From: Nocardioidaceae bacterium
GTDB taxonomy: Bacteria; Actinomycetota; Actinomycetes; Propionibacteriales; Nocardioidaceae
Reading direction: 5' to 3'
NCBI GenBank assembly: GCA_017744365.1
Contig: JAGIBL010000007.1
Location: forward strand, 1 to 64,000
Length of the DNA: 64,000 bases
The notes under the pieces were generated by a model. That model saw only the letters and a list, made by a program, of their open reading frames with translations, was not told the origin of the DNA and did no database searches. Each line of letters starts with the position of its first letter. Position 1 is the first letter of the stretch. The translations under genes were made by a program, and so were the position numbers. Positions 1 to 64,000 of the stretch are shown piece after piece.

Positions 1-2
1 CG

Positions 3-548
3 CGACACCGGGCCGCCACCGACGGCTCGGTGGGCGAGCGGGTGGCCAGGCCGTTGAGCCTGGGCCAGGCGTTCATCGAATACATCGAAACCAGGCGCGA
101 CGCCCCCCAGGCAGGCGGCGTGGCCGCGACCGTGGTGGTCACCATGACCCTGGAGGCCATGCTCGGCGCCGCCCGCGCCGCGTCCCTGGACACCGGCGGA
201 TTCATCAGCGCCTCCGAAGCCCGCAGACTCCTGTGCGAGGCCGGGATCATCCCCGCCGTCCTCGGCTCGAAGTCCCAGGTCCTCGACCTGGGCCGCAAGA
301 CCCGCTTCCACACCGAAGCCCAGCGAATCGCCCTCGGGATCAAACACGGCGGCTGCGCCGAAGCCCACTGCGACTGGCCACCCGGCATGTGCCACAGCCA
401 CCACGGCATCCCCTGGAGCCGGGGCGGTGCGACGAACGTCAATGACGGCTTCCTGCTCTGCCCCCGCCACCACACGCTCGCCCACGACCGGCGGTACCAG
501 ATGAAGGCCGACAGGAACGGACGTGTCACGTTCAGCCGGCGGATGTGA
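3..548 (+). CDS. 13E12/DUF222-type HNH endonuclease family protein, 5' truncated by window edge
   Basis: The frame is open from the first bases of the window, so the N-terminus lies outside it. The visible part ends in an HNH nuclease module: CHSHHGIPW, then GGATNVNDGFLLCPRHH, which supply the zinc-type Cys/His ligands and the HNH histidines. The HNH end downstream of an alpha-helical segment is typical of the DUF222/13E12 repeat family, multicopy in actinobacteria and of unclear role (established knowledge). A copy of the last codons (SRRM-stop) recurs about 730 bases downstream at 1248-1294. Whether the nuclease is active cannot be judged from this fragment. Confidence 0.85.
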   Translation, partial: RHRAATDGSVGERVARPLSLGQAFIEYIETRRDAPQAGGVAATVVVTMTLEAMLGAARAASLDTGGFISASEARRLLCEAGIIPAVLGSKSQVLDLGRKTRFHTEAQRIALGIKHGGCAEAHCDWPPGMCHSHHGIPWSRGGATNVNDGFLLCPRHHTLAHDRRYQMKADRNGRVTFSRRM

Positions 549-564
549 GGCGCAGCGCGATTTG
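518..564 (+). repeat. Copy 1 of imperfect direct repeat: 3' tail of HNH gene
   Basis: This stretch covers the last codons of the HNH gene and about 16 bases beyond its stop. It resembles 1248-1294 (shared blocks: cggac, gtca, tcagccg, ggatgtg, gcagcg, atttga). The two copies bracket the decayed gene at 766-1237. The remaining bases from 565 to 753 show no convincing gene. Confidence 0.5.
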
Positions 565-753
565 AACCTCGGCGACAAGGTGCCCGGATGGCCCAGATTC
601 GACCAGCATCCCGTCCTTGGATCGCCGCGCTGGGTCGCTTTGCAACGGTCGCACGCAGCATCCGTCAACGATTCGCGTTGCACGTCCCCTTGCTCGCGGC
701 CGCTACATAAGCGTGGCGCGACGTGGACGCCAGCGGTTCGGAGGCTCGCGGCC

Positions 754-759
754 TAGCGT
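754..759 (+). promoter_or_regulatory. Probable -10 box TAGCGT, leaderless start at 766
   Basis: TAGCGT ends 6 nt before the GTG at 766, the spacing seen repeatedly in this window for leaderless starts. It supports 766 as the original start of the decayed gene. No clear -35 is visible. Confidence 0.45.
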
Positions 760-765
760 GCCCAC

Positions 766-1237
766 GTGACTCCTGACGACGAGCTGGCGCTACGCATTGG
801 ACGCATCGCCCGAGCCCATGTCGGTATCGACTCTTCACTCAGACAGCGGCATCGTCGAAGGTGTTCGAGGCAGCGAGCGCAGCGAACGAGACGCGAAACC
901 GCGTCGTTCACGACATGTCGATGGTCGACTTCACGGCGGCCGCGGAGGAGCGTCCACCGGTGTGGCGAACTTACCGGATCCTGGTCAGTCGGGCGGACAG
1001 GTATCAAGCCCTCAGGACCTGGCTTTCTTGGATAAGGCGCTCGAGACCATGCAGCGCACCAACCTTCGAACGGTCGCGCTGAATTCGGCGCTTCGCTCCG
1101 TGCTGCCTTTCTACAAGGGAGCCTCTGCGGGTGAACTGGTCAAAGACCTCGACGCCGAACTCGAGATGTGGTTCAAGGTCATGGACGACCGTTTCGCGTT
1201 GGATGGCGACGGATGGTTCACGGTCCCCGACCGGTAA
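766..1237 (+). pseudogene. Frameshifted remnant of an unrecognised protein gene
   Basis: Protein-like sequence runs through three frames in succession. From GTG 766 the first frame gives DDELALRIGRIARAHVGID. The second, from about 840, gives SSKVFEAASAANETRNRVVH and later RADRYQALRTW. The third, from about 1010, gives FLDKALETMQRTNLRTVALN and runs to a stop at 1237 after DGDGWFTVPDR. Each piece has plausible composition and no piece alone makes a sensible protein, so I infer one gene of about 155 codons broken by two frameshifts (near 840-860 and 1005-1030). The family is not recognised. Alternatives are sequencing error or separate small genes. Confidence 0.5.
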
Positions 1238-1247
1238 CAGTCCGCAG

Positions 1248-1294
1248 CGGACCGGGTCAACGTCAGCCGCAGGATGTGTGAAGCAGCGATTTGA
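1248..1294 (+). repeat. Copy 2 of HNH-gene tail repeat
   Basis: In frame this reads VNVSRRM then Cys-stop, matching the VTFSRRM-stop end of the HNH gene at 518-564, followed by the same gcagcg/atttga bases. It looks like the end of a second, otherwise deleted 13E12-type gene. Confidence 0.5.
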
Positions 1295-1342
1295 GTACGA
1301 CTACTCACGCGCGACCGGCGGCCGGTCCGTCAGCCTTGACCC

Positions 1343-2092
1343 ATGAACGACCTCAGTGCCTTCCGCCGCCTCGCCGCCACCGCGACCATTGGTTCCTTCT
1401 CGATCGCGGCGCTGATGGGTATCGCCGCTCTTCTCGCCGGCGGCAGCTTCGGCGAGTCCGAGGGCCGGGTGCTGCTCACGACTCTGATCGTGGGCTGCGC
1501 GAGCATCTGCATGCTGTGCTACCTCGCGACTGCGGGTACGCGGTGGTCGCCAGTGGGCGGGATCGGCGCGGTCGTCCTGCTACTGCCCACCGTCACCGCT
1601 CTGGTCCTCGTCTGGGGCGACTGGGACAGCCACGGCGAGGGCCTGTGGAAGTCGTACGGGGTCGGCGTCGTCGGCGCGGTGACGCTGGCGCAGATCTGCC
1701 TGCTCCTCGCGCTCGCCGGCGCCCGCGCCGGCCTCGCCGTCGTGCTCTGGGGCACCGTGGCGCTCGCGGCCGTACTGGCGATCCTGGTCAGCGGGCTGAT
1801 CCTCGGTGAGGTCGAGACGGACAGCGTCTGGCGCGTGCTCGGGGTCGTCGCGATCCTGGACGTCCTCGGCACCCTGGTCACGATCTCGCTCGCGAAGTTC
1901 GGCGCCAGCGACGACAAGAAACTCGCGCCCGCAAGCGACTGGTCGGTGACGCTCCCGGCCCCGCAGGCCGCGGCGCTGCACGTGCGAGCGCGGGAGGCAG
2001 GTCGCGACCCGGCCGACCTCCTCGCCGAGGCGGTGGACCGCTACCTGGCTCAGCCCGCGACGGGCGCGAGCGACCGGGTGCACCCGGCGTAG
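1343..2092 (+). CDS. Polytopic membrane protein with a short RHH-like cytoplasmic tail
   Basis: This 249-aa protein is not assigned to a named family. About six hydrophobic segments cover residues 10-190, starting near FSIAALMGIAALLAG and ending near VVAILDVLGTLVTISLA. After them comes a soluble tail, WSVTLPAPQAAALHVRAREA then DPADLLAEAVDRYLAQ. That strand plus two helices resembles a CopG/Arc ribbon-helix-helix unit, which is unusual on a membrane protein. ATG 1343 is the first start after the upstream repeat. The last 43 bases overlap the convergent glycosyltransferase gene. Function unknown. Confidence 0.75.
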   Translation: MNDLSAFRRLAATATIGSFSIAALMGIAALLAGGSFGESEGRVLLTTLIVGCASICMLCYLATAGTRWSPVGGIGAVVLLLPTVTALVLVWGDWDSHGEGLWKSYGVGVVGAVTLAQICLLLALAGARAGLAVVLWGTVALAAVLAILVSGLILGEVETDSVWRVLGVVAILDVLGTLVTISLAKFGASDDKKLAPASDWSVTLPAPQAAALHVRAREAGRDPADLLAEAVDRYLAQPATGASDRVHPA

Positions 2093-3078
2093 ATCTCGAT
2101 GAGCTCGGCGACCGCGTCGCCCCAGGTCCGGTCGCTGACCGAGTCCCGGGCGTTGGCGGCGAGCCGGGCGCGCTCGGCGGCGTCGGCGGCCAGCGAGGCG
2201 ACCGCGAGGGTCAGGCCACCCGGGCCGTCCGCCGGGCTGACCAGGATGCCGCTCTCGCCGTGCCGGACCACCTCGGCGGCGGCGCCGGTCTCGAAGGTCA
2301 CCACCGGGACACCGCTGGCGAGCGCCTTGCGGACGGGGGTCAGGTTCACCTCGTGCTTGCGCGGCTGCACCAGCAGGTCCAGCGAGGCGATCGCCCGCGC
2401 CAGCTCCAGCCCGGTGCTCTCGCCGACGATCTTGGCGCCGAGCTGGCGCAGGTGCGGTGTTCCCGGGCCGCTGCCGAGGACGACCAGGCGGACGCCGTCG
2501 AGGCCGGCGATCTGGGCGAGCCGGCGGCAGGCCCGGGTGGTGGTCGGGCCGACCGGGCCGACGTACCCGACGGTGACCAGTGGCCCCTCGGGGCGGCCGG
2601 CCCGGGCCCAGGCGTCGTGCAGCGGCTCCGAGCGCAGGCCCGGGTGGTACTCGTCGGTCCGCACGCCGGGCTTCCAGACGCGGGCCCGGATGCCGGCGGT
2701 GCCGAGGATCCGGACCCCGGCGTGGCTGCTGGCCAGCACCGTGCCGACCCGCGGGTGCAGCGGCGTCGGGTCGAGCACCACGAGCGGCACACCGGCGTGC
2801 TCGAGCGCCCGCATCGCGGCGGCGCCCATCGCTCGCGGCGCCAGGAACTGGACCACGTCGGGCCGGAACTCCTCGACGCTACGACGCAGCGCGGTGACCG
2901 AGAGCAGCGCTCGTGCCCGCTGCACCCGCGCGCCGCGGTAGCTCTCGCTGCCGGGCCCGGTCGTGAACACCAGGATCTCGTGCCCGGAGGCGAGGAGGGC
3001 GTCCGCGATGTGCCGCGCGGACTCGGCCGGTGCGTCCGCGGCCGGGGCGAACGACTCGGTGACCACGACGATCCTCAT
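2050..3078 (-). CDS. GT4 family glycosyltransferase (mannosyltransferase-like)
   Basis: The 342-aa protein has the GT-B layout. It begins MRIVVVTESFAPA with a donor-independent Rossmann half. The C-terminal half carries VGYVGPVGP, LVVLGSGPG and PVVTFETGAAAEVVRHGESG, the nucleotide-sugar binding block of the GT4 family. It most resembles actinobacterial GDP-mannose-dependent alpha-mannosyltransferases of the MgtA/PimB type that act on membrane lipids; acceptor and donor are inferred. ATG 3078 is chosen because the conserved N-terminal strand begins there; upstream codons to 3168 have no family character. It stands divergent to mutA. Confidence 0.85.
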   Translation of the reverse strand: MRIVVVTESFAPAADAPAESARHIADALLASGHEILVFTTGPGSESYRGARVQRARALLSVTALRRSVEEFRPDVVQFLAPRAMGAAAMRALEHAGVPLVVLDPTPLHPRVGTVLASSHAGVRILGTAGIRARVWKPGVRTDEYHPGLRSEPLHDAWARAGRPEGPLVTVGYVGPVGPTTTRACRRLAQIAGLDGVRLVVLGSGPGTPHLRQLGAKIVGESTGLELARAIASLDLLVQPRKHEVNLTPVRKALASGVPVVTFETGAAAEVVRHGESGILVSPADGPGGLTLAVASLAADAAERARLAANARDSVSDRTWGDAVAELIEIYAGCTRSLAPVAG

Positions 3079-3101
3079 GACTCGACGGTGACGCGCGGAC
3101 G

Positions 3102-3115
3102 TCACGGAACCGTGA
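3102..3115. promoter_or_regulatory. Inverted repeat TCACGG-AA-CCGTGA, candidate operator
   Basis: A 14-bp inverted repeat lies 24-37 bases upstream of the glycosyltransferase start at 3078, where its promoter should be. The binding protein is unknown. Confidence 0.4.
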
Positions 3116-3155
3116 ACGTCGTGTAAGTGTCCGGTGAACCAGTCCTCACACCGAC

Positions 3156-3167
3156 TGAGACGTCTCA
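3156..3167. promoter_or_regulatory. Perfect palindrome TGAGACGTCTCA, candidate operator of mutAB
   Basis: A 12-bp perfect palindrome sits 38 bases upstream of the mutA -10 box. It shares the GACGTC core with the palindrome in the leader of the carboxylase alpha gene at 37892-37903. Confidence 0.4.
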
Positions 3168-3205
3168 CACACCACTACCGCGTAGAAGGCCTCCGCGAGC
3201 CGCCC

Positions 3206-3211
3206 TATCCT
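3206..3211 (+). promoter_or_regulatory. -10 box TATCCT of mutA, leaderless
   Basis: TATCCT ends 7 nt before ATG 3219 and no ribosome-binding sequence precedes the ATG, so the transcript probably starts at or next to the start codon. Confidence 0.6.
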
Positions 3212-3218
3212 GCGAACC

Positions 3219-5006
3219 ATGACCTCTTCGCAAGACGCGGCGTCTCATGCCGCGCCTGAAGCAGCGCCGGCCTCCGGGCCCATCGCGCTCGAGGACGGCG
3301 CCGCTCACAGCCGCGCGGACTGGGAGTCCAGCGCCGCCGCCGTGCTGCGCAAGGCCGGCCGGCTCGGCGCGGACGACCCGGACGCGGCGGTCTGGGACAA
3401 GCTGACCCGGACCACCCTCGACGGCATCGAGATCACCCCGCTCGGCACCGCCGGGCTGCTCGACGACCTCGCCACCAGCGGCCGGCCGAACCGGCAGGTC
3501 GCGTGGGAGATCACCGCGCACGTCGCCGACCCGGACGCCGCCGCCTCCGCCGCGGACGTCCGGACCGACCTCGACAACGGCGCCACCGCTCTCTGGGTGC
3601 AGCTGGGCGCCGGCGGCATCGCCGTCCAGGACCTGCCGACGGTGCTCGACGGAGTGCTGCTCGACGTCGCCCCGGTCGCGCTCGAGTCCGACGACCCGGT
3701 GGCCGCGGCGGAGGCCTTCGCCGCCCTGGCGACCGGCACCACCCTGGCGGGGGGGACGACGCTCGGCGCGGACCCGCTCGGTGCCCAGCTGCTCGGGCGA
3801 GACGCCGACCTCGCCCAGACGGCCGAGGTCGCCCGGATCGCGACCGACCTGGGCTGCGGCGCGCTCGTCGTGGACGGCACCGCGGCCCACGACCTGGGCG
3901 CCTCCGACGCCCAGGAGCTCGGCTGGAGCCTGGCCGTCGGTGCCGCCTACCTGCGCGCGCTGGTCGACGCCGGCTACGACGTCAGCACCGCGGCGGGGCT
4001 CATCTCGTTCCGGTACGCCGCGACCGACGAGCAGTTCCCGACCATCGCCAAGCTGCGCGCCGCGCGCCGGGGATGGGACCGGGTGCTCGAGCTCAGCGGC
4101 GTCCCCGCGGAGGCACGCTTGCAGTACCAGCACGTGGTCACCTCCCGCCCGATGATGAGCAAGTACGACCCGTGGGTGAACATGCTGCGCACCTGCGTCG
4201 CCGCGTTCGCCGCCGGGGTCGGGGGAGCGGACAGCGTGACCGTGCTCCCGTTCGACGCGCACCTGGGCCTCCCGGACGCGTTCAGCCGCCGGGTCGCCCG
4301 GAACACCTCGTCGCTGCTGGTGCACGAGTCGCACCTGGCCAAGGTCGCCGACCCGGCCGGCGGTGCGTACGCCGTGGAGAAGCTGACCGACGACCTGGCG
4401 CGGTCCGGGTGGGCCGAGCTCGGCGCGATCGAGGAGGCCGGCGGCGCCCTGGCCGCCATCGACGGCTTCCGGGAGCGGATCGCCGGCGTGGTGCTCGAGC
4501 GCGAGGGCCAGATCGCCCGGCGCAAGCGCCCGCTGACCGGGCTCTCGGAGTTCCCGAACCTGCACGAGACGCTTCCCGAGCGGAAGCCGTACGCCGCGGG
4601 CGCGCGGCCGGTGCGCCCCTACGGCCACGAGTTCGAGGCGCTGCGCGACGAGCCCGCCGCGGGCAAGGTCTTCCTGGCGACGTTGGGGACCGTGGCCGCG
4701 CACACCTCCCGGGCCACGTTCGCGAGCAACCTGTTCGCGGCCGGCGGCATCGACGTCGAGGTCGCCGGCGCCACCGACGGCGCGGAGGCGCTTGCCGCGC
4801 GCTACGAGGGCCAGCCGGTCGTCTGCCTCACCGGCTCCGACGCCGCCTACGCCGAGTGGGGTGTCGAGGCGGCTACCGCGCTGCGGGCGAAGGGTGCCGC
4901 CTGGGTCGTCATCGCCGGCAAGGCCACCGACTACGCCGACGATCACTGCGCGCTCGGCATCGACGCGCTCGCGTTCCTGCGTCGTACGAGGGAGAAGCTG
5001 GCATGA
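3219..5006 (+). CDS. mutA: Methylmalonyl-CoA mutase, small (beta) subunit
   Basis: The 595-aa partner of MutB forms the heterodimeric B12-dependent mutase that interconverts methylmalonyl-CoA and succinyl-CoA in propionate metabolism. It has the mutase TIM-barrel half ([23 protein letters not shown]-like [29 protein letters not shown]) followed by a vestigial cobalamin-domain fold. The DxHxxG cobalt-ligand motif is absent: the equivalent stretch reads [13 protein letters not shown]. That is normal for the non-catalytic subunit. The stop overlaps mutB by ATGA. Transcription probably starts at the leaderless promoter just upstream. Confidence 0.95.
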
Positions 5007-7147
5007 GTGGCGTTCCGAGCAGCTTCGCGGGGCTGCCGCTGACCGGAGGGACCCCGGCCGCGACGCCGGCTCCCACGCACGAGGCCTGGGAGTCGCCCGA
5101 GGGCATCGGCGTCCTGCCGGTCTACGGCCCCGAGCACCTCGAGGGCCTGGACGCGCTGGAGACCTGGCCCGGACTGCGGCCGTTCCTGCGCGGGCCGTAC
5201 CCGACGATGTACACCACCCAGCCGTGGACCATCCGCCAGTACGCCGGCTTCTCCACCGCCGAGGAGTCCAACGCCTTCTACCGGCGCAACCTGGCCGCCG
5301 GCCAGAAGGGCCTGAGCGTCGCCTTCGACCTGGCCACCCACCGCGGCTACGACTCCGACCACCCGCGGGTGCGCGGCGACGTCGGCATGGCGGGCGTGGC
5401 GATCGACTCCATCTACGACGCGCGCACGCTCTTCGACGGCATCCCGCTGGACCAGATGAGCGTGTCCATGACGATGAACGGCGCGGTGCTCCCGGTGCTC
5501 GCCCTCTACATCGTGGCGGCCGAGGAGCAGGGGGTGAAGCCGGAGCAGCTCGCGGGGACCATCCAGAACGACATCCTCAAGGAGTTCATGGTCCGCAACA
5601 CCTACATCTACCCGCCGCAGCCGAGCATACGGATCATCTCGGACATCTTCGCGTTCACCTCGCAGAAGATGCCGCGCTTCAACTCGATCTCGATCTCCGG
5701 CTACCACATGCAGGAGGCCGGGGCGACCAACGACCTCGAGCTCGCCTACACGCTGGCCGACGGTGTCGAGTACATCCGCGCCGGCCTCGACGCCGGCCTC
5801 GACATCGACGCCTTCGCACCGCGGCTGAGCTTCTTCTGGGCGATCGGCATGAACTTCTTCATGGAGGTCGCCAAGATGCGCGCGGCCCGGGCGCTCTGGA
5901 CCCGGCTGGTCGCGCAGTTCGACCCGCAGAGCGAGAAGTCGCTGAGCCTGCGCACGCACAGCCAGACCAGCGGCTGGTCGCTGACCGCGCAGGACGTCTT
6001 CAACAACGTGCAGCGCACCTGCATCGAGGCGATGGCCGCGACCCAGGGCCACACCCAGTCGCTGCACACCAACGCGCTGGACGAGGCGATCGCGCTGCCG
6101 ACCGACTTCTCCGCGCGCATCGCCCGGAACACCCAGCTGCTGCTGCAGCAGGAGTCCGGCACCACCGGCACCATCGACCCGTGGGCGGGCTCGTACTACG
6201 TCGAGCGGCTCACCCACGACCTCGCCACCCGCGCCTGGGCGCACATCGCCGAGGCCGAGGCGGCCGGCGGCATGGCCAAGGCGATCGAGCAGGGCATCCC
6301 GAAGATGCGCATCGAGGAGGCCGCCGCCCGTACCCAGGCCCGGATCGACTCCGGCCAGCAGAAGGTGATCGGCGTGAACACCTACCGCCTGGCCGACGAG
6401 GATCCTCTGGAGGTGCTCAAGGTCGACAACAACGAGGTCTACAAGCAGCAGCTCGCCAAGCTGGAGCGGCTGCGCGCGGAGCGCGACGCCGACGACGTAC
6501 GCCGCACGCTGGACGCGCTCACGAGCGCGGCCGACTCCGGCCAGGGCAACCTGCTCGAGCTCGCCGTCGACGCCGCGCGGGCCAAGGCGACCGTCGGCGA
6601 GATCTCGCAGGCGCTGGAGAAGGTGTACGGCCGGCACCAGGCGGTCATCCGTACGATCTCCGGTGTGTACAAGCGCGAGTCCGGCAGCGACGAGGCCGTC
6701 GAGCAGGTGCTTGCCGCGACCGAGCGGTTCGCCGAGGACGAGGGCCGTCGCCCGCGCATCCTGGTCGCGAAGATGGGCCAGGACGGCCACGACCGCGGCC
6801 AGAAGGTGATCGTCACCGCGTTCGCCGACCTCGGCTTCGACGTGGACGTGGGGCCGCTGTTCAGCACGCCCGAGGAGGTCGCCCAGCAGGCGGTCGACGC
6901 GGACGTGCACATCGTCGGCGTGAACTCGCTCGCGGCCGGTCACCTCACCCTGGTGCCCGCGCTCAAGAAGGCGCTCGCCGACCTGGGCCGCGACGACATC
7001 ATGGTCGTGGTCGGCGGGGTGATCCCGCCCGACGACGTACCGGCGCTCAAGGAGATGGGCGCCGCCGCGGTCTTCCCGCCGGGCACGGTCATCGCCGAGT
7101 CCGCGCTGGAGCTGCTGGGGAAGCTGACCGCGCAGCTCGGTCACTGA
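5003..7147 (+). CDS. mutB: Methylmalonyl-CoA mutase, large (alpha, catalytic) subunit
   Basis: The 714-aa catalytic subunit has the substrate barrel with [20 protein letters not shown], which holds the active-site tyrosine, and [15 protein letters not shown]. The C-terminal B12-binding domain has [10 protein letters not shown] with the cobalt-ligating His596, followed by GVNSLAAGH and [11 protein letters not shown] 5003 overlaps the mutA stop (ATGA), which implies translational coupling. MeaB follows 2 bases after the stop, so the three genes form one unit for propionyl-CoA breakdown. The carboxylase that makes methylmalonyl-CoA is probably encoded at 36 kb and 51 kb. Confidence 0.97.
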
Positions 7148-7149
7148 CC

Positions 7150-8115
7150 GTGGTCGACGTCGCTGCCCTCGCCGCGGGGGTCCGCGCCGGGCACCGGCGC
7201 GACGTGAGCCGTGCGATCACGCTGGTGGAGTCCTCGCGCGCGGACCATCGCGTGGCAGCCCGCGAGCTGCTCGCGTCGCTGGACCCCGGCAAGGCAGTCC
7301 GGGTCGGTATCTCGGGTGTCCCCGGCGTCGGCAAGTCCACCTTCATCGAGTCGCTCGGCACCCACCTGACCGGCCTGGGGCATCGGGTCGGCGTGCTCGC
7401 GGTGGACCCGTCCAGCGTGCGCACCGGCGGATCCGTGCTGGGCGACAAGACGCGGATGGCGAAGCTCTCCGCCGACCCGCACGCCTACATCCGGCCCTCG
7501 CCGAGCGCGGGCACCCTCGGCGGCGTCGCCCGCGCCACCACCCAGGCGATGCTCGTGCTGGAGGCCGCCGGGTACGACGTGGTGCTGGTCGAGACCGTCG
7601 GCGTCGGCCAGTCCGAGGTGACCGTGGCCGGGATGGTGGACACCTTCCTCTTCCTCACCCTGGCCCGCACCGGCGACCAGCTGCAGGGCATCAAGAAGGG
7701 CATCCTCGAGATCGCCGACGTGATCGCGGTCAACAAGGCCGACGGCGACCGGGAGACCGAGGCGAGGTCGGCGGCCAAGGAACTGGCCGGCGCGCTCCGG
7801 CTGGTCTACGCCGGCGGCGGTGCCTGGGTGCCCCCGGTGCTGACCTGCTCGGGCCTGGAGGGTCGCGACGTCGACCAGGTCTGGCAGCGCGTGCTGGACC
7901 ACCGCGATCACCTCGGTGCCGACGGGCTGGCCGCCAAGCGGGCCGAGCAGCAGCTGGAGTTCACCTGGGCGCTGGTCCGCGACGAGCTCGCCGAGCGGTT
8001 GCGCCGGTCCCCGGGCGTGGCCGCCATCCGCGACGAGGTCCGGGCCGCGGTCCTGTCGGGGGAGCTGACGGCTCCCGAGGCCGCCGACCGGCTCTTGGCC
8101 GCGTACGACGAGTGA
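7150..8115 (+). CDS. meaB: Methylmalonyl-CoA mutase-associated GTPase MeaB
   Basis: This 321-aa G3E-family GTPase gates cobalamin loading and protects the mutase from inactivation. The Walker A motif GVPGVGKST is at residues 56-64. It is followed by AVDPSSVRTGGSVLGDKTRM, the switch region VETVGVGQSE and the base-recognition motif NKADG. The GTG at 7150 starts 2 bases after the mutB stop; no better start lies nearby. Length and gene order are standard for actinobacterial mut loci. Confidence 0.95.
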   Translation: MVDVAALAAGVRAGHRRDVSRAITLVESSRADHRVAARELLASLDPGKAVRVGISGVPGVGKSTFIESLGTHLTGLGHRVGVLAVDPSSVRTGGSVLGDKTRMAKLSADPHAYIRPSPSAGTLGGVARATTQAMLVLEAAGYDVVLVETVGVGQSEVTVAGMVDTFLFLTLARTGDQLQGIKKGILEIADVIAVNKADGDRETEARSAAKELAGALRLVYAGGGAWVPPVLTCSGLEGRDVDQVWQRVLDHRDHLGADGLAAKRAEQQLEFTWALVRDELAERLRRSPGVAAIRDEVRAAVLSGELTAPEAADRLLAAYDE

Positions 8116-8198
8116 GCGAGGGGAGCCGAGCTTGCTCGTGCGCCCCGAGCGAGGGAGTCGTTGACGAGCGCAGCGAGGAACACGGGGAGTGAGCAAAG

Positions 8199-8204
8199 TA
8201 GTCT
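8199..8204 (+). promoter_or_regulatory. -10 box TAGTCT of the M20 hydrolase gene
   Basis: TAGTCT ends 8 nt before GTG 8213. The preceding 8116-8198 is a purine-rich AGCGAG-type spacer without a gene. Confidence 0.45.
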
Positions 8205-8212
8205 TGGGGGTT

Positions 8213-9427
8213 GTGTCCTCCTCCTCGATCCCGCCCGCCGCGGCGGACCTGCACGCCCGCATCCGGGCGCACGTCGAGGAGCTGACCCCCGAGCTGGTCG
8301 AGCTGCGCCGCGACCTGCACGCGCACCCGGAGCTCTCCTGGCACGAGGAGCGGACCAGCGGCGTCGTCGCCAAGCGCCTCGCCGAGGCCGGCCTGGACGC
8401 CAAGCCGCTCGGGTCGACCGGGCTCATGGTCGACATCGGCGACCAGGACGGTCCCGTGGTGGCGCTGCGTGCCGACCTGGACGCGCTGCCCGTGCCGGAC
8501 CTGACCACCGACCCGTGGCGCTCGACCGTCGAGGGCGTGGCGCACGCCTGCGGTCACGACGTGCACACCGCCGGTCTGGTCGGTGCCGGGCTGGCGCTGC
8601 ACCGGCTGGCCGCGGACCTGCCCGGCCGGGTCCGCCTGGTCTTCCAGCCGGCCGAGGAGATCATGCCCGGGGGCGCGCTGCTCTCGGTCACCTCGGGCGC
8701 GCTGACCGACGTCGCCCGGATCTTCGGGCTGCACTGCGACCCGGGCATCGACGTGGGCACCCTCGGCCTGCGCGAGGGTCCGCTCACCGGGGCGGCGGAC
8801 TCGCTCGACGTACGGCTGACCGGCCGCGGCGGGCACACCTCGCGTCCGCACCTGACCGAGGACCTCACCTTCGCGCTGGGCAAGCTGGTCACCGAGCTGC
8901 CCGCGGTGCTCTCCCGCCGCCTCGACCCGCGTGCCGGGGTGAGCGTGGTCTGGGGCCTGGTCCGCGCGGGCTCGGCGATGAACGTGATCCCCGCGGTCGG
9001 CCGCGCCGCCGGCACCGTGCGGATGCTGGACGCGGTCGCCTGGGCGGACGCCGAGCAGCTGGTCCGGGAGACCATCGAGCAGATCGTCGGCCCGTACGGC
9101 GTCGACGCCGAGGTCATCTACGTCCGCGGGGTGCCGCCGGTGGTCAACGAGCACGTCTCCACCAACCTGCTCGGCCGTGCCATCGAGGCGGTCGTCGGCG
9201 AGGACGGCCACCAGTCGACCACCCAGAGCCTGGGCGGCGAGGACTTCGCCTGGTACCTCGAGCACGTGCCCGGGGCGATGGCCCGGCTGGGCACCCGGAC
9301 GCCCGGCGGCGCGACCTACGACCTGCACCAGGGCGACCTGCGCGTCGACGAGCGCGCGGCCCCGATCGCGGCGCAGGTGCTCGCGACCGCGGCCGTGGAG
9401 GCGCTGACGCTGGCGCGGGACGCCTGA
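8213..9427 (+). CDS. M20D family amidohydrolase / aminoacylase-type metallopeptidase
   Basis: The 404-aa protein has the M20 di-metal signature: ACGHDVHTAG (His and Asp ligands), the catalytic glutamates in PAEEIMPGG, and GLHCDPGIDVG. The lid domain contains TGRGGHTSRPHL. Family members hydrolyse N-acyl amino acids or hippurate-like amides in the cytoplasm; the actual substrate is unknown. GTG 8213 is preferred over the in-frame GTG 8189 because a TAGTCT -10 box lies just upstream of 8213 and inside the longer version. The gene stands alone between meaB and the nucleoside transporter. Confidence 0.85.
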   Translation: MSSSSIPPAAADLHARIRAHVEELTPELVELRRDLHAHPELSWHEERTSGVVAKRLAEAGLDAKPLGSTGLMVDIGDQDGPVVALRADLDALPVPDLTTDPWRSTVEGVAHACGHDVHTAGLVGAGLALHRLAADLPGRVRLVFQPAEEIMPGGALLSVTSGALTDVARIFGLHCDPGIDVGTLGLREGPLTGAADSLDVRLTGRGGHTSRPHLTEDLTFALGKLVTELPAVLSRRLDPRAGVSVVWGLVRAGSAMNVIPAVGRAAGTVRMLDAVAWADAEQLVRETIEQIVGPYGVDAEVIYVRGVPPVVNEHVSTNLLGRAIEAVVGEDGHQSTTQSLGGEDFAWYLEHVPGAMARLGTRTPGGATYDLHQGDLRVDERAAPIAAQVLATAAVEALTLARDA

Positions 9428-9507
9428 CGCCTGTCAAATCCGGTTGGTCACTACCCGATAACAAACTCCGTGACGGGCCCATTTGCGGTGTTCGGGCCCG
9501 GACCTCA

Positions 9508-9528
9508 CGACTAGGGTGCCGCTAGTCG
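9508..9528. promoter_or_regulatory. Inverted repeat CGACTAG-n7-CTAGTCG over a -10 box
   Basis: Perfect 7-bp arms flank a 7-base centre. The repeat covers the TAGGGT (9512-9517) that is the best -10 candidate for the lipoprotein gene. A repressor bound here would block the nucleoside uptake operon. Confidence 0.45.
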
Positions 9529-9570
9529 CGCCGTGTCCCCACGGTGCTCCCCAACATCGAGGAGGGCATC

Positions 9571-10647
9571 TTGCGTCGGTTGAGCAAGATTGCTGTCGTG
9601 GCGGTGGTGGCGTCCCTGGCGCTGACCGGCTGCGGCAAGAACGACGACAAGAAGGGCTCGTCGTCGGGCAGCAACGACGTCTGCAAGTCCGCCAAGGGCG
9701 ACGGTCCCAAGGTCGGTCTCGCGTACGACGTGGGTGGTCGCGGCGACCAGTCGTTCAACGACTCCGCCTACGCCGGCCTCAAGAAGGCCGTCGAGGACCT
9801 CAAGGCCACCTGTGTCGAGGGTGAGGCCTCCGACGGCGAGGCCGAGTCCGCGCGCGAGGACCGCCTCAAGAACATGGCTGACCAGGGCCTGAACCCGATC
9901 ATCGGCGTCGGCTTCGCGTACAGCGACGCGGTCAACGCGGTGGCCCCGAACTACCCGAAGATCAACTTCGGCGTGATCGACGGCTTCGACCCCGACGACA
10001 AGCCGAACGCGAACGTGGCCTACCTGGGCTTCGCGGAGAACGAGGGCTCCTACCTCGTCGGCGTCGCGGCGGCGCTGAAGTCGAAGGCCGGCAACATCGG
10101 CTTCGTCGGTGGCGTGCACAACGACCTCATCAAGAAGTTCGAGGCCGGCTACGTGGCCGGTGCGAAGTCGGTCAAGCCCGGCATCAAGATCCAGATCAAG
10201 TACATCCAGGAGAGCGACCTCAAGGGCTTCGGTGACCCGGCCGGCGGCAAGGCTGCCGCGACCGCCGAGTACGACGCCGGTGCCGACGTGGTCTACCACG
10301 CCGCGGGCGCGTCCGGCTCGGGTGTCTTCGACGCCTCGGTCGACGCGGGCGACGGCAAGTGGGCGATCGGTGTCGACTCCGACCAGTACCTGACCGCCTC
10401 GAAGACCCAGCAGCCGCACATCCTCACCTCGATGCTGAAGAGGGTCGACGTGGCCACCTTCAACATGATCAAGTCGGTCGCGGACAGCTCGCCGCTGACG
10501 AGCTACCAGACCTACGACCTTGCTCACGACGGTGTCGGCTACTCCACCTCCGGTGGCTTCGTGGACGACATCAAGGCGCAGATCGACGAGGCCGCCTCGA
10601 AGATCAAGTCGGGTGAGGTGAAGGTTCCGGTCAAGCCCGGAGCCTGA
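9571..10647 (+). CDS. BMP-family nucleoside-binding lipoprotein (ABC transporter)
   Basis: The 358-aa exported lipoprotein has a signal peptide with lipobox LTGC and lipidated Cys21. The mature part matches the BmpA/PnrA family: GLAYDVGGRGDQSFNDSAY, then GVGFAYSDAVN and GVDSDQY. These proteins bind purine and pyrimidine nucleosides. TTG 9571 is chosen because a strong ribosome site (gaggaggg, 9559-9566) precedes it at ideal distance and the signal peptide begins there; GTG 9544 lies upstream of that site. A strong hairpin follows the gene, then the ATPase and permease genes. Confidence 0.9.
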   Translation: MRRLSKIAVVAVVASLALTGCGKNDDKKGSSSGSNDVCKSAKGDGPKVGLAYDVGGRGDQSFNDSAYAGLKKAVEDLKATCVEGEASDGEAESAREDRLKNMADQGLNPIIGVGFAYSDAVNAVAPNYPKINFGVIDGFDPDDKPNANVAYLGFAENEGSYLVGVAAALKSKAGNIGFVGGVHNDLIKKFEAGYVAGAKSVKPGIKIQIKYIQESDLKGFGDPAGGKAAATAEYDAGADVVYHAAGASGSGVFDASVDAGDGKWAIGVDSDQYLTASKTQQPHILTSMLKRVDVATFNMIKSVADSSPLTSYQTYDLAHDGVGYSTSGGFVDDIKAQIDEAASKIKSGEVKVPVKPGA

Positions 10648-10684
10648 GCGAAGGATCCGAGAAAACCCAGCCTCGTTGAGAGGC

Positions 10685-10726
10685 CCGGGCCCGGACCCAG
10701 ACGGTAGCGTCTGTGTCCGGGCCCGG
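10685..10726 (+). terminator. GC-rich hairpin between lipoprotein and ATPase genes
   Basis: A 12-bp stem, a single mismatch, a further 6-bp stem (CAGACG/CGTCTG) and a GTAG loop form a strong hairpin. No T-run follows. It probably attenuates read-through so that the binding protein is made in excess over the membrane parts. Confidence 0.65.
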
Positions 10727-10759
10727 CTCGTCCTCGGGTCGCGGTCAGAAGGAGGGTCT

Positions 10760-12301
10760 GTGAGCGCAGCAGTCACCGAGGGGGACACGACGGCCGGAGC
10801 GCCGTCCGGCGGGGTCGTCGTCCGCGACATCCTCAAGCAGTTCCCCGGCGTGGTCGCGAACCACGACGTCAACATCACCATCCGGCCCGGCACCGTGCAC
10901 GCCCTCATCGGGGAGAACGGCGCCGGCAAGTCGACGCTGATGAAGATCCTGTACGGCGTGCAGAAGCCCGACGCGGGCACGATCAGCGTGGACGGCACCG
11001 AGGTGACGTTCTCCTCGCCGACCGACGCGATCAAGGCCGGCATCGGCATGGTGTTCCAGCACTTCATGCTCGCCGACAACCTGACCGTGCTGGAGAACGT
11101 CGTGCTCGGCGCGGAGAGGCTGCACGGCATCGGCGACGCGGCCCGGGCCGAGGTCGCCCGGATCTCCGACGCCTACGGGTTCGGCCTGGACCCCGACATG
11201 CTCGTCGAGCGGCTCGGCGTCGGCCAGCGCCAGCGCGTCGAGATCCTCAAGGTCCTCTACCGCGGCGCGAAGATCATCATCCTCGACGAGCCCACCGCCG
11301 TGCTGGTACCGCAGGAGGTGGACGCGCTCTTCGACAACCTGCGCGAGCTGCGCGCCTCGGGGCACACCATCCTCTTCATCTCGCACAAGCTCGACGAGGT
11401 GCTCGACATCGCCGACGACATCACCGTGATGCGGCGCGGGCAGACCGTCGGCGAGGCGGACCCGAAGACGGCCACCAAGAAGCAGCTGGCCGAGCTCATG
11501 GTCGGCTCCGAGCTGCCCTCGCCGGAGACCGAGGAGTCCACCGTCACCGACCACGTGCTGCTGGCCCTCGAGCACGTCGGCGTGGTCGACGACACCGGCC
11601 GGCCGGTGCTCAAGGACATCACCTTCAGCATCCGCAAGGGCGAGGTGCTCGGCATCGCGGGCGTGGAGGGCAACGGCCAGGAGGAGCTGGTCGAGACCAT
11701 CATGGGGATGTACCGCGGGACCGGCCGGATCACCCTGGACGGCAAGGACGTCCACCACTGGGACACCCGGGACCGGCGCGAGGCCGGCATCGGCTTCATC
11801 CCCGCCGACCGGCACAAGCACGGGCTGCTGCTCGACGCCCCGCTGTGGGAGAACCGTGTGCTCGGGCACCAGACGCGGCCGCCCGGGAGCAACGGGCTGT
11901 TCATCACCGCGAGCGACGCCAAGGCGGACACCGAGCGCATCGTGCGCGAGTACGACGTACGGACCCCCTCGATCAACACCAACGCACGGGCGCTGTCCGG
12001 CGGCAACCAGCAGAAGCTCATCGTGGGCCGCGAGATGAGCGGCGACCCGGTGCTGCTGATTGCCTCGCACCCGACCCGCGGCGTCGACGTCGGCGCCCAG
12101 GCGGCGATCTGGGACCACATCAAGCGGGCCAGGCGCGAGGGTCTGGCGGTGCTGCTGATCTCCGCCGACCTCGACGAGCTGATCGGACTCTCGGACACTA
12201 TCGAGGTGATCCTGCGCGGGGCCCTGGTGGGCCGGTTCGACCCGCAGTCGGTCACCCCGCAGGAGCTCGGCTCGGCGATGACCGGGGGAGGAGACGCATG
12301 A
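10760..12301 (+). CDS. Nucleoside ABC transporter ATP-binding protein (tandem NBDs)
   Basis: The 513-aa protein has two nucleotide-binding domains in one chain. NBD1 has Walker A GENGAGKST (residues 51-59), a variant signature LGVGQRQRVEI and Walker B IIILDEPTAVL. NBD2 has a degenerate Walker A (GVEGNGQEELVE), signature LSGGNQQKLIVGR and a weak Walker B (LLIASHPTRGVD). One competent and one degenerate site is usual for the simple-sugar/nucleoside transporter family. GTG 10760 follows a ggaggg ribosome site; the stop overlaps the next gene by ATGA. Confidence 0.95.
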   Translation: MSAAVTEGDTTAGAPSGGVVVRDILKQFPGVVANHDVNITIRPGTVHALIGENGAGKSTLMKILYGVQKPDAGTISVDGTEVTFSSPTDAIKAGIGMVFQHFMLADNLTVLENVVLGAERLHGIGDAARAEVARISDAYGFGLDPDMLVERLGVGQRQRVEILKVLYRGAKIIILDEPTAVLVPQEVDALFDNLRELRASGHTILFISHKLDEVLDIADDITVMRRGQTVGEADPKTATKKQLAELMVGSELPSPETEESTVTDHVLLALEHVGVVDDTGRPVLKDITFSIRKGEVLGIAGVEGNGQEELVETIMGMYRGTGRITLDGKDVHHWDTRDRREAGIGFIPADRHKHGLLLDAPLWENRVLGHQTRPPGSNGLFITASDAKADTERIVREYDVRTPSINTNARALSGGNQQKLIVGREMSGDPVLLIASHPTRGVDVGAQAAIWDHIKRARREGLAVLLISADLDELIGLSDTIEVILRGALVGRFDPQSVTPQELGSAMTGGGDA

Positions 12302-13386
12302 GCAGCAGCAAGATCCTGCGCACGCTGGCCCAGGCGATCCTGGCGCCCCTGATCGCGCTGATCGTCTCGGTGATCGTCACCAGCATCGTGGTCTCGATCG
12401 CCGGCGCCTCGATCGGTGACTTCTGGGACGTCATCTTCACGGTGCCCACGCACCGCAACTGGGTGAACATCACCAACCAGTCCTCGATGCTGTTCCTGGC
12501 CGCGCTGGCCGCCGCGATCGGGTTCCGGATGAACCTGTTCAACATCGGCGTCGAGGGGCAGTACACCCTGGCCGCGTTCGCGGCCGCGGCCTTCGCGGGC
12601 GCCGGCTGGCTGCCCGGCAAGCTCAACATCGTCGGCGCGCTGCTGGTCGCGATGGCGGTCGGCGCGATCTGGGCCGGCATCGCGGGGGTGCTCAAGGTGA
12701 CCCGCGGCGTCAGCGAGGTCATCTCCACGATCATGCTCAACGCGATCGCCGGCACGATGATCGGCTACCTGCTCAACAACTACGGCAACCAGTACGGCCA
12801 GGGCCGCCGGACGACGCCGATCCCGGGCTCGAGCCAGCTCTCCGGCTGGACGCCGTGGTCCGCGGGCGACGGGCCGATCTGGACGCTGACCATCCTGGCG
12901 GTGCTGGCGGGCGTGACCATGTCGATCGTCATCAACCGCACCCGGTTCGGCTTCGACCTCCGCGCCACCGGTATGAACGAGGACGCCGCGGTCGCCTCCG
13001 GGGTCAAGGTGAAGCGGATGGTGGTCATCTCGATGCTGATCTCCGGTGCGATCGCCGGCCTGGTCTGGATGCCGGCGCTCTTCGGCGCCGCGGACTACTA
13101 CGGTCCGCCGTTCCAGCGGGCGCTCGGCTTCACCGGCATCGCGGTGGCGCTGCTGGGGCGCAACCGCCCGCTCGGCATCTTCTTCGGTGCCGTCCTGTTC
13201 GCCTGGCTCTCCGAGCAGGCCAACCCGCTGAGCCTGGTCGCGGACATCTCCCCGTCCGTCGTGCAGGTCACCCAGGGCGTGGTCGTGCTCGCGGTGGTGA
13301 TCGCCTACGAGGTGGTCCGGCGCTGGATGGCGGCCTACGAGCAACGTGAGCTCAAGCAGGCGCTGGGGACGGAGGTGCGGGCATGA
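12298..13386 (+). CDS. Nucleoside ABC transporter permease 1
   Basis: The 362-aa polytopic protein of the branched-chain/simple-sugar permease type has about eight to nine hydrophobic segments. It carries the family blocks NIGVEGQYTLAAF, VTRGVSEVISTIMLN and GFTGIAVALLGRN. It should pair with the next gene to form the membrane channel. Both of its junctions are 4-base ATGA overlaps, which ties it to the ATPase and the second permease in stoichiometric translation. Confidence 0.93.
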   Translation: MSSSKILRTLAQAILAPLIALIVSVIVTSIVVSIAGASIGDFWDVIFTVPTHRNWVNITNQSSMLFLAALAAAIGFRMNLFNIGVEGQYTLAAFAAAAFAGAGWLPGKLNIVGALLVAMAVGAIWAGIAGVLKVTRGVSEVISTIMLNAIAGTMIGYLLNNYGNQYGQGRRTTPIPGSSQLSGWTPWSAGDGPIWTLTILAVLAGVTMSIVINRTRFGFDLRATGMNEDAAVASGVKVKRMVVISMLISGAIAGLVWMPALFGAADYYGPPFQRALGFTGIAVALLGRNRPLGIFFGAVLFAWLSEQANPLSLVADISPSVVQVTQGVVVLAVVIAYEVVRRWMAAYEQRELKQALGTEVRA

Positions 13387-14660
13387 CGACGGCGACCACG
13401 GGTGCGCCGGCGCACGCGCCGGCCCCGCGCAACGGTAGCCGCAACGGCAGCAAGTGGATCCGCTACGCGCTCTACGTCTCCACCGCGCTGGTGGCGGTGG
13501 CGCTGGTGCGGGTCATCACCGACGCCAACGAGATCGACTCCCCGGGCAGCATACGGGCGGCGATCATCGCCACCTGCCCGATCCTGCTGGCCGCGCTCGG
13601 CGGCCTGTGGAGCGAGCGCGCGGGTGTGGTCAACATCGGCCTCGAGGGCCAGATGCTGCTCGGCACCTGGGGCGGCGCGTACTTCACCTACTACTACGGC
13701 CCGTGGATCGGCTTGCTCGGCGCGATCGGGTTCGGCATGCTCGGCGGTCTGGTCCACGCCATCGCGACGGTGACCTTCGGCGTCGACCACATCGTCTCCG
13801 GTGTCGCGCTCAACACCATCGCCCTCGGGCTGACGACCTTCCTGGCCGAGGCGTTCTTCGCCGACCTCGACTCCGAGTTCGGCCACGGCGGTGCCCAGCA
13901 GCTGACCGGTATCGAGAAACCGCCGACGATCACCATCGCCGGGCTCTCCGACGGCGCGTCCTCGCTGGCCGACAAGCACTGGTTCGTGATCTCGGACGTG
14001 GCCTCGGTGGTCGCGGCGGTCACCAACAACATCTCGGTCGTCACGATCCTCGTGTTCGTCCTGCTGGTGGCGACCGCCTGGATCCTGTGGCGCACCACCT
14101 CCGGCCTGCGACTGCGCTCGTGCGGCGAGAACCCGCAGGCCGCGGAGAGCCTCGGCGTCAACGTGATCCGGCAGAAGTACATCGCGGTGCTGGTCTCCGG
14201 CGGCTTCGCCGGCCTGGGCGGTGGCTACCTGGCGATGGTCTCCTCGCCGGGCTTCCACACCAACCAGGCCAACGGCCGTGGCTACATCGGCCTGGCCGCG
14301 ATGATCTTCGGCAACTGGCGCCCGGGCGGTGTGCTGCTCGGCTCGGGACTGTTCGGCTACACCGACAGCCTCGCGCTGCGCGACCCGACGACGATCCACG
14401 CGCTGCTGCTGCTCATCGGCGGCGGGCTGATCGCGTACGGCGCCTGGCAGGTGTACCGCGGCAAGCGGACCAGCGGGCTCGTCATCGGCGCCTTCGGTGC
14501 CGCGTTCCTGGTCTGGTACTTCGCCAAGGACACCGTGCCGTCCGACTTCACCAGCATGACGCCGTACGTCGTGACGCTGCTCGTGCTCGCGTTCTTCGCG
14601 CAACGACTACGGATGCCCAAGGCCGACGGGCAGATCTACCGCAAGGGATCGGCGGGATGA
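13383..14660 (+). CDS. Nucleoside ABC transporter permease 2
   Basis: The 425-aa polytopic permease of the same family has NIGLEGQMLLG, FGVDHIVSGVALNTIALG and GRGYIGLAAMIFGNW. It is longer than permease 1: residues 1-25 form a soluble Ala/Asn-rich tail, and extra C-terminal membrane segments end near TPYVVTLLVLAFFA. The stop overlaps the cytidine deaminase start (ATGA), so uptake and the first catabolic step are co-translated. Confidence 0.93.
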   Translation: MTTATTGAPAHAPAPRNGSRNGSKWIRYALYVSTALVAVALVRVITDANEIDSPGSIRAAIIATCPILLAALGGLWSERAGVVNIGLEGQMLLGTWGGAYFTYYYGPWIGLLGAIGFGMLGGLVHAIATVTFGVDHIVSGVALNTIALGLTTFLAEAFFADLDSEFGHGGAQQLTGIEKPPTITIAGLSDGASSLADKHWFVISDVASVVAAVTNNISVVTILVFVLLVATAWILWRTTSGLRLRSCGENPQAAESLGVNVIRQKYIAVLVSGGFAGLGGGYLAMVSSPGFHTNQANGRGYIGLAAMIFGNWRPGGVLLGSGLFGYTDSLALRDPTTIHALLLLIGGGLIAYGAWQVYRGKRTSGLVIGAFGAAFLVWYFAKDTVPSDFTSMTPYVVTLLVLAFFAQRLRMPKADGQIYRKGSAG

Positions 14661-15058
14661 CCGCAGCCCCGGACCAGTTCGACTGGGACGCCCTGCTCGA
14701 CGCGGCCCGGGAGGCGATGACGCACGCCTACGCGCCGTACTCGGACTTCCCGGTCGGTGCCGCGGCGCGCGTCGAGGACGGCCGGACCGTGGTCGGCTGC
14801 AACGTCGAGAACGCGTCGTACGGCGTCGCGCTGTGCGCGGAGTGCGGCCTGGTCTCCCAGCTGCACATCACCGGCGGCGGGACACTGACCCACTTCGCCT
14901 GCGTGAACGGCAAGGGCGAGATCCTGATGCCGTGCGGGCGCTGCCGGCAGCTGTTGTGGGAGAACGGCGGGCCGGACCTGCAGGTGCTGACCCGGGCCGG
15001 CGTTCGCCGGATGGAGGAGGTGCTCCCCGATGCCTTCGGGCCCAGTGAGCTCGGTTGA
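14657..15058 (+). CDS. cdd: Cytidine deaminase
   Basis: The 133-aa homotetrameric-type zinc enzyme converts (deoxy)cytidine to (deoxy)uridine. The zinc site and catalytic glutamate are visible as ALCAECGL and PCGRCRQLL (three Cys ligands and Glu of CAE), with the substrate loop NVENASYGVALC. The start overlaps the permease stop. Its last 29 bases overlap the P450 gene. Confidence 0.95.
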   Translation: MTAAPDQFDWDALLDAAREAMTHAYAPYSDFPVGAAARVEDGRTVVGCNVENASYGVALCAECGLVSQLHITGGGTLTHFACVNGKGEILMPCGRCRQLLWENGGPDLQVLTRAGVRRMEEVLPDAFGPSELG

Positions 15059-16184
15059 CCTGAGCGCGCCGGAGGTCGTCGCGGACCCGTACCCCTTCTT
15101 CGACGCCGAGCGGGCGGCGCACCCGGTGGCCTGGCACGAGGGCCTGGGCATGTACCTCGCCTTCGACCACGCCAGCGTCAGCGCGGTCCAGCGTGACCGG
15201 CGGCTCGGGCGGCTGTGGCAGGACAAGGAACCGGCGTCGTACCTGGAGCCGTTCAACCTGCTGCACCGCAACCAGATGATGGAGAACGAGCCGCCGGAGC
15301 ACACCCGGCTGCGGCGGCCTGTCGCGCAGGCCTTCGGGCGCGGGCACATCGAGAGGCTGCGGCCGCGGGTGCGTTCGCTGGCCGCGGACCTGCTCACCGA
15401 GGTCGACCCCTCCGGCTTCGACGTGATCGCCGCGTTCGCCGAGCCGCTGCCGGTGCTGGTCATCGCCGAGCTGCTCGGGGTGCCGGCCTCGCACGCGCAC
15501 GAGCTGCGGGACTGGTCGCAGGCGATCGTGAAGATGTACGAGCCGGCCCCGTCCGCGGAGGTCGTGGACGCGGCCGTGCGCGCCGCCGAGGACTTCGCCG
15601 CCCTGGTCCGCGAGCTGGCGGCTCTGCGTCGTACGACGCCCGCCGAGGACCTGATCTCCGACCTGGTGGCCACCGAGCTCACCGAGGACGAGGTCGTCGC
15701 GGCCGTGGTGCTGCTGCTCAACGCCGGCCACGAGGCCTCGGTCAACGTGTTCGGCAACGGCCTGGCCGCGATGCTGCGGCGCGGGCTGCGCCCGGGCGAG
15801 GACGTCGCCTTGACCGTCGAGGAGATGCTGCGCTTCGACTCGGCGCTGCAGCTGTTCGAGCGCACCGCGATCGAGGACGTCGAGGTGAGCGGCGTGACCG
15901 TCGCGGCGGGCCAGAAGATCGCGGTCCTGCTCGGCTCGGCCAACCGCGATCCCGCTGTCTTCGACGCGCCCGGCGAGTTCCGGGTCGACCGCACCCCCAA
16001 CAACCACGTCGCGTTCGGCGTCGGGGTGCACTTCTGCCTGGGCGCGCCGCTGGCCAGGATGGAGCTGTTCGAGTCGGTGAGCCACCTGTTCGCCACGTTC
16101 CCCGACCTGGCCCTGGACGGCGAGCCGACCTCGCGCGGCACCTTCGTGCTGCGCGGCTACGAGAAAGTGAAGGTGACCGCGTGA
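15030..16184 (+). CDS. Cytochrome P450 embedded in the nucleoside operon
   Basis: The 384-aa soluble bacterial class I P450 has the heme-ligand loop FGVGVHFCLGAPLARME (Cys336), the I-helix oxygen-activation block LLNAGHEAS with Ser where Thr is usual, and the ExxR of EEMLRFDSAL. The I-helix AGHEA matches the CYP family that often acts on small ligands; substrate unknown. ATG 15030 follows ggaggagg (15013-15020) inside cdd, and the stop overlaps deoA by 4 bases, so it is translated within the salvage operon. No ferredoxin or reductase gene is adjacent. Confidence 0.93.
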   Translation: MPSGPVSSVDLSAPEVVADPYPFFDAERAAHPVAWHEGLGMYLAFDHASVSAVQRDRRLGRLWQDKEPASYLEPFNLLHRNQMMENEPPEHTRLRRPVAQAFGRGHIERLRPRVRSLAADLLTEVDPSGFDVIAAFAEPLPVLVIAELLGVPASHAHELRDWSQAIVKMYEPAPSAEVVDAAVRAAEDFAALVRELAALRRTTPAEDLISDLVATELTEDEVVAAVVLLLNAGHEASVNVFGNGLAAMLRRGLRPGEDVALTVEEMLRFDSALQLFERTAIEDVEVSGVTVAAGQKIAVLLGSANRDPAVFDAPGEFRVDRTPNNHVAFGVGVHFCLGAPLARMELFESVSHLFATFPDLALDGEPTSRGTFVLRGYEKVKVTA

Positions 16185-17461
16185 CCGAGGCCCACGACGC
16201 GATCGAGGTGATCGTCGCCAAGCGCGACGGCGGCACCCTGACGGACTCGCAGATCGACTGGGTGATCGACGCCTACACCCGCGGCGTGGTCCGCGACGAG
16301 CAGATGTCCGCGCTCGCGATGGCGATCCTGCTCAACGGGATGAGCCGGCACGAGATCTCCCGCTGGACCGGCGCGATGATCGCCTCGGGGGAGACCCTCG
16401 ACCTCTCCGGGCTGTCCCGGCCGACCTCGGACAAGCACTCCACCGGCGGCGTCGGCGACAAGATCACGCTGCCGCTGGCCCCGCTGGTGGCGGCCTGCGG
16501 GGTCGCGGTGCCGCAGCTGTCCGGCCGCGGGCTCGGGCACACCGGAGGCACCCTGGACAAGCTCGAGTCGATCCCGGGGTGGCGGGCGAACCTCAGCAAC
16601 GAGGAGTTCCACGCCCAGCTCGAGTCGGTCGGGGCGGTCGTCTGCGCGGCCGGGTCCGGGCTGGCGCCGGCGGACAAGAAGCTCTACGCGCTGCGCGACG
16701 TGACCGGCACCGTCGAGGCGATCCCGCTGATCGCCTCCTCGATCATGAGCAAGAAGATCGCCGAGGGCTCCGGCGCGCTGGTGCTCGACGTCAAGGTCGG
16801 CACCGGGGCGTTCATGAAGGAGCTCGACAAGGCTCGCGAGCTGGCCGAGACGATGGTCGCGCTCGGCACCGACGCCGGGACCAGAACGGTCGCGCTGCTC
16901 ACCGACATGTCGACCCCGCTGGGCCTGACCGCCGGCAACGCGCTCGAGGTCCGCGAGTCGGTCGAGGTGCTCGCCGGCGGCGGGCCGGCCGACGTCGTGG
17001 AGCTGACCGTCGCGCTGGCGACCGAGATGCTCGCCGGGGCGGGGGTGACCGACGTCGACCCGGCCGAGGTGCTCGCCTCCGGGCGCGCGATGGACACCTG
17101 GAAGGCGATGATCGCTGCCCAGGGAGGCGACCCGGACGCACCGCTGCCGACCGCGCGCGAGACCCACGTGGTGACCGCGCCGAGCAGCGGCGTGCTGGCC
17201 CGGCTGGACGCGATGGCGGTCGGGATGGCGGCCTGGCGGCTCGGGGCCGGCCGGGCGGCGCTCGGCGATGCGGTCCAGGCCGGCGCCGGGGTCGAGTGGC
17301 ACGCCCGCCCCGGGGATGCTGTCTCGGAGGGCGCCCCCCTGCTGACCCTGCACACCGACGAGCCTGCTCGCTTCGAACGCGCGCTGGAGTCGCTGGAAGG
17401 CGGGTTCGACATCGGTTCTGCTTACGAGCCGACCCCGCTGATCCTCGAGCGAGTCGACTGA
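16181..17461 (+). CDS. deoA: Thymidine (pyrimidine-nucleoside) phosphorylase
   Basis: The 426-aa phosphorylase cleaves thymidine/deoxyuridine to base plus deoxyribose-1-phosphate. It has the family signature SGRGLGHTGGTLDKLES, the phosphate loop KHSTGGVGDK and the alpha/beta-domain SKKIAEGSGALVLDVKVG. GTG 16181 overlaps the P450 stop (GTGA). It is the last gene of the plus-strand operon, and a multi-copy palindromic junction element follows. Confidence 0.95.
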   Translation: MTEAHDAIEVIVAKRDGGTLTDSQIDWVIDAYTRGVVRDEQMSALAMAILLNGMSRHEISRWTGAMIASGETLDLSGLSRPTSDKHSTGGVGDKITLPLAPLVAACGVAVPQLSGRGLGHTGGTLDKLESIPGWRANLSNEEFHAQLESVGAVVCAAGSGLAPADKKLYALRDVTGTVEAIPLIASSIMSKKIAEGSGALVLDVKVGTGAFMKELDKARELAETMVALGTDAGTRTVALLTDMSTPLGLTAGNALEVRESVEVLAGGGPADVVELTVALATEMLAGAGVTDVDPAEVLASGRAMDTWKAMIAAQGGDPDAPLPTARETHVVTAPSSGVLARLDAMAVGMAAWRLGAGRAALGDAVQAGAGVEWHARPGDAVSEGAPLLTLHTDEPARFERALESLEGGFDIGSAYEPTPLILERVD

Positions 17462-17463
17462 CC

Positions 17464-17557
17464 GCCGAGGCGTCTCATCTGAAAGTGCAGATGCCGCTGA
17501 GGCGTCTCAGATGAAAAACCTCGCTGGCGCTCGGCCTTTCATCTGAGACGCCTCAGC
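17464..17557. repeat. Convergent-junction element A: three copies of a 21-nt word (two direct, one inverted)
   Basis: Plus copies lie at 17464-17484 and 17496-17516 and an inverted copy at 17537-17557. The second and third form a perfect inverted repeat of about 20 bp with a 20-base loop (17517-17536). The word reads roughly GCtGAGGCGTCTCAgATGAAA. The element fills the whole gap between deoA and the MaoC gene and may act as a bidirectional terminator, but T-runs sit inside the arms rather than after the stem. Confidence 0.7.
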
Positions 17558-17559
17558 TA

Positions 17560-18012
17560 CTAGACCAGCAGCAGCACGACTGTCTCGGCGACGCAGGCGG
17601 GCTTGTCGGCGCCCTCGATCTCGATCACGTGGCCGACGGTGAGCTGCTTGCCGGCCGGGAGGTCGACGACCTCCTTGATGGTCACCGTGTCGCGCAGGCG
17701 GGAGCCGACCGGGACGGGGGCGGGGAAGCGGACCTTGTTGAGGCCGTAGTTCAGCTTCGCGCCCGGGGTCTCCAGGTGGAAGACCATCGAGCCCAGCCAC
17801 GGGATCAGCGCCAGGGTCAGGTAGCCGTGCGCGATGGTGCCGCCGAACGGGCCGGCCGCGGCGCGCTCCAGGTCCACGTGGATCCACTGGTGGTCGCCGG
17901 TGGCGTCGGCGAACTCGTTGACGCGCTTCTGGTCGATCTTGACCCACTCCGAGGTGCCGATCACCTCGCCGGCCGCGGCCTCGATCTCCTCGAAGGTGGT
18001 GAACACGCGCAT
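17560..18012 (-). CDS. MaoC-family hot-dog dehydratase
   Basis: The 150-aa single hot-dog domain has the hydratase-2 signature: Asp40 and His45 in [11 protein letters not shown], then [16 protein letters not shown]. These enzymes hydrate 2-enoyl-CoA (R-specific); substrate not determined. ATG 18012 has an aggag ribosome site 7 bases upstream. It lies divergent to add with only 36 bases between the start codons and convergent to deoA. No functional tie to nucleosides is evident. Confidence 0.88.
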
Positions 18013-18048
18013 CGACGAACTCCTGGTCTGCTCTGCTTGGATGGCTGC

Positions 18049-19122
18049 ATGGCTGAACTTACCCGTGAGCTGATCCGCCGGGCGCCCAAGGTCTTGCTCC
18101 ACGACCACCTCGACGGCGGGCTGCGACCCGCGACCATCGTCGAGCTCGCGGCGGCCTGCGGGCACGAGCTTCCCGCGACCGGCGCCGAGGACCTGGGTCG
18201 CTGGTTCACCGAAGCCGCCGACTCGGGCTCGCTGGTGCGCTACCTGGAGACCTTCGACCACACCGTCGCGGTGATGCAGACCGCCGACGCGCTGGCCCGG
18301 GTCGCTCGCGAGTGCGTCGAGGACCTGGCCGCGGACGGCGTCGTCTACGCCGAGGTCCGCTACGCCCCCGAGCAGCACCTGGAGGGGGGCCTGTCGCTGG
18401 AGGAGGTCGTCGAGGCGGTGCAGCGCGGCTTCGACGAGGGTCAGGAGGCCACCGGGATCGTGGTCCGCCAGCTGCTCACCGCGATGCGCCACCAGGCCAA
18501 CTCCCGTGAGATCGCCGAGCTGGCCGTCCGCTACCGCAACCAGGGCGTCGTGGGCTTCGACATCGCCGGCGCCGAGGCCGGCTACCCGCCCACCCGGCAC
18601 CTCGACGCCTTCGAGTACCTGCAGCGGGAGAACGCGCACTTCACCATCCACGCCGGCGAGGCGTTCGGGCTGCCCTCGATCTGGGAGGCGATCCAGTGGT
18701 GCGGCGCCGACCGGCTCGGGCACGGTGTCCGGATCATCGACGACATCACCGTGGGAGCTGACGGCAAGCCCAAGCTCGGCCTGCTCGCGGCGTACGTGCG
18801 CGACAAGCGGATCCCGCTGGAGCTCTGCCCGCACTCCAACGTGCAGACCGGCGCCGCCGAGTCGATCGCCGAGCACCCGATCGGGCTGCTCACCCAGCTG
18901 CGCTTCCGAGTCACCGTCAACACCGACAACCGGCTGATGAGCGGCACCTCGATGACCCATGAGATGGCCGCCCTGGTGGAGGCGTTCGGCTACGGCCTCG
19001 ACGACCTGCAGTGGTTCACCGTGAACGCGATGAAGTCGGCGTTCCTCGGCTTCGACGAGCGGCTGACCCTCATCAACGAGGTCATCAAGCCGGGGTACGC
19101 GGCTCTGCGCTCAGAGAGCTGA
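18049..19122 (+). CDS. add: Adenosine deaminase
   Basis: The 357-aa TIM-barrel zinc hydrolase converts (deoxy)adenosine to (deoxy)inosine. Metal and catalytic residues are visible: HDHLDGG (HxH pair), [25 protein letters not shown] and the final [10 protein letters not shown] Asp. ATG 18049 begins [11 protein letters not shown], and a weak TTGGAT box ends 6 nt before it. Its product inosine feeds the purine nucleoside phosphorylase at 29 kb. The 3' end overlaps the convergent kinase gene by 38 bases. Confidence 0.95.
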
Positions 19123-19714
19123 GCTCGGCGTACGCGGCCTCGGGGCTGATCACTCGGCAGCCCAGCGCGACGGCGTGCGCGACCACGGCGCGCTGGGCAC
19201 GGGCCAGGTGCAGGCCGCGGCGGACCAGGACCAGCGGCGGCTTCCGGTGCTCGCGCAGGTCGCGGGTGAGCCGGCGGAAGAACGTCACCGCCGGGTGCTG
19301 GGTGACGCAGAGCGCGTCGGCGAGCAGGCCGCGCCGCCGGCACTCGGCGACGATCTCCTGGGCGAAGATCCCCTCGGCGACGAAGTGCGCGGAGCCGCCC
19401 AGGGCCAGCACCTGGTGTCCCGTACGACGGCTCTGCGCGATGTCGTACGTCGGCACCTCGACCCTCCCGGTCCGGCACAGCGTCTCGATCGCCGCGAGCG
19501 CGTCCTCGTGGTTCCAGGACGCCGGGTCGTCCCAGTCCACGATCGGCGCGCCGCCGGCCAGGTCGATGCAGGGCAGCGTCGGGTCGTCGCCGTCCTTGTA
19601 GAAGTCGTCGAGCATGAGGATCGGCAGCCCGAGCCGGCGGGAGAGCCGGGACTTGCCCGAGCCGGACGGCCCGGCGATCACGATCACCTTGGCCGCGGAC
19701 CGCTCAGATGCCAA
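19085..19714 (-). CDS. Uridine kinase-like P-loop kinase
   Basis: The 209-aa P-loop NTPase has Walker A GPSGSGKS near residue 15, a substrate Asp in [14 protein letters not shown], and [11 protein letters not shown] and EGIFAQEI of the uridine kinase group. It probably phosphorylates uridine/cytidine for salvage. The annotated TTG start at 19714 overlaps the upstream dehydrogenase stop by 11 bases. It is the only start before the P-loop with room for the first strand, although a GTG inside KVIVIAG cannot be excluded. Confidence 0.8.
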
Positions 19715-20561
19715 GAGGGTGCCAGACCGTCTTCGTCTCCAGGAACCGGGTCATCCGGTCCAGCGGGGGCGGGTCGAGCAGCTCCTCGACCCCCGGGCGC
19801 CGGACCCGCTTGAGGTTGTCGGCGGCGGCGATCTCGAGGTCGGTGGCCAGGGCCGGGTCGGTGACGCCGGTGAGGTCGAGGCCGTTGACGTCGAGGTGCG
19901 AGGCCAGCCACGGCGCGATCTCGGCGACCGAGCCGGTGAGCACGTTGACCACGCCACCGGGCAGGTCCGAGGTGGCCATCACCTCGCCGAGGGTGATCGC
20001 GGTCAGCGGGTGCGGCTCGCTGGCGATGACCACGCAGGTGTTGCCGGTGACGATGACCGGGGCGACCACGCTGACCAGCCCGAGCAGCGGGCCCTTCGGC
20101 GCGACGACGGCGACCACGCCGGTCGGCTCGGGGGCGGAGTGGTTGAAGTACGGGCCGGCGACCGGGTTGGCGTTCCCGGTGACCTGGGCGATCTTGTCGG
20201 CCCAGCCGGCGTACCAGACCAGCCGGTCGACCGCGGCGTCGACGTACGTGCGCGCCCTGGCGGCGGTGACCCCCTCGGAGGCGCGCAGCTCGGCCTCGAA
20301 CTGGTCGCGCCTGCCCTCGAGCACCTCGGCGATCCGGTAGAGCACCTGGCCGCGGTTGTAGGCGGTCTTGCCCGACCAGCCCGCGAAGGCGGCGCGGGCT
20401 GCCTTGACCGCGTCGCGGGCGTCCTTGCGCGAGGCCTGGGCGGCGTTGGCCATGAACCTGCCCTTGGCGTCGTTGACGACGTACGAGCGGCCCGACTCCG
20501 AGCGGGGAAACTCGCCGCCGATGTAGAGCTTGTAGGTCTTCTTCACGTCCAGCCGCGTCAT
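19704..20561 (-). CDS. Short aldehyde dehydrogenase paralogue lacking the catalytic cysteine half
   Basis: At 285 aa it is only about 60 percent of normal aldehyde dehydrogenase length. The N-terminal NAD-binding region is recognisable: YIGGEF, YAGWADK, VVAPKGPLLGLVSVVAPVIV and DLPGGVVNVLTG. The fold diverges at DVNGLDLTGV, where the full enzyme has DKVAFTGSTEVG. The segments with the general-base Glu (LELGGK) and the Cys (GHVCCAGSR) are missing, and it ends in a different helical tail. It starts in an ATGA overlap with the full-length gene upstream. I infer a non-catalytic partner or regulatory subunit rather than random decay. Confidence 0.85.
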   Translation of the reverse strand: MTRLDVKKTYKLYIGGEFPRSESGRSYVVNDAKGRFMANAAQASRKDARDAVKAARAAFAGWSGKTAYNRGQVLYRIAEVLEGRRDQFEAELRASEGVTAARARTYVDAAVDRLVWYAGWADKIAQVTGNANPVAGPYFNHSAPEPTGVVAVVAPKGPLLGLVSVVAPVIVTGNTCVVIASEPHPLTAITLGEVMATSDLPGGVVNVLTGSVAEIAPWLASHLDVNGLDLTGVTDPALATDLEIAAADNLKRVRRPGVEELLDPPPLDRMTRFLETKTVWHPLGI

Positions 20562-21985
20562 CGCACGTAGCCTTCCAGTCCGTGGCGGCCGCCCTCGCGA
20601 CCGTAGCCCGACTCCTTGTAGCCGCCGAACGGGCTGGCCGGGTCGAAGCGGTTGAAGGTGTTGGACCAGACCACGCCGGCGCGCAGCTGGGAGGCCATCC
20701 ACAGGATCCGCGAGCCCTTGTCGGTCCAGACGCCGGCCGACAGCCCGAACGGGGTGTTGTTGGCCTTCTCCACCGCCTCCTTGGGCGTGCGGAAGGTCAG
20801 CACCGAGAGCACCGGCCCGAACACCTCCTCGCGGGCGATCCGGTGGGCCTGGCTGACGCCGGTGAAGATGGTCGGGGCGAACCAGAAGCCGTTGCTCGGC
20901 AGCTCGCACGGCGGCGACCAGCGCTCGGCGCCCTCGGACTCGGCGATCTCCGACAGCGCACGGATCTTGGCCAGCTGCTCGCCGGAGTTGATCGCGCCGA
21001 TGTCGGTGTTCTTGTCCAGCGGGTCGCCCACGCGCAGGGTCTTCATCCGCCGCTTGAGCCGGTCGAGGACCTCCTCGGCCACCGACTCCTGGACCAGCAG
21101 CCGCGAGCCGGCGCAGCAGACGTGGCCCTGGTTGAAGAAGATGCCGTTGACGATGCCCTCGACGGCCTGGTCGACCGGGGCGTCGTCGAAGACGATGTTC
21201 GCGGCCTTGCCGCCGAGCTCGAGGGTGACCTTCTTCTCGGTGCCGGCGACGGCCTTCGCGATCGCCCGGCCGACCTCGGTGGAGCCGGTGAACGCGACCT
21301 TGTCCACGTCCGGGTGGCTGACCAGCGCCCGGCCGGTCTCACCCGCGCCGGTGACGATGTTGACCACGCCCGGGGGCAGGTCGGCCTGCTGGCAGACCTC
21401 GGCGAACAGCAGCGCGGTCAGCGGGGTGGTCTCGGCCGGCTTGAGCACGACGGTGTTGCCGCAAGCCAGCGCCGGGGCGATCTTCCAGGCCAGCATCAGC
21501 AGCGGGAAGTTCCAGGGGATCACCTGGCCGGCGACGCCCAGCGGCTGCGGGTCGGATCCCAGGCCCGCGTAGGAGAGCTTGTCGGCCCAGCCGGCGTAGT
21601 AGAAGAAGTGCGCGGCGACCAGCGGCACGTCGACGTCGCGGGACTCCTTGATCGGCTTGCCGTTGTCGATCGACTCCAGCACCGCGAACTCGCGCGAGCG
21701 CTCCTGGATGATCCGCGCGATCCGGAACAGGTACTTGCCGCGCTCGGCGCCCGACATCTTCGACCAGACCCGGGCATACGCGCGGCGGGCGGCCTTGACC
21801 GCGGCGTCGACGTCGGCCTCGTCGGCCTCGGCGATCTCGGCGAGCACCTCCTCGGTGCTCGGGCTGATCGTCTTGAACGACTTGCCGTGCCCGTCGACGA
21901 ACTCGCCGTTGACGAACAGCCCGTACGACGGCTTGATGTCGACGATCGCGCGCGACTCCGGCGCGGGTGCGTACTCGAACTTCAT
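20558..21985 (-). CDS. Aldehyde dehydrogenase, full length
   Basis: This 475-aa NAD(P)-dependent enzyme has all catalytic elements: PWNFPLLMLAWK with the active-site Asn, FTGSTEVGRAI, the general base in LELGGKAANIVF, and the nucleophile in FFNQGHVCCAGSRLL. It lies between deoC (upstream, 5 bases apart) and the short paralogue (overlapping). The natural substrate is therefore probably the acetaldehyde released by DeoC, giving acetate or acetyl units. Confidence 0.93.
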   Translation of the reverse strand: MKFEYAPAPESRAIVDIKPSYGLFVNGEFVDGHGKSFKTISPSTEEVLAEIAEADEADVDAAVKAARRAYARVWSKMSGAERGKYLFRIARIIQERSREFAVLESIDNGKPIKESRDVDVPLVAAHFFYYAGWADKLSYAGLGSDPQPLGVAGQVIPWNFPLLMLAWKIAPALACGNTVVLKPAETTPLTALLFAEVCQQADLPPGVVNIVTGAGETGRALVSHPDVDKVAFTGSTEVGRAIAKAVAGTEKKVTLELGGKAANIVFDDAPVDQAVEGIVNGIFFNQGHVCCAGSRLLVQESVAEEVLDRLKRRMKTLRVGDPLDKNTDIGAINSGEQLAKIRALSEIAESEGAERWSPPCELPSNGFWFAPTIFTGVSQAHRIAREEVFGPVLSVLTFRTPKEAVEKANNTPFGLSAGVWTDKGSRILWMASQLRAGVVWSNTFNRFDPASPFGGYKESGYGREGGRHGLEGYVR

Positions 21986-21990
21986 GGCTA

Positions 21991-22947
21991 TCAGTCCAAC
22001 GTGACGTAGTCGGGGCCCCAGTAGTGGCCGGTCTTCATCTTGTTCCTCTGCATCAGGAGGTCGTTGAGCAGCGTCGAGGCGCCGAACCGGAACCAGTCCG
22101 GGTCCAGCCAGTCCTCCCCGGCGACCTCGTTGACCATCACCAGGTACTTGATCGCGTCCTTGCTGGTCCGGATCCCGCCGGCCGGCTTGACGCCGATCAT
22201 CTGGCCGGTGGCCTCGCGGAAGTCGCGGACCGCCTCCAGCATCACCAGGGTCACCGGCAGCGTCGCCGCCGGCTGCACCTTGCCGGTGGAGGTCTTGATG
22301 AAGTGCGCCCCGGCCAGCATCGCCAGCCAGCTGGCCCGCCGGACGTTGTCGTAGGTCTGCAGCTCGCCGGTCTCGAAGATCACCTTGAGGTGTGCACTGC
22401 CGCAGGCCTCGCGAACGGCGACGATCTCCTCGAAGACCTCCAGGTAGCGGCCGGAGAGGAAGGCACCGCGGTCGATCACCATGTCGATCTCGTCGGCCCC
22501 GGCCTCGACCGCGTCACGGGTGTCGGCGAGCTTGACGTCCATCGCGGCGCGGCCGCTCGGGAACGCGGTCGCCACCGCGGCGACCTTCACCCCGCTGCTG
22601 CCCAGGGCCTGCTTCGCGATGCCGACCATGTCCGGGTAGACGCACACCGCCGCCGTCGCGGGGCAGGTCGGGTCGGTCGGGTCCGGGCGCTGTGCCTTCG
22701 CCGCGAGCGTGCGCACCTTGCCGGGGGTGTCGTTGCCCTCCAGCGTGGTCAGGTCGACCATCCGGATCGCCAGGTCGATCGCCTGCTGCTTCGCGGTCGT
22801 CTTGATCGAGCGGGTCCCCAGGGTGGCGACGCGCTGCTCCGCGCCGACCTGGTCGACGCCGGGGAGTCCGTGCAGGAACCGGCGCAGCGCACTGTCGGAG
22901 GACGTCGCCTCCGCGAGCGAGCTCGCCGTTGAGCTCAGGGTGGTCAC
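21991..22947 (-). CDS. deoC: Deoxyribose-phosphate aldolase
   Basis: The 318-aa class I aldolase splits deoxyribose-5-phosphate into acetaldehyde and glyceraldehyde-3-phosphate. The Schiff-base lysine is in FIKTSTGKV and the second lysine in GVKPAGGIRT; DEIDMVIDRGAFLSG is also typical. It has about 60 N-terminal residues more than short bacterial DeoC, as in other long actinobacterial versions. GTG 22947 sits 6 nt after a TAGACT box (leaderless). First gene of the minus-strand deoC-ALDH-short ALDH-kinase run. Confidence 0.95.
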   Translation of the reverse strand: MTTLSSTASSLAEATSSDSALRRFLHGLPGVDQVGAEQRVATLGTRSIKTTAKQQAIDLAIRMVDLTTLEGNDTPGKVRTLAAKAQRPDPTDPTCPATAAVCVYPDMVGIAKQALGSSGVKVAAVATAFPSGRAAMDVKLADTRDAVEAGADEIDMVIDRGAFLSGRYLEVFEEIVAVREACGSAHLKVIFETGELQTYDNVRRASWLAMLAGAHFIKTSTGKVQPAATLPVTLVMLEAVRDFREATGQMIGVKPAGGIRTSKDAIKYLVMVNEVAGEDWLDPDWFRFGASTLLNDLLMQRNKMKTGHYWGPDYVTLD

Positions 22948-22953
22948 CCACGC

Positions 22954-22959
22954 AGTCTA
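22954..22959 (-). promoter_or_regulatory. -10 box TAGACT of deoC, leaderless
   Basis: On the minus strand TAGACT ends 6 nt before GTG 22947. Confidence 0.6.
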
Positions 22960-22995
22960 GGAGCGTCGTCGTACGGACCGCGAATGTCGACCGCC

Positions 22996-23001
22996 TAGGC
23001 T
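22996..23001 (+). promoter_or_regulatory. -10 box TAGGCT of the PH-domain gene, leaderless
   Basis: TAGGCT ends 6 nt before ATG 23008. It is divergent from the deoC promoter. Confidence 0.6.
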
Positions 23002-23007
23002 GGGGAA

Positions 23008-23631
23008 ATGACCGAGCACATCCCGGAGCAGCGCTACGGACCCACCTCGGGCGTGATCTCCGGGATCGTCGGCCTGGTGGTCTGCGCCGTCGTGGTCGGC
23101 CTCGCGATCGCCGACGGCCTGACCTCGACCTCGGTGCGGTTCATCCTCGGCGCGGGGGCGAGCGCGGTGCTGATCTGGGCCTACCTGCTGCGCCCGCGGA
23201 TCATCCTCGAGCAGGGTGGCCGGACGCTGCTGCTGCGCAACCCGTTCGTGGACCGACGGGTGCCGCTGGCGGCGGTGAAGGTGGTCGGGGTGCGCACCGT
23301 GACCACGGTCAGGACCGACGAGGCGGCGTACGACTGCGTGGCGGTCGGCCACTCGGTGCGCAAGGTCGTCCGGGGCTCCGGACCCGGCGGCGGGCTCGGC
23401 GGCCGCTGGTTCGGCGGCGCGGGCACGGTGGGCGGCCCACCGCCGGCGCACCGCCCGCGGCTCAACGAGATGAGCACCCAGGACGCCATGACGGAGCAGG
23501 TCCTGTACGCCGCCGACCAGGCCCGGCTGCACGGCCACGCCACCGAGCCCGTCGAGCGCCGGCTGGCGCTGCCCGAGCTCGTCCTCCTGGTCGTGTTCCT
23601 GGTCGCGCTGGTGGTCGCGTTCCTGATCTAG
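23008..23631 (+). CDS. Membrane-anchored bacterial PH-domain-like protein
   Basis: The 207-aa protein has two N-terminal membrane segments (about residues 15-35 and 43-60), a small beta-rich domain of the bacterial PH type (PRIILEQGGRTLLLRNPF to DCVAVGHSVRKVV), a Gly/Pro-rich linker, a helical stretch and a C-terminal membrane anchor (LVLLVVFLVALVVAFLI). Role unknown; members are often envelope-stress or lipid-associated. Its stop overlaps the convergent mutase gene by 4 bases. Confidence 0.75.
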   Translation: MTEHIPEQRYGPTSGVISGIVGLVVCAVVVGLAIADGLTSTSVRFILGAGASAVLIWAYLLRPRIILEQGGRTLLLRNPFVDRRVPLAAVKVVGVRTVTTVRTDEAAYDCVAVGHSVRKVVRGSGPGGGLGGRWFGGAGTVGGPPPAHRPRLNEMSTQDAMTEQVLYAADQARLHGHATEPVERRLALPELVLLVVFLVALVVAFLI

Positions 23632-25283
23632 AGGCCCGCGGCCTTCTTGACGTCCGCGCGGATCGCGTCGAGGCGCCCGGTCGCGGCGATCCGGGCCGCG
23701 TCCACGGCACCCCAGTCGCCGTCTTCCGGGGCGCCGTCGGCCTCGACCGGGACGACCACCTCCAGGTAGCACTTCACCTTGGGCTCGGTGCCCGAGGGCC
23801 GCACGATCACCCGGGCGTGGTCCTCGAGCACGAAGCGCAGCCCGTCGGTGGGCGGCAGGTCCGCGGAGCCCGCGGCCAGGTCGTCGAGCCGTACGACGGC
23901 GAGCCCACCCAGCGAGGCGGGCGGCTCCTCGCGCAGCCGCTGCATCGTGGCCGGGATCTCGGCCAGGTCGCTGAACCTGACGCTGAGCTGGTCGGTCGCG
24001 TGGAGCCCGTACTCGCGGGCGATGTCGTCGAGCAGGTCGCGCACGGTCCGTCCCTCGGCCTTGGCGGCGGCAGCCAGCTCGCAGACCAGCAGCAGCGCCG
24101 AGACCCCGTCCTTGTCCTTCACGTGGTCTGGGTCGACGCAGTAGCCGAGCGCCTCCTCGTAGCCGAAGGCGAGCCCGGGGATCCGGCCGATCCACTTGAA
24201 CCCGGTCAGCGTCTCGGCGTGCTCCTGCCCGGCCTTCGCGGCCATCGCGCCGAGCAGGCTGGAGGAGACGATCGACTGCGCGTAGACGCCCTGCTTCCCC
24301 TGGCGCAGCAGGTGCGCGGCGAGCAGGGCGCCGACCTCGTCGCCGCGCAGCATCTGCCAGCCGTGCGGGCCAGGCGCAGCGACCGCGCACCGGTCGGCGT
24401 CCGGGTCGTTGGCGACCACGAGGTCCGCGTCCACCTCGGCCGCGAGCGCCATCGCGAGGTCCATCGCGCCGGGCTCCTCGGGGTTGGGGAAGGCCACCGT
24501 CGGGAAGGTCCCGTCCGGCTCGGCCTGGGCGGGCGGCTCGGCGGGCGCGGTGAACCCGGCCAGCTCGAGCACCCGCTGGACGGTGCTGCCGCCGACGCCG
24601 TGCAGCGGCGTGTAGACCAGCTTCAGGTCCCGCGGCCCGGGGCCGACCAGGCCGGCGACGGTCCGCTCGTAGCGCTCCACGATGTCCTCGCCGAGCACCT
24701 CGGTGCCCTCGCCGCGCGGGATGTCCGTGAGCGCTCCCACCGCCGCGATCCGCTCGGCGATCTCGTGGTCGGCCGGCGGCACGATCTGGCTGCCGTCGCC
24801 GAGGTAGACCTTGTAGCCGTTGTCCTGCGGCGGGTTGTGGCTGGCGGTGACCATCACCCCGGCCACGCAGCCGAGCTCGCGGATGGCGAAGGCGAGCAGC
24901 GGGGTGGGCAGGGGCCGGGGCATCAGCAGCGCGCGCAGGCCGGCGCCGGTCATCACCGCGGCGGTGTCCTGGGCGAACACGTCGGAGTTGTGCCGGGCGT
25001 CGTACCCGATGACGACGGCGTCGCCGGTCCCGGCGCCGTTGTCGAGCAGGTAGCGGGCCAGGCCCGCCGCCGCGCGGAGCACGACGACCCGGTTCATCCG
25101 GTTCGGGCCGGCGCCGAGCGCGCCGCGCAGGCCGGCGGTGCCGAACTCCAGGGTGCCGCGGAACCGGTCGGCCAGCTCCTCGGTGTCGCCGGCCTCGACC
25201 AGCCCGAGCAGCTCGGCGCGGGTCTCGGGGTCGGGGTCCTCGGCGGCCCAGGCGCGGGCACGTTCCAGCAGCTCGTCGGTCAT
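23628..25283 (-). CDS. Phospho-sugar mutase of PGM2/phosphopentomutase type
   Basis: The 551-aa alpha-D-phosphohexomutase has the phosphoserine loop TASHNPPQDNGYK (Ser148), the metal loop DPDADRCAVA and the phosphate-binding C-terminal loop PSGTEPKVKCY. The long form groups with PGM2-like enzymes that act on ribose- and deoxyribose-1-phosphate (family knowledge). Near deoC, deoA and add, that activity would link the phosphorylases to DeoC; no other phosphopentomutase is seen. ATG 25283 follows a TAGTCT box by 6 nt. Confidence 0.9.
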   Translation of the reverse strand: MTDELLERARAWAAEDPDPETRAELLGLVEAGDTEELADRFRGTLEFGTAGLRGALGAGPNRMNRVVVLRAAAGLARYLLDNGAGTGDAVVIGYDARHNSDVFAQDTAAVMTGAGLRALLMPRPLPTPLLAFAIRELGCVAGVMVTASHNPPQDNGYKVYLGDGSQIVPPADHEIAERIAAVGALTDIPRGEGTEVLGEDIVERYERTVAGLVGPGPRDLKLVYTPLHGVGGSTVQRVLELAGFTAPAEPPAQAEPDGTFPTVAFPNPEEPGAMDLAMALAAEVDADLVVANDPDADRCAVAAPGPHGWQMLRGDEVGALLAAHLLRQGKQGVYAQSIVSSSLLGAMAAKAGQEHAETLTGFKWIGRIPGLAFGYEEALGYCVDPDHVKDKDGVSALLLVCELAAAAKAEGRTVRDLLDDIAREYGLHATDQLSVRFSDLAEIPATMQRLREEPPASLGGLAVVRLDDLAAGSADLPPTDGLRFVLEDHARVIVRPSGTEPKVKCYLEVVVPVEADGAPEDGDWGAVDAARIAATGRLDAIRADVKKAAGL

Positions 25284-25288
25284 GGGGC

Positions 25289-25295
25289 GAGACTA
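25289..25295. promoter_or_regulatory. Overlapping divergent -10 boxes (GAGACT plus, TAGTCT minus)
   Basis: The two start codons are only 17 bases apart (25284-25300). Plus GAGACT (25289-25294) ends 6 nt before GTG 25301, and minus TAGTCT (25290-25295) ends 6 nt before ATG 25283, so the two promoters cannot be melted at the same time. Confidence 0.55.
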
Positions 25296-25300
25296 GCCCC

Positions 25301-25771
25301 GTGGCTGCGGTCGACTACGTCTTCGAGCACGCGATGGTGCTGCCGGTTCGGCCGGCCGCCGTGCACGCGGTGCTGGTCGACCTGGAGCACTTCGGCGACT
25401 GGTGGCCGCAGGTGCGTGCGGTGGCCAAGCTCGGTGAGGACGACGCGCTGGTGGTCTGCCGCTCGCTGCTTCCCTACGACCTGGAGCTGCACCTGCACGC
25501 GGAGAGCAGGGCGGCCGACCTGCTCCGCGTCGCGATCGACGGACCGATCCGCGGGTACGCGCAGTGGCGGCTGACGGCTGAGCGCACGGCGTGGGGCGAC
25601 GACGGCGGCACCCGGCTCGAGTTCGAGCAGCGGGTGCACGCCGTCGCGCGGGTCATCCGGCTGACGTCGTACGTCGCGAAGCCGGTGCTCCGCGCGAACC
25701 ACGCGTGGATGATGCGAGGAGCCCAGCGCGGGCTCCTCGAGAGGTTCAGGCCAGCTTCGCCTCGAGGGTGA
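25301..25771 (+). CDS. SRPBCC (START-like) family protein
   Basis: The 156-aa protein has the helix-grip pattern of polyketide-cyclase/dehydrase-like proteins: VDLEHFGDWWPQVRAV near the N-terminus, a run of beta strands, and a long C-terminal helix NHAWMMRGAQRGLLERF. Such proteins bind hydrophobic ligands; neither ligand nor partner is evident. GTG 25301 is leaderless. The 3' end overlaps the convergent OsmC gene by 26 bases. Confidence 0.8.
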   Translation: MAAVDYVFEHAMVLPVRPAAVHAVLVDLEHFGDWWPQVRAVAKLGEDDALVVCRSLLPYDLELHLHAESRAADLLRVAIDGPIRGYAQWRLTAERTAWGDDGGTRLEFEQRVHAVARVIRLTSYVAKPVLRANHAWMMRGAQRGLLERFRPASPRG

Positions 25772-26168
25772 TCTCCACCGCGGCGAGCGCCTGCGAGACC
25801 GGGCAGCCGGCCTTCGCGCCCTCGGCGAGCTCGGAGAACTTCGCCTCGTCCAGGCCCGGCACGGTGCCGACCACGGTCAGCGCCGACTTGGTGATGCCGG
25901 TGCCGGGGACGAAGGTGACGACCGCGGAGACCTCGAGCTTCTCCGCCGGCGTCTCGTTCTTCGCCAGGGCGTTCGAGAACGCCATCGAGAAGCAGGCCGA
26001 GTGCGCGCCGGCGATGAGCTCCTCGGGGCTGGTCTTGCCGTTCGCCTCCTCCGCGCGGGAGGGCCACGAGACCGGGTAGGTGCCGATGCCGGAGGATTCG
26101 AAGGTGGTCTCGCCCGAGCCCTCGAACAGGGTGCCGGTCCAGACGGTGGTTGCCTTGCGATCAGTCAT
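25746..26168 (-). CDS. OsmC-family thiol peroxidase
   Basis: The 140-aa protein has the two redox cysteines in family context: peroxidatic Cys in AHSACFSMAF and resolving Cys in KAGCPVSQAL. It reduces organic hydroperoxides in the cytoplasm. The N-terminus TTVWTGTLFEGSG is the usual first strand. ATG 26168 lies 7 nt after a TAGGCT box on the minus strand, so it has its own leaderless promoter. Confidence 0.92.
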   Translation of the reverse strand: MTDRKATTVWTGTLFEGSGETTFESSGIGTYPVSWPSRAEEANGKTSPEELIAGAHSACFSMAFSNALAKNETPAEKLEVSAVVTFVPGTGITKSALTVVGTVPGLDEAKFSELAEGAKAGCPVSQALAAVEITLEAKLA

Positions 26169-26175
26169 GGGCCTC

Positions 26176-26181
26176 AGCCTA
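26176..26181 (-). promoter_or_regulatory. -10 box TAGGCT of the osmC-like gene, leaderless
   Basis: Minus-strand TAGGCT ends 7 nt before ATG 26168. Confidence 0.55.
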
Positions 26182-26191
26182 GCCATCGGTC

Positions 26192-26857
26192 TCAGAGGTG
26201 CTTGAGGGCCTCTCGCCGGGAGAGCGGGCTCAGCTCGTGGGAGCCGACGTAGTCGCGGACCCAGTCCGGGTTCCAGCGGGCGACCTCGCGCAGCGCCCAG
26301 CCGATCGCCTTGCGCACGAAGAACTCCGGGTCGTCGCGGTTGGGCTCGATCGTGGCGGCGAGGAGGTCGAGGTCGATCCGGTCGCGCAGCCCGAGCTGGC
26401 CGATGACCGAGACCCGCCGCAGCCAGCGGTCCTCGGCCGTGCTCCACTCGCGCAGCACCGCGCCCATCGCCTCCGGGTGGGCGAGCACCAGGTCCGCGAT
26501 CCGGTGCGCCGTCTCGTCGACCAGGTCCCACCAGGCGCCCTCGACGACGTGCCGCTCGTGGACCTCGAGGAGCTCCAGCCGGCCGCGGGCCCAGCGCATC
26601 CCGAGCAGGTCCTGCGCGGCGTACCGCTGCTCGCGGTGGGTGGCCTCGTCCCAGAGCAGGGCCGCGGCCGCCAGCAGGTCGTCCTCGTCGCGGTCCTTGC
26701 CGAGCGTCCGCGCCTGGCGCCGTACGTCGGGGCGCCGGATGCCGATCATCGCCAGACCGCCGTTCTCGGCGACCTTGAGGTAGGCGTTGTTGCCCGCGGC
26801 GCGCTCAGGGTCGGCGAGCCGCGCGAGGGCGGCGCTGATCTCCTCGGCGAGCGTCAC
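26192..26857 (-). CDS. AlkD-like DNA alkylation repair glycosylase
   Basis: The 221-aa all-helical HEAT-like repeat protein keeps the AlkD active-site blocks: EGAWWDLVDETAHRIAD (Trp and Asp) and EFFVRKAIGWALREVARWNP. These glycosylases excise N3- and N7-alkylpurines without base flipping. It starts at GTG 26857, 7 bases after the crotonase gene, so it is likely co-transcribed with it. Confidence 0.9.
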   Translation of the reverse strand: MTLAEEISAALARLADPERAAGNNAYLKVAENGGLAMIGIRRPDVRRQARTLGKDRDEDDLLAAAALLWDEATHREQRYAAQDLLGMRWARGRLELLEVHERHVVEGAWWDLVDETAHRIADLVLAHPEAMGAVLREWSTAEDRWLRRVSVIGQLGLRDRIDLDLLAATIEPNRDDPEFFVRKAIGWALREVARWNPDWVRDYVGSHELSPLSRREALKHL

Positions 26858-26864
26858 CCGGTGA

Positions 26865-27662
26865 TCATCGCCGAAAGCGCGGACCGAACGCCGGAGCGAC
26901 CTTCGTGAACGCCGCCTTGCGCGCCGCCGCGGTGTTGCGCAGCGTGAGCAGGAGCAGCTGCTCGGCCCGCTCGCGCGCGAAGGTGGCGCGCGGCGAGGAG
27001 GTCCAGGTGCCGTTGAACAGCCGCTTGGCGGCCGCCACCGAGTCCGGCGAGCGCTCGGCGATGCGGTGCGCGAGGTCGAGCGCGGCCACCACCGGGTCGG
27101 CGGCCAGCTCGGTGACCAGGCCCAGGTCCGCGGCCTCCTTGCCTGACAGCATCTGCGCGGTCATCGTCAGCTTCTTGGCGGTGTCGATGCCGACCAGCTC
27201 GGCCAGGCTGCGCACGCCGGTCATGTCCGGGATCAGCCCCCAGCGGGCTTCGAGCACCGACCACTCCGAGTCCGGGGTGGCGACCCGGAAGTCCGCGGCG
27301 AGCGCCAGCTGCAGGCCGCCGCCGTAGCAGTGCCCGTGGACCGCGGCGATGACCGGCACCGGCAGCCGCCGCCAGGCCCAGCAGGCCTCCTGGAAGGCGT
27401 TGGTGCCGCGCCAGGGGAGGGGCACGAACGCGCGCACGATCCCGGCCGGGCTCTTCAGCGCGGAGGCGAAGTCGAGCCCGGCGCAGAAGGAGGCGCCCTC
27501 ACCGCTGATGACGACCGCCCGCAGGGTCTTGTCCCGGCGCAGCGCGTGCGCCGTCGCGACCAGCTCGTGCAGCGTCTCCAGGGTGAGTGCGTTGAGCTTG
27601 TCCGCCCGGGTCAGCCGCACGTGCGCGATGCCGTCGGTGATCTCGTGGTCGACGTACGTCAT
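26865..27662 (-). CDS. Enoyl-CoA hydratase/isomerase (crotonase) family protein
   Basis: The 265-aa protein has the oxyanion-hole loops ISGEGASFCAGLDF and GHCYGGGLQLALAADFRVA and the helix region EARWGLIPDMTG. The first crotonase glutamate position is kept. The second is not clear (AADLGLVTEL), so hydratase activity is not assured; isomerase or hydrolase activity is possible. ATG 27662 lies 7 nt after a TAACAT box that overlaps a TTACC/GGTAA inverted repeat. Confidence 0.9.
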   Translation of the reverse strand: MTYVDHEITDGIAHVRLTRADKLNALTLETLHELVATAHALRRDKTLRAVVISGEGASFCAGLDFASALKSPAGIVRAFVPLPWRGTNAFQEACWAWRRLPVPVIAAVHGHCYGGGLQLALAADFRVATPDSEWSVLEARWGLIPDMTGVRSLAELVGIDTAKKLTMTAQMLSGKEAADLGLVTELAADPVVAALDLAHRIAERSPDSVAAAKRLFNGTWTSSPRATFARERAEQLLLLTLRNTAAARKAAFTKVAPAFGPRFRR

Positions 27663-27669
27663 GCGGGAG

Positions 27670-27686
27670 ATGTTACCCGCCGGTAA
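27670..27686 (-). promoter_or_regulatory. Crotonase promoter (TAACAT) and operator-like TTACC-n4-GGTAA
   Basis: The minus-strand -10 TAACAT (27670-27675) overlaps the inverted repeat at 27673-27686. Binding there would block transcription. The form suits a TetR-family fatty-acid regulator; this is inference. Confidence 0.5.
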
Positions 27687-27702
27687 GGGCGCCTCCGTCG
27701 GG

Positions 27703-28701
27703 TCACTCGTCGATGTGCGACATGTCCCCGTACCGAGCCCCCTGGACCGCGTCCCGCGGCACCGCGGCCTCGAGCGCGGCCAGGTCCTCGGCCGTGAGGA
27801 CGACCGCGGCAGCGCCGACGTTCTCCTCGAGGTACTTCACCCGCTTGGTGCCCGGGATCGGCGCCACGTCGGACCCCTGGGCGAGCACCCACGCGAGCGC
27901 CAGCTGGCCCGGCGTGCAGCCCTTCTCCGAGGCGAGCTTGCCGATCGCGTCGACCAGGCGCAGGTTGGCGGAGAGCGCGTCGCCCTGGAAGCGCGGGAAG
28001 TAGTCGGAGCGACGGAAGTCGGCCTCGCCGTCGGCGCCCGCGTCGGTGGTGATGGTGCCGGTGAGCAGGCCGCGGCCCAGCGGCGAGTACGGCACCAGGC
28101 CGATGCCGAGCTCACGGATGACGGTGAGGATCTCGTCCTCGAGGTCCCGGGTGAACAGCGAGTACTCGGACTGCAGCGCGGTGATCGGGTGCACCGCGTG
28201 CGCCTTGCGGATGTTCGCCGCGGAGGCCTCCGAGAGACCGAGGTGGCGGACCTTGCCGGCCTGCACCAGCTCGGCCATCGCGCCGACGGTCTCCTCGATC
28301 GGGACGGACTTGTCGACACGGTGCTGGTAGTAGAGGTCGATCACGTCGACGCCGAGCCGCTGCAGCGAGGCGTCGCAGGCCGCGCGGACGTACTCCGGGC
28401 GCCCGTTGATGCCGACGCGGGTGCCGTCGGGCAGCCGCTCGTTGCCGAACTTGGTCGCCAGCTGCACCTCGTCGCGCCGGCCGGCGATGGCCTTGCCGAC
28501 GAGCTGCTCGTTGGTGAACGGGCCGTACATGTCCGCGGTGTCCAGGAAGGTGACACCGAGGTCGAGGGCGCGGTGGATGGTGGCGATCCCGCCGGCCTCG
28601 TCAGGAGTCCCGTAGAACTCCGACATGCCCATGCAGCCGAGGCCGAGGGCCGAGACCGTGAGCGGGCTGGCGGTGCCGAGAGTGCGCGTTTCGAGAGTCA
28701 T
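27703..28701 (-). CDS. Aldo/keto reductase
   Basis: The 332-aa (beta/alpha)8 reductase has catalytic Asp/Tyr in [11 protein letters not shown], Lys in [11 protein letters not shown] and His in [10 protein letters not shown]. The NADPH site is at the C-terminal [17 protein letters not shown]. It reduces aldehydes or ketones, perhaps toxic ones given its MerR control. ATG 28701 is chosen over an upstream in-frame start: the TTGGCT box ends 7 nt before it and the operator lies just beyond. The merR gene is immediately upstream. Confidence 0.93.
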
Positions 28702-28708
28702 GACACCC

Positions 28709-28739
28709 AGCCAACGACTTCGAGCGCACTCCAAGTCAA
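28709..28739 (-). promoter_or_regulatory. MerR-type promoter of the aldo/keto reductase gene
   Basis: On the minus strand TTGACT (28734-28739) and TTGGCT (28709-28714) are separated by 19 bases, the long spacer typical of MerR-activated promoters. The dyad ACTTGGAG-TGCG-CTCGAAGT (28717-28736) lies between them with one mismatch. The merR stop codon falls inside the site. Confidence 0.75.
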
Positions 28740-29101
28740 GCGAGCTTGCCCTCGTAGAGCGCAATTTTGTAGTCGATGGCCCGCAGGTGCCCGGTGACCT
28801 CGGCGAGCTGGGCCTCGACGCGCGCGCGATGGGCCAGCAGCAGCGCCAGGCGCTCGGCCTCGTTGCCGTCGCCGGCGCGGACCAGCTCCGCGTAGCGCCG
28901 TACGTCGCGAATCGGCATGCCCGTGGCGCGGAGCCGAGTGACCATCTCGATCCAGGTCAGGTCGCGCTCGGAGTAGCGGCGGTGCCCGGAAGTCGACCGG
29001 TCGACGGCCGCGAGCAGCAGCCCGTCGCGCTCGTAGTAGCGCAGCGTGTGCGCGGTCAGGCCGGTCTTCTCGGCCGCCTCGGCGATGCTCAGGGAGGTCA
29101 C
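28736..29101 (-). CDS. MerR-family transcriptional regulator
   Basis: The 121-aa protein has the N-terminal winged helix ([20 protein letters not shown] and [21 protein letters not shown]) and a dimerisation coiled coil to the end. No metal-binding Cys cluster is present, so it belongs with the Cys-poor aldehyde/organic-stress type. Two near-identical dyads control it and the downstream aldo/keto reductase. GTG 29101 lies 6 nt after the GACAAT -10, so the mRNA is probably leaderless. Confidence 0.93.
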
Positions 29102-29107
29102 CCGGGC

Positions 29108-29138
29108 ATTGTCAGACTTGGAGTGCGCTCCAAGTCAA
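29108..29138 (-). promoter_or_regulatory. MerR-type autoregulated promoter with perfect 8-bp dyad
   Basis: Minus-strand TTGACT (29133-29138), a 19-base spacer and GACAAT (29108-29113). The spacer holds most of the perfect dyad ACTTGGAG-TGCG-CTCCAAGT (29116-29135). Same layout as the site at 28709-28739. Confidence 0.8.
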
Positions 29139-29143
29139 GCGGC

Positions 29144-29938
29144 TCAGATCCGCGGCACGATGGCGCCGAGCAGCTCGCCCATCCGGGAGGCCGCGGCCTT
29201 GCCCGTCTCGAGGACCTCCTCGTGGTTGAGGGGCTCCCCGGTGATCCCGGCGGCGAGGTTGGTGACCAGCGAGATGCCGAGCACCTCCATGCCGGCCTCG
29301 CGGGCGGCGATCGCCTCCAGCGTGGTGCTCATCCCGACCAGGTGACCGCCGATGGCGCCGACCATGCCGATCTCGGCCGGGGTCTCGTAGTGCGGCCCGG
29401 GGAACTGCACGTAGACGCCCTCGTCCAGGCTCGGGTCGACCTCGCGGCACAGGGCCCGCAGCCGCGAGGAGTACAGGTCGGTGAGGTCGACGAAGTGCGC
29501 GCCCTCGATCGGCGAGGTCGCGGTCAGGTTGATGTGGTCGCTGATGAGCACCGGCGTTCCGGGGGCCCAGGCCTCCTGGAGGCTGCCGCAGCCGTTGGTG
29601 AGCACGACCGTGGAGCAACCGGCGGCCGCCGCGGTCCGGACCCCGTGCGCCACCGCGCGCACGCCCAGGCCCTCGTAGAAGTGGGTGCGGCCGAGGAACA
29701 CCAGCAGGCTCTTCTCGCCCGCCCGCACGGACCGGATCTTGCCGGCGTGGCCCTCGACGGCCGGCGGCGCGAAGCCGGGCAGGTCGGTGGTGGACAGCTC
29801 CGCGGTGGCCTCGCCGAGGGCGTCCACGGCCGGCAGCCAGCCCGAGCCCATCACCAGGGCGATGTCGTGGCGCTCGACGCCGGTCTTCTCGGCCAGGACG
29901 CGGGCGGCGTCGGTGGCGGCTTCCTTCGCAGTGGTCAC
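29144..29938 (-). CDS. Purine-nucleoside phosphorylase
   Basis: This 264-aa trimeric-type PNP cleaves inosine and guanosine derivatives to base plus (deoxy)ribose-1-phosphate. Diagnostic blocks are MGSGWLP, FLGRTHFYEG, LTNGCGSLQ, ISDHINLT, VQFPGPHYETPAEI and GMSTTLEAIAAREAG. GTG 29938 lies 6 nt after a TACAGT box in the 19-base gap behind the cyclotransferase gene. It completes the salvage set with add, deoA and deoC, though it is separate from them. Confidence 0.93.
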   Translation of the reverse strand: MTTAKEAATDAARVLAEKTGVERHDIALVMGSGWLPAVDALGEATAELSTTDLPGFAPPAVEGHAGKIRSVRAGEKSLLVFLGRTHFYEGLGVRAVAHGVRTAAAAGCSTVVLTNGCGSLQEAWAPGTPVLISDHINLTATSPIEGAHFVDLTDLYSSRLRALCREVDPSLDEGVYVQFPGPHYETPAEIGMVGAIGGHLVGMSTTLEAIAAREAGMEVLGISLVTNLAAGITGEPLNHEEVLETGKAAASRMGELLGAIVPRI

Positions 29939-29944
29939 CGGAGG

Positions 29945-29950
29945 ACTGTA
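29945..29950 (-). promoter_or_regulatory. -10 box TACAGT of the PNP gene, leaderless
   Basis: Minus-strand TACAGT ends 6 nt before GTG 29938. Confidence 0.55.
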
Positions 29951-29957
29951 ATGCGGT

Positions 29958-30413
29958 TCAGCCGCCGAAGGTGCTCCGGCAGGGCCTGCGACGCAGGTCG
30001 GCCACGTAGTCCGCGGGAGCGTCGGCGGCCTCGGCCGCATCGGCCAGCGCGCCGAGGTAGGTCGCCGAGGGCAGGCCACCCTCGAAGGCGTCCAGCACGT
30101 AGACCCAGGCGACCACCTCGTCGGTGAGCGTGGAGACGCGCACCTTGGTCTTGCGGTACAGCCCGGTGTCCGCCGACTCCCAGCCGTCGAGCACCGCCAT
30201 GTCCTCGTCGGCCAGGTCGTAGATCGCCACGAACACCTGCTCGAACGGGTCCTGCACGATGGTGGCCAGCGCACCGTCCCAGCCGTGGTCCTCGCCGCCG
30301 AAGGTGAGCCGCCAGCCCTGCAGCCAGCCGGTGGCGAACAGCGGGGAGTGCGGGCACCGCTCGCTCATCCGGGCCGGATCCAGGTTGGTCCCGTAGGCGG
30401 CGTACAGGGTCAC
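29958..30413 (-). CDS. Gamma-glutamylcyclotransferase-like protein
   Basis: The 151-aa GGCT-like fold has the N-terminal glycine loop LYAAYGTNLDP, the strand WRLTFGGEDHGWDGA, and the family acidic residue region around MAVLDGWES. The activity (cyclisation of gamma-glutamyl amines) is a family inference. GTG 30413 is chosen because the conserved LYAAYG strand begins 3 residues later and a TAGGCT box ends 7 nt upstream. Divergent to lpdA. Confidence 0.85.
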   Translation of the reverse strand: MTLYAAYGTNLDPARMSERCPHSPLFATGWLQGWRLTFGGEDHGWDGALATIVQDPFEQVFVAIYDLADEDMAVLDGWESADTGLYRKTKVRVSTLTDEVVAWVYVLDAFEGGLPSATYLGALADAAEAADAPADYVADLRRRPCRSTFGG

Positions 30414-30420
30414 GGGGGTC

Positions 30421-30426
30421 AGCCTA
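30421..30426 (-). promoter_or_regulatory. -10 box TAGGCT of the cyclotransferase-like gene
   Basis: Minus-strand TAGGCT ends 7 nt before GTG 30413. Confidence 0.55.
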
Positions 30427-30456
30427 GGCCCACGGGCCCGGGCGGACGCCGTACGA

Positions 30457-30462
30457 CACAAT
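30457..30462 (+). promoter_or_regulatory. Possible -10 box CACAAT of lpdA
   Basis: CACAAT ends 6 nt before GTG 30469. It departs from TAnnnT at the first base. Confidence 0.35.
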
Positions 30463-30468
30463 GGCCCG

Positions 30469-31860
30469 GTGACACGCGTGGTGATCCTCGGTGGCGGCCC
30501 TGGCGGATACGAGTCGGCCCTGGTGGCCGCGCAGCTCGGCGCCGAGGTGACCGTCGTCGACTCCGACGGTCTGGGCGGGTCAGCGGTGCTCACCGACTGC
30601 GTGCCCAGCAAGACCCTCATCGCCACCGCCGAGCTGATGACCGACCTCTCCACCGCGCCGGAGCTGGGCATCGGGCTGGTCGACCACACCGCCGAAGCCG
30701 CTCAGGTCCGGGTCGATCTCGCCCGGGTCAACGCCCGGGTGCTGCGCCTGGCCGCCGAGCAGTCTCGCGACATCGGCCGCCGGCTCGAGCGCGAGGGCGT
30801 CCGGGTCGTGATCGGCCGTGGTCACCTCGACGGTCCCGAGCGGGTGGTGGTGCAGCTGGCCGACGGCGGGACCGAGACCCTCGAGGCGGACGCGGTCCTG
30901 GTGGCGACCGGTGCCTCGCCGCGGACGCTGCCCAGCGCCGAGCCGGACGGCGAGCGGATCCTGACCTGGGAGCAGGTCTACGACCTGACCGAGATGCCGA
31001 CCAGGCTGGTCGTGGTCGGCTCGGGTGTCACGGGCGCGGAGTTCGCCAGTGCGTACATGGCCCTCGGCATCGAGGTCGTGCTCGTCTCCTCGCGCGACCG
31101 GGTGCTGCCCGGCGAGGACGCCGACGCCGCCGAGGTGCTCGAGCAGGTGCTCACCCGCCGCGGCATGACCGTGCTGAACAAGTCCCGGATGGAGTCGGTG
31201 ACCCGCGACGGCGACGAGGTCACCGTCACCCTCACCGACGGCCGCGCGGTCACCGGCTCGCACGTGCTGCTCGCGCTCGGATCGGTGCCGAACACCGCCG
31301 GGATCGGACTCGAGGCGGCCGGGGTCGAGCTCGACGCGGGCGGCTTCGTCAAGGTCGACCGGGTCTCCCGTACGACGGCGCGCGGCGTCTACGCGGCCGG
31401 CGACTGCACCGGCGTGCTGATGCTCGCCTCGGTCGCGGCCATGCAGGGCCGGATCGCGATGTGGCACGTGCTCGGCGACGCGGTCACCCCGCTGGACCTG
31501 AAGAAGGTCTCCTCGAACGTCTTCACCGCCCCCGAGATCGCCACCGTCGGCTGGTCGCAGAACGCGGTCGACGCCGGCGAGATCCAGGCCGAGGTGGTCA
31601 AGCTGGAGCTCTCCGGCAACCCGCGCGCGAAGATGCAGGGCGTGCACGACGGCTTCGTGAAGCTGTTCTGCCGCCCGGGAACCGGGATCGTCGTCGGGGG
31701 AGTCGTCGTCGGGCCGCGCGCGAGCGAGCTGATCCACCCGGTCTCGATCGCGGTCTCTGAGTCGCTGACCGCCGACCAGCTCGCGAACGCGTTCACGGTG
31801 TACCCGTCCAACAGCGGCTCGGTCGCCGAGGCGGCGCGCCGGCTGCACCACCCGGCATGA
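30469..31860 (+). CDS. lpdA: NAD(P)H-quinone dehydrogenase, LpdA type
   Basis: The 463-aa flavoprotein of the dihydrolipoamide-dehydrogenase fold has FAD loop GGGPGGYESAL, NAD loop VVGSGVTGAEFA and YAAGDCTG. Only one redox cysteine remains (GLGGSAVLTDCVPSKTL), and the C-terminal His-Glu pair of true Lpd is replaced by the FTVYPSNSGS stretch. This is the pattern of mycobacterial LpdA (Rv3303c-like), which passes electrons to quinones rather than lipoamide. Cytoplasmic; probable role in redox and stress balance. Confidence 0.9.
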   Translation: MTRVVILGGGPGGYESALVAAQLGAEVTVVDSDGLGGSAVLTDCVPSKTLIATAELMTDLSTAPELGIGLVDHTAEAAQVRVDLARVNARVLRLAAEQSRDIGRRLEREGVRVVIGRGHLDGPERVVVQLADGGTETLEADAVLVATGASPRTLPSAEPDGERILTWEQVYDLTEMPTRLVVVGSGVTGAEFASAYMALGIEVVLVSSRDRVLPGEDADAAEVLEQVLTRRGMTVLNKSRMESVTRDGDEVTVTLTDGRAVTGSHVLLALGSVPNTAGIGLEAAGVELDAGGFVKVDRVSRTTARGVYAAGDCTGVLMLASVAAMQGRIAMWHVLGDAVTPLDLKKVSSNVFTAPEIATVGWSQNAVDAGEIQAEVVKLELSGNPRAKMQGVHDGFVKLFCRPGTGIVVGGVVVGPRASELIHPVSIAVSESLTADQLANAFTVYPSNSGSVAEAARRLHHPA

Positions 31861-31904
31861 CCCTTTTGTCACGATTGAGGAGACTCGATCGGTTCCGATC
31901 TGCC

Positions 31905-31910
31905 TAGGAT
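31905..31910 (+). promoter_or_regulatory. -10 box TAGGAT upstream of the SpoIID-like gene
   Basis: It overlaps an in-frame ATG at 31909, which therefore cannot be the start. Transcription would begin near 31917, leaving a leader of about 34 bases to ATG 31951. Confidence 0.5.
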
Positions 31911-31950
31911 GGCTCGGTCCGTCGTACCCCAGATGTCCCGGGAACCCCAG

Positions 31951-33108
31951 ATGCGTACACGAGTCACCCTGGCCCTCGCCGCCGCGGCCGCGCTGGTCGG
32001 CGCCACGATGCCGGCCGTCCACGCCGACACGGCCGTCCCGGTCGGGACCGGCACCGTCGTGCAGGGCCGCGGCTACGGCCACGGCCACGGCATGTCCCAG
32101 TACGGCGCCAAGGGCCAGGCCGAGGCCGGGCGGACCTACCAGCAGATCCTCTCCTTCTACTACCCGGGCACCAGGCTGGCCCAGCTCTCCGCGACGCTGC
32201 GGGTCTGGCTCAGCAAGGCGCCGGCGAACACCACGGTCGTCCGTGCCCAGGAGGGCCTCAAGGTCACCGACCTCGGCACTCGCAAGACCTACCTGCTCGC
32301 CCGCAAGCCGCCCGCCTGGCGGCTGGTCACCGTGGCCGGGCGGACCCGGGTGCACTACTGGTGGGGCGGTGCATGGCACCTGTGCCGGGTGGCCGGCCGG
32401 GTCAACCTCGTCGGCGCCGGCCAGCTCAGCGCGGCGAACGGACGACTCAGCCTGAAGATCGGCACGGCCTACAAGGTCTACCGCGGGCAGCTGCGTCTCG
32501 CGGGCGCCAAGACGGTCAACGTGCTCAGCCTCGAGACGTACCTGCGCGGCGTCGTACCGTCCGAGATGCCGGCGCTCTGGTCGGCGCAGGCGGTGCGCGC
32601 CCAGGCCGTGGCGGCCCGGACCTACGCGGCCTACGAGCGGGCGCACAGCGCGGGCCGCGGCTACGACCTGTGCGACACCAGCTCCTGCCAGGTCTACGGC
32701 GGCGTCTCCGCCGAGCACCCGGCGGGCACCGCGGCGATCCAGGCGACCGCCGGGACGATCGTCACCTACGGGGGCACGCCGGCGTTCACCCAGTTCTCGG
32801 CCAGCAACGGCGGCTGGTCGACGACCGGGAGCGCGCCGTACCTGGTGGCGAAGGCCGACCCGTACGACGCCTACCCCGCGTGGAGCGAGCCGCTGGACCG
32901 GGCCGCGATCGAGAAGGCGTACCCGTCGATCGGCACGCTCACCTTCATCCAGGTCACCGCCCGGACCGGGAACCGGGCCTACGGCGCCGGGGGCTGGGTC
33001 ACCTCGGTGAAGCTCACCGGGAGCTCCGGGGACAAGACCGTGACCGGCGACGACGTGCGCCGTCTGCTCGGGCTGAAGTCGTCGTACTTCCGGCTCGTCA
33101 ACCCCTGA
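31951..33108 (+). CDS. Secreted SpoIID/LytB-domain protein
   Basis: The 385-aa protein has a signal peptide (RTRVTLALAAAAALVG, cleavage likely after VHA). A SpoIID-like domain follows: GRGYGHGHGMSQYGAKG, FYYPGTRLAQL, YLRGVVPSEMPALW with the catalytic-type Glu, and QAVAARTYAAYE. In sporulators SpoIID is a lytic transglycosylase on denuded peptidoglycan. In non-sporulating actinobacteria the homologues are exported proteins of uncertain wall function. ATG 31951 starts the signal peptide; ATG 31933 is possible. Confidence 0.88.
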   Translation: MRTRVTLALAAAAALVGATMPAVHADTAVPVGTGTVVQGRGYGHGHGMSQYGAKGQAEAGRTYQQILSFYYPGTRLAQLSATLRVWLSKAPANTTVVRAQEGLKVTDLGTRKTYLLARKPPAWRLVTVAGRTRVHYWWGGAWHLCRVAGRVNLVGAGQLSAANGRLSLKIGTAYKVYRGQLRLAGAKTVNVLSLETYLRGVVPSEMPALWSAQAVRAQAVAARTYAAYERAHSAGRGYDLCDTSSCQVYGGVSAEHPAGTAAIQATAGTIVTYGGTPAFTQFSASNGGWSTTGSAPYLVAKADPYDAYPAWSEPLDRAAIEKAYPSIGTLTFIQVTARTGNRAYGAGGWVTSVKLTGSSGDKTVTGDDVRRLLGLKSSYFRLVNP

Positions 33109-33151
33109 GGATTCCTCCCGCAGGAGGTGTTCAGCGGCTCGCGGCCGGGCC

Positions 33152-33157
33152 TAGCGT
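33152..33157 (+). promoter_or_regulatory. -10 box TAGCGT of the SDR gene, leaderless
   Basis: TAGCGT ends 7 nt before ATG 33165. Confidence 0.55.
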
Positions 33158-33164
33158 GACGGTC

Positions 33165-33965
33165 ATGACGCTGCCCACTCCCGGTCCCGACCGCGTCGCC
33201 GTGGTCACCGGCGCCTCCTCGGGGATCGGCGCGGAGATCGCCCGCGACCTCGTCCGCCGCGGCCACCAGGTCGCCCTCGTCGCCCGGACCGAGGCGAAGC
33301 TCGCCGCGCTGGCCGCCGAGCTCGGCGACGGTGCGCACGTGCTGGCCGCGGACCTCTCCGACCGCGCCCACCGAGCCGGTCTGGCCGACCGTCTCGACGG
33401 GCTCGGGCTGGTCCCGAACGTGCTGGTCAACAACGCCGGGCTCTCCACCCTGGGACCCGTGCACCGCAGCGACCCGGCCGCCGAGGTGAACATGGTCGAG
33501 GTGGACGTGGTCGCCGTGGTCGACCTGTGCGCGCGGTTCCTGCCCGGGATGGTCACGCGGGGGAGCGGGGCGGTGCTCAACGTGGCCTCGACCGCGGCCT
33601 TCCAGCCGCTGCCCGGGCAGGCCGGGTACGGCGCCGGGAAGGCGTTCGTCCTCTCCTACACCCAGAGCATCTCGGCCGAGCTGCGCGGGACCGCCGTCGC
33701 GGTCAGCGTGCTCTGCCCGGGCCCGGTGGACACCGGTTTCGGCGAGGCCGCGGGCTTCACCAAGGAGGAGGCCGAGAACGCGTTGCCGTCGTTCATGTGG
33801 GTGTCCGCCGCGGAGGTCGCCCGCCAGGCCGTGGACGGCCTCGACCGCGGCCGCCTGGTCACCATCCCCGGCATGGCCAACAAGGCCGGGGCCGCCTTCG
33901 CCAAGCTCGCCCCCCGCCGCGTCCTCCTCCCGATCCTCGCGAAGAACCACCCCGGCCTCCCCTGA
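33165..33965 (+). CDS. Short-chain dehydrogenase/reductase
   Basis: The 266-aa classical SDR has cofactor loop TGASSGIG, the NNAG motif (VNNAGLSTLG), Ser of NVASTAAFQP and the YxxxK pair in GYGAGKAFVLSYTQ. The C-terminal extension to KLAPRRVLLPILAKNHPGLP resembles the DltE/DhrS7-like group. Substrate unknown. It converges on the MpaB-like gene with a five-copy junction element between them. Confidence 0.9.
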   Translation: MTLPTPGPDRVAVVTGASSGIGAEIARDLVRRGHQVALVARTEAKLAALAAELGDGAHVLAADLSDRAHRAGLADRLDGLGLVPNVLVNNAGLSTLGPVHRSDPAAEVNMVEVDVVAVVDLCARFLPGMVTRGSGAVLNVASTAAFQPLPGQAGYGAGKAFVLSYTQSISAELRGTAVAVSVLCPGPVDTGFGEAAGFTKEEAENALPSFMWVSAAEVARQAVDGLDRGRLVTIPGMANKAGAAFAKLAPRRVLLPILAKNHPGLP

Positions 33966-33979
33966 CCCGTCGAATCAGG

Positions 33980-34094
33980 CCTTTTGGTCCGCCGAAACGG
34001 GTGTTCTGGCCCGCCGAAACGAGCCCTCTGGCTGGCCGACACGCCCGACCGGGCGTGTCGGGCGACCAAACGGCCCGAGTCGGGGGGCCAGAAG
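33980..34094. repeat. Convergent-junction element B: five copies of a ~22-nt word (three direct, two inverted)
   Basis: Plus copies are at 33980-34001, 34003-34023 and 34024-34046; inverted copies are at 34051-34071 and 34074-34094. The word is roughly TTyTGGyCsgCCGAmACGss. Copies 3 and 4 form a perfect hairpin, CCGACACGCCC-GACC-GGGCGTGTCGG (34036-34061). The element fills the gap between the two convergent genes. Confidence 0.7.
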
Positions 34095-34108
34095 GCCGGA
34101 CTCGGCGG

Positions 34109-35311
34109 TTAGGGCAGCGGGGCGATCGGGGGGCGGTGGCCGGCGTACTGGAGACGTTCCATCCGGGCCAGGGCTCGGGCGGCGCGGCGGTCGAGGAGGG
34201 TGGTGCCGCCGGGGAGGCGGCCGAGGACGTGGGTCCAGAGGACGTTGGCGGGGATCCGGAGTGCCGGGTACCAGGGCGGGCGCGCGGGCTGGCCGACGTC
34301 GCGCATCCCGTAGCCGAGGTTCAGGTACGTCGCCATGCTCAGCGAGCGCTCCCGCTCGTAGGCCCGCCGCCAGCGGGAGATCCCCGGGGCGTGGTCGTGC
34401 ATGTGGACGAGTCCCGCGCCGAGCTGCTTCGAGGCTTCCTCCGGGGCGGAGAAGCCGGCGATCACGTTGCCCAGCACCCGCCGGCCGACCCGCTCGGTGC
34501 GCGGCAGCCAGCGCTCCTCCACGCCCATCAGCCAGCCGACGTACGACCAGAGGTGCATGATCGCGGCGGCGTCCTCGCGCGGGACCCGGATGCCGAGCAC
34601 GCGCGCCTGGAGCAGGTAGCTGGTGCTGAACGAGCCGATCGTGCCGGCCCGGTCGTAGGCGTTGATCGGTACTCCGCGGAACTCCCAGTCCCACGACGGG
34701 TCGCGCTCGAGCTGGTAGTTCACGAATGCGTGCATCACCCGGACGTGCACCGAGAGCCGCCAGCCCTGGCCGTCTCGCGCCATCGCGCCCGGTGCCGTGC
34801 AGGCCAGCCACCACTGGCCGGTCTCGCCGACCCGCTGGAGCGTCTCCGACCCGATCCGCCCGGTGCGCACCAGCGGCTGCAGGGCCCCCCCGCTGCGGTA
34901 GCCGCCGAGCAGCGACCCGAAGGCGAGGATGTCGAAGCCGTCCTTGCCGATCCGCCGGGCCGCCGCGCCACCGCGGGCGAGCAGGTCGTCGTCGACCCAG
35001 GCGGGTCGGTTCTCCAGGTGGTCGAGGAAGTCGCGCAGCGCCGGCGGCGCATCCGGTACGACGTCCCCGGACAGCGCCGCGCGCACCTGCGGCATGGTCA
35101 GCGTCTTCTCCTCGCGCACGGCCCGGACCAGCCGGTCGGCGAGCTCGTCGCGGCGGTTGAGCCCGCTGGTCAGCTCGGCCAACTCCTCCCCGTGCATGCG
35201 CGCCCCGGGGCCGGCGAGCGCCAGCATCGGCTTGGCGAACCGCTCCGACCAGGCCGGGGCGGACCGGTAGCGGGTGGGCACGGTCGCTGTCGGGGCCAGG
35301 TCCGCGGTCAT
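34109..35311 (-). CDS. MpaB/DUF2236 family oxygenase-like protein
   Basis: The 400-aa mostly helical protein has family blocks AFGSLLGGYRSGGAL, VHVRVMHAFVNYQLERDP (conserved His), YDRAGTIGSFSTSYLLQ, HLWSYVGWLMGVEERWLP and HMHDHAP. The family includes heme-b latex-clearing-protein-like oxygenases and fungal MpaB; the substrate here is unknown. ATG 35311 is chosen because a TATCGT box ends 7 nt before it; the in-frame GTG 35320 would overlap that box. Divergent from a TetR regulator that probably controls it. Confidence 0.85.
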   Translation of the reverse strand: MTADLAPTATVPTRYRSAPAWSERFAKPMLALAGPGARMHGEELAELTSGLNRRDELADRLVRAVREEKTLTMPQVRAALSGDVVPDAPPALRDFLDHLENRPAWVDDDLLARGGAAARRIGKDGFDILAFGSLLGGYRSGGALQPLVRTGRIGSETLQRVGETGQWWLACTAPGAMARDGQGWRLSVHVRVMHAFVNYQLERDPSWDWEFRGVPINAYDRAGTIGSFSTSYLLQARVLGIRVPREDAAAIMHLWSYVGWLMGVEERWLPRTERVGRRVLGNVIAGFSAPEEASKQLGAGLVHMHDHAPGISRWRRAYERERSLSMATYLNLGYGMRDVGQPARPPWYPALRIPANVLWTHVLGRLPGGTTLLDRRAARALARMERLQYAGHRPPIAPLP

Positions 35312-35318
35312 GTGCTCC

Positions 35319-35328
35319 ACGATAAGAT
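35319..35328. promoter_or_regulatory. Overlapping divergent -10 boxes sharing TA (TATCGT minus, TAAGAT plus)
   Basis: Minus TATCGT (35319-35324) serves the MpaB-like gene and plus TAAGAT (35323-35328) serves tetR; the boxes share the TA at 35323-35324. Each is followed 6-7 nt later by an ATG. Confidence 0.55.
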
Positions 35329-35341
35329 GAGTAAATGCTCA
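35328..35341. promoter_or_regulatory. Operator-like dyad TGAG-TAAATG-CTCA
   Basis: The 4-bp arms and spacing suit TetR-family operators. The dyad covers the plus-strand start site and lies next to both -10 boxes, so one bound regulator could silence both genes. Confidence 0.45.
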
Positions 35342-35373
35342 GGTTCCACTCGCGTTCCCGCGGCAGCTCGTGA
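35335..35373 (+). CDS. Candidate 12-aa leader peptide coupled to tetR
   Basis: ATG 35335 lies 6 nt after the plus -10 box TAAGAT, the leaderless position. The frame encodes MLRFHSRSRGSS, and its TGA (35371-35373) overlaps the tetR GTG (35370-35372) in a GTGA junction. If tetR is transcribed from that box, ribosomes would load at this ATG and pass to tetR by coupling. Too short for codon statistics; inferred from position only. Confidence 0.4.
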   Translation: MLRFHSRSRGSS

Positions 35374-35978
35374 CCGCCGCTCGTAGGCGCCGGGCACCGG
35401 TCCAGGCGCGCTCGAAGGCCATGGTGGAGGCGATCCTGGACGCGGCCGTTCGCGTTCTGACCTCCTCCGGCTACGGCCAGATGAGCACCAACCGGATCGC
35501 CGACGAGGCCGAGGTCAGCGTCGGCTCGCTGTACCGGTACTTCGGCGACAAGGACGAGATCTTCGAGGAGCTGCGCGCCCGGGCGACCGAGGAGATCATG
35601 CGTGATCTCACCGACGCGATCGCCGAGGCCGCCGGGAAGCCGCCGCGGATCGGGGTGCGGGCCGTCGTGGCCGCGCTGGTCGGCTCGCTTCAGCGCAACG
35701 GCGCCGTGGTCCGGGCGCTGGTCAACGAGGTGCCGATGGGCACGCAGTCCAACGTGCTGCCCGAGATCGAGCGCGGCCTGGCCCAGTTCACCCGGATCTA
35801 CGCCGCCCAGCAGCTCCCGCAGGTGCCGCGCGAGGAGATGGACGCGCGGATCTACCTGGCGATGGGGATCACCCTGAACAGCTGCCTGCGGATCGCCCTG
35901 GAGCGGCCGCCCGAGCTCGACGAGGACCACCTGATCGACATGGTGGCCGCGATGCTCTCGCTCGGGCTGACCGCATGA
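35370..35978 (+). CDS. TetR-family transcriptional regulator
   Basis: The 202-aa regulator has an N-terminal helix-turn-helix (VRVLTSSGYGQMSTNRIADE, VSVGSLYRYFGDKDEIFEEL) and a ligand-binding helical domain to the end. It is divergent from the MpaB-like oxygenase gene, the usual arrangement for a local repressor; the TGAG/CTCA dyad between them is its likely target. It converges on the carboxylase alpha gene with a large palindromic element between. Confidence 0.92.
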   Translation: MTAARRRRAPVQARSKAMVEAILDAAVRVLTSSGYGQMSTNRIADEAEVSVGSLYRYFGDKDEIFEELRARATEEIMRDLTDAIAEAAGKPPRIGVRAVVAALVGSLQRNGAVVRALVNEVPMGTQSNVLPEIERGLAQFTRIYAAQQLPQVPREEMDARIYLAMGITLNSCLRIALERPPELDEDHLIDMVAAMLSLGLTA

Positions 35979-36096
35979 ACGCTGACCTGGCGCAAAAGAG
36001 CGCGTAATTACGCTGACCCGGCGCAAAGGTGCGAGTGCACTCGCACCTTTGCGCCGGGTCAGCGTCAGGACAGGTACTTTTGCGCCAGGTCGGCGT
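35979..36096. repeat. Convergent-junction element C with a perfect 56-bp palindrome
   Basis: Four copies of a word near ACGCTGACCyGGCGCAAAAG occur: plus 35979-35998 and 36010-36037, minus 36038-36065 and 36077-36096. The inner pair is a perfect gap-free 56-bp palindrome (36010-36065). The outer pair is a 20-bp inverted repeat with one mismatch. The element begins one base after the tetR stop and touches the stop codon of the convergent gene. Confidence 0.85.
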
Positions 36097-37883
36097 CAGT
36101 CCTTGATCTCGGCGAGGACCTCGCCGTTGCCGACGGTGGCGCCGACCTCGGCGGTCAGGCCGGTGATGGTGCCGGCCTTGTGCGCCTTGAGGGGCTGCTC
36201 CATCTTCATCGCCTCGAGGACCACGACCACGTCGCCTTCCTCGACCAGGCCGCCTTCCTCGACGGCGACCTTGACGATGGTCCCCTGCATCGGGCTGGTG
36301 ACCGCGTCGCCGGAGGCGGCGGCGCCGGCCTTCTTGCCCGCGGCGCGCTTCGGCTTCTTCGTGCCGGCCGCGGGAGCCGAGCCGATGCCACCCAGGCCGG
36401 CGGGGAGGACGACCTCGAGGCGGCGGCCGCCGACCTCGACGGTCACGGTCTGGCGCTCGCCCTCCTCCGCGGGCTCGCCGGCCTCTCCGCCGTACGGCGT
36501 GATGCGGTTGTCGAAGTCGGTCTCGATCCAGGTCGTGTAGACGCTGAACTCGCCCTGCCCGGACGGGGTGCTCGCACCGACGTACGCCGGGTCCTCGATC
36601 ACGGCCTGGTGGAACGGGATCACGGTGGGCATGCCGTCGACGCGGAACTCCGAGAGCGCGCGGCGGGAGCGCTCGAGGGCCTGGGTGCGGTCGCGGCCGG
36701 TGACGATGAGCTTGGCGATCAGCGAGTCGAACGAGCCGGGCACGGTCTCGCCCTTCTCGTAGCCGCCGTCGACGCGCACGCCCGGGCCCTGCGGGGGTGC
36801 CCACTCGGTCAGCGTGCCGGGGGCGGGCATGAAGTTGCGGCCGCCGTCCTCGGCGTTGATGCGGTACTCGATGGAGTGGCCGATGATCTCGGGGTCGTCG
36901 TACCCGAGCTCCTCGCCGGCCGCGATACGGAACATCTCCCGGACCAGGTCGATCCCGGTGACCTCCTCGGAGACGCAGTGCTCGACCTGGAGGCGGGTGT
37001 TGACCTCGAGGAACGAGATGGTGCCGTCCGCGGCGACGAGGAACTCGCACGTCCCGGCGCCGACGTAGCCGGCCTCGCGCAGGATCGCCTTGGATGACTC
37101 GTACAGCCGGGCGATCTGGTCGTCGGAGAGGAACGGCGCCGGGGCCTCCTCGACCAGCTTCTGGTGCCGGCGCTGCAGCGAGCAGTCGCGGGTGCTGACC
37201 ACCACGACGTTGCCGTGGGAGTCGGCCAGGCACTGGGTCTCGACGTGACGCGGCCGGTCCAGGAACTTCTCCACCAGGCACTCGCCGCGACCGAACGCGC
37301 CGATGGCCTCGCGGACCGCGGACTCGTAGAGCTCGGGGATCTCCTCCAGGGTGCGGGCGACCTTGAGGCCGCGGCCGCCGCCACCGAAGACGGCCTTGAT
37401 CGCGACCGGCAGCCCGTTGGCCTTGGCGAACTCGACGACCTCGTCGGCGTCCTCGACCGGGTCCTTGAGACCCGGGGCGAGCGGGGCGCCGGCCGCGAGC
37501 GCGATCTGCTTGGCCTTGGCCTTGTCGCCGAGCGCGTCGATGGCCGCGGGGGAGGGGCCGATCCAGATCAGCCCGGCGTCGATGACCGCCTGGGCGAACA
37601 GCGCGTTCTCGGCGAGGAAGCCGTAGCCCGGGTGCACCGAGTCGGCCCCCGCACGCTTCGCGACGTCGATGATCTTGGCGATGTCCAGGTAGGACTCCGC
37701 GGGCGTGGCCCCACCCAGGGAGTGGGCCTCGTCGGCCAGCCGCACGAACAGCGCGTCCCGGTCCGGGTCGGCGTAGACCGCCACGCTGCCGATCCCGGCG
37801 TCCTTGCACGCCCGGATCACCCGGACGGCGATCTCACCACGGTTGGCGATCAGAACCTTCTGCAGCGGACGGATGTCGGGCAC
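36096..37883 (-). CDS. Acyl-CoA (acetyl/propionyl) carboxylase alpha subunit: biotin carboxylase + BCCP
   Basis: The 595-aa fused subunit has a biotin carboxylase N-domain ([18 protein letters not shown]), an ATP-grasp glycine loop ([11 protein letters not shown]), [11 protein letters not shown], the catalytic [10 protein letters not shown] and a C-terminal biotinyl domain with [11 protein letters not shown] (biotin Lys560). It carboxylates biotin for the beta subunit at 50.6-52.3 kb and feeds methylmalonyl-CoA to MutAB if it is the propionyl form. GTG 37883 is chosen because aggag lies 6 bases upstream; TTG 37889 would abut that site. Confidence 0.95.
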
Positions 37884-37891
37884 GCTCAACT

Positions 37892-37903
37892 CCTGACGTC
37901 AGG
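37892..37903. promoter_or_regulatory. Perfect palindrome CCTGACGTCAGG in the carboxylase leader
   Basis: It spans part of the ribosome-binding sequence and lies 12 bases downstream of the minus-strand -10 TAGACT (37916-37921). It may be an operator; it shares GACGTC with the mutA palindrome. Confidence 0.4.
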
Positions 37904-37915
37904 TCGGTCCCGGGG

Positions 37916-37921
37916 AGTCTA
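37916..37921 (-). promoter_or_regulatory. -10 box TAGACT of the carboxylase alpha gene
   Basis: It would give a leader of about 25 bases that contains the aggag ribosome site before GTG 37883. Confidence 0.45.
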
Positions 37922-37996
37922 TTGCGCGTCCCGGTGGCCTCCGCGCGGGGTCTCATACCGCGGGTATGGCGCCCGGTGCGGCGCCCCGGACGGCGT

Positions 37997-38440
37997 TCAG
38001 CGACCGGGCTTGTAGACCATGAGGAAGACGATCCCGGCGAAGATCAGGCCGATCACGCCGCCCCCGGCCGCGACCCGCGCGGTGAGCGAGTCGACCGCCT
38101 CGCCTACCGTGATCCGGGTGGTCGCCTGCTGCAGCGCCGGCACCACCAGCGCCAGCGCGATGCCGACGGCGACCAGCCAGAGCAGGGCGGAGACCCAGAT
38201 CCAGGCCTCGGAGAACTCGGCGACCGTGTGGCCGTGCCGCTTGGAGGACATCACCCCGAACCCGAGGACCACCACCAGCACCGAGACGTAGGAGTAGATC
38301 GTGATCGTCCGTGCCGACGTGGCGGTCGCGCCGGCGTCGGCCTGACGCAGCCCGCGGGCGGCCGTGGTGGCGGCGTGCACCAGCGGGCCGATGGCGAAGA
38401 TGGCGGTGAGCAGGTGCAGGGCGAAGAGGATCTTGAACAC
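37997..38440 (-). CDS. DUF2269-like small integral membrane protein
   Basis: The 147-aa protein has four hydrophobic segments (near residues 1-25, 48-66, 80-104 and 125-143) and a conserved-looking N-terminus MFKILFALHLLTAIFAIGP. Function unknown. GTG 38440 lies 6 nt after a TAGCCT box. It is divergent from an acyl-CoA dehydrogenase, with an operator-like dyad between the two promoters, so the two may be co-regulated. Confidence 0.78.
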   Translation of the reverse strand: MFKILFALHLLTAIFAIGPLVHAATTAARGLRQADAGATATSARTITIYSYVSVLVVVLGFGVMSSKRHGHTVAEFSEAWIWVSALLWLVAVGIALALVVPALQQATTRITVGEAVDSLTARVAAGGGVIGLIFAGIVFLMVYKPGR

Positions 38441-38446
38441 GTGCCG

Positions 38447-38452
38447 AGGCTA
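38447..38452 (-). promoter_or_regulatory. -10 box TAGCCT of the DUF2269-like gene, leaderless
   Basis: Minus-strand TAGCCT ends 6 nt before GTG 38440. Confidence 0.5.
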
Positions 38453-38455
38453 GCC

Positions 38456-38473
38456 GGTTAGCGATCGTTAACC
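38456..38473. promoter_or_regulatory. Operator-like dyad GGTTA-gCGATCGt-TAACC
   Basis: This 18-bp near-perfect palindrome (one mismatched pair) lies between two divergent -10 boxes, over the -35 region of both. It fits a TetR-type lipid-metabolism regulator (inference). Confidence 0.5.
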
Positions 38474-38482
38474 TTTCCGTCT

Positions 38483-38488
38483 ACAGTG
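38483..38488 (+). promoter_or_regulatory. -10 box TACAGT of the acyl-CoA dehydrogenase gene, leaderless
   Basis: TACAGT ends 5 nt before ATG 38494. Confidence 0.55.
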
Positions 38489-38493
38489 GTCCC

Positions 38494-39675
38494 ATGACCT
38501 TCCAGCTGTCCGACGAGCACGAGCAGTTCCGCCGTACGGTGCGCGACTTCGCCGAGAAGGAGATCGCCCCGCACGCCGCCGCCTGGGACCGCGAGCACCA
38601 CTTCCCGGTCGACGTGGTGCACAAGATGGGCGACCTCGGCCTGTTCGGGCTGACCGCCCCGGAGGAGTACGGCGGCGCCGGCCTGACCGGCGAGGAGGGC
38701 GGCTTCACCAGCCTGTGCCTGGCCATCGAGGAGATCGGCAGGGTCGACCAGTCCATGGGCGTGACCCTGGAGGCCGGCGTCGGCCTCGGCATCACCCCGA
38801 TCCTCGAGTACGGCACCGAGGAGCAGAAGCAGACCTGGCTGCCCGACCTGGTCGCCGGTCGCACGCTGGCCGGCTTCGGGCTCACCGAGCCGGGCGCCGG
38901 CTCGGACGCCTCGGCCACCAAGACCAAGGCCGACCTGCGCGACGGCGAGTGGCTGCTCAACGGGTCCAAGCAGTTCATCACCAACTCCGGCTCGTCGATC
39001 ACCTCGGTGGTCACGGTGACCGCCCGGACCGGCACCGGTGAGAACGGCAAGCCGGAGATCTCCGCACTGCTGGTCCCGGCCGGCACGCCCGGGTTCACCG
39101 CCGAGAAGGCCTACGACAAGCTCGGTTGGCACGCCTCGGACACGCACCCGCTGTCCTTCGACGACGTCCGCGTCCCGGAGGCGAACCTGCTCGGTGAGCG
39201 GGGCCGCGGGTACGCCCAGTTCCTCGCCACTCTCGACGACGGCCGGGTCGCCATCGCCGCGCTCGCGGTCGGCTGCATCCAGGCCTGCCTGGACGCGTCC
39301 GTCGAGTACGCCGGCGAGCGGACCACCTTCGGGGTGCCGATCGGGCGCAAGCAGGGCGTGGCGTTCCAGATCGCCGACCTCCAGGTGATGCTCGAGGCCG
39401 CGCGGCTGCTCACCTACAAGGCCGCCGCGCTCAAGGACGCCGGCGCCCCGCGCGCCGAGTTCAAGCAGGCCGCCTCGATCGCCAAGCTCTACGCCACCGA
39501 GTCCGCAGTCACCGCGACCCGGATCGCCACCCAGGTCTTCGGCGGCTACGGCTTCATGGAGGAGTACCCGGTCGCCCGGTTCTACCGGGACGCCAAGATC
39601 CTCGAGATCGGTGAGGGGACCTCCGAGGTCCAGCGGATGCTGATCGCGCGCGGGCTCGGCCTTCCGGTCGAGTGA
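38494..39675 (+). CDS. Acyl-CoA dehydrogenase
   Basis: The 393-aa FAD enzyme oxidises acyl-CoA to 2-enoyl-CoA and passes electrons to ETF. It has GFGLTEPGAGSDAS, QFITNSGSS, ERTTFGVPIGRKQGVAFQIA, VFGGYGFMEEYPVARFYRDA and the catalytic Glu in EIGEGTSEVQR. The sequence does not fix the chain-length preference. It has a leaderless promoter and a dyad operator and stands alone before the glycan locus. Confidence 0.93.
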   Translation: MTFQLSDEHEQFRRTVRDFAEKEIAPHAAAWDREHHFPVDVVHKMGDLGLFGLTAPEEYGGAGLTGEEGGFTSLCLAIEEIGRVDQSMGVTLEAGVGLGITPILEYGTEEQKQTWLPDLVAGRTLAGFGLTEPGAGSDASATKTKADLRDGEWLLNGSKQFITNSGSSITSVVTVTARTGTGENGKPEISALLVPAGTPGFTAEKAYDKLGWHASDTHPLSFDDVRVPEANLLGERGRGYAQFLATLDDGRVAIAALAVGCIQACLDASVEYAGERTTFGVPIGRKQGVAFQIADLQVMLEAARLLTYKAAALKDAGAPRAEFKQAASIAKLYATESAVTATRIATQVFGGYGFMEEYPVARFYRDAKILEIGEGTSEVQRMLIARGLGLPVE

Positions 39676-39680
39676 TCGCC

Positions 39681-39686
39681 TACGCT
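39681..39686 (+). promoter_or_regulatory. -10 box TACGCT of the transaminase gene, leaderless
   Basis: TACGCT ends 7 nt before ATG 39694, in the 18-base gap after the dehydrogenase gene. Confidence 0.55.
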
Positions 39687-39693
39687 GGCCCGT

Positions 39694-40845
39694 ATGCCTG
39701 AACGCCCCACGATCCCGTTCACCACGCCGTTCCACGCCCCGGGTGAGGTCAAGTACGTCACCGAGTCGATCGCGTCGGGACAGACCAGCGGGGACGGGCC
39801 GTTCACCCGGCGCGCGGTCGAGCTGCTGACGCCTCTTGTCGGTGGCGGCACCTGCCTGCTGACCACTTCGTGCACGCACGCGCTGGAGATGTCCGCCCTG
39901 CTGCTCGACCTCGAGCCCGGCGACGAGGTGATCGTTCCCTCTTTCACGTTCGTCTCCTCGGTCAACGCCTTCGTGCTGCGCGGCGCGGTGCCGGTGTTCG
40001 TGGACGTCCGGCCGGACACCCTCAACCTCGACGAGGCGCGTCTGGAGGCGGCGATCACGCCGCGCACGAAGGCGGTCGTGGTGGTGCACTACGGCGGCGT
40101 CGGCTGCGAGATGGACGAGATCACCACCATCGCGGCCCGGCACGGCATCGCCGTGGTGGAGGACAACGCGCACGGCCTCGGCGGCAGCTACAAGGGACGT
40201 GTCCTCGGCTCGATCGGGGCGATGGCCACGCAGAGTTTCCACGCCACCAAGAACGTCTCCTGCGGCGAGGGGGGCGCGATCGTGCTCAACGACCCCGCGC
40301 TGGTCGAGCGGGCCGAGATCATCCGGGAGAAGGGCACCAACCGCAGCCAGTTCTTCCGCGGCATGGTGGACAAGTACCGGTGGATGGACGTCGGCTCGAG
40401 CTACCTGCCCTCGGACATCCTGGCCGCCCAGCTGTGCGCCCAGCTGGAGACCTTCGCTGCGATCCAGGCGCGACGTCACGAGATCTGGGACACCTACCAC
40501 CACGAGCTCGCGAGCTGGGCGGTGGGCCAGGGCGTCGCCCGGCCGACCGTTCCGGAGCACTGCGAGCACCCGGCTCACGTCTACTACCTGCTGCTGCCTT
40601 CGCTCGAGGATCGCGCCGCGTTCATCGCCGCGCTGGCCGCGCAGGACATCGTGGCCCCGTTCCACTACGTGCCGTTGCACGACTCCCCGGTGGGCGCGCG
40701 CCTGGGGCGGACCGCGCTCGGCGGATGCCCGGTCACCGACGACGTCTCCTCCCGCCTGGTCCGGCTGCCGCTGTTCGCGGGCCTGGACCAGGGTGACGTC
40801 GAGCGGGTGCTCGAGGCCGTCACCGCGTTCCGCACCGCCGCCTGA
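39694..40845 (+). CDS. dTDP-4-amino-4,6-dideoxygalactose transaminase (WecE/RffA-like)
   Basis: The 383-aa PLP enzyme of the DegT/DnrJ/EryC1/StrS group converts dTDP-4-keto-6-deoxyglucose plus glutamate to dTDP-Fuc4N. The PLP lysine is in FHATKNVSCGEGGA. The blocks EKGTNRSQFFRGMVDKYRW and DVGSSYLPSDILAAQL are characteristic of WecE rather than other sugar aminotransferases. A GNAT acetyltransferase follows 4 bases later, as in enterobacterial wecED, and RmlA/RmlB that make the substrate are in the same locus. Confidence 0.9.
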   Translation: MPERPTIPFTTPFHAPGEVKYVTESIASGQTSGDGPFTRRAVELLTPLVGGGTCLLTTSCTHALEMSALLLDLEPGDEVIVPSFTFVSSVNAFVLRGAVPVFVDVRPDTLNLDEARLEAAITPRTKAVVVVHYGGVGCEMDEITTIAARHGIAVVEDNAHGLGGSYKGRVLGSIGAMATQSFHATKNVSCGEGGAIVLNDPALVERAEIIREKGTNRSQFFRGMVDKYRWMDVGSSYLPSDILAAQLCAQLETFAAIQARRHEIWDTYHHELASWAVGQGVARPTVPEHCEHPAHVYYLLLPSLEDRAAFIAALAAQDIVAPFHYVPLHDSPVGARLGRTALGGCPVTDDVSSRLVRLPLFAGLDQGDVERVLEAVTAFRTAA

Positions 40846-40849
40846 GCCG

Positions 40850-41614
40850 ATGGGGTGGGCAGACCTGCGCGCCGGCGCCGAGCCGGTGCTGCGCGACTCG
40901 CCGGCCGAGGGTGACCGGTTCGGCCGCACGGTGCAGCGAATGACCTTGCCGCTGGAGTTCGCGGGGGACGACGATGCGGTCCTTGCCGTCCTCGACCGGG
41001 CCGATGCCGACGTGGTGGTGCTGCGCTACCCAGCGGCGCGGGTGGCCCTGTTCGCGCGGCTCCTCGGGCGCGGCCGTGCGGCGCTGCTCGCCGACCAGCT
41101 GGACTACTGGCGGCTGCGGGTGGGCGCCGGACGCCGTCCGGAGCCACGCCCGGACCTGGTGGTCGAGCCGGCGGCGGGCGGCCTGGACAGCCTGGTGGAC
41201 GACCTGGTCGCAGACATCTTCGCCGGCTACGGCAACCACTACCTGGCCAACCCGCTGTTCGACCCTGCGCTGGCGCTGGCGGGCTACCAGGAGTGGGCCC
41301 GGGGCAGCGCCCGCGCCGGCGGCAGCCTGGTGCTCTCGTTGGGCGGCTTCCCAGTCGCGCTCGCGACCACCGCGAGCCAGGGCGACCACCGCGAGATCGA
41401 GCTCGCCGGTGTCCGCACCGAGCGTCAGGGGCAGGGTCTTTACCCGCACCTGCTCGCCGGCGTCGAAGGCGCGGCCGCGGCGGCGGGCGAGGAGTCGGTG
41501 GTCATCTCCACGCAGGTGCACAACACCGGCGTACGGCGGGCCTGGGCACGGTACGGGTTCGAGCCGGTGGCCTGCTTCAGCACGGTGCACCTGGTCAGGG
41601 ACGGCCTGCTCTAG
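40850..41614 (+). CDS. GNAT acetyltransferase, probable dTDP-fucosamine N-acetyltransferase (WecD-like)
   Basis: The 254-aa protein has a C-terminal GNAT fold: IELAGVRTERQGQGLYPHLL, the acetyl-CoA pyrophosphate loop region, then VVISTQVHNTGVRRAWARYG and the final strand PVACFSTVHL. The N-terminal half, with DYWRLRVGAG, is WecD/RffC-like in layout. It starts 4 bases after the transaminase gene, so it very likely N-acetylates the amino sugar to dTDP-Fuc4NAc. Its stop overlaps the convergent GT2 gene by 4 bases. Confidence 0.8.
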   Translation: MGWADLRAGAEPVLRDSPAEGDRFGRTVQRMTLPLEFAGDDDAVLAVLDRADADVVVLRYPAARVALFARLLGRGRAALLADQLDYWRLRVGAGRRPEPRPDLVVEPAAGGLDSLVDDLVADIFAGYGNHYLANPLFDPALALAGYQEWARGSARAGGSLVLSLGGFPVALATTASQGDHREIELAGVRTERQGQGLYPHLLAGVEGAAAAAGEESVVISTQVHNTGVRRAWARYGFEPVACFSTVHLVRDGLL

Positions 41615-42555
41615 TGCGGTAGGTCGGGGTGGGCGTCGATGTCGCTGCGCTCCCGGACCACGTACGTCGGACGCCCGGCGTTCGACTGGTGGATACGTCC
41701 GATGTACTCGCCGAGGACGCCGATCGCGACCATCTGAGCACTCGAGAAGATCGCGATCATCGAGGCCAGGGTTGTGAAGCCGGCAACCTGGATCTTGTTG
41801 CTGAAGTACTGGTAGAGGATCACGCCGAGCAGGACCGCACCGAGCAGCCCACAGGCGGCGCCCAGGTAGATCACGAACCGCAGCGGGGCGGTGGAGTAGC
41901 CGAGCACCATGTTCATCGCGTGCCGCACCAGCATCCGCGGCGTGTAGTTGGACGTGCCTTCGGTGCGCTCGTCCATCTCCACCGTGACCCCGGTCGCCCG
42001 GGTGGTCGCCCACGAGAGCGCGACGTCCAGGTTCACGTCCGGGCTGACCAGCCCGGCGAAAGCGTCGCGCAGGTAGGTGTGGAAGGCCCGGAAGGCACTG
42101 ATCTCGTGCGCGCCCTCGATGTTCATGCCCCGGCCGATCGCCAGCTTCACGGAGCGGGACGCGAAGCTGCGCAGCCAGCCGTGCTCCTCGGTCCGCGGCA
42201 CCCCGTAGGCCAGCTCGACGTCCTCGCCGAGCGCGTCCAGGAGCACCGGCACCTCCTCGGGGAGGTGCTGGAGGTCGTCGTCCATCGTGACCGTGGTCTC
42301 GTGGCGGGCCAGGCGCACGCCGGCGAGCAGCGCGTTGTGCTGGCCGTAGTTGCGGGAGAGCCGGACAGCGCGCACGTGCGCGGTCGTGGCGGCGATCTTT
42401 TCCGCGACGGCCCAGGTGTCGTCAGGGCTGCCGTCGACGACGAGGATCACCTCGAAGGCCTCACCGCGCGCAGTGAGCACGGGGACGAGACGCTCGACCA
42501 GGCGCGGCAGTGTCTGTGCCGAGCGGTAGCAGGGGATCACGACGGAGACGGACAT
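41611..42555 (-). CDS. GT2 glycosyltransferase, membrane-bound (DPM/GtrB type)
   Basis: The 314-aa enzyme has an N-terminal GT-A domain (SVSVVIPCYRSAQTL, catalytic acidic MDDDLQHLPEE, SRNYGQHNALLAG) followed by two membrane helices (VIYLGAACGLLGAVLLGVIL and MIAIFSSAQMVAIGVLGEYI) and the conserved YIGRI tail. This is the layout of enzymes that put a sugar on polyprenyl phosphate. ATG 42555 is used because the first beta strand starts there. Confidence 0.9.
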   Translation of the reverse strand: MSVSVVIPCYRSAQTLPRLVERLVPVLTARGEAFEVILVVDGSPDDTWAVAEKIAATTAHVRAVRLSRNYGQHNALLAGVRLARHETTVTMDDDLQHLPEEVPVLLDALGEDVELAYGVPRTEEHGWLRSFASRSVKLAIGRGMNIEGAHEISAFRAFHTYLRDAFAGLVSPDVNLDVALSWATTRATGVTVEMDERTEGTSNYTPRMLVRHAMNMVLGYSTAPLRFVIYLGAACGLLGAVLLGVILYQYFSNKIQVAGFTTLASMIAIFSSAQMVAIGVLGEYIGRIHQSNAGRPTYVVRERSDIDAHPDLPH

Positions 42556-42645
42556 CGACGTGAGTCTCGCACGACCGCCGCCACGACCACGTTCGGATCC
42601 GTACCCGTGCCGCAAGTTTCTCGGCCGCGGCGCACGGCGTCCCGG

Positions 42646-44880
42646 TCAGCGCAGCTCGAAGACGTGCACCCTGCCGCTGCTGTACCGCTCGTCCGCGAAT
42701 CGGCGCACCCCGGCGAGGTCGACCCGGAAGCGCTCGTTGACGAACAGCCAGCGGACCCCGTAGCGGTCCCGCAGCCGGCCGATGGACTTCGCCGACGGGT
42801 GCTGGAAGGCCGCGTCGTTGTCCTTGAGCCGTTGCGGGTCCCAGAAGGGCCCGGCGACCGTGCTGGTGTTCGGCGGCTGGGTCTTCCCGATGATCGTCCA
42901 GATGATGTACGACCAGCCTTCGACGAGGAACTGCCGCTCGGCGTACCCGGCCATCCAGAAGCTGCGCGCGAAGCAGTATCCGCGCACCTTCTCGCAGTGC
43001 TCGTTGGTCGCCAGCAGCGTGTCCGTGGGGGTGTTCTCCCGCACCCATCGTGCCGCGGCGAGACCACCCACGGGGATCGACGGCGCGTAGGCCAGGGAAC
43101 GGGTGCCGGCCGGGTGGGTGAGTGTGCTCGGCAGGTCGCGCACGGTCGGCGCCGCGCCGATGCCGGCGAAGGCGGCGACGCACACCGGGGCCAGCAGCAG
43201 TCCGGTGACCCGGCCGTCGATTCGCGCGCTGCGGACCGCGAGGAAGGCCACCGCCACCGCGGCGAGCAGCGCCACCAGCACCGGGAGCAAGGCGTACTTC
43301 AGCACCCGCAGGTAGGGGCCGTCCTCGAGCGCATGCACGGCGTCGAACGGTGTCTCCACGGCCAGCAGGACCAGCCCGACCACACAGCTGACGGCGAACG
43401 CCAGAGCTGAGGTGCGCAGGACCTCGCGCGCCGGGAGCCGCTCGACCAGCCGGTGCAGCCCGAGTGCGCTGGCCAGCAGCACCGGGACGAACACGACGTA
43501 GACGAAGTAGACCTCGCTGAGGGACTGCTGGTGGAAGAACAGGCCCGCGCCGAAGCCGGAGGCGCACAGGGCCACCAGGAAGACGTGGTCGGCCCGGCGC
43601 CAGCCACGCCGGGCGAGCAGCCCGAACAAGCCCGCGACCGTCGAGGCGAAGCCGAGCCAGGACAGGGCCGCCAGGGCCGCGGCCGGCTTCGGCAGCTTGC
43701 CGAGGTCCGAGGTGAGCGCGAACGGGTCCGGCGCCAGGCCGTAGCTGCCCGAGGGGAAGAAGATCAGCTTGCCGACCACGAACCCGGCGACCGCGAGGAC
43801 CGCCAGTCCGGCAGCCGCCCGGTGCAGCCGGCGCTCGGCGACGGCGGCGACGACGGTCGCCGCGACCAGCCCCGCCATCAGCGTGGGCAGCGAGGTCGAC
43901 TTCGACCCGATCATGACGACCATGGCCAGCCCGGTGAGCGCCCACGCATCGCGGCCGCGCAGGTCGCCGCGGAGCAGCTCGATGCACAGCAGTACTCCGA
44001 GCAGCACCGAGCCGACCACGAAGCCCGCCGTCGGCGAGTCGATCATCCGCATCGCGAGGAGCTTCTCGCCGCTGCCATAGATCCAGCGGTTGAAGACCAG
44101 CGGTGCCAGCAGCGTGCCGGCGACGGCCACGATGCCGGGCCAGCGAGAGCCGCTGAGCCGCACCGCCGCGTGCGCGAGTGCCAGCGCGGTCAGCAGGAAC
44201 ACCGCCGGGACCGCCAGGCTTCGCAGGATCACCACCGGCTCGATGCCGGTGATCCACGACGACGCGGCGACGTGCGCGTGCGTCACCCAGTGGTACTCCA
44301 GCGGAGTGTGGTCGACGTAGGTGATCTTCGGTGGGAAGAAGTGCCGAAGGCTGCTGGCGATGCTCAGGTGGTACGGCTCGTCGAAGTACGGCCGCCGCAG
44401 CGAGAACCGGTCCGAGGGGAACCGGCCCCAGGCGTTGTGGCCGAACCAGAGCACGAGGTAGCCGAGCAGGCCCGCGACGGTCCAGGACCAGCGCAGCGGC
44501 ATCGGCTGCCGGGTACGGCGCCACAGCGCCCGACCGGGACGCGAGGTGACCGTGGCCAGCACCACCAGCACCGGCCACCCGACGTACAGGTGGGGGACGC
44601 CGGCCGCCAGGCACGCCATGTAGACCGGGAACTCCAGCACGTAGCCGGTCAGGACGCCGAAGGCGAGGTCCTCGGCCAGCGGGCGCGGCCCGCGCGACCG
44701 GGTCGCGGCACGCCAGGCGAGCGTGCCCGGCAGCACCAGCCACCCGGCCAGGTACACCCCGAACACGACGATGTCGCGCGCGCTGACCCTCGCCGCCTCG
44801 TGGAGCAGCCCCATGGCGAGCAGTGCCACCAGGGCCGCCGGCAGCCAGCCGGACCGGAGCACGCCGCGCGCCGCGATCAC
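42646..44880 (-). CDS. Large polytopic membrane protein, GT-C-like
   Basis: The 744-aa protein has about twelve or more hydrophobic segments. The early periplasmic loop contains RRPYFDEPYHLSIASSL with an acidic DE pair, the usual place of catalytic residues in GT-C transferases that use lipid-linked sugars. The C-terminal ~150 residues are soluble (VRENTPTDTLLATNEHC ... GVRWLFVNERF). It overlaps the upstream GtrA-like gene by ATGA and lies next to a GtrB-like GT2. I infer the sugar-transferring third component of a Gtr-type system. Confidence 0.75.
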   Translation of the reverse strand: MIAARGVLRSGWLPAALVALLAMGLLHEAARVSARDIVVFGVYLAGWLVLPGTLAWRAATRSRGPRPLAEDLAFGVLTGYVLEFPVYMACLAAGVPHLYVGWPVLVVLATVTSRPGRALWRRTRQPMPLRWSWTVAGLLGYLVLWFGHNAWGRFPSDRFSLRRPYFDEPYHLSIASSLRHFFPPKITYVDHTPLEYHWVTHAHVAASSWITGIEPVVILRSLAVPAVFLLTALALAHAAVRLSGSRWPGIVAVAGTLLAPLVFNRWIYGSGEKLLAMRMIDSPTAGFVVGSVLLGVLLCIELLRGDLRGRDAWALTGLAMVVMIGSKSTSLPTLMAGLVAATVVAAVAERRLHRAAAGLAVLAVAGFVVGKLIFFPSGSYGLAPDPFALTSDLGKLPKPAAALAALSWLGFASTVAGLFGLLARRGWRRADHVFLVALCASGFGAGLFFHQQSLSEVYFVYVVFVPVLLASALGLHRLVERLPAREVLRTSALAFAVSCVVGLVLLAVETPFDAVHALEDGPYLRVLKYALLPVLVALLAAVAVAFLAVRSARIDGRVTGLLLAPVCVAAFAGIGAAPTVRDLPSTLTHPAGTRSLAYAPSIPVGGLAAARWVRENTPTDTLLATNEHCEKVRGYCFARSFWMAGYAERQFLVEGWSYIIWTIIGKTQPPNTSTVAGPFWDPQRLKDNDAAFQHPSAKSIGRLRDRYGVRWLFVNERFRVDLAGVRRFADERYSSGRVHVFELR

Positions 44881-45308
44881 GACTCCTCCCGGTGCCGGAA
44901 GGAGAACAGCAGGTGCCCGAAGTAGCTGGTGACGACCATGATCGCGACGGTGACCGTCTGGCCGAGCAGCACCGGCAGACCGAGTCGTTCGACCAGCACC
45001 GTCAGCACGATCGCGTTGAGCCCGAGGATGCCGAGCTGGACGCCGGTGAAGCGGGCCAGGGCGGGGCCGGCGGGTGCGGCTTTGCCGAAGACGAACATCC
45101 GCTGGGTCGTGAACGCGATCACGATGCCGACCGAGTAGCTGAGCACCAGGGCGAGCAGGTACGGCCCGACCAGGGCGTGGAAGCCCGCGAAGAGGGCGAG
45201 CCCGAGCAGCGTGTTCAGGCCACCGACGATCAGGAAACGGACCTCACGCCGGGCCAGCAGGGCGCCGATGCGGGAGGCCGGCGCGGCTGCGCTCGTGGGC
45301 TCGGGCAT
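44877..45308 (-). CDS. GtrA-family membrane protein
   Basis: The 143-aa protein has four membrane segments and the family signature start FLIVGGLNTLLGLALF, with SYSVGIVIAFTTQRMFVF in the second half. GtrA proteins are thought to flip polyprenyl-phosphate-linked sugars. It starts the minus-strand set GtrA, GT-C-like, GT2, with an ATGA overlap to the GT-C-like gene, and is divergent from a second GT2 gene. Confidence 0.92.
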   Translation of the reverse strand: MPEPTSAAAPASRIGALLARREVRFLIVGGLNTLLGLALFAGFHALVGPYLLALVLSYSVGIVIAFTTQRMFVFGKAAPAGPALARFTGVQLGILGLNAIVLTVLVERLGLPVLLGQTVTVAIMVVTSYFGHLLFSFRHREES

Positions 45309-45393
45309 GCGGGGAATGGAGGTCCTCGGTCGGGGTGTGGGCGGCCGCCCGAGCGACCTCGGAGATACCCGGTCGCGCGAACGGCATGGCGAC

Positions 45394-45399
45394 TATAGT
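45394..45399 (+). promoter_or_regulatory. -10 box TATAGT of the plus-strand GT2 gene, leaderless
   Basis: A near-consensus box ending 7 nt before GTG 45407. It is the strongest -10 seen in the glycan locus. Confidence 0.65.
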
Positions 45400-45406
45400 C
45401 CGCATC

Positions 45407-46408
45407 GTGTCGAGCACGTCGCCCGCGCCCGGCGTGGAGCACCAGATTTCCGTCGTCATCCCGGTCTACGAGGGCGAGGGCTGTCTGGCGGCCACCGTCG
45501 GCGACCTCCTCCCCTATGTCGAGCCCCGGTCCACCAGCGCCGGGCTGCGGTACCGCGTCGCGGAGATCATCCTGGTCAACGACTGCGGCCCCGATGGCTC
45601 GCCGAGAGTGATCCGTGAGCTGGCCGCGGCGCACGACGTGGTCCGGCCGGTCTGGTTGAGCCGCAACTTCGGCCAGCACGCGGCCACCATCGCCGGGATC
45701 GCGTCGGCCGGCGGCGACTGGATCGTGACCATGGACGAGGACGGCCAGCACGACCCGGCCTACCTCGGCACCCTGCTCGACGCCGCGGTCACCGAGGGCG
45801 CCCGGGTGGTCTATGCCCAGCCGGAGAACCCGCCGCGATCCCTGGGCCGGAGCTTGGGCAAGCTGGCGTATGTCGCGGTCAACACGCTCAGCGGCGGGCC
45901 CGACGCCTCGATGTTCTCCAGCTACCGCCTCGTGGTCGGCGAGGTCGGTCGCTCGATCGCCGCCTACGCCGGCTCCGGGGTCTACCTCGACATCGCGCTC
46001 GGCTGGGTGGTCGACAGCACCATCGCGGTTCCCGTGGTGATGCGGGCCGACCGGGACCACCGCTGGGGCTACTCGCTGCGCCGCTCGGTCACCGACTTCT
46101 TCCGGATGGTCCTCACCGGCGGTACCCGCGGGCTGCGCATCGTCAGCCTGCTGGGCAGCACGCTCGCCCTCGTCGGCGTGCTGGCCGCGATCGCGCTCGT
46201 GGTCCGGCAGATCGTGAGCCCGAGCGAGGTCGAGGGCTGGACCTCGCTCGCGGTGGTGCTGCTGATCGCCTCTGGCGCGATCGTGTTCACTCTCGGCGTG
46301 GTCGCCGAGTACGTCGGCGTGACCGTGAACATGGCTCTGGGCAAGCCCCTGTACGTCGCCGTCCAGGACCCGGCGGAGAGCCCCCTCGGTCGTGACGCCC
46401 GCCGCTGA
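45407..46408 (+). CDS. GT2 glycosyltransferase, membrane-bound (second GtrB-type)
   Basis: The 333-aa protein has the same architecture as the gene at 41.6 kb: GT-A strand QISVVIPVYEGEG, acidic motif MDEDGQHDPAYL, LSRNFGQHAATIAGI, then two membrane helices (VSLLGSTLALVGVLAAIALV and VVLLIASGAIVFTLGVVAEY). GTG 45407 is chosen over the longer frame from 45335 because TATAGT lies inside the latter. The last 17 bases overlap the epimerase gene. Confidence 0.9.
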   Translation: MSSTSPAPGVEHQISVVIPVYEGEGCLAATVGDLLPYVEPRSTSAGLRYRVAEIILVNDCGPDGSPRVIRELAAAHDVVRPVWLSRNFGQHAATIAGIASAGGDWIVTMDEDGQHDPAYLGTLLDAAVTEGARVVYAQPENPPRSLGRSLGKLAYVAVNTLSGGPDASMFSSYRLVVGEVGRSIAAYAGSGVYLDIALGWVVDSTIAVPVVMRADRDHRWGYSLRRSVTDFFRMVLTGGTRGLRIVSLLGSTLALVGVLAAIALVVRQIVSPSEVEGWTSLAVVLLIASGAIVFTLGVVAEYVGVTVNMALGKPLYVAVQDPAESPLGRDARR

Positions 46409-47330
46409 GGTGCCCCTGTGGGTGGTCGGCGCCGGCGGACTGCTCGGCGGGGCCGTGGCCCGGGCCGCCCGCGAGCGCGGCATCCCGGTGCTGACGGCTC
46501 GGGTGCCCTGGTCCGACCCCGACGCCGCGGTGGCCGCGCTCACCGCGACCGCCGCCTCGCTTCCCACGACGGGCTGGCGGCTGGCCTGGTGCGCGGGTTC
46601 CGGGGTCGTGAGCAGCACGACGGACCACCTGGACGCCGAGGTCGGCACGCTGCACCGGTTCCTGACGGGCTGGCGACCTCAGGCCGACGCGAATCGCTGC
46701 GGGGTGTTCGTGGCGTCCTCGGCCGGTGGGGTGTACGCCGGCTCGGCGAGCCCGCCGTTCACGGAGAACACCGAGCCGGTGCCGATCTCGCCTTACGGCG
46801 CCGCGAAGCTGCGCGTGGAGCGGGAGTTCGAGCAGTTCGCCGAGGCCAGGGCGGTGCCGCTGCTGGTCGGCCGGATCGCCAACCTGTACGGGCCCGGCCA
46901 GGACCTGGGCAAGGGGCAGGGGCTGGTCTCGTTGCTCTGCGAGGCGCACCTGCGCCATCGGCCGCTCTCCATCTACGTGCCGCTGGACACCCGGCGGGAC
47001 TACCTGTACGTCGACGACGCGGCCGCGATGGTCCTCGACGGGCTGGATCTCCTCGCGGAGCGGCCCGGCCGGCGGGTGCGGATCCTGGCGAGCGGGCGTC
47101 CGGCGACGGTCGCGGAGCTGCTCGGCGAGCTGCGCCGGGTCTCGCGGCGACGGCCTCCGATGATCCTGGGCAGCTCCCCAGTCGCGGGAATGCAGGCGGC
47201 CGACCTGCGGTTCCGCTCGGTGGTGTGGCCCGAGCTGGACCGCCAGGTGCGTACCCCGCTGGCCGTGGGGATCGCCGCGTGTCTCGCCGCGGTTGACGCT
47301 AGTCTGCGGTGTCCGCAAGAAGGTCCGTGA
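46392..47330 (+). CDS. NAD-dependent epimerase/dehydratase family protein
   Basis: The 312-aa extended SDR has cofactor loop VVGAGGLLGGAV, Ser in ASSAGGVYAGS, the YxxxK pair in SPYGAAKLRVE and the late block LYGPGQDLGKGQGL. The sugar nucleotide it acts on is not evident. It lies in the plus-strand run of GT2, epimerase, rmlB and GtrA. GTG 46392 overlaps the GT2 end, which suggests coupling. Confidence 0.85.
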   Translation: MTPAAEVPLWVVGAGGLLGGAVARAARERGIPVLTARVPWSDPDAAVAALTATAASLPTTGWRLAWCAGSGVVSSTTDHLDAEVGTLHRFLTGWRPQADANRCGVFVASSAGGVYAGSASPPFTENTEPVPISPYGAAKLRVEREFEQFAEARAVPLLVGRIANLYGPGQDLGKGQGLVSLLCEAHLRHRPLSIYVPLDTRRDYLYVDDAAAMVLDGLDLLAERPGRRVRILASGRPATVAELLGELRRVSRRRPPMILGSSPVAGMQAADLRFRSVVWPELDRQVRTPLAVGIAACLAAVDASLRCPQEGP

Positions 47331-47370
47331 GAAGGCCCGCAAGAATGCAGAGTGTGATGGAAGGCGGGGC

Positions 47371-48360
47371 ATGAAGCTCTTGGTCACCGGTGGCGCCGGG
47401 TTCATCGGCAGCCACTACGTCCGTTCCGTGCTGTCCGGTGCCTGGGGCCTGGACGCGCCGGACCGGGTGGTGATGCTCGACAAGCTCACCTACGCCGGCA
47501 ACATCGAGAACCTCGCGCCCGTCCGCGACGACGAGCGCCTCGAGGTGGTCGTCGGCGACATCCTCGACCGTGAGCTCGTCGACAAGCTGATGGTCGAGGT
47601 GGACGCGGTGGTGCACTTCGCCGCCGAGTCGCACGTGGACCGATCCATCCTCGGCGCCCGCGACTTCGTGATGACCAACGTGGTCGGCACCCAGACCCTG
47701 CTGGACTCGGCGCTGGCGCACGGCGTGGACAAGTTCGTGCACGTCTCCACCGACGAGGTCTACGGCTCCATCCTCGAAGGCAGCTGGGACGAGAACGAGC
47801 CGCTGCTGCCCAACTCGCCGTACTCGGCGTCCAAGGCCTCCAGCGACCTGCTCGCCCGCGCCTACTTCCGTACCCACGGCGTGCCGGTGTGCATCACCCG
47901 GTGCTCGAACAACTACGGGCCCTACCAGTTCCCGGAGAAGGTCATCCCGCTGTTCGTGACCAACCTCATCGACGGGCTCAACGTCCCGCTGTACGGCGAG
48001 GGCACCAACGTGCGTGACTGGCTGCACGTCGACGACCACTGCCGGGGCATCCACCTGGTGCTGACCAAGGGCCGAGTGGGGGAGACCTACAACATCGGTG
48101 GCGGCACCGAGCTGACCAACAAGGAGCTGACCGGGCTGCTGCTGGATGCCACCGGCACCGGCTGGGACCGCGTCGAGAAGGTCACCGACCGGCTCGGCCA
48201 CGACCTGCGCTACTCCGTCGACATCACGAAGATCACCGAGGAGCTGGGTTACCGTCCAGAGGTGTCCTTCGCTCAGGGTCTCGCCGACACGGTTGCCTGG
48301 TACCGGGACAACCGCGCGTGGTGGGAGGCGCTCAAGGCGCGCGCCGCGCTCGGAGGCTGA
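47371..48360 (+). CDS. rmlB: dTDP-glucose 4,6-dehydratase
   Basis: The 329-aa extended SDR makes dTDP-4-keto-6-deoxyglucose. It has loop TGGAGFIGSHY, HFAAESHVDRSI, STDEVYG with the catalytic Asp-Glu pair, YSASKAS and RCSNNYGPYQFPEK. All are diagnostic of RmlB. ATG 47371 follows ggaaggcgggg; in-frame codons upstream to 47293 lack family similarity. No rmlC or rmlD is in the window, so the product probably goes to the WecE-like transaminase. Confidence 0.95.
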   Translation: MKLLVTGGAGFIGSHYVRSVLSGAWGLDAPDRVVMLDKLTYAGNIENLAPVRDDERLEVVVGDILDRELVDKLMVEVDAVVHFAAESHVDRSILGARDFVMTNVVGTQTLLDSALAHGVDKFVHVSTDEVYGSILEGSWDENEPLLPNSPYSASKASSDLLARAYFRTHGVPVCITRCSNNYGPYQFPEKVIPLFVTNLIDGLNVPLYGEGTNVRDWLHVDDHCRGIHLVLTKGRVGETYNIGGGTELTNKELTGLLLDATGTGWDRVEKVTDRLGHDLRYSVDITKITEELGYRPEVSFAQGLADTVAWYRDNRAWWEALKARAALGG

Positions 48361-48367
48361 GTCGTCG

Positions 48368-48898
48368 ATGGGGAGGCGGCTGCGCCGGATCACCGGGGAG
48401 GTGGCACGGTTCTCGGCGGTGAACATCGTCGCGACCGCGGTCTCGGTGTTCCTGTTCAACGCCCTGGTGCACGGCTTCAGCGGCTGGTTCGGCGGGCCGA
48501 TGCACGGCAACCCGTTCGTCGGCTACCTGCTGGCCAACAGCGTCGGCATGTTCATCTCGTTCTACGGCAGCCGCTACTACGCCTTCCGGCACCGGCACGC
48601 CGCCGGCCCGGGTGGCGGACTGCTCAACTACGTGGCGATCAACCTGTCCTCGTTCGTCATCCCGATCACCTGCCTGTGGGTCAACCGGCACGTCTTCGGC
48701 TGGGACAGCATCTACGCCGACAACATCTCCGGGAACATCATCGGCGCACTGCTGGGCAACGCCTTCCGGTTCTGGGCGTTCCGCCGGTTCGTGTTCACGG
48801 GCCGTCCGCCGCGGATGGTCGAGACGGTCCCGGAGCCGGCACCGGGCGAGCACGTGGCCGGGGAGCACGAGGCCGAGCCCGCCGGCGAGGCTTCCTAG
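48368..48898 (+). CDS. GtrA-family membrane protein (second)
   Basis: The 176-aa protein has four membrane segments with [40 protein letters not shown] and the closing [13 protein letters not shown] typical of the family. A charged Glu/Pro-rich tail of about 30 residues follows. It probably serves the polyprenyl-linked sugar made by the GT2 at 45.4 kb. It is 7 bases from rmlB and overlaps the convergent rmlA by 4. Confidence 0.88.
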
Positions 48899-49770
48899 CG
48901 GTAGTCCTCTGACTCCAGCAGCTGCAGCAGGTACTTGCCGTACCCGGACTTCTCCAGTGTCCGGCCGCGCTCGCGCAGCTGGTCGTCGGAGAGGAAGCCC
49001 TGCCGCCAGGCGACCTCCTCGGGCGCACCGATCTTGAGGCCCTGCCGGTTCTCGATGGTGCGGATGAAGTTGCCCGCGTCGTTGAGGTCGTCGAAGGTCC
49101 CGGTGTCCAGCCAGGCGGTGCCGCGCGGAAGGATCTCCACGCTCAGCCGGCCCTGCTCCAGGTAGGTCTTGTTGACGTCGGTGATCTCGTACTCGCCGCG
49201 CGCCGACGGTTTGAGGCCCTGGGCGATCTCGACCACGCTGTTGTCGTAGAAGTACAGCCCCGGGACCGCGTAGTGCGAGCGCGGCTTCTCCGGCTTCTCC
49301 TCCAGGGAGAGCGCCTTGCGGTTCTCGTCGAACTCCACGACGCCGTACGCCGAGGGCTCGGCCACCCAGTAGGCGAACACGGTCGCCCCGTCGACCTCCT
49401 GCATCCGGTGGAAGTCACGGCCGAAGGACGGGCCGTGGAAGAGGTTGTCGCCCAGCGCCAGTGCGCAGGAGTCGTCGCCGATGAACTCCTCGCCGATGGT
49501 GAAGGCCTGGGCCAGGCCCTCCGGCTTGGGCTGCTGGGCGTAGGTGATGTCGATGCCGAACCGCTCGCCGTCGCCGAGCAGCGCGCGGAAGCGGTCGGTG
49601 TCGGTCGGAGTGGTGATGACGAGGATGTCCCGGATGCCGGCCATCATCAGCGTCGACAGCGGGTAGTAGATCATCGGCTTGTCGTACACCGGGACCAGCT
49701 GCTTGCTGGTCACCAGGGTGATCGGGTGCAGTCGGGAGCCGGTCCCTCCGGCCAAGATGATTCCGCGCAT
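48895..49770 (-). CDS. rmlA: Glucose-1-phosphate thymidylyltransferase
   Basis: The 291-aa nucleotidyltransferase makes dTDP-glucose. It has the signature [16 protein letters not shown], then [38 protein letters not shown] and [23 protein letters not shown] 49770 may be leaderless (CACACT ends 7 nt upstream), or the gene may be read from the maf side 26 bases away. It provides the dTDP-sugar for RmlB. Confidence 0.95.
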
Positions 49771-49796
49771 GAGGGGTAGTGTGCCGTGTCCGGACC

Positions 49797-50414
49797 TCAG
49801 CTCCGGGCGGTACCCCAGAACTCGTGCCAGACGAAGCCGAGCTCGTCGAACATCAGCCGCAGCAGCGGCACGCTGATCCCGACGACGTTGTGCGGGTCAC
49901 CGGTGATCCCCGACACGTACGCCGCACCGCGGCCATCGATCTTGAACGCTCCGGCCACGCCGAGCGGCTCGCCGGTGGCCACGTACGCCTCGATCTCGGC
50001 GTCGTCGAGGTGCGCGAACCGGACCTGGGTGGCCGCTGCCCGGGCCAGCCAGACCTCGCGGTGGGTGTCGATGACGCAGTGACCGGTGTGCAGCACGCCG
50101 GTGTTGCCGCTCATCCGCTTCCAGCGGGCGATGGCGTCGGCCTCGTCGTCGGGCTTGCCGAGGATCTCGCCGTCGAGCTCGAGCACCGAGTCGCAGCCGA
50201 TCACCAGGGCGCGCGGCTGGTCCGCCGCGACCGCGACGGCCTTGAGCTGGGCGAGCTTGAGCGCCAGCGAGGACGGGTCCGGGGCGACCACGTCGTCCTC
50301 ATCGACCCCGCTGACGATCACCTCGGGGTCGAGCCCGGCCGCGCGCAGCGTCTTGAGGCGTGCGGGACTCGCGGAGGCGAGGATGAGCCGGGTCGGGGGT
50401 GACACGGCCTTCAT
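49797..50414 (-). CDS. maf: Maf-family nucleotide pyrophosphatase
   Basis: The 205-aa protein has the N-terminal [18 protein letters not shown], the catalytic Asp in [18 protein letters not shown] and the family block [13 protein letters not shown]. Maf proteins hydrolyse non-canonical or normal NTPs; which one is not clear. Its ATG abuts the TAG stop of the epsilon gene (TAGATG), so it is translationally linked to the carboxylase genes, an arrangement common in actinobacteria. Confidence 0.93.
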
Positions 50415-50642
50415 CTAACGGGGCAGGCCGCTGGCGCGCCAGCCGCCACGCCCGTGCGCGAGCGCCCCGTCCGCGAGTGGCCGCCGCAGCCGGCGGGCGT
50501 GCGCGGCCCACTGCGGCGCCGGCTTCTTCTCCGGTACGGCGGAGGTGCCGATGCTCGAGAGCACCGCCACGATCGCGGCGATCTCCTCGTCGGTGGCGTC
50601 GGCCGTGATCACCCGCAGCACGGGCTGTGTCTGCTCGCTCAC
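50415..50642 (-). CDS. Acyl-CoA carboxylase epsilon subunit
   Basis: The 75-aa protein begins [20 protein letters not shown] and ends with basic [12 protein letters not shown], the AccE5/PccE-type fold that clamps the beta subunit in actinobacterial carboxylases. GTG 50642 overlaps the beta-subunit stop by 4 bases (GTGA). Its presence indicates an acetyl/propionyl-CoA carboxylase of the actinobacterial type. Confidence 0.9.
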
Positions 50643-52258
50643 AGCGGGATGTTCCCGTGCTTCTTGGGCGGCAGGGTCTCCCGCTTGGTGGCCAGCAGGC
50701 GCAGCGCCTTGACGACCTCGACGCGGGTCTCGTGCGGGGCGATGACGGCGTCGATGTAGCCGCGCTCGGCCGCGATGTAGGGGTTCGCGAGGGTGTCCTC
50801 GTACTCCTGGATCAGCTCGGCGCGCTTGGCCTCGACGTCACCGCCCTCGGCCTCGACCTGGGCGAGCGTCTTGCGGTGCACGATGTTGGCCGCGCCCTGG
50901 GCGCCCATGACCGCGATCTGGCCGGTCGGCCAGGACAGGTTGATGTCGGCGCCGAGGTGCTTGGAGCCCATCACGTCGTACGCGCCGCCGTACGCCTTGC
51001 GGGTGATGATCGTCACCAGCGGCACGGTCGCCTCGGCGTAGGCGTAGATCAGCTTGGCGCCGCGGCGGATGATGCCGTTCCACTCCTGGTCGGTGCCCGG
51101 CAGGAAGCCCGGCACGTCCACGAAGGTCAGCACCGGGATGTTGAACGCGTCGCAGGTGCGCACGAACCGGGCGGCCTTCTCGGAGGCGTCGATGTCGAGG
51201 GTGCCGGCGAACTGCATCGGCTGGTTGGCGACCACGCCGACCGACTTGCCCTCGACCCGGCCGTAGCCGATGAGGATGTTCGGCGCGAAGAGCGGCATCA
51301 CCTCGAGGAACTCGCCGTCGTCGAGCACCGACTCGATCACCGTGTGCATGTCGTACGGCTGGTTCGGCGAGTCCGGGATCAGGGTGTCCAGCGCCCGGTC
51401 CTCGTCGCTGATCTCGAGGTCCGCGACATCGTCGTACGACGGCGGGTCGTCCAGGTTGTTCTGCGGCAGGTAGGAGAGCAGCGCCTTGGTGTACTCCAGC
51501 GCGTCGTCCTCGTCGGCGCCCATGTAGTGGGCGTTGCCGGACTTGGTGTTGTGCGCCCGGGCGCCGCCGAGCTCCTCCATCGTCACGTCCTCGCCGGTGA
51601 CGGTCTTGATGACGTCGGGACCGGTGATGAACATCGCCGAGGTCTGGTCGACCATGATGGTGAAGTCGGTGACCGCGGGGGAGTACACATGGCCGCCGGC
51701 GCAGTTGCCCATGATGAGGCTGATCTGCGGGATCACCCCGGAGGCGTGCACGTTGCGGCGGAAGATCTCGCCGTACAGGCCGAGCGAGACGACGCCCTCC
51801 TGAATGCGGGCGCCGGCGCCCTCGTTGATGCCGATGATCGGGCAGCCGGTCTTGATGGCGAGGTCCATCACCTTGGTGATCTTCTCGCCGTACACCTCGC
51901 CCAGCGAGCCGCCGAAGACGGTGAAGTCCTGGGAGAAGACGCACACCTGGCGGCCGTCGATGGTGCCGTACCCGGTGATCACGCCGTCGCCGTACGGGCG
52001 GTTCTTCTCCAGCCCGAACGCGGTCGAGCGGTGCCGGGCCAGCTCGTCGAGCTCGACGAACGAGCCCTCGTCGAAGAGCGCCTCGATCCGCTCGCGGGCG
52101 GTCTTCTTGCCCTTGGCGTGCTGCTTCTCGACCGCCTTGGCCGAGCCGGCGTGCACCGCCTCGTCGATGCGGCGGTCCAGGTCGGCCAGCTTGCCGGCCG
52201 TGGTGTGCACGTCGATGTCGCTCGGCACCTCGGTGCCCTCGCCGGGATGTGCGCTCAC
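50639..52258 (-). CDS. Acyl-CoA carboxylase beta subunit (carboxyltransferase, AccB/PccB type)
   Basis: The 539-aa crotonase-fold carboxyltransferase has [33 protein letters not shown], the oxyanion elements [16 protein letters not shown] and the C-terminal [17 protein letters not shown] and [12 protein letters not shown]. It transfers CO2 from biotin on the alpha subunit to propionyl- or acetyl-CoA. GTG 52258 has aaggag 8 bases upstream; the longer open frame beyond it is non-coding. It is divergent from birA, which biotinylates its partner. Confidence 0.95.
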
Positions 52259-52294
52259 GCTCTCGACTCCTTGTTCCACGTCTGGGTCCTGCGC

Positions 52295-52301
52295 CAATCT
52301 A
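52295..52301. promoter_or_regulatory. Overlapping divergent -10 boxes (CAATCT plus, TAGATT minus)
   Basis: Plus CAATCT (52295-52300) ends 7 nt before GTG 52308 of birA. Minus TAGATT (52296-52301) would start the carboxylase mRNA near 52289, with a leader that holds aaggag (52267-52272). Confidence 0.5.
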
Positions 52302-52307
52302 GTGGTT

Positions 52308-53114
52308 GTGACGACAACGCCTCCCGCCTGGTCACCCCTCGAACCGTCGGTGCTTGCCGCCGTCGCCGGACCGGACTGGACGGTGCGGCTGCACCCGGTC
52401 GCGGAGTCGACCAACGCCCTGGCCGCCGCCGACCCGGTCGCCGGGACCGTCGTGGTCGCCGACCACCAGACCGCGGGCCGCGGCCGCCTGGACCGGATGT
52501 GGGAGACCCCGCCGGGCACGGCGCTGACCTTCTCCGCGGTGCTCGACCCGGGCCTGCCCGACGCCGACTGGCCACTCCTGCCCCTGGCCGCCGCGGTGGC
52601 GGTCGCCGACGGTCTGCGCCGGTGCACCGGGGTGGACACCGGGCTCAAGTGGCCCAACGACGTTCTCGTCGGCGACCCGGCCGGGGAGGGCCTGCGCGAC
52701 GGGAAGGTCGCCGGCATCCTGCTCGAGCGCGTCGCCACCGCCGACGGCAAGCCGGTCGCCGTGGTCGGCATCGGCGTGAACGTGGCGATGACCCCCGCGC
52801 AGCTCCCGGTGCCGACCGCCACCTCGCTGCTGCTGGCCGGCGCGAACGTGGACCGGTCCGCGGTGCTCGGCGCGATCCTGCACGCGCTCAGCGTCGAGGT
52901 GGCCGGCCTGGCGACCGAGCGCGACTGGCTGCTGCAGCGTTACCGGGACGCCTGTACGACGCTCGGCCACGAGGTGCGCGTGGACCTGCCCAACGGCAAC
53001 GCGGTCACCGGTGTGGCCGAGGCGATCGACGAGCACGGCCGCCTGGTGGTCGCGGGCCGCGCGATCGGAGCCGGTGACGTCGTCCATGTCCGGCCGCAGC
53101 GGCCCGGTGCGTGA
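52308..53114 (+). CDS. birA: Biotin--[acyl-CoA-carboxylase] ligase
   Basis: The 268-aa monofunctional ligase activates biotin with ATP and attaches it to the carboxylase BCCP lysine. It has the adenylate loop [25 protein letters not shown] and KVAGILLER. No N-terminal DNA-binding helix is present, so it is not a repressor. GTG 52308 is probably leaderless. A C-terminal SH3-like beta domain ([18 protein letters not shown]) is present. Confidence 0.93.
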
Positions 53115-53126
53115 CATGATCGCCCC

Positions 53127-53627
53127 GTGGCGATCAACCCGAAGCTGCTGAACGAGGGCGAGCACGTCGTCTGGTCCACCCGTACGCACGCGAAGGCACT
53201 GCTGCTGCCCGCGCTGGTGCTGATCGTGGCGGCGGGCCTGGGCGGGTACCTGTCCAGCCTCCCCGACGACAACAAGAAGATCTGGCTGAGCCTGATCTGG
53301 GGCATCGCCCTGGTGGTGGTGCTGGTCTACAGCGTGTGGCCGTTCCTGAACTGGCTGACCGCCACCTACACCGTGACCAACCGCCGGCTGACCACGCACA
53401 AGGGCGTCATCAGCCGGACCGGGCACGACATCCCGCTGTCCCGGATCAGCGACGTCTCCTACGAGAAGGGCCTGCTGGACCGGATCCTCGGCTGCGGCAC
53501 GCTGGTGGTCTCCGATGCCAGCGAGCAGGGCCGGGTGCAGCTGCCGGACGTGCCCCAGGTCGAGAAGCGCCAGCTGGCGCTGTCCGACCTGCTGTTCCAG
53601 GGCTCCAAGCACGATGACGGGAGCTGA
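53127..53627 (+). CDS. PH-domain membrane protein (YdbT/bPH2-like)
   Basis: The 166-aa protein begins LLNEGEHVVWSTRTHAKALL, has two membrane helices (about residues 26-43 and 52-70) and then a bacterial PH2-type domain (TVTNRRLTTHKGVISRTGHD, PLSRISDVSYEKGLLDRILG). Role unknown; often in envelope stress. GTG 53127 lies 6 nt after a CATGAT box. It overlaps the cyclase gene by 14 bases. Confidence 0.88.
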   Translation: MAINPKLLNEGEHVVWSTRTHAKALLLPALVLIVAAGLGGYLSSLPDDNKKIWLSLIWGIALVVVLVYSVWPFLNWLTATYTVTNRRLTTHKGVISRTGHDIPLSRISDVSYEKGLLDRILGCGTLVVSDASEQGRVQLPDVPQVEKRQLALSDLLFQGSKHDDGS

Positions 53628-54636
53628 GCCGGGGGAGCACGCCGTCCCCGACGAGCCCACGGTCGCCGACCTGGAGCGAGCGATCCTCGGCGGCACCCCG
53701 CACCGCAGCGGCAGTGACATCGCCGAGGCCGCCGGGGTCAGCCTGGACCAGGCTCGTCGGCTGTGGCGGGCTCTCGGGTTCGCCGACGCCGCGAACACCA
53801 ACGCCTTCACCGACGCCGACGAGGGCGCCCTCGAGCTGGTCGCCCGGGCAGTGCGCGAGAGCGGCATCGACTTCGAGACCATGCTCCGGCTGACGCGTGC
53901 GGTCGGGCACACGGTGGCCCGGCTCGCCGACTGGGAGGTGGCCACCCTCTCCTCCGCGGTCGAGGAGTTCGCCACCGCGACGCATGCGAGCGCCCCGGAC
54001 GCGATGCGCAGCGCCTACTCCCTGGTCGAGACGGTGGTGCCGCACTTCGACCAGCTGCTGGTCTACGCCTGGCGCCGGCACCTGGCCGCCGCGGTCGGCC
54101 GGATCGAGATGCTCGGCTCCGGCGAGGACGACCTGCACGTCGCCCAGGCGACCGTCGGTTTCGCCGACCTTGTCCAGTTCACCGCGCTGTCCAACCAGCT
54201 CGACGAGCACGCCATCGGGGACCTGGTCGAGGTCTTCGAGTCGCGCTGCTCCGACGTCATCGCCGACCACAACGGCCGGGTCATCAAGACCCTCGGTGAC
54301 TCGGTGCTGTTCCTCGAGTCCGACCCGGCCGAGGCCATCAACATCGCCCTGGACATCATCGCCGTGATCGGCCGCGACCCCCGGCTGCCCGCGGTCCGCC
54401 TCGGCCTGGCCACCGGCCCGGTCGTGCTCCGGATGGGCGACGTCTACGGCCCCCCGGTCAACCTGGCCGCCCGGTTCACCACGGTCGCCCGGCGGAACCG
54501 GGTCATCATCGACGAGCGCACCGCATCCCTGCTGCCCAAGACGGACTTCGAGTCCCGCCCGCTCCCGGCAAGGCCGATTCGGGGGTTCGGGGACCTGGAG
54601 CCGTTCACGGTGCGCCGTACGCGGCCCCGGCACTGA
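53614..54636 (+). CDS. Class III adenylate/guanylate cyclase with N-terminal helical regulatory domain
   Basis: The 340-aa protein has an N-terminal all-helical part (residues ~15-170) with a MerR-like helix-turn-helix stretch GSDIAEAAGVSLDQARRLWR, resembling the autoinhibitory domain of Rv1264-type mycobacterial cyclases. The C-terminal catalytic domain has metal-binding Asp185 (VGFADLVQFT) and Asp229 (KTLGDSVLF) and the transition-state Asn/Arg in VYGPPVNLAARF. It is soluble. Sensing of pH or a ligand is inferred from the Rv1264 parallel. Confidence 0.9.
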   Translation: MTGAEPGEHAVPDEPTVADLERAILGGTPHRSGSDIAEAAGVSLDQARRLWRALGFADAANTNAFTDADEGALELVARAVRESGIDFETMLRLTRAVGHTVARLADWEVATLSSAVEEFATATHASAPDAMRSAYSLVETVVPHFDQLLVYAWRRHLAAAVGRIEMLGSGEDDLHVAQATVGFADLVQFTALSNQLDEHAIGDLVEVFESRCSDVIADHNGRVIKTLGDSVLFLESDPAEAINIALDIIAVIGRDPRLPAVRLGLATGPVVLRMGDVYGPPVNLAARFTTVARRNRVIIDERTASLLPKTDFESRPLPARPIRGFGDLEPFTVRRTRPRH

Positions 54637-54642
54637 GGGCTG

Positions 54643-54730
54643 CGGTTTCCCAAGGGAACATGTGAAACCAGCACTTCCGACCTGAAGTTTCGCCAGTTCG
54701 GCGAAGTTTCACGAGGGAACATGTGAAACC
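54643..54730. repeat. Convergent-junction element D: 17-bp direct repeat plus inverted pieces
   Basis: The word AGGGAACATGTGAAACC occurs exactly at 54653-54669 and 54714-54730. Between them lies a hairpin TTCGCC-AGTTC-GGCGAA, and an inverted partial copy (cggtttccc) precedes the first word. The element fills the gap between the cyclase and mug genes. Confidence 0.65.
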
Positions 54731-54743
54731 GACGCGCATCCAG

Positions 54744-55310
54744 CTAGAGGATCCCCGCCTCCCGGGCGGGCTCCGCGTAGGCCTTCGCCAGTGACGCGGC
54801 GGTCTCGTGGGCGTTCAGGCCCGACGGGTTCGGGACCACCCAGAGGATGCTGCCCGCGAAGGTTCCCGGCTGCCGGCCGACGACCGCGGCGGGGACCTTG
54901 AAGGCCGTCCGGTACGCGGTGATGCCGGCGATCGCGACGACCTGCGGCTTTCGACGAGTCACGAGCTCGCGCAGGTTCGCTCCGCCCTGGCGCAGCTCTT
55001 CGGCGGAGAGCTCGTCGGCGCGGGCGGTCGCTCGGCGGACCAGGTTGGTGATGCCGAGGCCGCGCGCGACGAAGTGGGCCCGGTCCTCGTCGGTCATGCC
55101 GTCGGAGGGACTGATCCTCCGCGCGATGATGCCGGCGGCGTGCAACGCCGGGTAGAACCGGTTGGCCGGGTGCGCGAAGTGGGTCTGCACCGCCGCGGTC
55201 CACAGGCCCGGGTTGATGCCGACGAACAGCAGCCGCAGGTCGTCGCCGTACAGGTCGGGCACGACGGCGTCGCGGTAGGACTCCAGCTCGGCTCGGGTGA
55301 AGCGGCGCAC
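54744..55310 (-). CDS. mug: Mismatch-specific uracil-DNA glycosylase (Mug/TDG family)
   Basis: The 188-aa glycosylase has the active-site motif GINPGLWTAAVQTHFAHPAN with the family Asn, then RFYPALHAAG and WVVPNPSGLNAH. It removes uracil or ethenocytosine opposite guanine. GTG 55310 begins VRRFTRAEL and lies 7 nt after a TATCCT box. The divergent purK start is only 24 bases away. Confidence 0.9.
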   Translation of the reverse strand: MRRFTRAELESYRDAVVPDLYGDDLRLLFVGINPGLWTAAVQTHFAHPANRFYPALHAAGIIARRISPSDGMTDEDRAHFVARGLGITNLVRRATARADELSAEELRQGGANLRELVTRRKPQVVAIAGITAYRTAFKVPAAVVGRQPGTFAGSILWVVPNPSGLNAHETAASLAKAYAEPAREAGIL

Positions 55311-55317
55311 GGACGCA

Positions 55318-55327
55318 AGGATAAAGT
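55318..55327. promoter_or_regulatory. Overlapping divergent -10 boxes sharing TA (TATCCT minus, TAAAGT plus)
   Basis: Minus TATCCT (55318-55323) serves mug and plus TAAAGT (55322-55327) serves purK. Both end exactly 7 nt before their GTG start codons. The arrangement is the same as at 35319-35328. Confidence 0.6.
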
Positions 55328-55334
55328 TCGGCCC

Positions 55335-56489
55335 GTGCCCCACGCTCCGAAGGTCGCCGTCATCGGCGGCGGTCAGCTCGCCCGGATGATGGCCGAGCCC
55401 GCCGCGGCCCTGGGCATCCCGCTGCGGCTGCTGGCCGAGGCCGAGGGCGTCTCGGCGGCGCAGGTGGTCGTGGACCACGAGGTCGGGGACTACCGCGACC
55501 TGGACACGCTGCGGAAGATCACCGACGGCTGCGCGGTCGTCACCTTCGACCACGAGCACGTGCCGACCGAGCACCTGCACGCCCTGGAGGAGGCCGGCCT
55601 CGCGGTCCGCCCCGGCCCGGAGGCGCTGGTGCACGCCCAGGACAAGGGCGTGATGCGCGACGCGCTGGACCGGCTCGGCATCCCGGCACCGCGGCACGCG
55701 ATCGTCGAGACGCCAGCCGACGTGGCGGCGTTCGGCCTGCCGTGCGTCCTCAAGACCACGCGCGGCGGGTACGACGGCAAGGGAGTCTGGTTCGTCAGGA
55801 CGCAGGCCGACGCCGACGACGCCTTCGCGACCGCGGCGCGCACGGGGGTGCGGATCCTCGCCGAGGAGCTGGTCGACTTCCGCCGCGAGCTCTCCGCGCT
55901 GGTGGCCCGATCGCCGTCCGGCCAGGTGGCCGCCTGGCCGGTGGTCGCGTCCACCCAGGTCGACGGGATCTGCCGCGAGGTGGTCGCCCCGGCGCCCGAC
56001 CTCGACGAGAGCCTCGCCGTCGAGGCCCAGCAGATCGCGATGAAGGTCGCCGCCGAGCTGGGCGTGACCGGCGTGCTCGCCGTCGAGCTGTTCGAGACCG
56101 ACGACGGCCGGGTGCTCGTCAACGAGCTCGCCATGCGCCCCCACAACACCGGCCACTGGACCCAGGACGGCTCGGTCACCTCGCAGTTCGAGAACCACCT
56201 GCGTGCCGTGCTCGACCTGCCGCTCGGCGCCCCCGAGGCCCGCGCGCGGTGGACCGTGATGGTCAACATCCTCGGCGGTGAGAACCAGACCGGGCGCCTG
56301 TACGACGGCTACCCGCACGCTCTGGCCCGGGACCCCCGGCTGCGGGTGCACCTGTACGGCAAGGAATTACGCCCTGGGCGGAAGGTCGGCCACGTCAACG
56401 CGTACGGCGACGACCTCGATGATTGCCTGGAACGAGCCCGGCACGCGGCCGCGTGGTTCGCGGGCGAGCTCGGTGAGGAGAGCGAATGA
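55335..56489 (+). CDS. purK: 5-(Carboxyamino)imidazole ribonucleotide synthase
   Basis: The 384-aa ATP-grasp enzyme of purine synthesis uses ATP and bicarbonate to carboxylate AIR. It has the N-terminal [53 protein letters not shown]-type carboxylate block and [22 protein letters not shown] 55335 is leaderless. The stop overlaps purE by ATGA. Confidence 0.95.
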
Positions 56490-57010
56490 GCGAGAGCACT
56501 GCCCGGGTCGGCATCGTGATGGGCTCCGACTCCGACTGGCCGGTGATGAAGGACGCTGCGGACGCGCTCGCGGAGTTCGGCATCGCCTACGAGGCCGACG
56601 TGGTCTCCGCGCACCGCATGCCCGAGGAGATGATCGCCTACGGCAAGGAGGCCGCCGGGCGCGGTCTGCAGGCGATCATCGCCGGCGCCGGGGGAGCGGC
56701 GCACCTGCCCGGGATGCTCGCCTCGGTGACCCCGCTGCCGGTCATCGGCGTGCCGGTGCCCTTGAAGTACCTGGACGGGATGGACTCGCTGCTCTCCATC
56801 GTGCAGATGCCGGCCGGGGTGCCGGTGGCGGCGGTCGCGGTCGGGAACGCGCGCAACGCCGGCCTGCTCGCCGTACGGATCCTGGCCGCGGCCGACCCCG
56901 CGCTGCAGCAGCGGATGGTGGAGTTCCAGGCGTCCCTCAAGGAGAGTGCGCACGCCAAGGGCAAGGTCGTCCGCGACCAGGCCGGCGCGCCCCGCAAGCT
57001 CGGCTTCTAG
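56486..57010 (+). CDS. purE: N5-carboxyaminoimidazole ribonucleotide mutase
   Basis: The 174-aa class I PurE has [30 protein letters not shown] with the catalytic His, and [12 protein letters not shown]. It moves the carboxylate made by PurK to C4 of the imidazole. It is translated by overlap with purK. It ends 4 bases from the convergent CoA-binding gene. Confidence 0.96.
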
Positions 57011-57014
57011 ACCG

Positions 57015-57431
57015 TCAGGCCGCGCGACGACCCCACTCGATCAGCGGGCAGGTGTCCATCACCATCGGGACGCCCGCGCGCCGGGTGCGCTCGAAGGCCT
57101 CCTCGTCGACCACGCCGAGCTGGAACCAGACGCCCTTGGCGCCGATCCGCACGGCCTCGTCGGCGAACTCGCCGGCTGCCTCGGAGCGGCGGAACACGTC
57201 CACCAAGTCGACCGGGAACGGCACCTCGGTCAGCGAGGCGTAGCCCTGCTCGCCGAGGACGGTCGGTGCGCCGGGGTGGATCGGGACGATCCTCTTGCCG
57301 CGCTGCTGGAGGGCGGCGGCGATCCGGTACGCCGTACGGCCGGGGTCCCCGGACAGGCCCACGATCGCCCAGGTCTCGCCCTCGTCGAGCATCTGGTCGA
57401 CGTACTTCTGCTCCTGCCAGGACTCAGTCAT
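57015..57431 (-). CDS. CoA-binding (YccU-like) protein
   Basis: The 138-aa Rossmann-type domain resembles the CoA-binding domain of succinyl-CoA synthetase: AIVGLSGDPGRTAYRIAAAL, RIVPIHPGAP, DLVDVFRRSE and GVWFQLGVVDEEAFERTRRA. The catalytic His of the synthetase is absent. Role unknown. ATG 57431 is preferred over ATG 57440 three codons upstream, without strong evidence. Confidence 0.85.
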   Translation of the reverse strand: MTESWQEQKYVDQMLDEGETWAIVGLSGDPGRTAYRIAAALQQRGKRIVPIHPGAPTVLGEQGYASLTEVPFPVDLVDVFRRSEAAGEFADEAVRIGAKGVWFQLGVVDEEAFERTRRAGVPMVMDTCPLIEWGRRAA

Positions 57432-57516
57432 GAGGCCCATAACGCCCTGGCACCAAGGCCTGTTCCCCGAGACTTATCTCACCTGTCGGGCAGTTAGCGG
57501 CTGTTCACCTCGACCT

Positions 57517-57522
57517 TAGGAT
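57517..57522 (+). promoter_or_regulatory. -10 box TAGGAT of the second acyl-CoA dehydrogenase, leaderless
   Basis: TAGGAT ends 7 nt before ATG 57530. An in-frame ATG at 57521 overlaps the box, so it is not the start. Confidence 0.6.
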
Positions 57523-57529
57523 GAGCGGC

Positions 57530-58699
57530 ATGTCTGACTTCCCGATGTACGCGCTCTCCGAGGAGCACCAGGAGATCCGCAAGGTCGTCCGCGCGATCGC
57601 GACCGAGAAGATCGCGCCGTTCGCGGCGGCCGTCGACGAGGAGGCCCGCTACCCGCAGGAGGCTGCCGACGCGCTGCTGGCCTCGGACTTCCACGCCCCG
57701 CACGTCCCCGAGGAGTACGGCGGTGCCGGCGCCGACGCGCTGGCCACCGTCCTGGTGATCGAGGAGGTCGCGCGGGTGTGCGTGTCCTCGAGCCTGATCC
57801 CGGCGGTCAACAAGCTCGGCTCGCTGCCGGTGCAGATCTCGGGCTCGGAGGAGCTGAAGGCGACGTACCTCGGCGCGCTGGCCCGTGGCGAGGGCGGTTT
57901 CTCCTACTGCCTCTCGGAGCCGGACGCGGGCTCGGACGCGGGCGGCATGACCACCCGCGCGGTCCGCGACGGCGACCACTACGTGCTCAACGGCGTGAAG
58001 CGGTGGATCACCAACGCCGGTGAGTCCGAGTACTACACGGTGATGGCGGTGACCGACCCCGCCGCGCGCACCCGCGGGATCTCCGCGTTCGTGGTCGAGA
58101 AGTCCGACGAGGGTGTCTCCTTCGGTGCGCCGGAGAAGAAGCTCGGCATCAAGGGCTCGCCGACCAAGGAGGTCTACCTCGACAACGTGCGCATCCCGGC
58201 GGAGCGGATGATCGGCGCCGAGGGCACCGGCTTCGAGACCGCGATGCGCACCCTGGACCACACCCGGGTCACCATCGCCGCCCAGGCGGTCGGCGTCGCG
58301 CAGGGCGCGCTCGACTACGCGCTGGAGTACGCGATGGAGCGCAAGCAGTTCGGCAAGTCGATCTCGGAGTTCCAGGGCCTGCAGTTCCTGCTCGCGGACA
58401 TGGGCATGAAGGTCGAGGCGGCCCGGCAGATGACGTACGCCGCCGCCGGCCGCTCCGAGCGCGGCGACCACGACCTGACCTTCTTCGGTGCCGCCGCGAA
58501 GTGCTTCGCCTCGGACGTGGCCATGGAGGTCACCACCAACGCGGTCCAGGTGCTCGGCGGCTACGGCTACACCCGCGACTACCCGGTCGAGCGGATGATG
58601 CGCGACGCCAAGATCACCCAGATCTACGAGGGCACCAACCAGGTCCAGCGGATCGTGATGGCCCGCCAGCTGCTGGCCGGGGTCCAGGCGGAGATCTGA
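57530..58699 (+). CDS. Acyl-CoA dehydrogenase (second)
   Basis: The 389-aa protein begins [19 protein letters not shown] near its N-terminus. FAD and substrate blocks are [39 protein letters not shown] and [20 protein letters not shown]. The catalytic Glu is in [10 protein letters not shown]. It resembles short/branched-chain dehydrogenases. A strong hairpin follows its stop. Confidence 0.94.
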
Positions 58700-58869
58700 C
58701 GCACAGAGCGTGACGAAGGGGCCGGAAAGCACGCGCTGCTCTCCGGCCCCTTGCCCCGTCGGACGGGCGGTGGGCTTGCCCGGAACCCCCAGACCGCAAA
58801 CCCCCGGCGGCCTTTCCGGTACCACGGCCCGTCGATGTCCAAGAGCGCCGACCCGACGGCCTGATACAT
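58624..58869 (-). CDS. Candidate 81-aa protein coupled to the CHAT gene
   Basis: The ATG at 58869 overlaps the CHAT stop as TGATG, a coupling arrangement. The first 40 codons ([20 protein letters not shown] and on) have GC-rich third positions and fill a gap otherwise unexplained (58753-58868). The frame then runs through the hairpin at 58716-58752 and 76 bases into the dehydrogenase gene, which argues against it. No family recognised. Confidence 0.3.
58716..58752. terminator. Hairpin terminator between convergent units
   Basis: Perfect 11-bp arms, AAGGGGCCGGA and TCCGGCCCCTT, with a 15-base loop begin 16 bases after the dehydrogenase stop. It could serve both strands. Confidence 0.7.
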
Positions 58870-61307
58870 CACCAGCCGGCTCCGAAGCAGAGCAGCGGGA
58901 TCACGTCGTCGCTCCCGGCGACCACCTGCGCGAGCGCGTCCGCCGGGGCGACACCCTCGGCGACCAGCCCGTGCCAGGCCGCGAAGGTCTCGCAGGCGAG
59001 GTCGTCGGCCAGCAGCGCGGGGGAGGAGATCACCGCCCGCGCGCCGGCGTGCAGCCAGGCCCGGCTCATCCCGACCGACTCCTCGCCGTGCAGCACCGAG
59101 GCCCGGCCCAGGTCGCAGGCGGAGAGGACGACCACCTCGGGGGTCCGCGGCAGCAGGTCGACGTCGTGGCCGAACCAGGGCCCGTCGACCAGCTCGACCG
59201 CCGCGAACAGCGGGTGGTCGCCCGGGTGCAGGCCGTGGCCGGCGACGTGGAAAAGGTCGACGCGCGAGGCCAGCCAGCCGACCCGGTTGGAGTCGGCCTC
59301 CTCGCCGGTCAGCACCTGCGCGGCGGGCCAGCGGCCGGCGGCGCGGCTGACCTCGTCGTCGGCACGCTGCAGCCGCGGTCCGGCGACGAAGCCGGCGACG
59401 CGCGGCGGTGCCAGCGGAGCGGCCGCCTGCTCCATCCACCGCGTCGTCGAGGTGGGGATCGTCAGCGGGCGCCCGATCAGGCCGGGCAGGCAGGTCCACG
59501 GGGTGCCGGCCAGCATCGCCGACGGGGTCAGCACCAGCCGGCGGTAGCCGATCACGCCGAGCAGCGGCCGTACCAGCAGGTCGCCCAGGGCGGAGAGGTC
59601 GGTGCGCAGCGAGCCGCGCACCGCGGTGCCCAGGTCCCCGTCACGGTGCTGGGCGGCGAAGTCCAGGTCCGCCGCGATCCGGTCGATCAGCGCGCGGGCA
59701 GCCTCCACCGGGCACAGCGGCACCACCGCCGTCTGCTCGGCCGTCACGCAGAGGGCGTGGATGCGGCCGTCCAGGACGATGTGCGCGACCAGGCCCGCGT
59801 CGTCGGCCTCGAGGCGCGCCTGCAGCTCCTCCAGCCCGATCGGCTCGCCGACGGTTCCCGAGGCGCTGAACCAGGTGCGCGAGCGGATCCGGTCGCGCAG
59901 CTCGCGGGTGCGGGCACGGTCCTTCGGGTCGCTCATCCGCAGCCGGGTGAGGTCGGCGGCGAGCGCGGGGTCCGGGGGCGGCCGGAGCGCGGTCACCCGG
60001 GAGGCCAGCGCCCGGGCGCGCTCGGACCACTCGAAGACCACGGCCGGGGAGCCGTCCTCGAGCGCCGCTCGCAGCCCGAGCCGGGCCAGGTGCTGGCCGT
60101 GGCCGACCGAGGACGACTGCAGGTCGAGGCTGCCGAAGGAGGACTGCCAGGCGTGCAGCTCGCCGAGGCCGCGGCGGGCGCTGCTGCGGGTCTGGGCCAG
60201 CTGGCCGCGCGCGGAGGCGAGCTCGGCGCGCACCTCGAGCCGGAGCAGCCGGGTGGTGATCGGGGAGTCCCGGCCGACGCGCACCCGGCCTAGCCGGGCG
60301 GCCGCGTCGGTGAGGTCGCCGCGGCGGATCACCAGCCGGGTCGCGTGCAGCGCGACCCGGTCCGCCTCGGGGCGGTAGCCGGCCTTGCGCAGCTGCTCGA
60401 CGAGCTCGTCGGCGCGGCGCAGCACCGCGGGCGAGGAGGCGCCGCCGGTGATCTCGGCGACGACGGCCACCGCCCGCGCCCGGACCGCCCAGGTGGTGCT
60501 CCCGTTCGCCTCGAAGCGCCGGGCGGCCTGCTGGGCGACGGTCCGGCTCCGGGCCGGGTCCTCGGAGAGGAGGGTGCGGGCCAGGATCAGCTCGCACTCG
60601 GCCTGGAAGCGGTGCAGCTTCTCGCTGCCGTACGCCTCGGCCGCCTCCTCGAGCGCCTCGGCGGCCTCGCGGGGCCGCCCGGAGGCGAGCAGCACCTCGG
60701 CGCGGTCCTGCTGGCCGATCGCGCGGCTGACCGGCGACAGCTCGGCGAGGGTCGGTGCGGCCTCGTCCATGCCCTTCATGGCGGCGACCAGGTCGTTGCG
60801 CAGCAGGTGCGTGTAGCCGAGGTTGAAGATCGCCTTGGCCCGGTCGACGGCCTCGTCGGCGCGCTCGAGGTAGTCGGCGGCCTCGGTGAAGTCCGCGGCG
60901 GCCGAGGCCGGGTCCTGCAGGTCGAGGAAGAGGTAGCCGCGGTTGAGCAGGGCACGACCGCGGTGCAGCGGCTCGCCGTGCAGCACGTCCAGCGCCATCG
61001 TGAGGCACTTCATCGCGGCGTCGTTCTCGGCGTTGCGCATGTAGAGGAGCCCGAGCTGCGAGTGCGCCAGGCCGGCGGTCAGGCCGGGCAGCCCGGGACG
61101 CATCAGCACCTCCTCGCACAGCGCGATCGCGCCCGCCGGGTCGCCGGTCTCGGCCATCCCGTAGGCGGCGGTGATGTCGAGGCGGCTGAGCAGGTCCGCG
61201 TCCTCGGTCAGCGTGCGGGCGCGCTCGATCAGGGCCAGCGCCTCGGCGTACCTGTTCGCGTTCCCCGCTGCGACGGCCTGCTGGTGGAGGGACTCAGCGT
61301 CGTCCAC
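58869..61307 (-). CDS. TPR-CHAT caspase-like protease
   Basis: The 812-aa protein has residues 1-~300 as repeated helical pairs of TPR type (ANRYAEALALIERARTL, AHSQLGLLYMRNAENDAAMK, ALLNRGYLFLDLQDPASAAA), a helical linker to ~500, and a C-terminal CHAT domain. The caspase-like dyad is present: His691 in FHVAGHGLHPGDHPL and Cys731 in VVVLSACDLGRA, followed by GARAVISSPA. CHAT proteases cut protein partners after activation through the TPR part (family knowledge). It is the last large gene of a minus-strand operon with a sigma factor, a 162-aa protein and an S8 protease, 29 bases after the protease gene. GTG 61307 has a gagg site. Confidence 0.92.
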   Translation of the reverse strand: MDDAESLHQQAVAAGNANRYAEALALIERARTLTEDADLLSRLDITAAYGMAETGDPAGAIALCEEVLMRPGLPGLTAGLAHSQLGLLYMRNAENDAAMKCLTMALDVLHGEPLHRGRALLNRGYLFLDLQDPASAAADFTEAADYLERADEAVDRAKAIFNLGYTHLLRNDLVAAMKGMDEAAPTLAELSPVSRAIGQQDRAEVLLASGRPREAAEALEEAAEAYGSEKLHRFQAECELILARTLLSEDPARSRTVAQQAARRFEANGSTTWAVRARAVAVVAEITGGASSPAVLRRADELVEQLRKAGYRPEADRVALHATRLVIRRGDLTDAAARLGRVRVGRDSPITTRLLRLEVRAELASARGQLAQTRSSARRGLGELHAWQSSFGSLDLQSSSVGHGQHLARLGLRAALEDGSPAVVFEWSERARALASRVTALRPPPDPALAADLTRLRMSDPKDRARTRELRDRIRSRTWFSASGTVGEPIGLEELQARLEADDAGLVAHIVLDGRIHALCVTAEQTAVVPLCPVEAARALIDRIAADLDFAAQHRDGDLGTAVRGSLRTDLSALGDLLVRPLLGVIGYRRLVLTPSAMLAGTPWTCLPGLIGRPLTIPTSTTRWMEQAAAPLAPPRVAGFVAGPRLQRADDEVSRAAGRWPAAQVLTGEEADSNRVGWLASRVDLFHVAGHGLHPGDHPLFAAVELVDGPWFGHDVDLLPRTPEVVVLSACDLGRASVLHGEESVGMSRAWLHAGARAVISSPALLADDLACETFAAWHGLVAEGVAPADALAQVVAGSDDVIPLLCFGAGW

Positions 61308-61336
61308 GCGACCTCACGTTCTGCTCGTCCTCCTGC

Positions 61337-63130
61337 TCACGGGGCGATGTCGGTCCCGGCCTCGACCGCCGCCCAGGCGCGCTTGACGGCGGCCTTGCGC
61401 CGGTCGTTGGCGGGGTTGATCCGCTTCAGCGCCGCGCTCAGCCAGCCCGCGAAGAGGGGCGCCGCGAAGGACGTCCCGCTCCACACCGCGAAGCCGTTGC
61501 GGAAGTCGTCGGGCTCCGGGGACTGCCGGAGCCTGCCGTCCAGCACGGTCTGCGCCATCGGCTGGTAGCCGCCCTGGAACGGCGGCACCGTGCTCATCAC
61601 CGAGGCTCCCGGCGCGTGCGCGCGCACCCACGGCCCGGCGTTGCTGAACATCGCGTCGGAGCCGTTGGGGTTCAGGGCTCCCACCGAGACGATCGGCACC
61701 ACGTCCGCGTTCGGCTTGACCGGTCCCTGGCCGTTGGACCAGGGGGCGAGCGCCGCGGGGTACGACGGCCGGGTGGTGGCGTCGTTGCCCGCCGAGCAGA
61801 CCACCGTCACCCCGCACTCGCCGAGCAGCCGCAGCGGCTCGTGGATCTGGGAGTCGAAGGCGACGTCCTCGGGAGACTCGTGGTAGTAGCCCAGCGAGAG
61901 GGTGAGCACGTCGATGGCCTGGCCACCGCGCTCGCCGTCGCGGTGCCGGCGAGCTAGCTCGGCGATGTCGGTGAGCGCGTTGATGAGGTCGCCCTCGACG
62001 ATCGGGCCCTCGGGCGGCGTGATCCGCCACGAGATCAGGTCCGCGTCCGGGTTCGCCTGACGCACCAGCCCGGCGATGAACGTGCCGTGGCCGGCGTACT
62101 GGTCGATGCCGCCGTCCGCGGGACCCACCTGGTCCGGGTTCGTCTCCGGGTCGGTGCTCGGGTCGGTGTAGCCGATCGGCTTGCCGTCGAGCTTCACGTT
62201 CTTGCGCACGTACGGGTCGAGCCACGGGTGCCGGCCGCAGCCGGAGTCGAGGATCGCCACCACCGGACGGCGTCCGCGGTACTCGCTGTTGGGCGTGCGG
62301 GCCGGCTCCGGCCCGATGTAGGCGACCGGCTGGCGTCCCCCGGTGCCCGGCAGGCCGTAGGCGGCCACGGCCGGGCTGAACGGGTTGCCGGTGGCGTAGG
62401 GGTTTCCGGTGGCGTAGGGGTTGCCGGTCGCGTAGGGGTTGCCGGTCGCGTAGGGATTGCCGGTCGCGTACGGGTTGCCCGTCGCGTACGGGTTCCCGGT
62501 GGCGTAGGGATTGCCCGTCGCATAGGGGTTGCCCGTGGCGTAGGGGTTGCCCGTGGCGTAGGGGTTGCCGGTGGCGTAGGGGTTGCCCGTCGCGAACGGG
62601 TTCCCGGTGACGTCGCCCATCGCGATGAGGTGGTCGAGCCCGACCTCGGTGAGCCGGTGGCGTCGCCGGCCGGCCCGGACCGCCTGCAGGAAGAGCCAGG
62701 CGTCCGGCTTCTTCGGGGTGCTCTCGTCCGCGACGCCGAGCTCGAGTCGGGCCACGCCCCTGGCCGCGCGGTTCGCCCGGGTCCGGCTCTCGGCGTCGGA
62801 GGTGTCCAGGGTCCAGCCGAGGCTCTCGGCGACCGCGGTCAGCTCGGCCAGCAGCTCCGGGGTGACCGCGTTGCGGGCGACCAGCACCCGGGTGCCGGCG
62901 TACGCCGTGGGCAGCGGCTGCTTGCCGTCCGCCCGCAGGGCCGTGACGGTGTTCAGGATGCGCGGGGAGACCCGGTCGAAGGCCGCCAGCCGCTCCTGCT
63001 CGCGCTTCTCGCGCGCGGCGATCTGCTCGTTCAGCTCGCGCTGCAGCCGGCGCTTCTCGGCAGCGGTCAGCGGCTTGGGCGCGTCCTCGGGACTCGTCGC
63101 AGGCTTGTGGGAGGGCTTCTTGGCGGGCAT
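61337..63130 (-). CDS. Cytoplasmic S8 (subtilisin-like) protease with NPYATG hexapeptide repeats
   Basis: The 597-aa protein has no signal peptide; residues 1-60 are highly charged and helical (AAEKRRLQRELNEQIAAREK). Residues ~60-170 form a mixed domain with KKPDAWLFLQAVRAG. Residues 177-248 are twelve tandem hexapeptides, one NPFATG and eleven NPYATG, ending in NPFSP. The catalytic S8 domain follows with Asp295 (VAILDSGCG), His348 (YAGHGTFIAG), the oxyanion Asn (CSAGNDATTR) and Ser554 (WSGTSFAAPL). All catalytic residues are present. The missing export signal and adjacent CHAT protease point to an intracellular signalling or death role. Confidence 0.92.
   Translation of the reverse strand: MPAKKPSHKPATSPEDAPKPLTAAEKRRLQRELNEQIAAREKREQERLAAFDRVSPRILNTVTALRADGKQPLPTAYAGTRVLVARNAVTPELLAELTAVAESLGWTLDTSDAESRTRANRAARGVARLELGVADESTPKKPDAWLFLQAVRAGRRRHRLTEVGLDHLIAMGDVTGNPFATGNPYATGNPYATGNPYATGNPYATGNPYATGNPYATGNPYATGNPYATGNPYATGNPYATGNPYATGNPFSPAVAAYGLPGTGGRQPVAYIGPEPARTPNSEYRGRRPVVAILDSGCGRHPWLDPYVRKNVKLDGKPIGYTDPSTDPETNPDQVGPADGGIDQYAGHGTFIAGLVRQANPDADLISWRITPPEGPIVEGDLINALTDIAELARRHRDGERGGQAIDVLTLSLGYYHESPEDVAFDSQIHEPLRLLGECGVTVVCSAGNDATTRPSYPAALAPWSNGQGPVKPNADVVPIVSVGALNPNGSDAMFSNAGPWVRAHAPGASVMSTVPPFQGGYQPMAQTVLDGRLRQSPEPDDFRNGFAVWSGTSFAAPLFAGWLSAALKRINPANDRRKAAVKRAWAAVEAGTDIAP
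62387..62602 (-). repeat. Tandem 18-bp repeat (12 units) encoding NP(Y/F)ATG
   Basis: Twelve 18-bp units lie inside the protease gene. Third-codon positions vary between units (for example gcgtagg, gcgtacg and gcatagg on the plus strand) while the peptide is constant, so the protein repeat is under selection and not merely a recent DNA duplication. Confidence 0.95.
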
Positions 63131-63139
63131 GGGCGAACC

Positions 63140-63628
63140 TCAGATCCAGAACGGCGGAGTGACCAGCGGCCGGGAGCCGTCCGCCGGGTGGAACGTCAGC
63201 CGGCAGGCCCCGGTCGGGGTCGCCGGGAACTCGAAGCGTCCCGAGTCCGCCACCTGCGCTTCCTCGGCGGTGCTGCGCCGCCCCGTCGAGGTGAGGTGCA
63301 CGGTCAGCGGCTGCGCCGGGGTGACCCAGCCGTCCAGCCGTGCCTGCCGCTGGCCGCGCGAGATCCGGACCTGCACCCGGAAGCCCGGGCCGAGGTACTC
63401 CAGCGACCAGGTGCCGACCTCGTCGGGCGCGCGCAGCATCGACACCGAGCGCACCCCGGCGAGCTCCTTGTCGAACTCGACGAGGGTCAGCAGCTCGGCG
63501 TCCAGGGTCTCGGCCTCGAGACGCGCGAGCACGCCCTCGGCCAGGTCGGCCGGGGGCGGGTCGATCTGCTCGTACAGCGCCTCGATCTGGTCGAGGAGGG
63601 CGTCGTCCGACGGTGTCTGCTCGCTCAC
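63140..63628 (-). CDS. 162-aa protein of the sigma/S8/CHAT operon, unrecognised
   Basis: The N-terminal part is helical and acidic (DDALLDQIEALYEQIDPPPA, then DLAEGVLARLEAETLDAELL). From about residue 65 the rest looks all-beta (TWSLEYLGPGFRVQVRISRG, FEFPATPTGACRLTFHP) and ends FWI. No membrane segment or zinc motif is present. GTG 63628 has a ggagg site and overlaps the sigma stop by 4 bases. By position it may be an anti-sigma factor, an adaptor or a substrate of the neighbouring proteases; none is shown by sequence. Confidence 0.8.
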   Translation of the reverse strand: MSEQTPSDDALLDQIEALYEQIDPPPADLAEGVLARLEAETLDAELLTLVEFDKELAGVRSVSMLRAPDEVGTWSLEYLGPGFRVQVRISRGQRQARLDGWVTPAQPLTVHLTSTGRRSTAEEAQVADSGRFEFPATPTGACRLTFHPADGSRPLVTPPFWI

Positions 63629-64000
63629 GACGCACCTCCTTCCAGCGCCAGCTCCTGGCGCAGCTTCTCCAGGCACCGGCCCCGGGTCGGGCCGATGCTG
63701 CCGACCGGCATCCCCAGCGTCCGGGACACCTCGGCGTAGTCGGGTCGCGGGCCGGCCGCGACGATCCGCAGCAGCGCCCGGCAGCGCTCGTTGAGTCGTT
63801 CCAGGCAGCGCAGCAGCAGCTCGCGGTCGTCGGCCAGCACCACGTCGTTCTCGGGCCCGTCGGCGGGCGGCAGCGCGGGGGAGAGCACCTCGTCGTCGGT
63901 GGCGGTCTCGCGACGGGCCTTCTTGCCCACGCGCCAGGCCTCGCGCCGGGCGGTGGTGCACAGCCAGCCGGCCACCGACTGCGGCGAGTCGATCGACGCG
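63625..64000 (-). CDS. RNA polymerase sigma-70 family (ECF-like) factor, 5' truncated by window edge
   Basis: About 124 C-terminal residues are visible. The first part (SVAGWLCTTARREAWRVGKK) matches the end of sigma region 2. Region 4 has LNERCRALLRIVA, YAEVSRTLGMPVGSIGPTRG and CLEKLRQEL, the -35-recognition helix-turn-helix. The frame is open to the window end, so the true start is outside. First visible gene of the operon 162-aa protein, S8, CHAT. Confidence 0.9.
   Translation of the reverse strand, partial: ASIDSPQSVAGWLCTTARREAWRVGKKARRETATDDEVLSPALPPADGPENDVVLADDRELLLRCLERLNERCRALLRIVAAGPRPDYAEVSRTLGMPVGSIGPTRGRCLEKLRQELALEGGAS

Follow-up and report, generated by a model that had tools for sequence, protein, structure and literature searches.

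A tandem hexapeptide array in an actinobacterial subtilase as a candidate recognition cassette coupling it to a co-encoded TPR-CHAT protease

Twelve tandem hexapeptides in a peptidase S8 of a Nocardioidaceae bacterium probably form a multi-copy recognition cassette, a reading to which we assign a probability of roughly two in three; the units would act both as ligands of a TPR groove and as substrate or pseudosubstrate of the S8 domain, and would thereby couple two proteases. The gene lies in the window, by which we mean the whole 64,000-nucleotide stretch that was analyzed. In the proposed mechanism, the unit, P-PHI-x-x-(G/S/P)-(N/H), would be a ligand of the concave TPR groove of a co-encoded, caspase-like TPR-CHAT protease; the same unit would be presented to its own S8 domain, residue 4 lying at P4 and the N/H at P1; the array would physically couple the two enzymes; and its lineage-specific sequence would be a private code common to the array, the TPR groove, and the S4 pocket. 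The conclusions on contact and function are all computational. The components are of known kinds, namely TPR-peptide recognition, TPR-CHAT proteases, and subtilases, and no published description of the cassette was found in the open-license literature, which is not proof of absence.

The S8 gene (61337..63130, reverse strand) encodes 597 aa. Its catalytic domain (PF00082, residues 286-569, E=6e-19) carries an intact triad, D295/H348/S554, together with N449; these residues, the Asp-His-Ser triad and oxyanion Asn by which peptidase S8 is defined, were present in 82 of the 82 aligned homologues. No signal peptide was apparent by eye at the N-terminus of the window protein (MPAKKPSHKPAT); it is probably an intracellular subtilase, with the units placed inside a 597-aa protein and not in a secreted small propeptide. 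The array (62387..62602, reverse strand) comprises one NPFATG and then eleven NPYATG at residues 177-248, between an N-terminal part of ~170 residues and the S8 domain, and NPFSP follows directly after unit 12. An earlier note on this DNA had described 12 hexapeptides at this place, directly before the S8 domain, and was exact. The register selected was x-(P-PHI-x-x-G-N)n. TRF placed it well ahead of every other tandem array in the window (period 18, 12.9 copies), with a score of 342 vs. 66 for the second-best array. Ten distinct 18-mers were counted across the 12 units, and the Phe of unit 1 was the sole amino-acid difference.

The N-terminal domain (62621..62983, reverse strand; about residues 50-170) is predicted to follow a beta-alpha-beta-beta-alpha(-beta) order, in agreement with the I9 prodomain, in low-confidence AF2 models of two full-length S8 proteins, that of the window and that of locus L002 (both poor, pLDDT 46 and 52). 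No Pfam match was obtained for this domain, even at E=10, and none to I9. The array was without structure in both of these low-confidence models, and among homologues indels and spacers break the period and leave the six-residue core intact (L190, L161, L195, L235); both observations speak against the regular solenoid suggested earlier. A left-handed beta-helix hexapeptide solenoid ([LIV]-G-x4, unbroken coils) was likewise rejected for units of the form P-PHI-x-x-G-N, in which spacers and indels are tolerated. The comparison with defense systems gave a weak IetS match to the S8 domain and none beyond it.

About 190 homologous S8 genes from several actinobacterial families were read. The array is not a chance occurrence, because 184 of the 190 homologues had a tandem array at the equivalent place, flanked by the same two domains. 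Matches were obtained in 15/24 Nocardioides genomes at E<=1e-3 (some were weak or unrelated repeats, and 13 were strong by profile), in 93/342 of the family sample and 89/392 of the order sample, in 81/150 for the family of G282 and 9/200 for that of G453, and in 8/396 of a phylum-wide sample. Copy number ranged from 2 to 13 and varied between relatives with an identical unit, as expected from the length variability proposed in the earlier note. The units themselves were diverse, with 90 distinct ones among 105 genes; a unit was shared by 38% of pairs at 80-85% catalytic-domain identity and by almost none below 80%. In the hexamers, position 2 was Pro in 57/59 units, position 1 was mostly Asn/His, position 3 mostly aromatic or aliphatic, position 4 mostly His/Thr, and position 6 mostly Gly/Ser/Pro. 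Periods of 7-11 were possible in distant families, with variable spacers around a constant core (PYWKVP, PYITGP, PYVAH, or PVHDPN), and the core of the spaced arrays in a closer family was PWEVPH.

Two copies were irregular at the level of the gene or its assembly. In the N. pocheonensis copy, a 72-N run (L001:6428-6499) fell exactly within the repeat array, and such arrays seem to break short-read assemblies. In locus L177 (G731), the S8 gene was frameshifted and the array had decayed to HPIEMS/HPIEIS/HPVEMS; either the constraint was naturally relaxed or the assembly is in error. The sigma factor, small protein, and CHAT of this locus still matched well.

The S8 gene belongs to a conserved cassette of an ECF-type sigma factor, a small protein, S8, and TPR-CHAT, which was complete in 95/105 loci (several of the 10 incomplete ones stop at contig ends) and was ordered as sigma-small-S8-CHAT or S8-sigma-small-CHAT. 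The window cassette lies on the reverse strand throughout. Its TPR-CHAT gene (58869..61307, 812 aa) encodes a TPR domain at ~residues 1-246 (60570..61307), a putative receptor groove with a polar ladder at position 6 of TPR repeats 3-6 (Gln/Asn/Asn/Asp, nearly invariant), and a CHAT domain at residues 571-795 (PF12770, E=1e-15). The His-Cys dyad that defines CHAT proteases (clan CD) was conserved where aligned (His 78/78, Cys 78/78). The small protein (63143..63634, ~160 aa) is conserved, and its C-terminal half is weakly carboxypeptidase-regulatory-like, below the Pfam cut-off; the sigma factor gene (63625..64000) has its 5' part beyond the window. Two loci (L116, L257) had no adjacent CHAT, with a TPR-CHAT present elsewhere in each genome.

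Homologues devoid of the repeat, named beforehand in the earlier note as evidence against its claim, were found in 4 of the 190. One of them (L174, G728:C26) was an orphan S8 paralogue outside the cassette, in which a Pro/Ala-rich linker and a single PYHSS replaced the array; none of the three partners stood alongside, and a second TPR-CHAT was present on another contig of the genome. Loss of the array there goes with the absence of cassette neighbors, which we counted as support for coupling. The remaining three (L220, L221, L233) were cassettes with CHAT yet without a tandem array, which counts against it.

Covariation was determined at 82 loci with all components, where each unit position was compared with each alignment column and overall distance was controlled. 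By partial Mantel test, unit position 3 pointed first to column 204 (r=0.477; next column, 0.27), which was picked out by a scan of about 1500 columns and corresponds to Gly198 of the window TPR-CHAT (60714..60716, reverse strand). The residue at this column is size-complementary to unit position 3 (Tyr in the window): Tyr units were paired with Gly (16/16); Phe units with Cys (19), Val (6), Ser (2), Ala (2), or Pro (1); Leu units with Val (11/12) or Ile (1); Val units with Ile (3), Met (2), or single others; His units with Cys (7) or Gly (1); and Met units with Ala (2). Of the two arrays without an adjacent CHAT, one was readable at column 204 and obeyed the Tyr-Gly rule: its unlinked CHAT, in G040, carries Gly at this column, and the unit has Tyr. 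The choice of column 204 from so many columns counts against the reading, as does its place at TPR helix position 3, beside, not on, the canonical groove positions. Further high-scoring columns also fell within the TPR part. Helix-A positions 2, 5, 9, 12, and 13 as a set gave 0.130 vs. 0.073±0.014 in simulations, a value reached in 0/500; mean groove covariation per unit position was weak compared with other TPR columns, and the groove signal became clear only when the highest value across unit positions was set against simulations. Whole-protein Mantel tests of unit distance against CHAT, S8, the sigma factor, and the small protein gave no clear partner, and a clear partner signal was seen only in the per-column tests. 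Because the change is coordinated between two proteins and complementary in size, contact is the best explanation, and array residue 3 most likely contacts TPR residue 198. The units would, we infer, bind the TPR groove directly.

Unit position 4 covaried with the S8 domain's own S4 pocket, which upholds the earlier suggestion of a substrate-mimic element. The pocket residues L382, L413, and I429 (61844..61987, reverse strand), which we take from motif spacing to be the equivalents of subtilisin 107, 126, and 135, gave 0.271 vs. 0.007±0.036 simulated (0/500), and this was the case for unit position 4 only. The top S8 columns for this position were the equivalents of subtilisin 108, 107, 103, 135, and 126, again mapped by motif, and Asn/Asp at unit position 4 was paired with Trp at the 107 equivalent in 14/15. 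The S4 signal was uneven between two batches of loci, and no significant covariation was detected between the S1 wall or pocket and the P1 candidate. Since the S4-pocket columns covary with unit position 4, unit residue 4 is likely P4 and the following N/H likely P1. The register set by P4 at position 4 coincides with the register given by the array edges, which across homologues fit x-(P-PHI-x-x-G-N)n-y.

If the units are ligands of one protease and substrate or pseudosubstrate of the other, occupancy of the TPR groove would be expected to switch CHAT; by analogy with Csx29, CHAT would then act on the small protein or the sigma factor, and the cassette's sigma factor may be the output. Within this explanation, docking or autoinhibitory capture has about even odds, an excised peptide ligand is somewhat less favored, and any other arrangement has a small share. 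Subtilisins normally disfavor Pro at P1', which speaks against excision at the Asn-Pro bond; in the docking or pseudosubstrate branch, in which CHAT would capture the array, such a Pro would resist cleavage.

The strongest competitor, which we regard as tentative, is the excision branch of this explanation taken as a claim by itself: S8 would cut its units out as free hexapeptides, perhaps modified or cyclic, and these would be a private intra- or intercellular signal to which TPR-CHAT responds, comparable to RRNPPA signaling. Put another way, and no less tentatively, the array might be a polyprotein-like store from which S8 would self-excise 2-13 identical, lineage-specific hexapeptides, switching on a TPR-caspase that controls the sigma factor. 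The Asn-Pro bond is a poor subtilisin site, neither signal peptide nor exporter nor importer was seen in the cassette, and arrays with spacers would yield ragged peptides. On the other side, the edge register is the very register predicted from P4 at position 4, spacer-less units could hardly all hold TPR domains simultaneously, and bacterial TPR receptors take peptides of 5-10 residues, for which Phr precursors can be multi-copy (PMC11343458).

It is unlikely that CHAT cleaves the array, with the docked protease cutting S8 there and freeing its catalytic domain. The TPR covariation points to binding of the units by CHAT, and the TPR groove of OGT binds HCF-1, which the enzyme cleaves (PMC8586251); however, no unit residue is constant enough to be the P1 of a clan CD protease, and against 500 simulations unit covariation was absent from the CHAT catalytic half (p=0.97), as well as from the small protein and the sigma factor. 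The earlier note had proposed such a cut, and what survives of its proposal is the involvement of the neighboring CHAT, as TPR-groove docking suggested by the covariation, and not a demonstrated cleavage.

We consider it improbable that the covariation reflects shared ancestry or an alignment artefact instead of contact. Linked genes do have a common tree, and distant families obey the rule only in part: in the other families, which were read afterwards, Tyr units were found with Ala/Ser/Gly in 34/37 and Phe units with Cys in 2/4, and Val/Ile/Met units were mostly found with Ser, not with a larger partner residue, so that in these families the size rule covers the large residue but not the aliphatic ones. 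However, the pattern is size-complementary, the sigma factor, the small protein, and the CHAT catalytic half lack such a signal, and column 204 remained first when the tree was taken into account. It led in co-substitution on the tree (22 shared branches vs. 11.6 expected) and in independent contrasts (r=0.71 for hydropathy, Bonferroni 8e-10; -0.53 for volume), its signal was greater than the maximum over all columns in 300 tree simulations (0.395), and it ranked first separately in both batches of loci (1/1528 and 1/1481).

The repeat is under selection at the protein level, as the earlier note had claimed. Adjacent units in 176 arrays differed by 1630 synonymous vs. 40 nonsynonymous codon differences, opposite in direction to the neutral expectation of an N/S of about 3; the 40 is a lower bound, as array detection favors self-similar runs, and a laxer delimitation that included degenerate edge units gave 267 synonymous vs. 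85 nonsynonymous minimum changes. Among the serine codons of adjacent units, 41 TCN/AGY switches were counted. In two proteins with 97% identity, APFTRG was kept in all except the edge copy and the synonymous codons were scrambled. Because synonymous codons are scrambled while the peptide is constant, the array copies are, judging by their codons, old and held identical by purifying selection, not recently duplicated. A flexible linker with minisatellite turnover, in which slippage keeps the copies alike and sequence is irrelevant beyond flexibility or solubility, is already disfavored and is the least probable of the alternatives. In its favor, copy number does differ between relatives with the same unit, 18-bp units are slippage-prone, and AF2 shows no array structure. 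Against it, the many synonymous differences, serine switches included, come with almost none in amino acid, changes in the unit are matched by changes at a residue of a second protein, and the cores survive indels and spacers.

Several known systems resemble the cassette in part. In RRNPPA systems (Rap-Phr, AimR-AimP), a TPR domain recognizes a peptide of 5-10 aa from precursors that can be multi-copy, and in Rap a conserved Asn anchors the peptide (PMC11343458). The likeness would be that of a short peptide bound by a TPR domain; the TPR domain is confirmed here, and its groove positions covary with the unit. In contrast to RRNPPA, the ligand here would stand in up to 13 tandem copies within an intracellular subtilase, a caspase-like protease carries the TPR domain, and the secreted, re-imported small propeptide with a signal peptide has no counterpart in the window S8. 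In Craspase/CASP, the TPR-CHAT Csx29 occurs with Csx30 and CASP-sigma; the TPR domain of Csx29 transmits activation, and the substrate of Csx29 inhibits an ECF sigma factor (PMC10028731). Here, too, TPR-CHAT shares its locus with the gene of an ECF-type sigma factor and that of one more protein (95/105 loci), whereas no CRISPR effector or RNA trigger was seen; where Craspase has its activator, the cassette has a subtilase with a peptide array. No Cas7-11-like gene was present among the neighbors read by eye at 52-64 kb of the window (other loci were checked for the four cassette genes only), and the window TPR-CHAT had no significant sequence match to Csx29 in the PDB.

The asparagine ladder of the OGT TPR superhelix binds the peptide backbone, and its HCF-1 repeat substrate is cleaved (PMC8586251); the polar ladder at TPR position 6 is comparable to it, as it is to the anchoring Asn of Rap, but OGT is a glycosyltransferase, whereas two proteases and lineage-specific units are found here. 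The domain order, the predicted strand/helix order of the N-domain, and an element between the domains that is apparently read by the enzyme's own S4 pocket are shared with subtilisin and its I9 prodomain. Unlike that pair, the window protein has no Pfam I9 match, a multi-copy array after the N-domain, and no apparent secretion signal. A multi-core RiPP precursor, with core peptides that are excised and modified, comes with a modification enzyme or transporter; the four conserved cassette genes encode neither.

If the coupling of the two proteases is true, it would represent a two-protease signaling module in common soil actinobacteria, in which a diversifying peptide array and the TPR pocket that fits it would set the specificity. 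Its many naturally occurring pairs of unit and pocket would be a ready-made specificity code for studying pair coevolution, and the arrangement suggests a CRISPR-independent way of switching a free-standing bacterial TPR-CHAT protease. If excision is true, a private peptide code would be built into a protease.

A few observations were made beside the array. Repeat matches L004-L007 were set aside by translation as unrelated low-complexity stretches of Streptomyces proteins, and L023, L035, and L036 as KKAAP(V/A) tandem repeats, unrelated to the array, of a Nocardioides protein; a DksA/TraR-like C-terminal part, named by eye, follows these repeats. In several Nocardioides (L079, L082, L087, L088), a second sigma-factor/small-protein pair was located ~1.5-3 kb upstream of the cassette. 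Two S8+CHAT modules adjoin in L131 and L132 (G294, G549), with the units GPFTSG and HPMYDG or HPLYDG.
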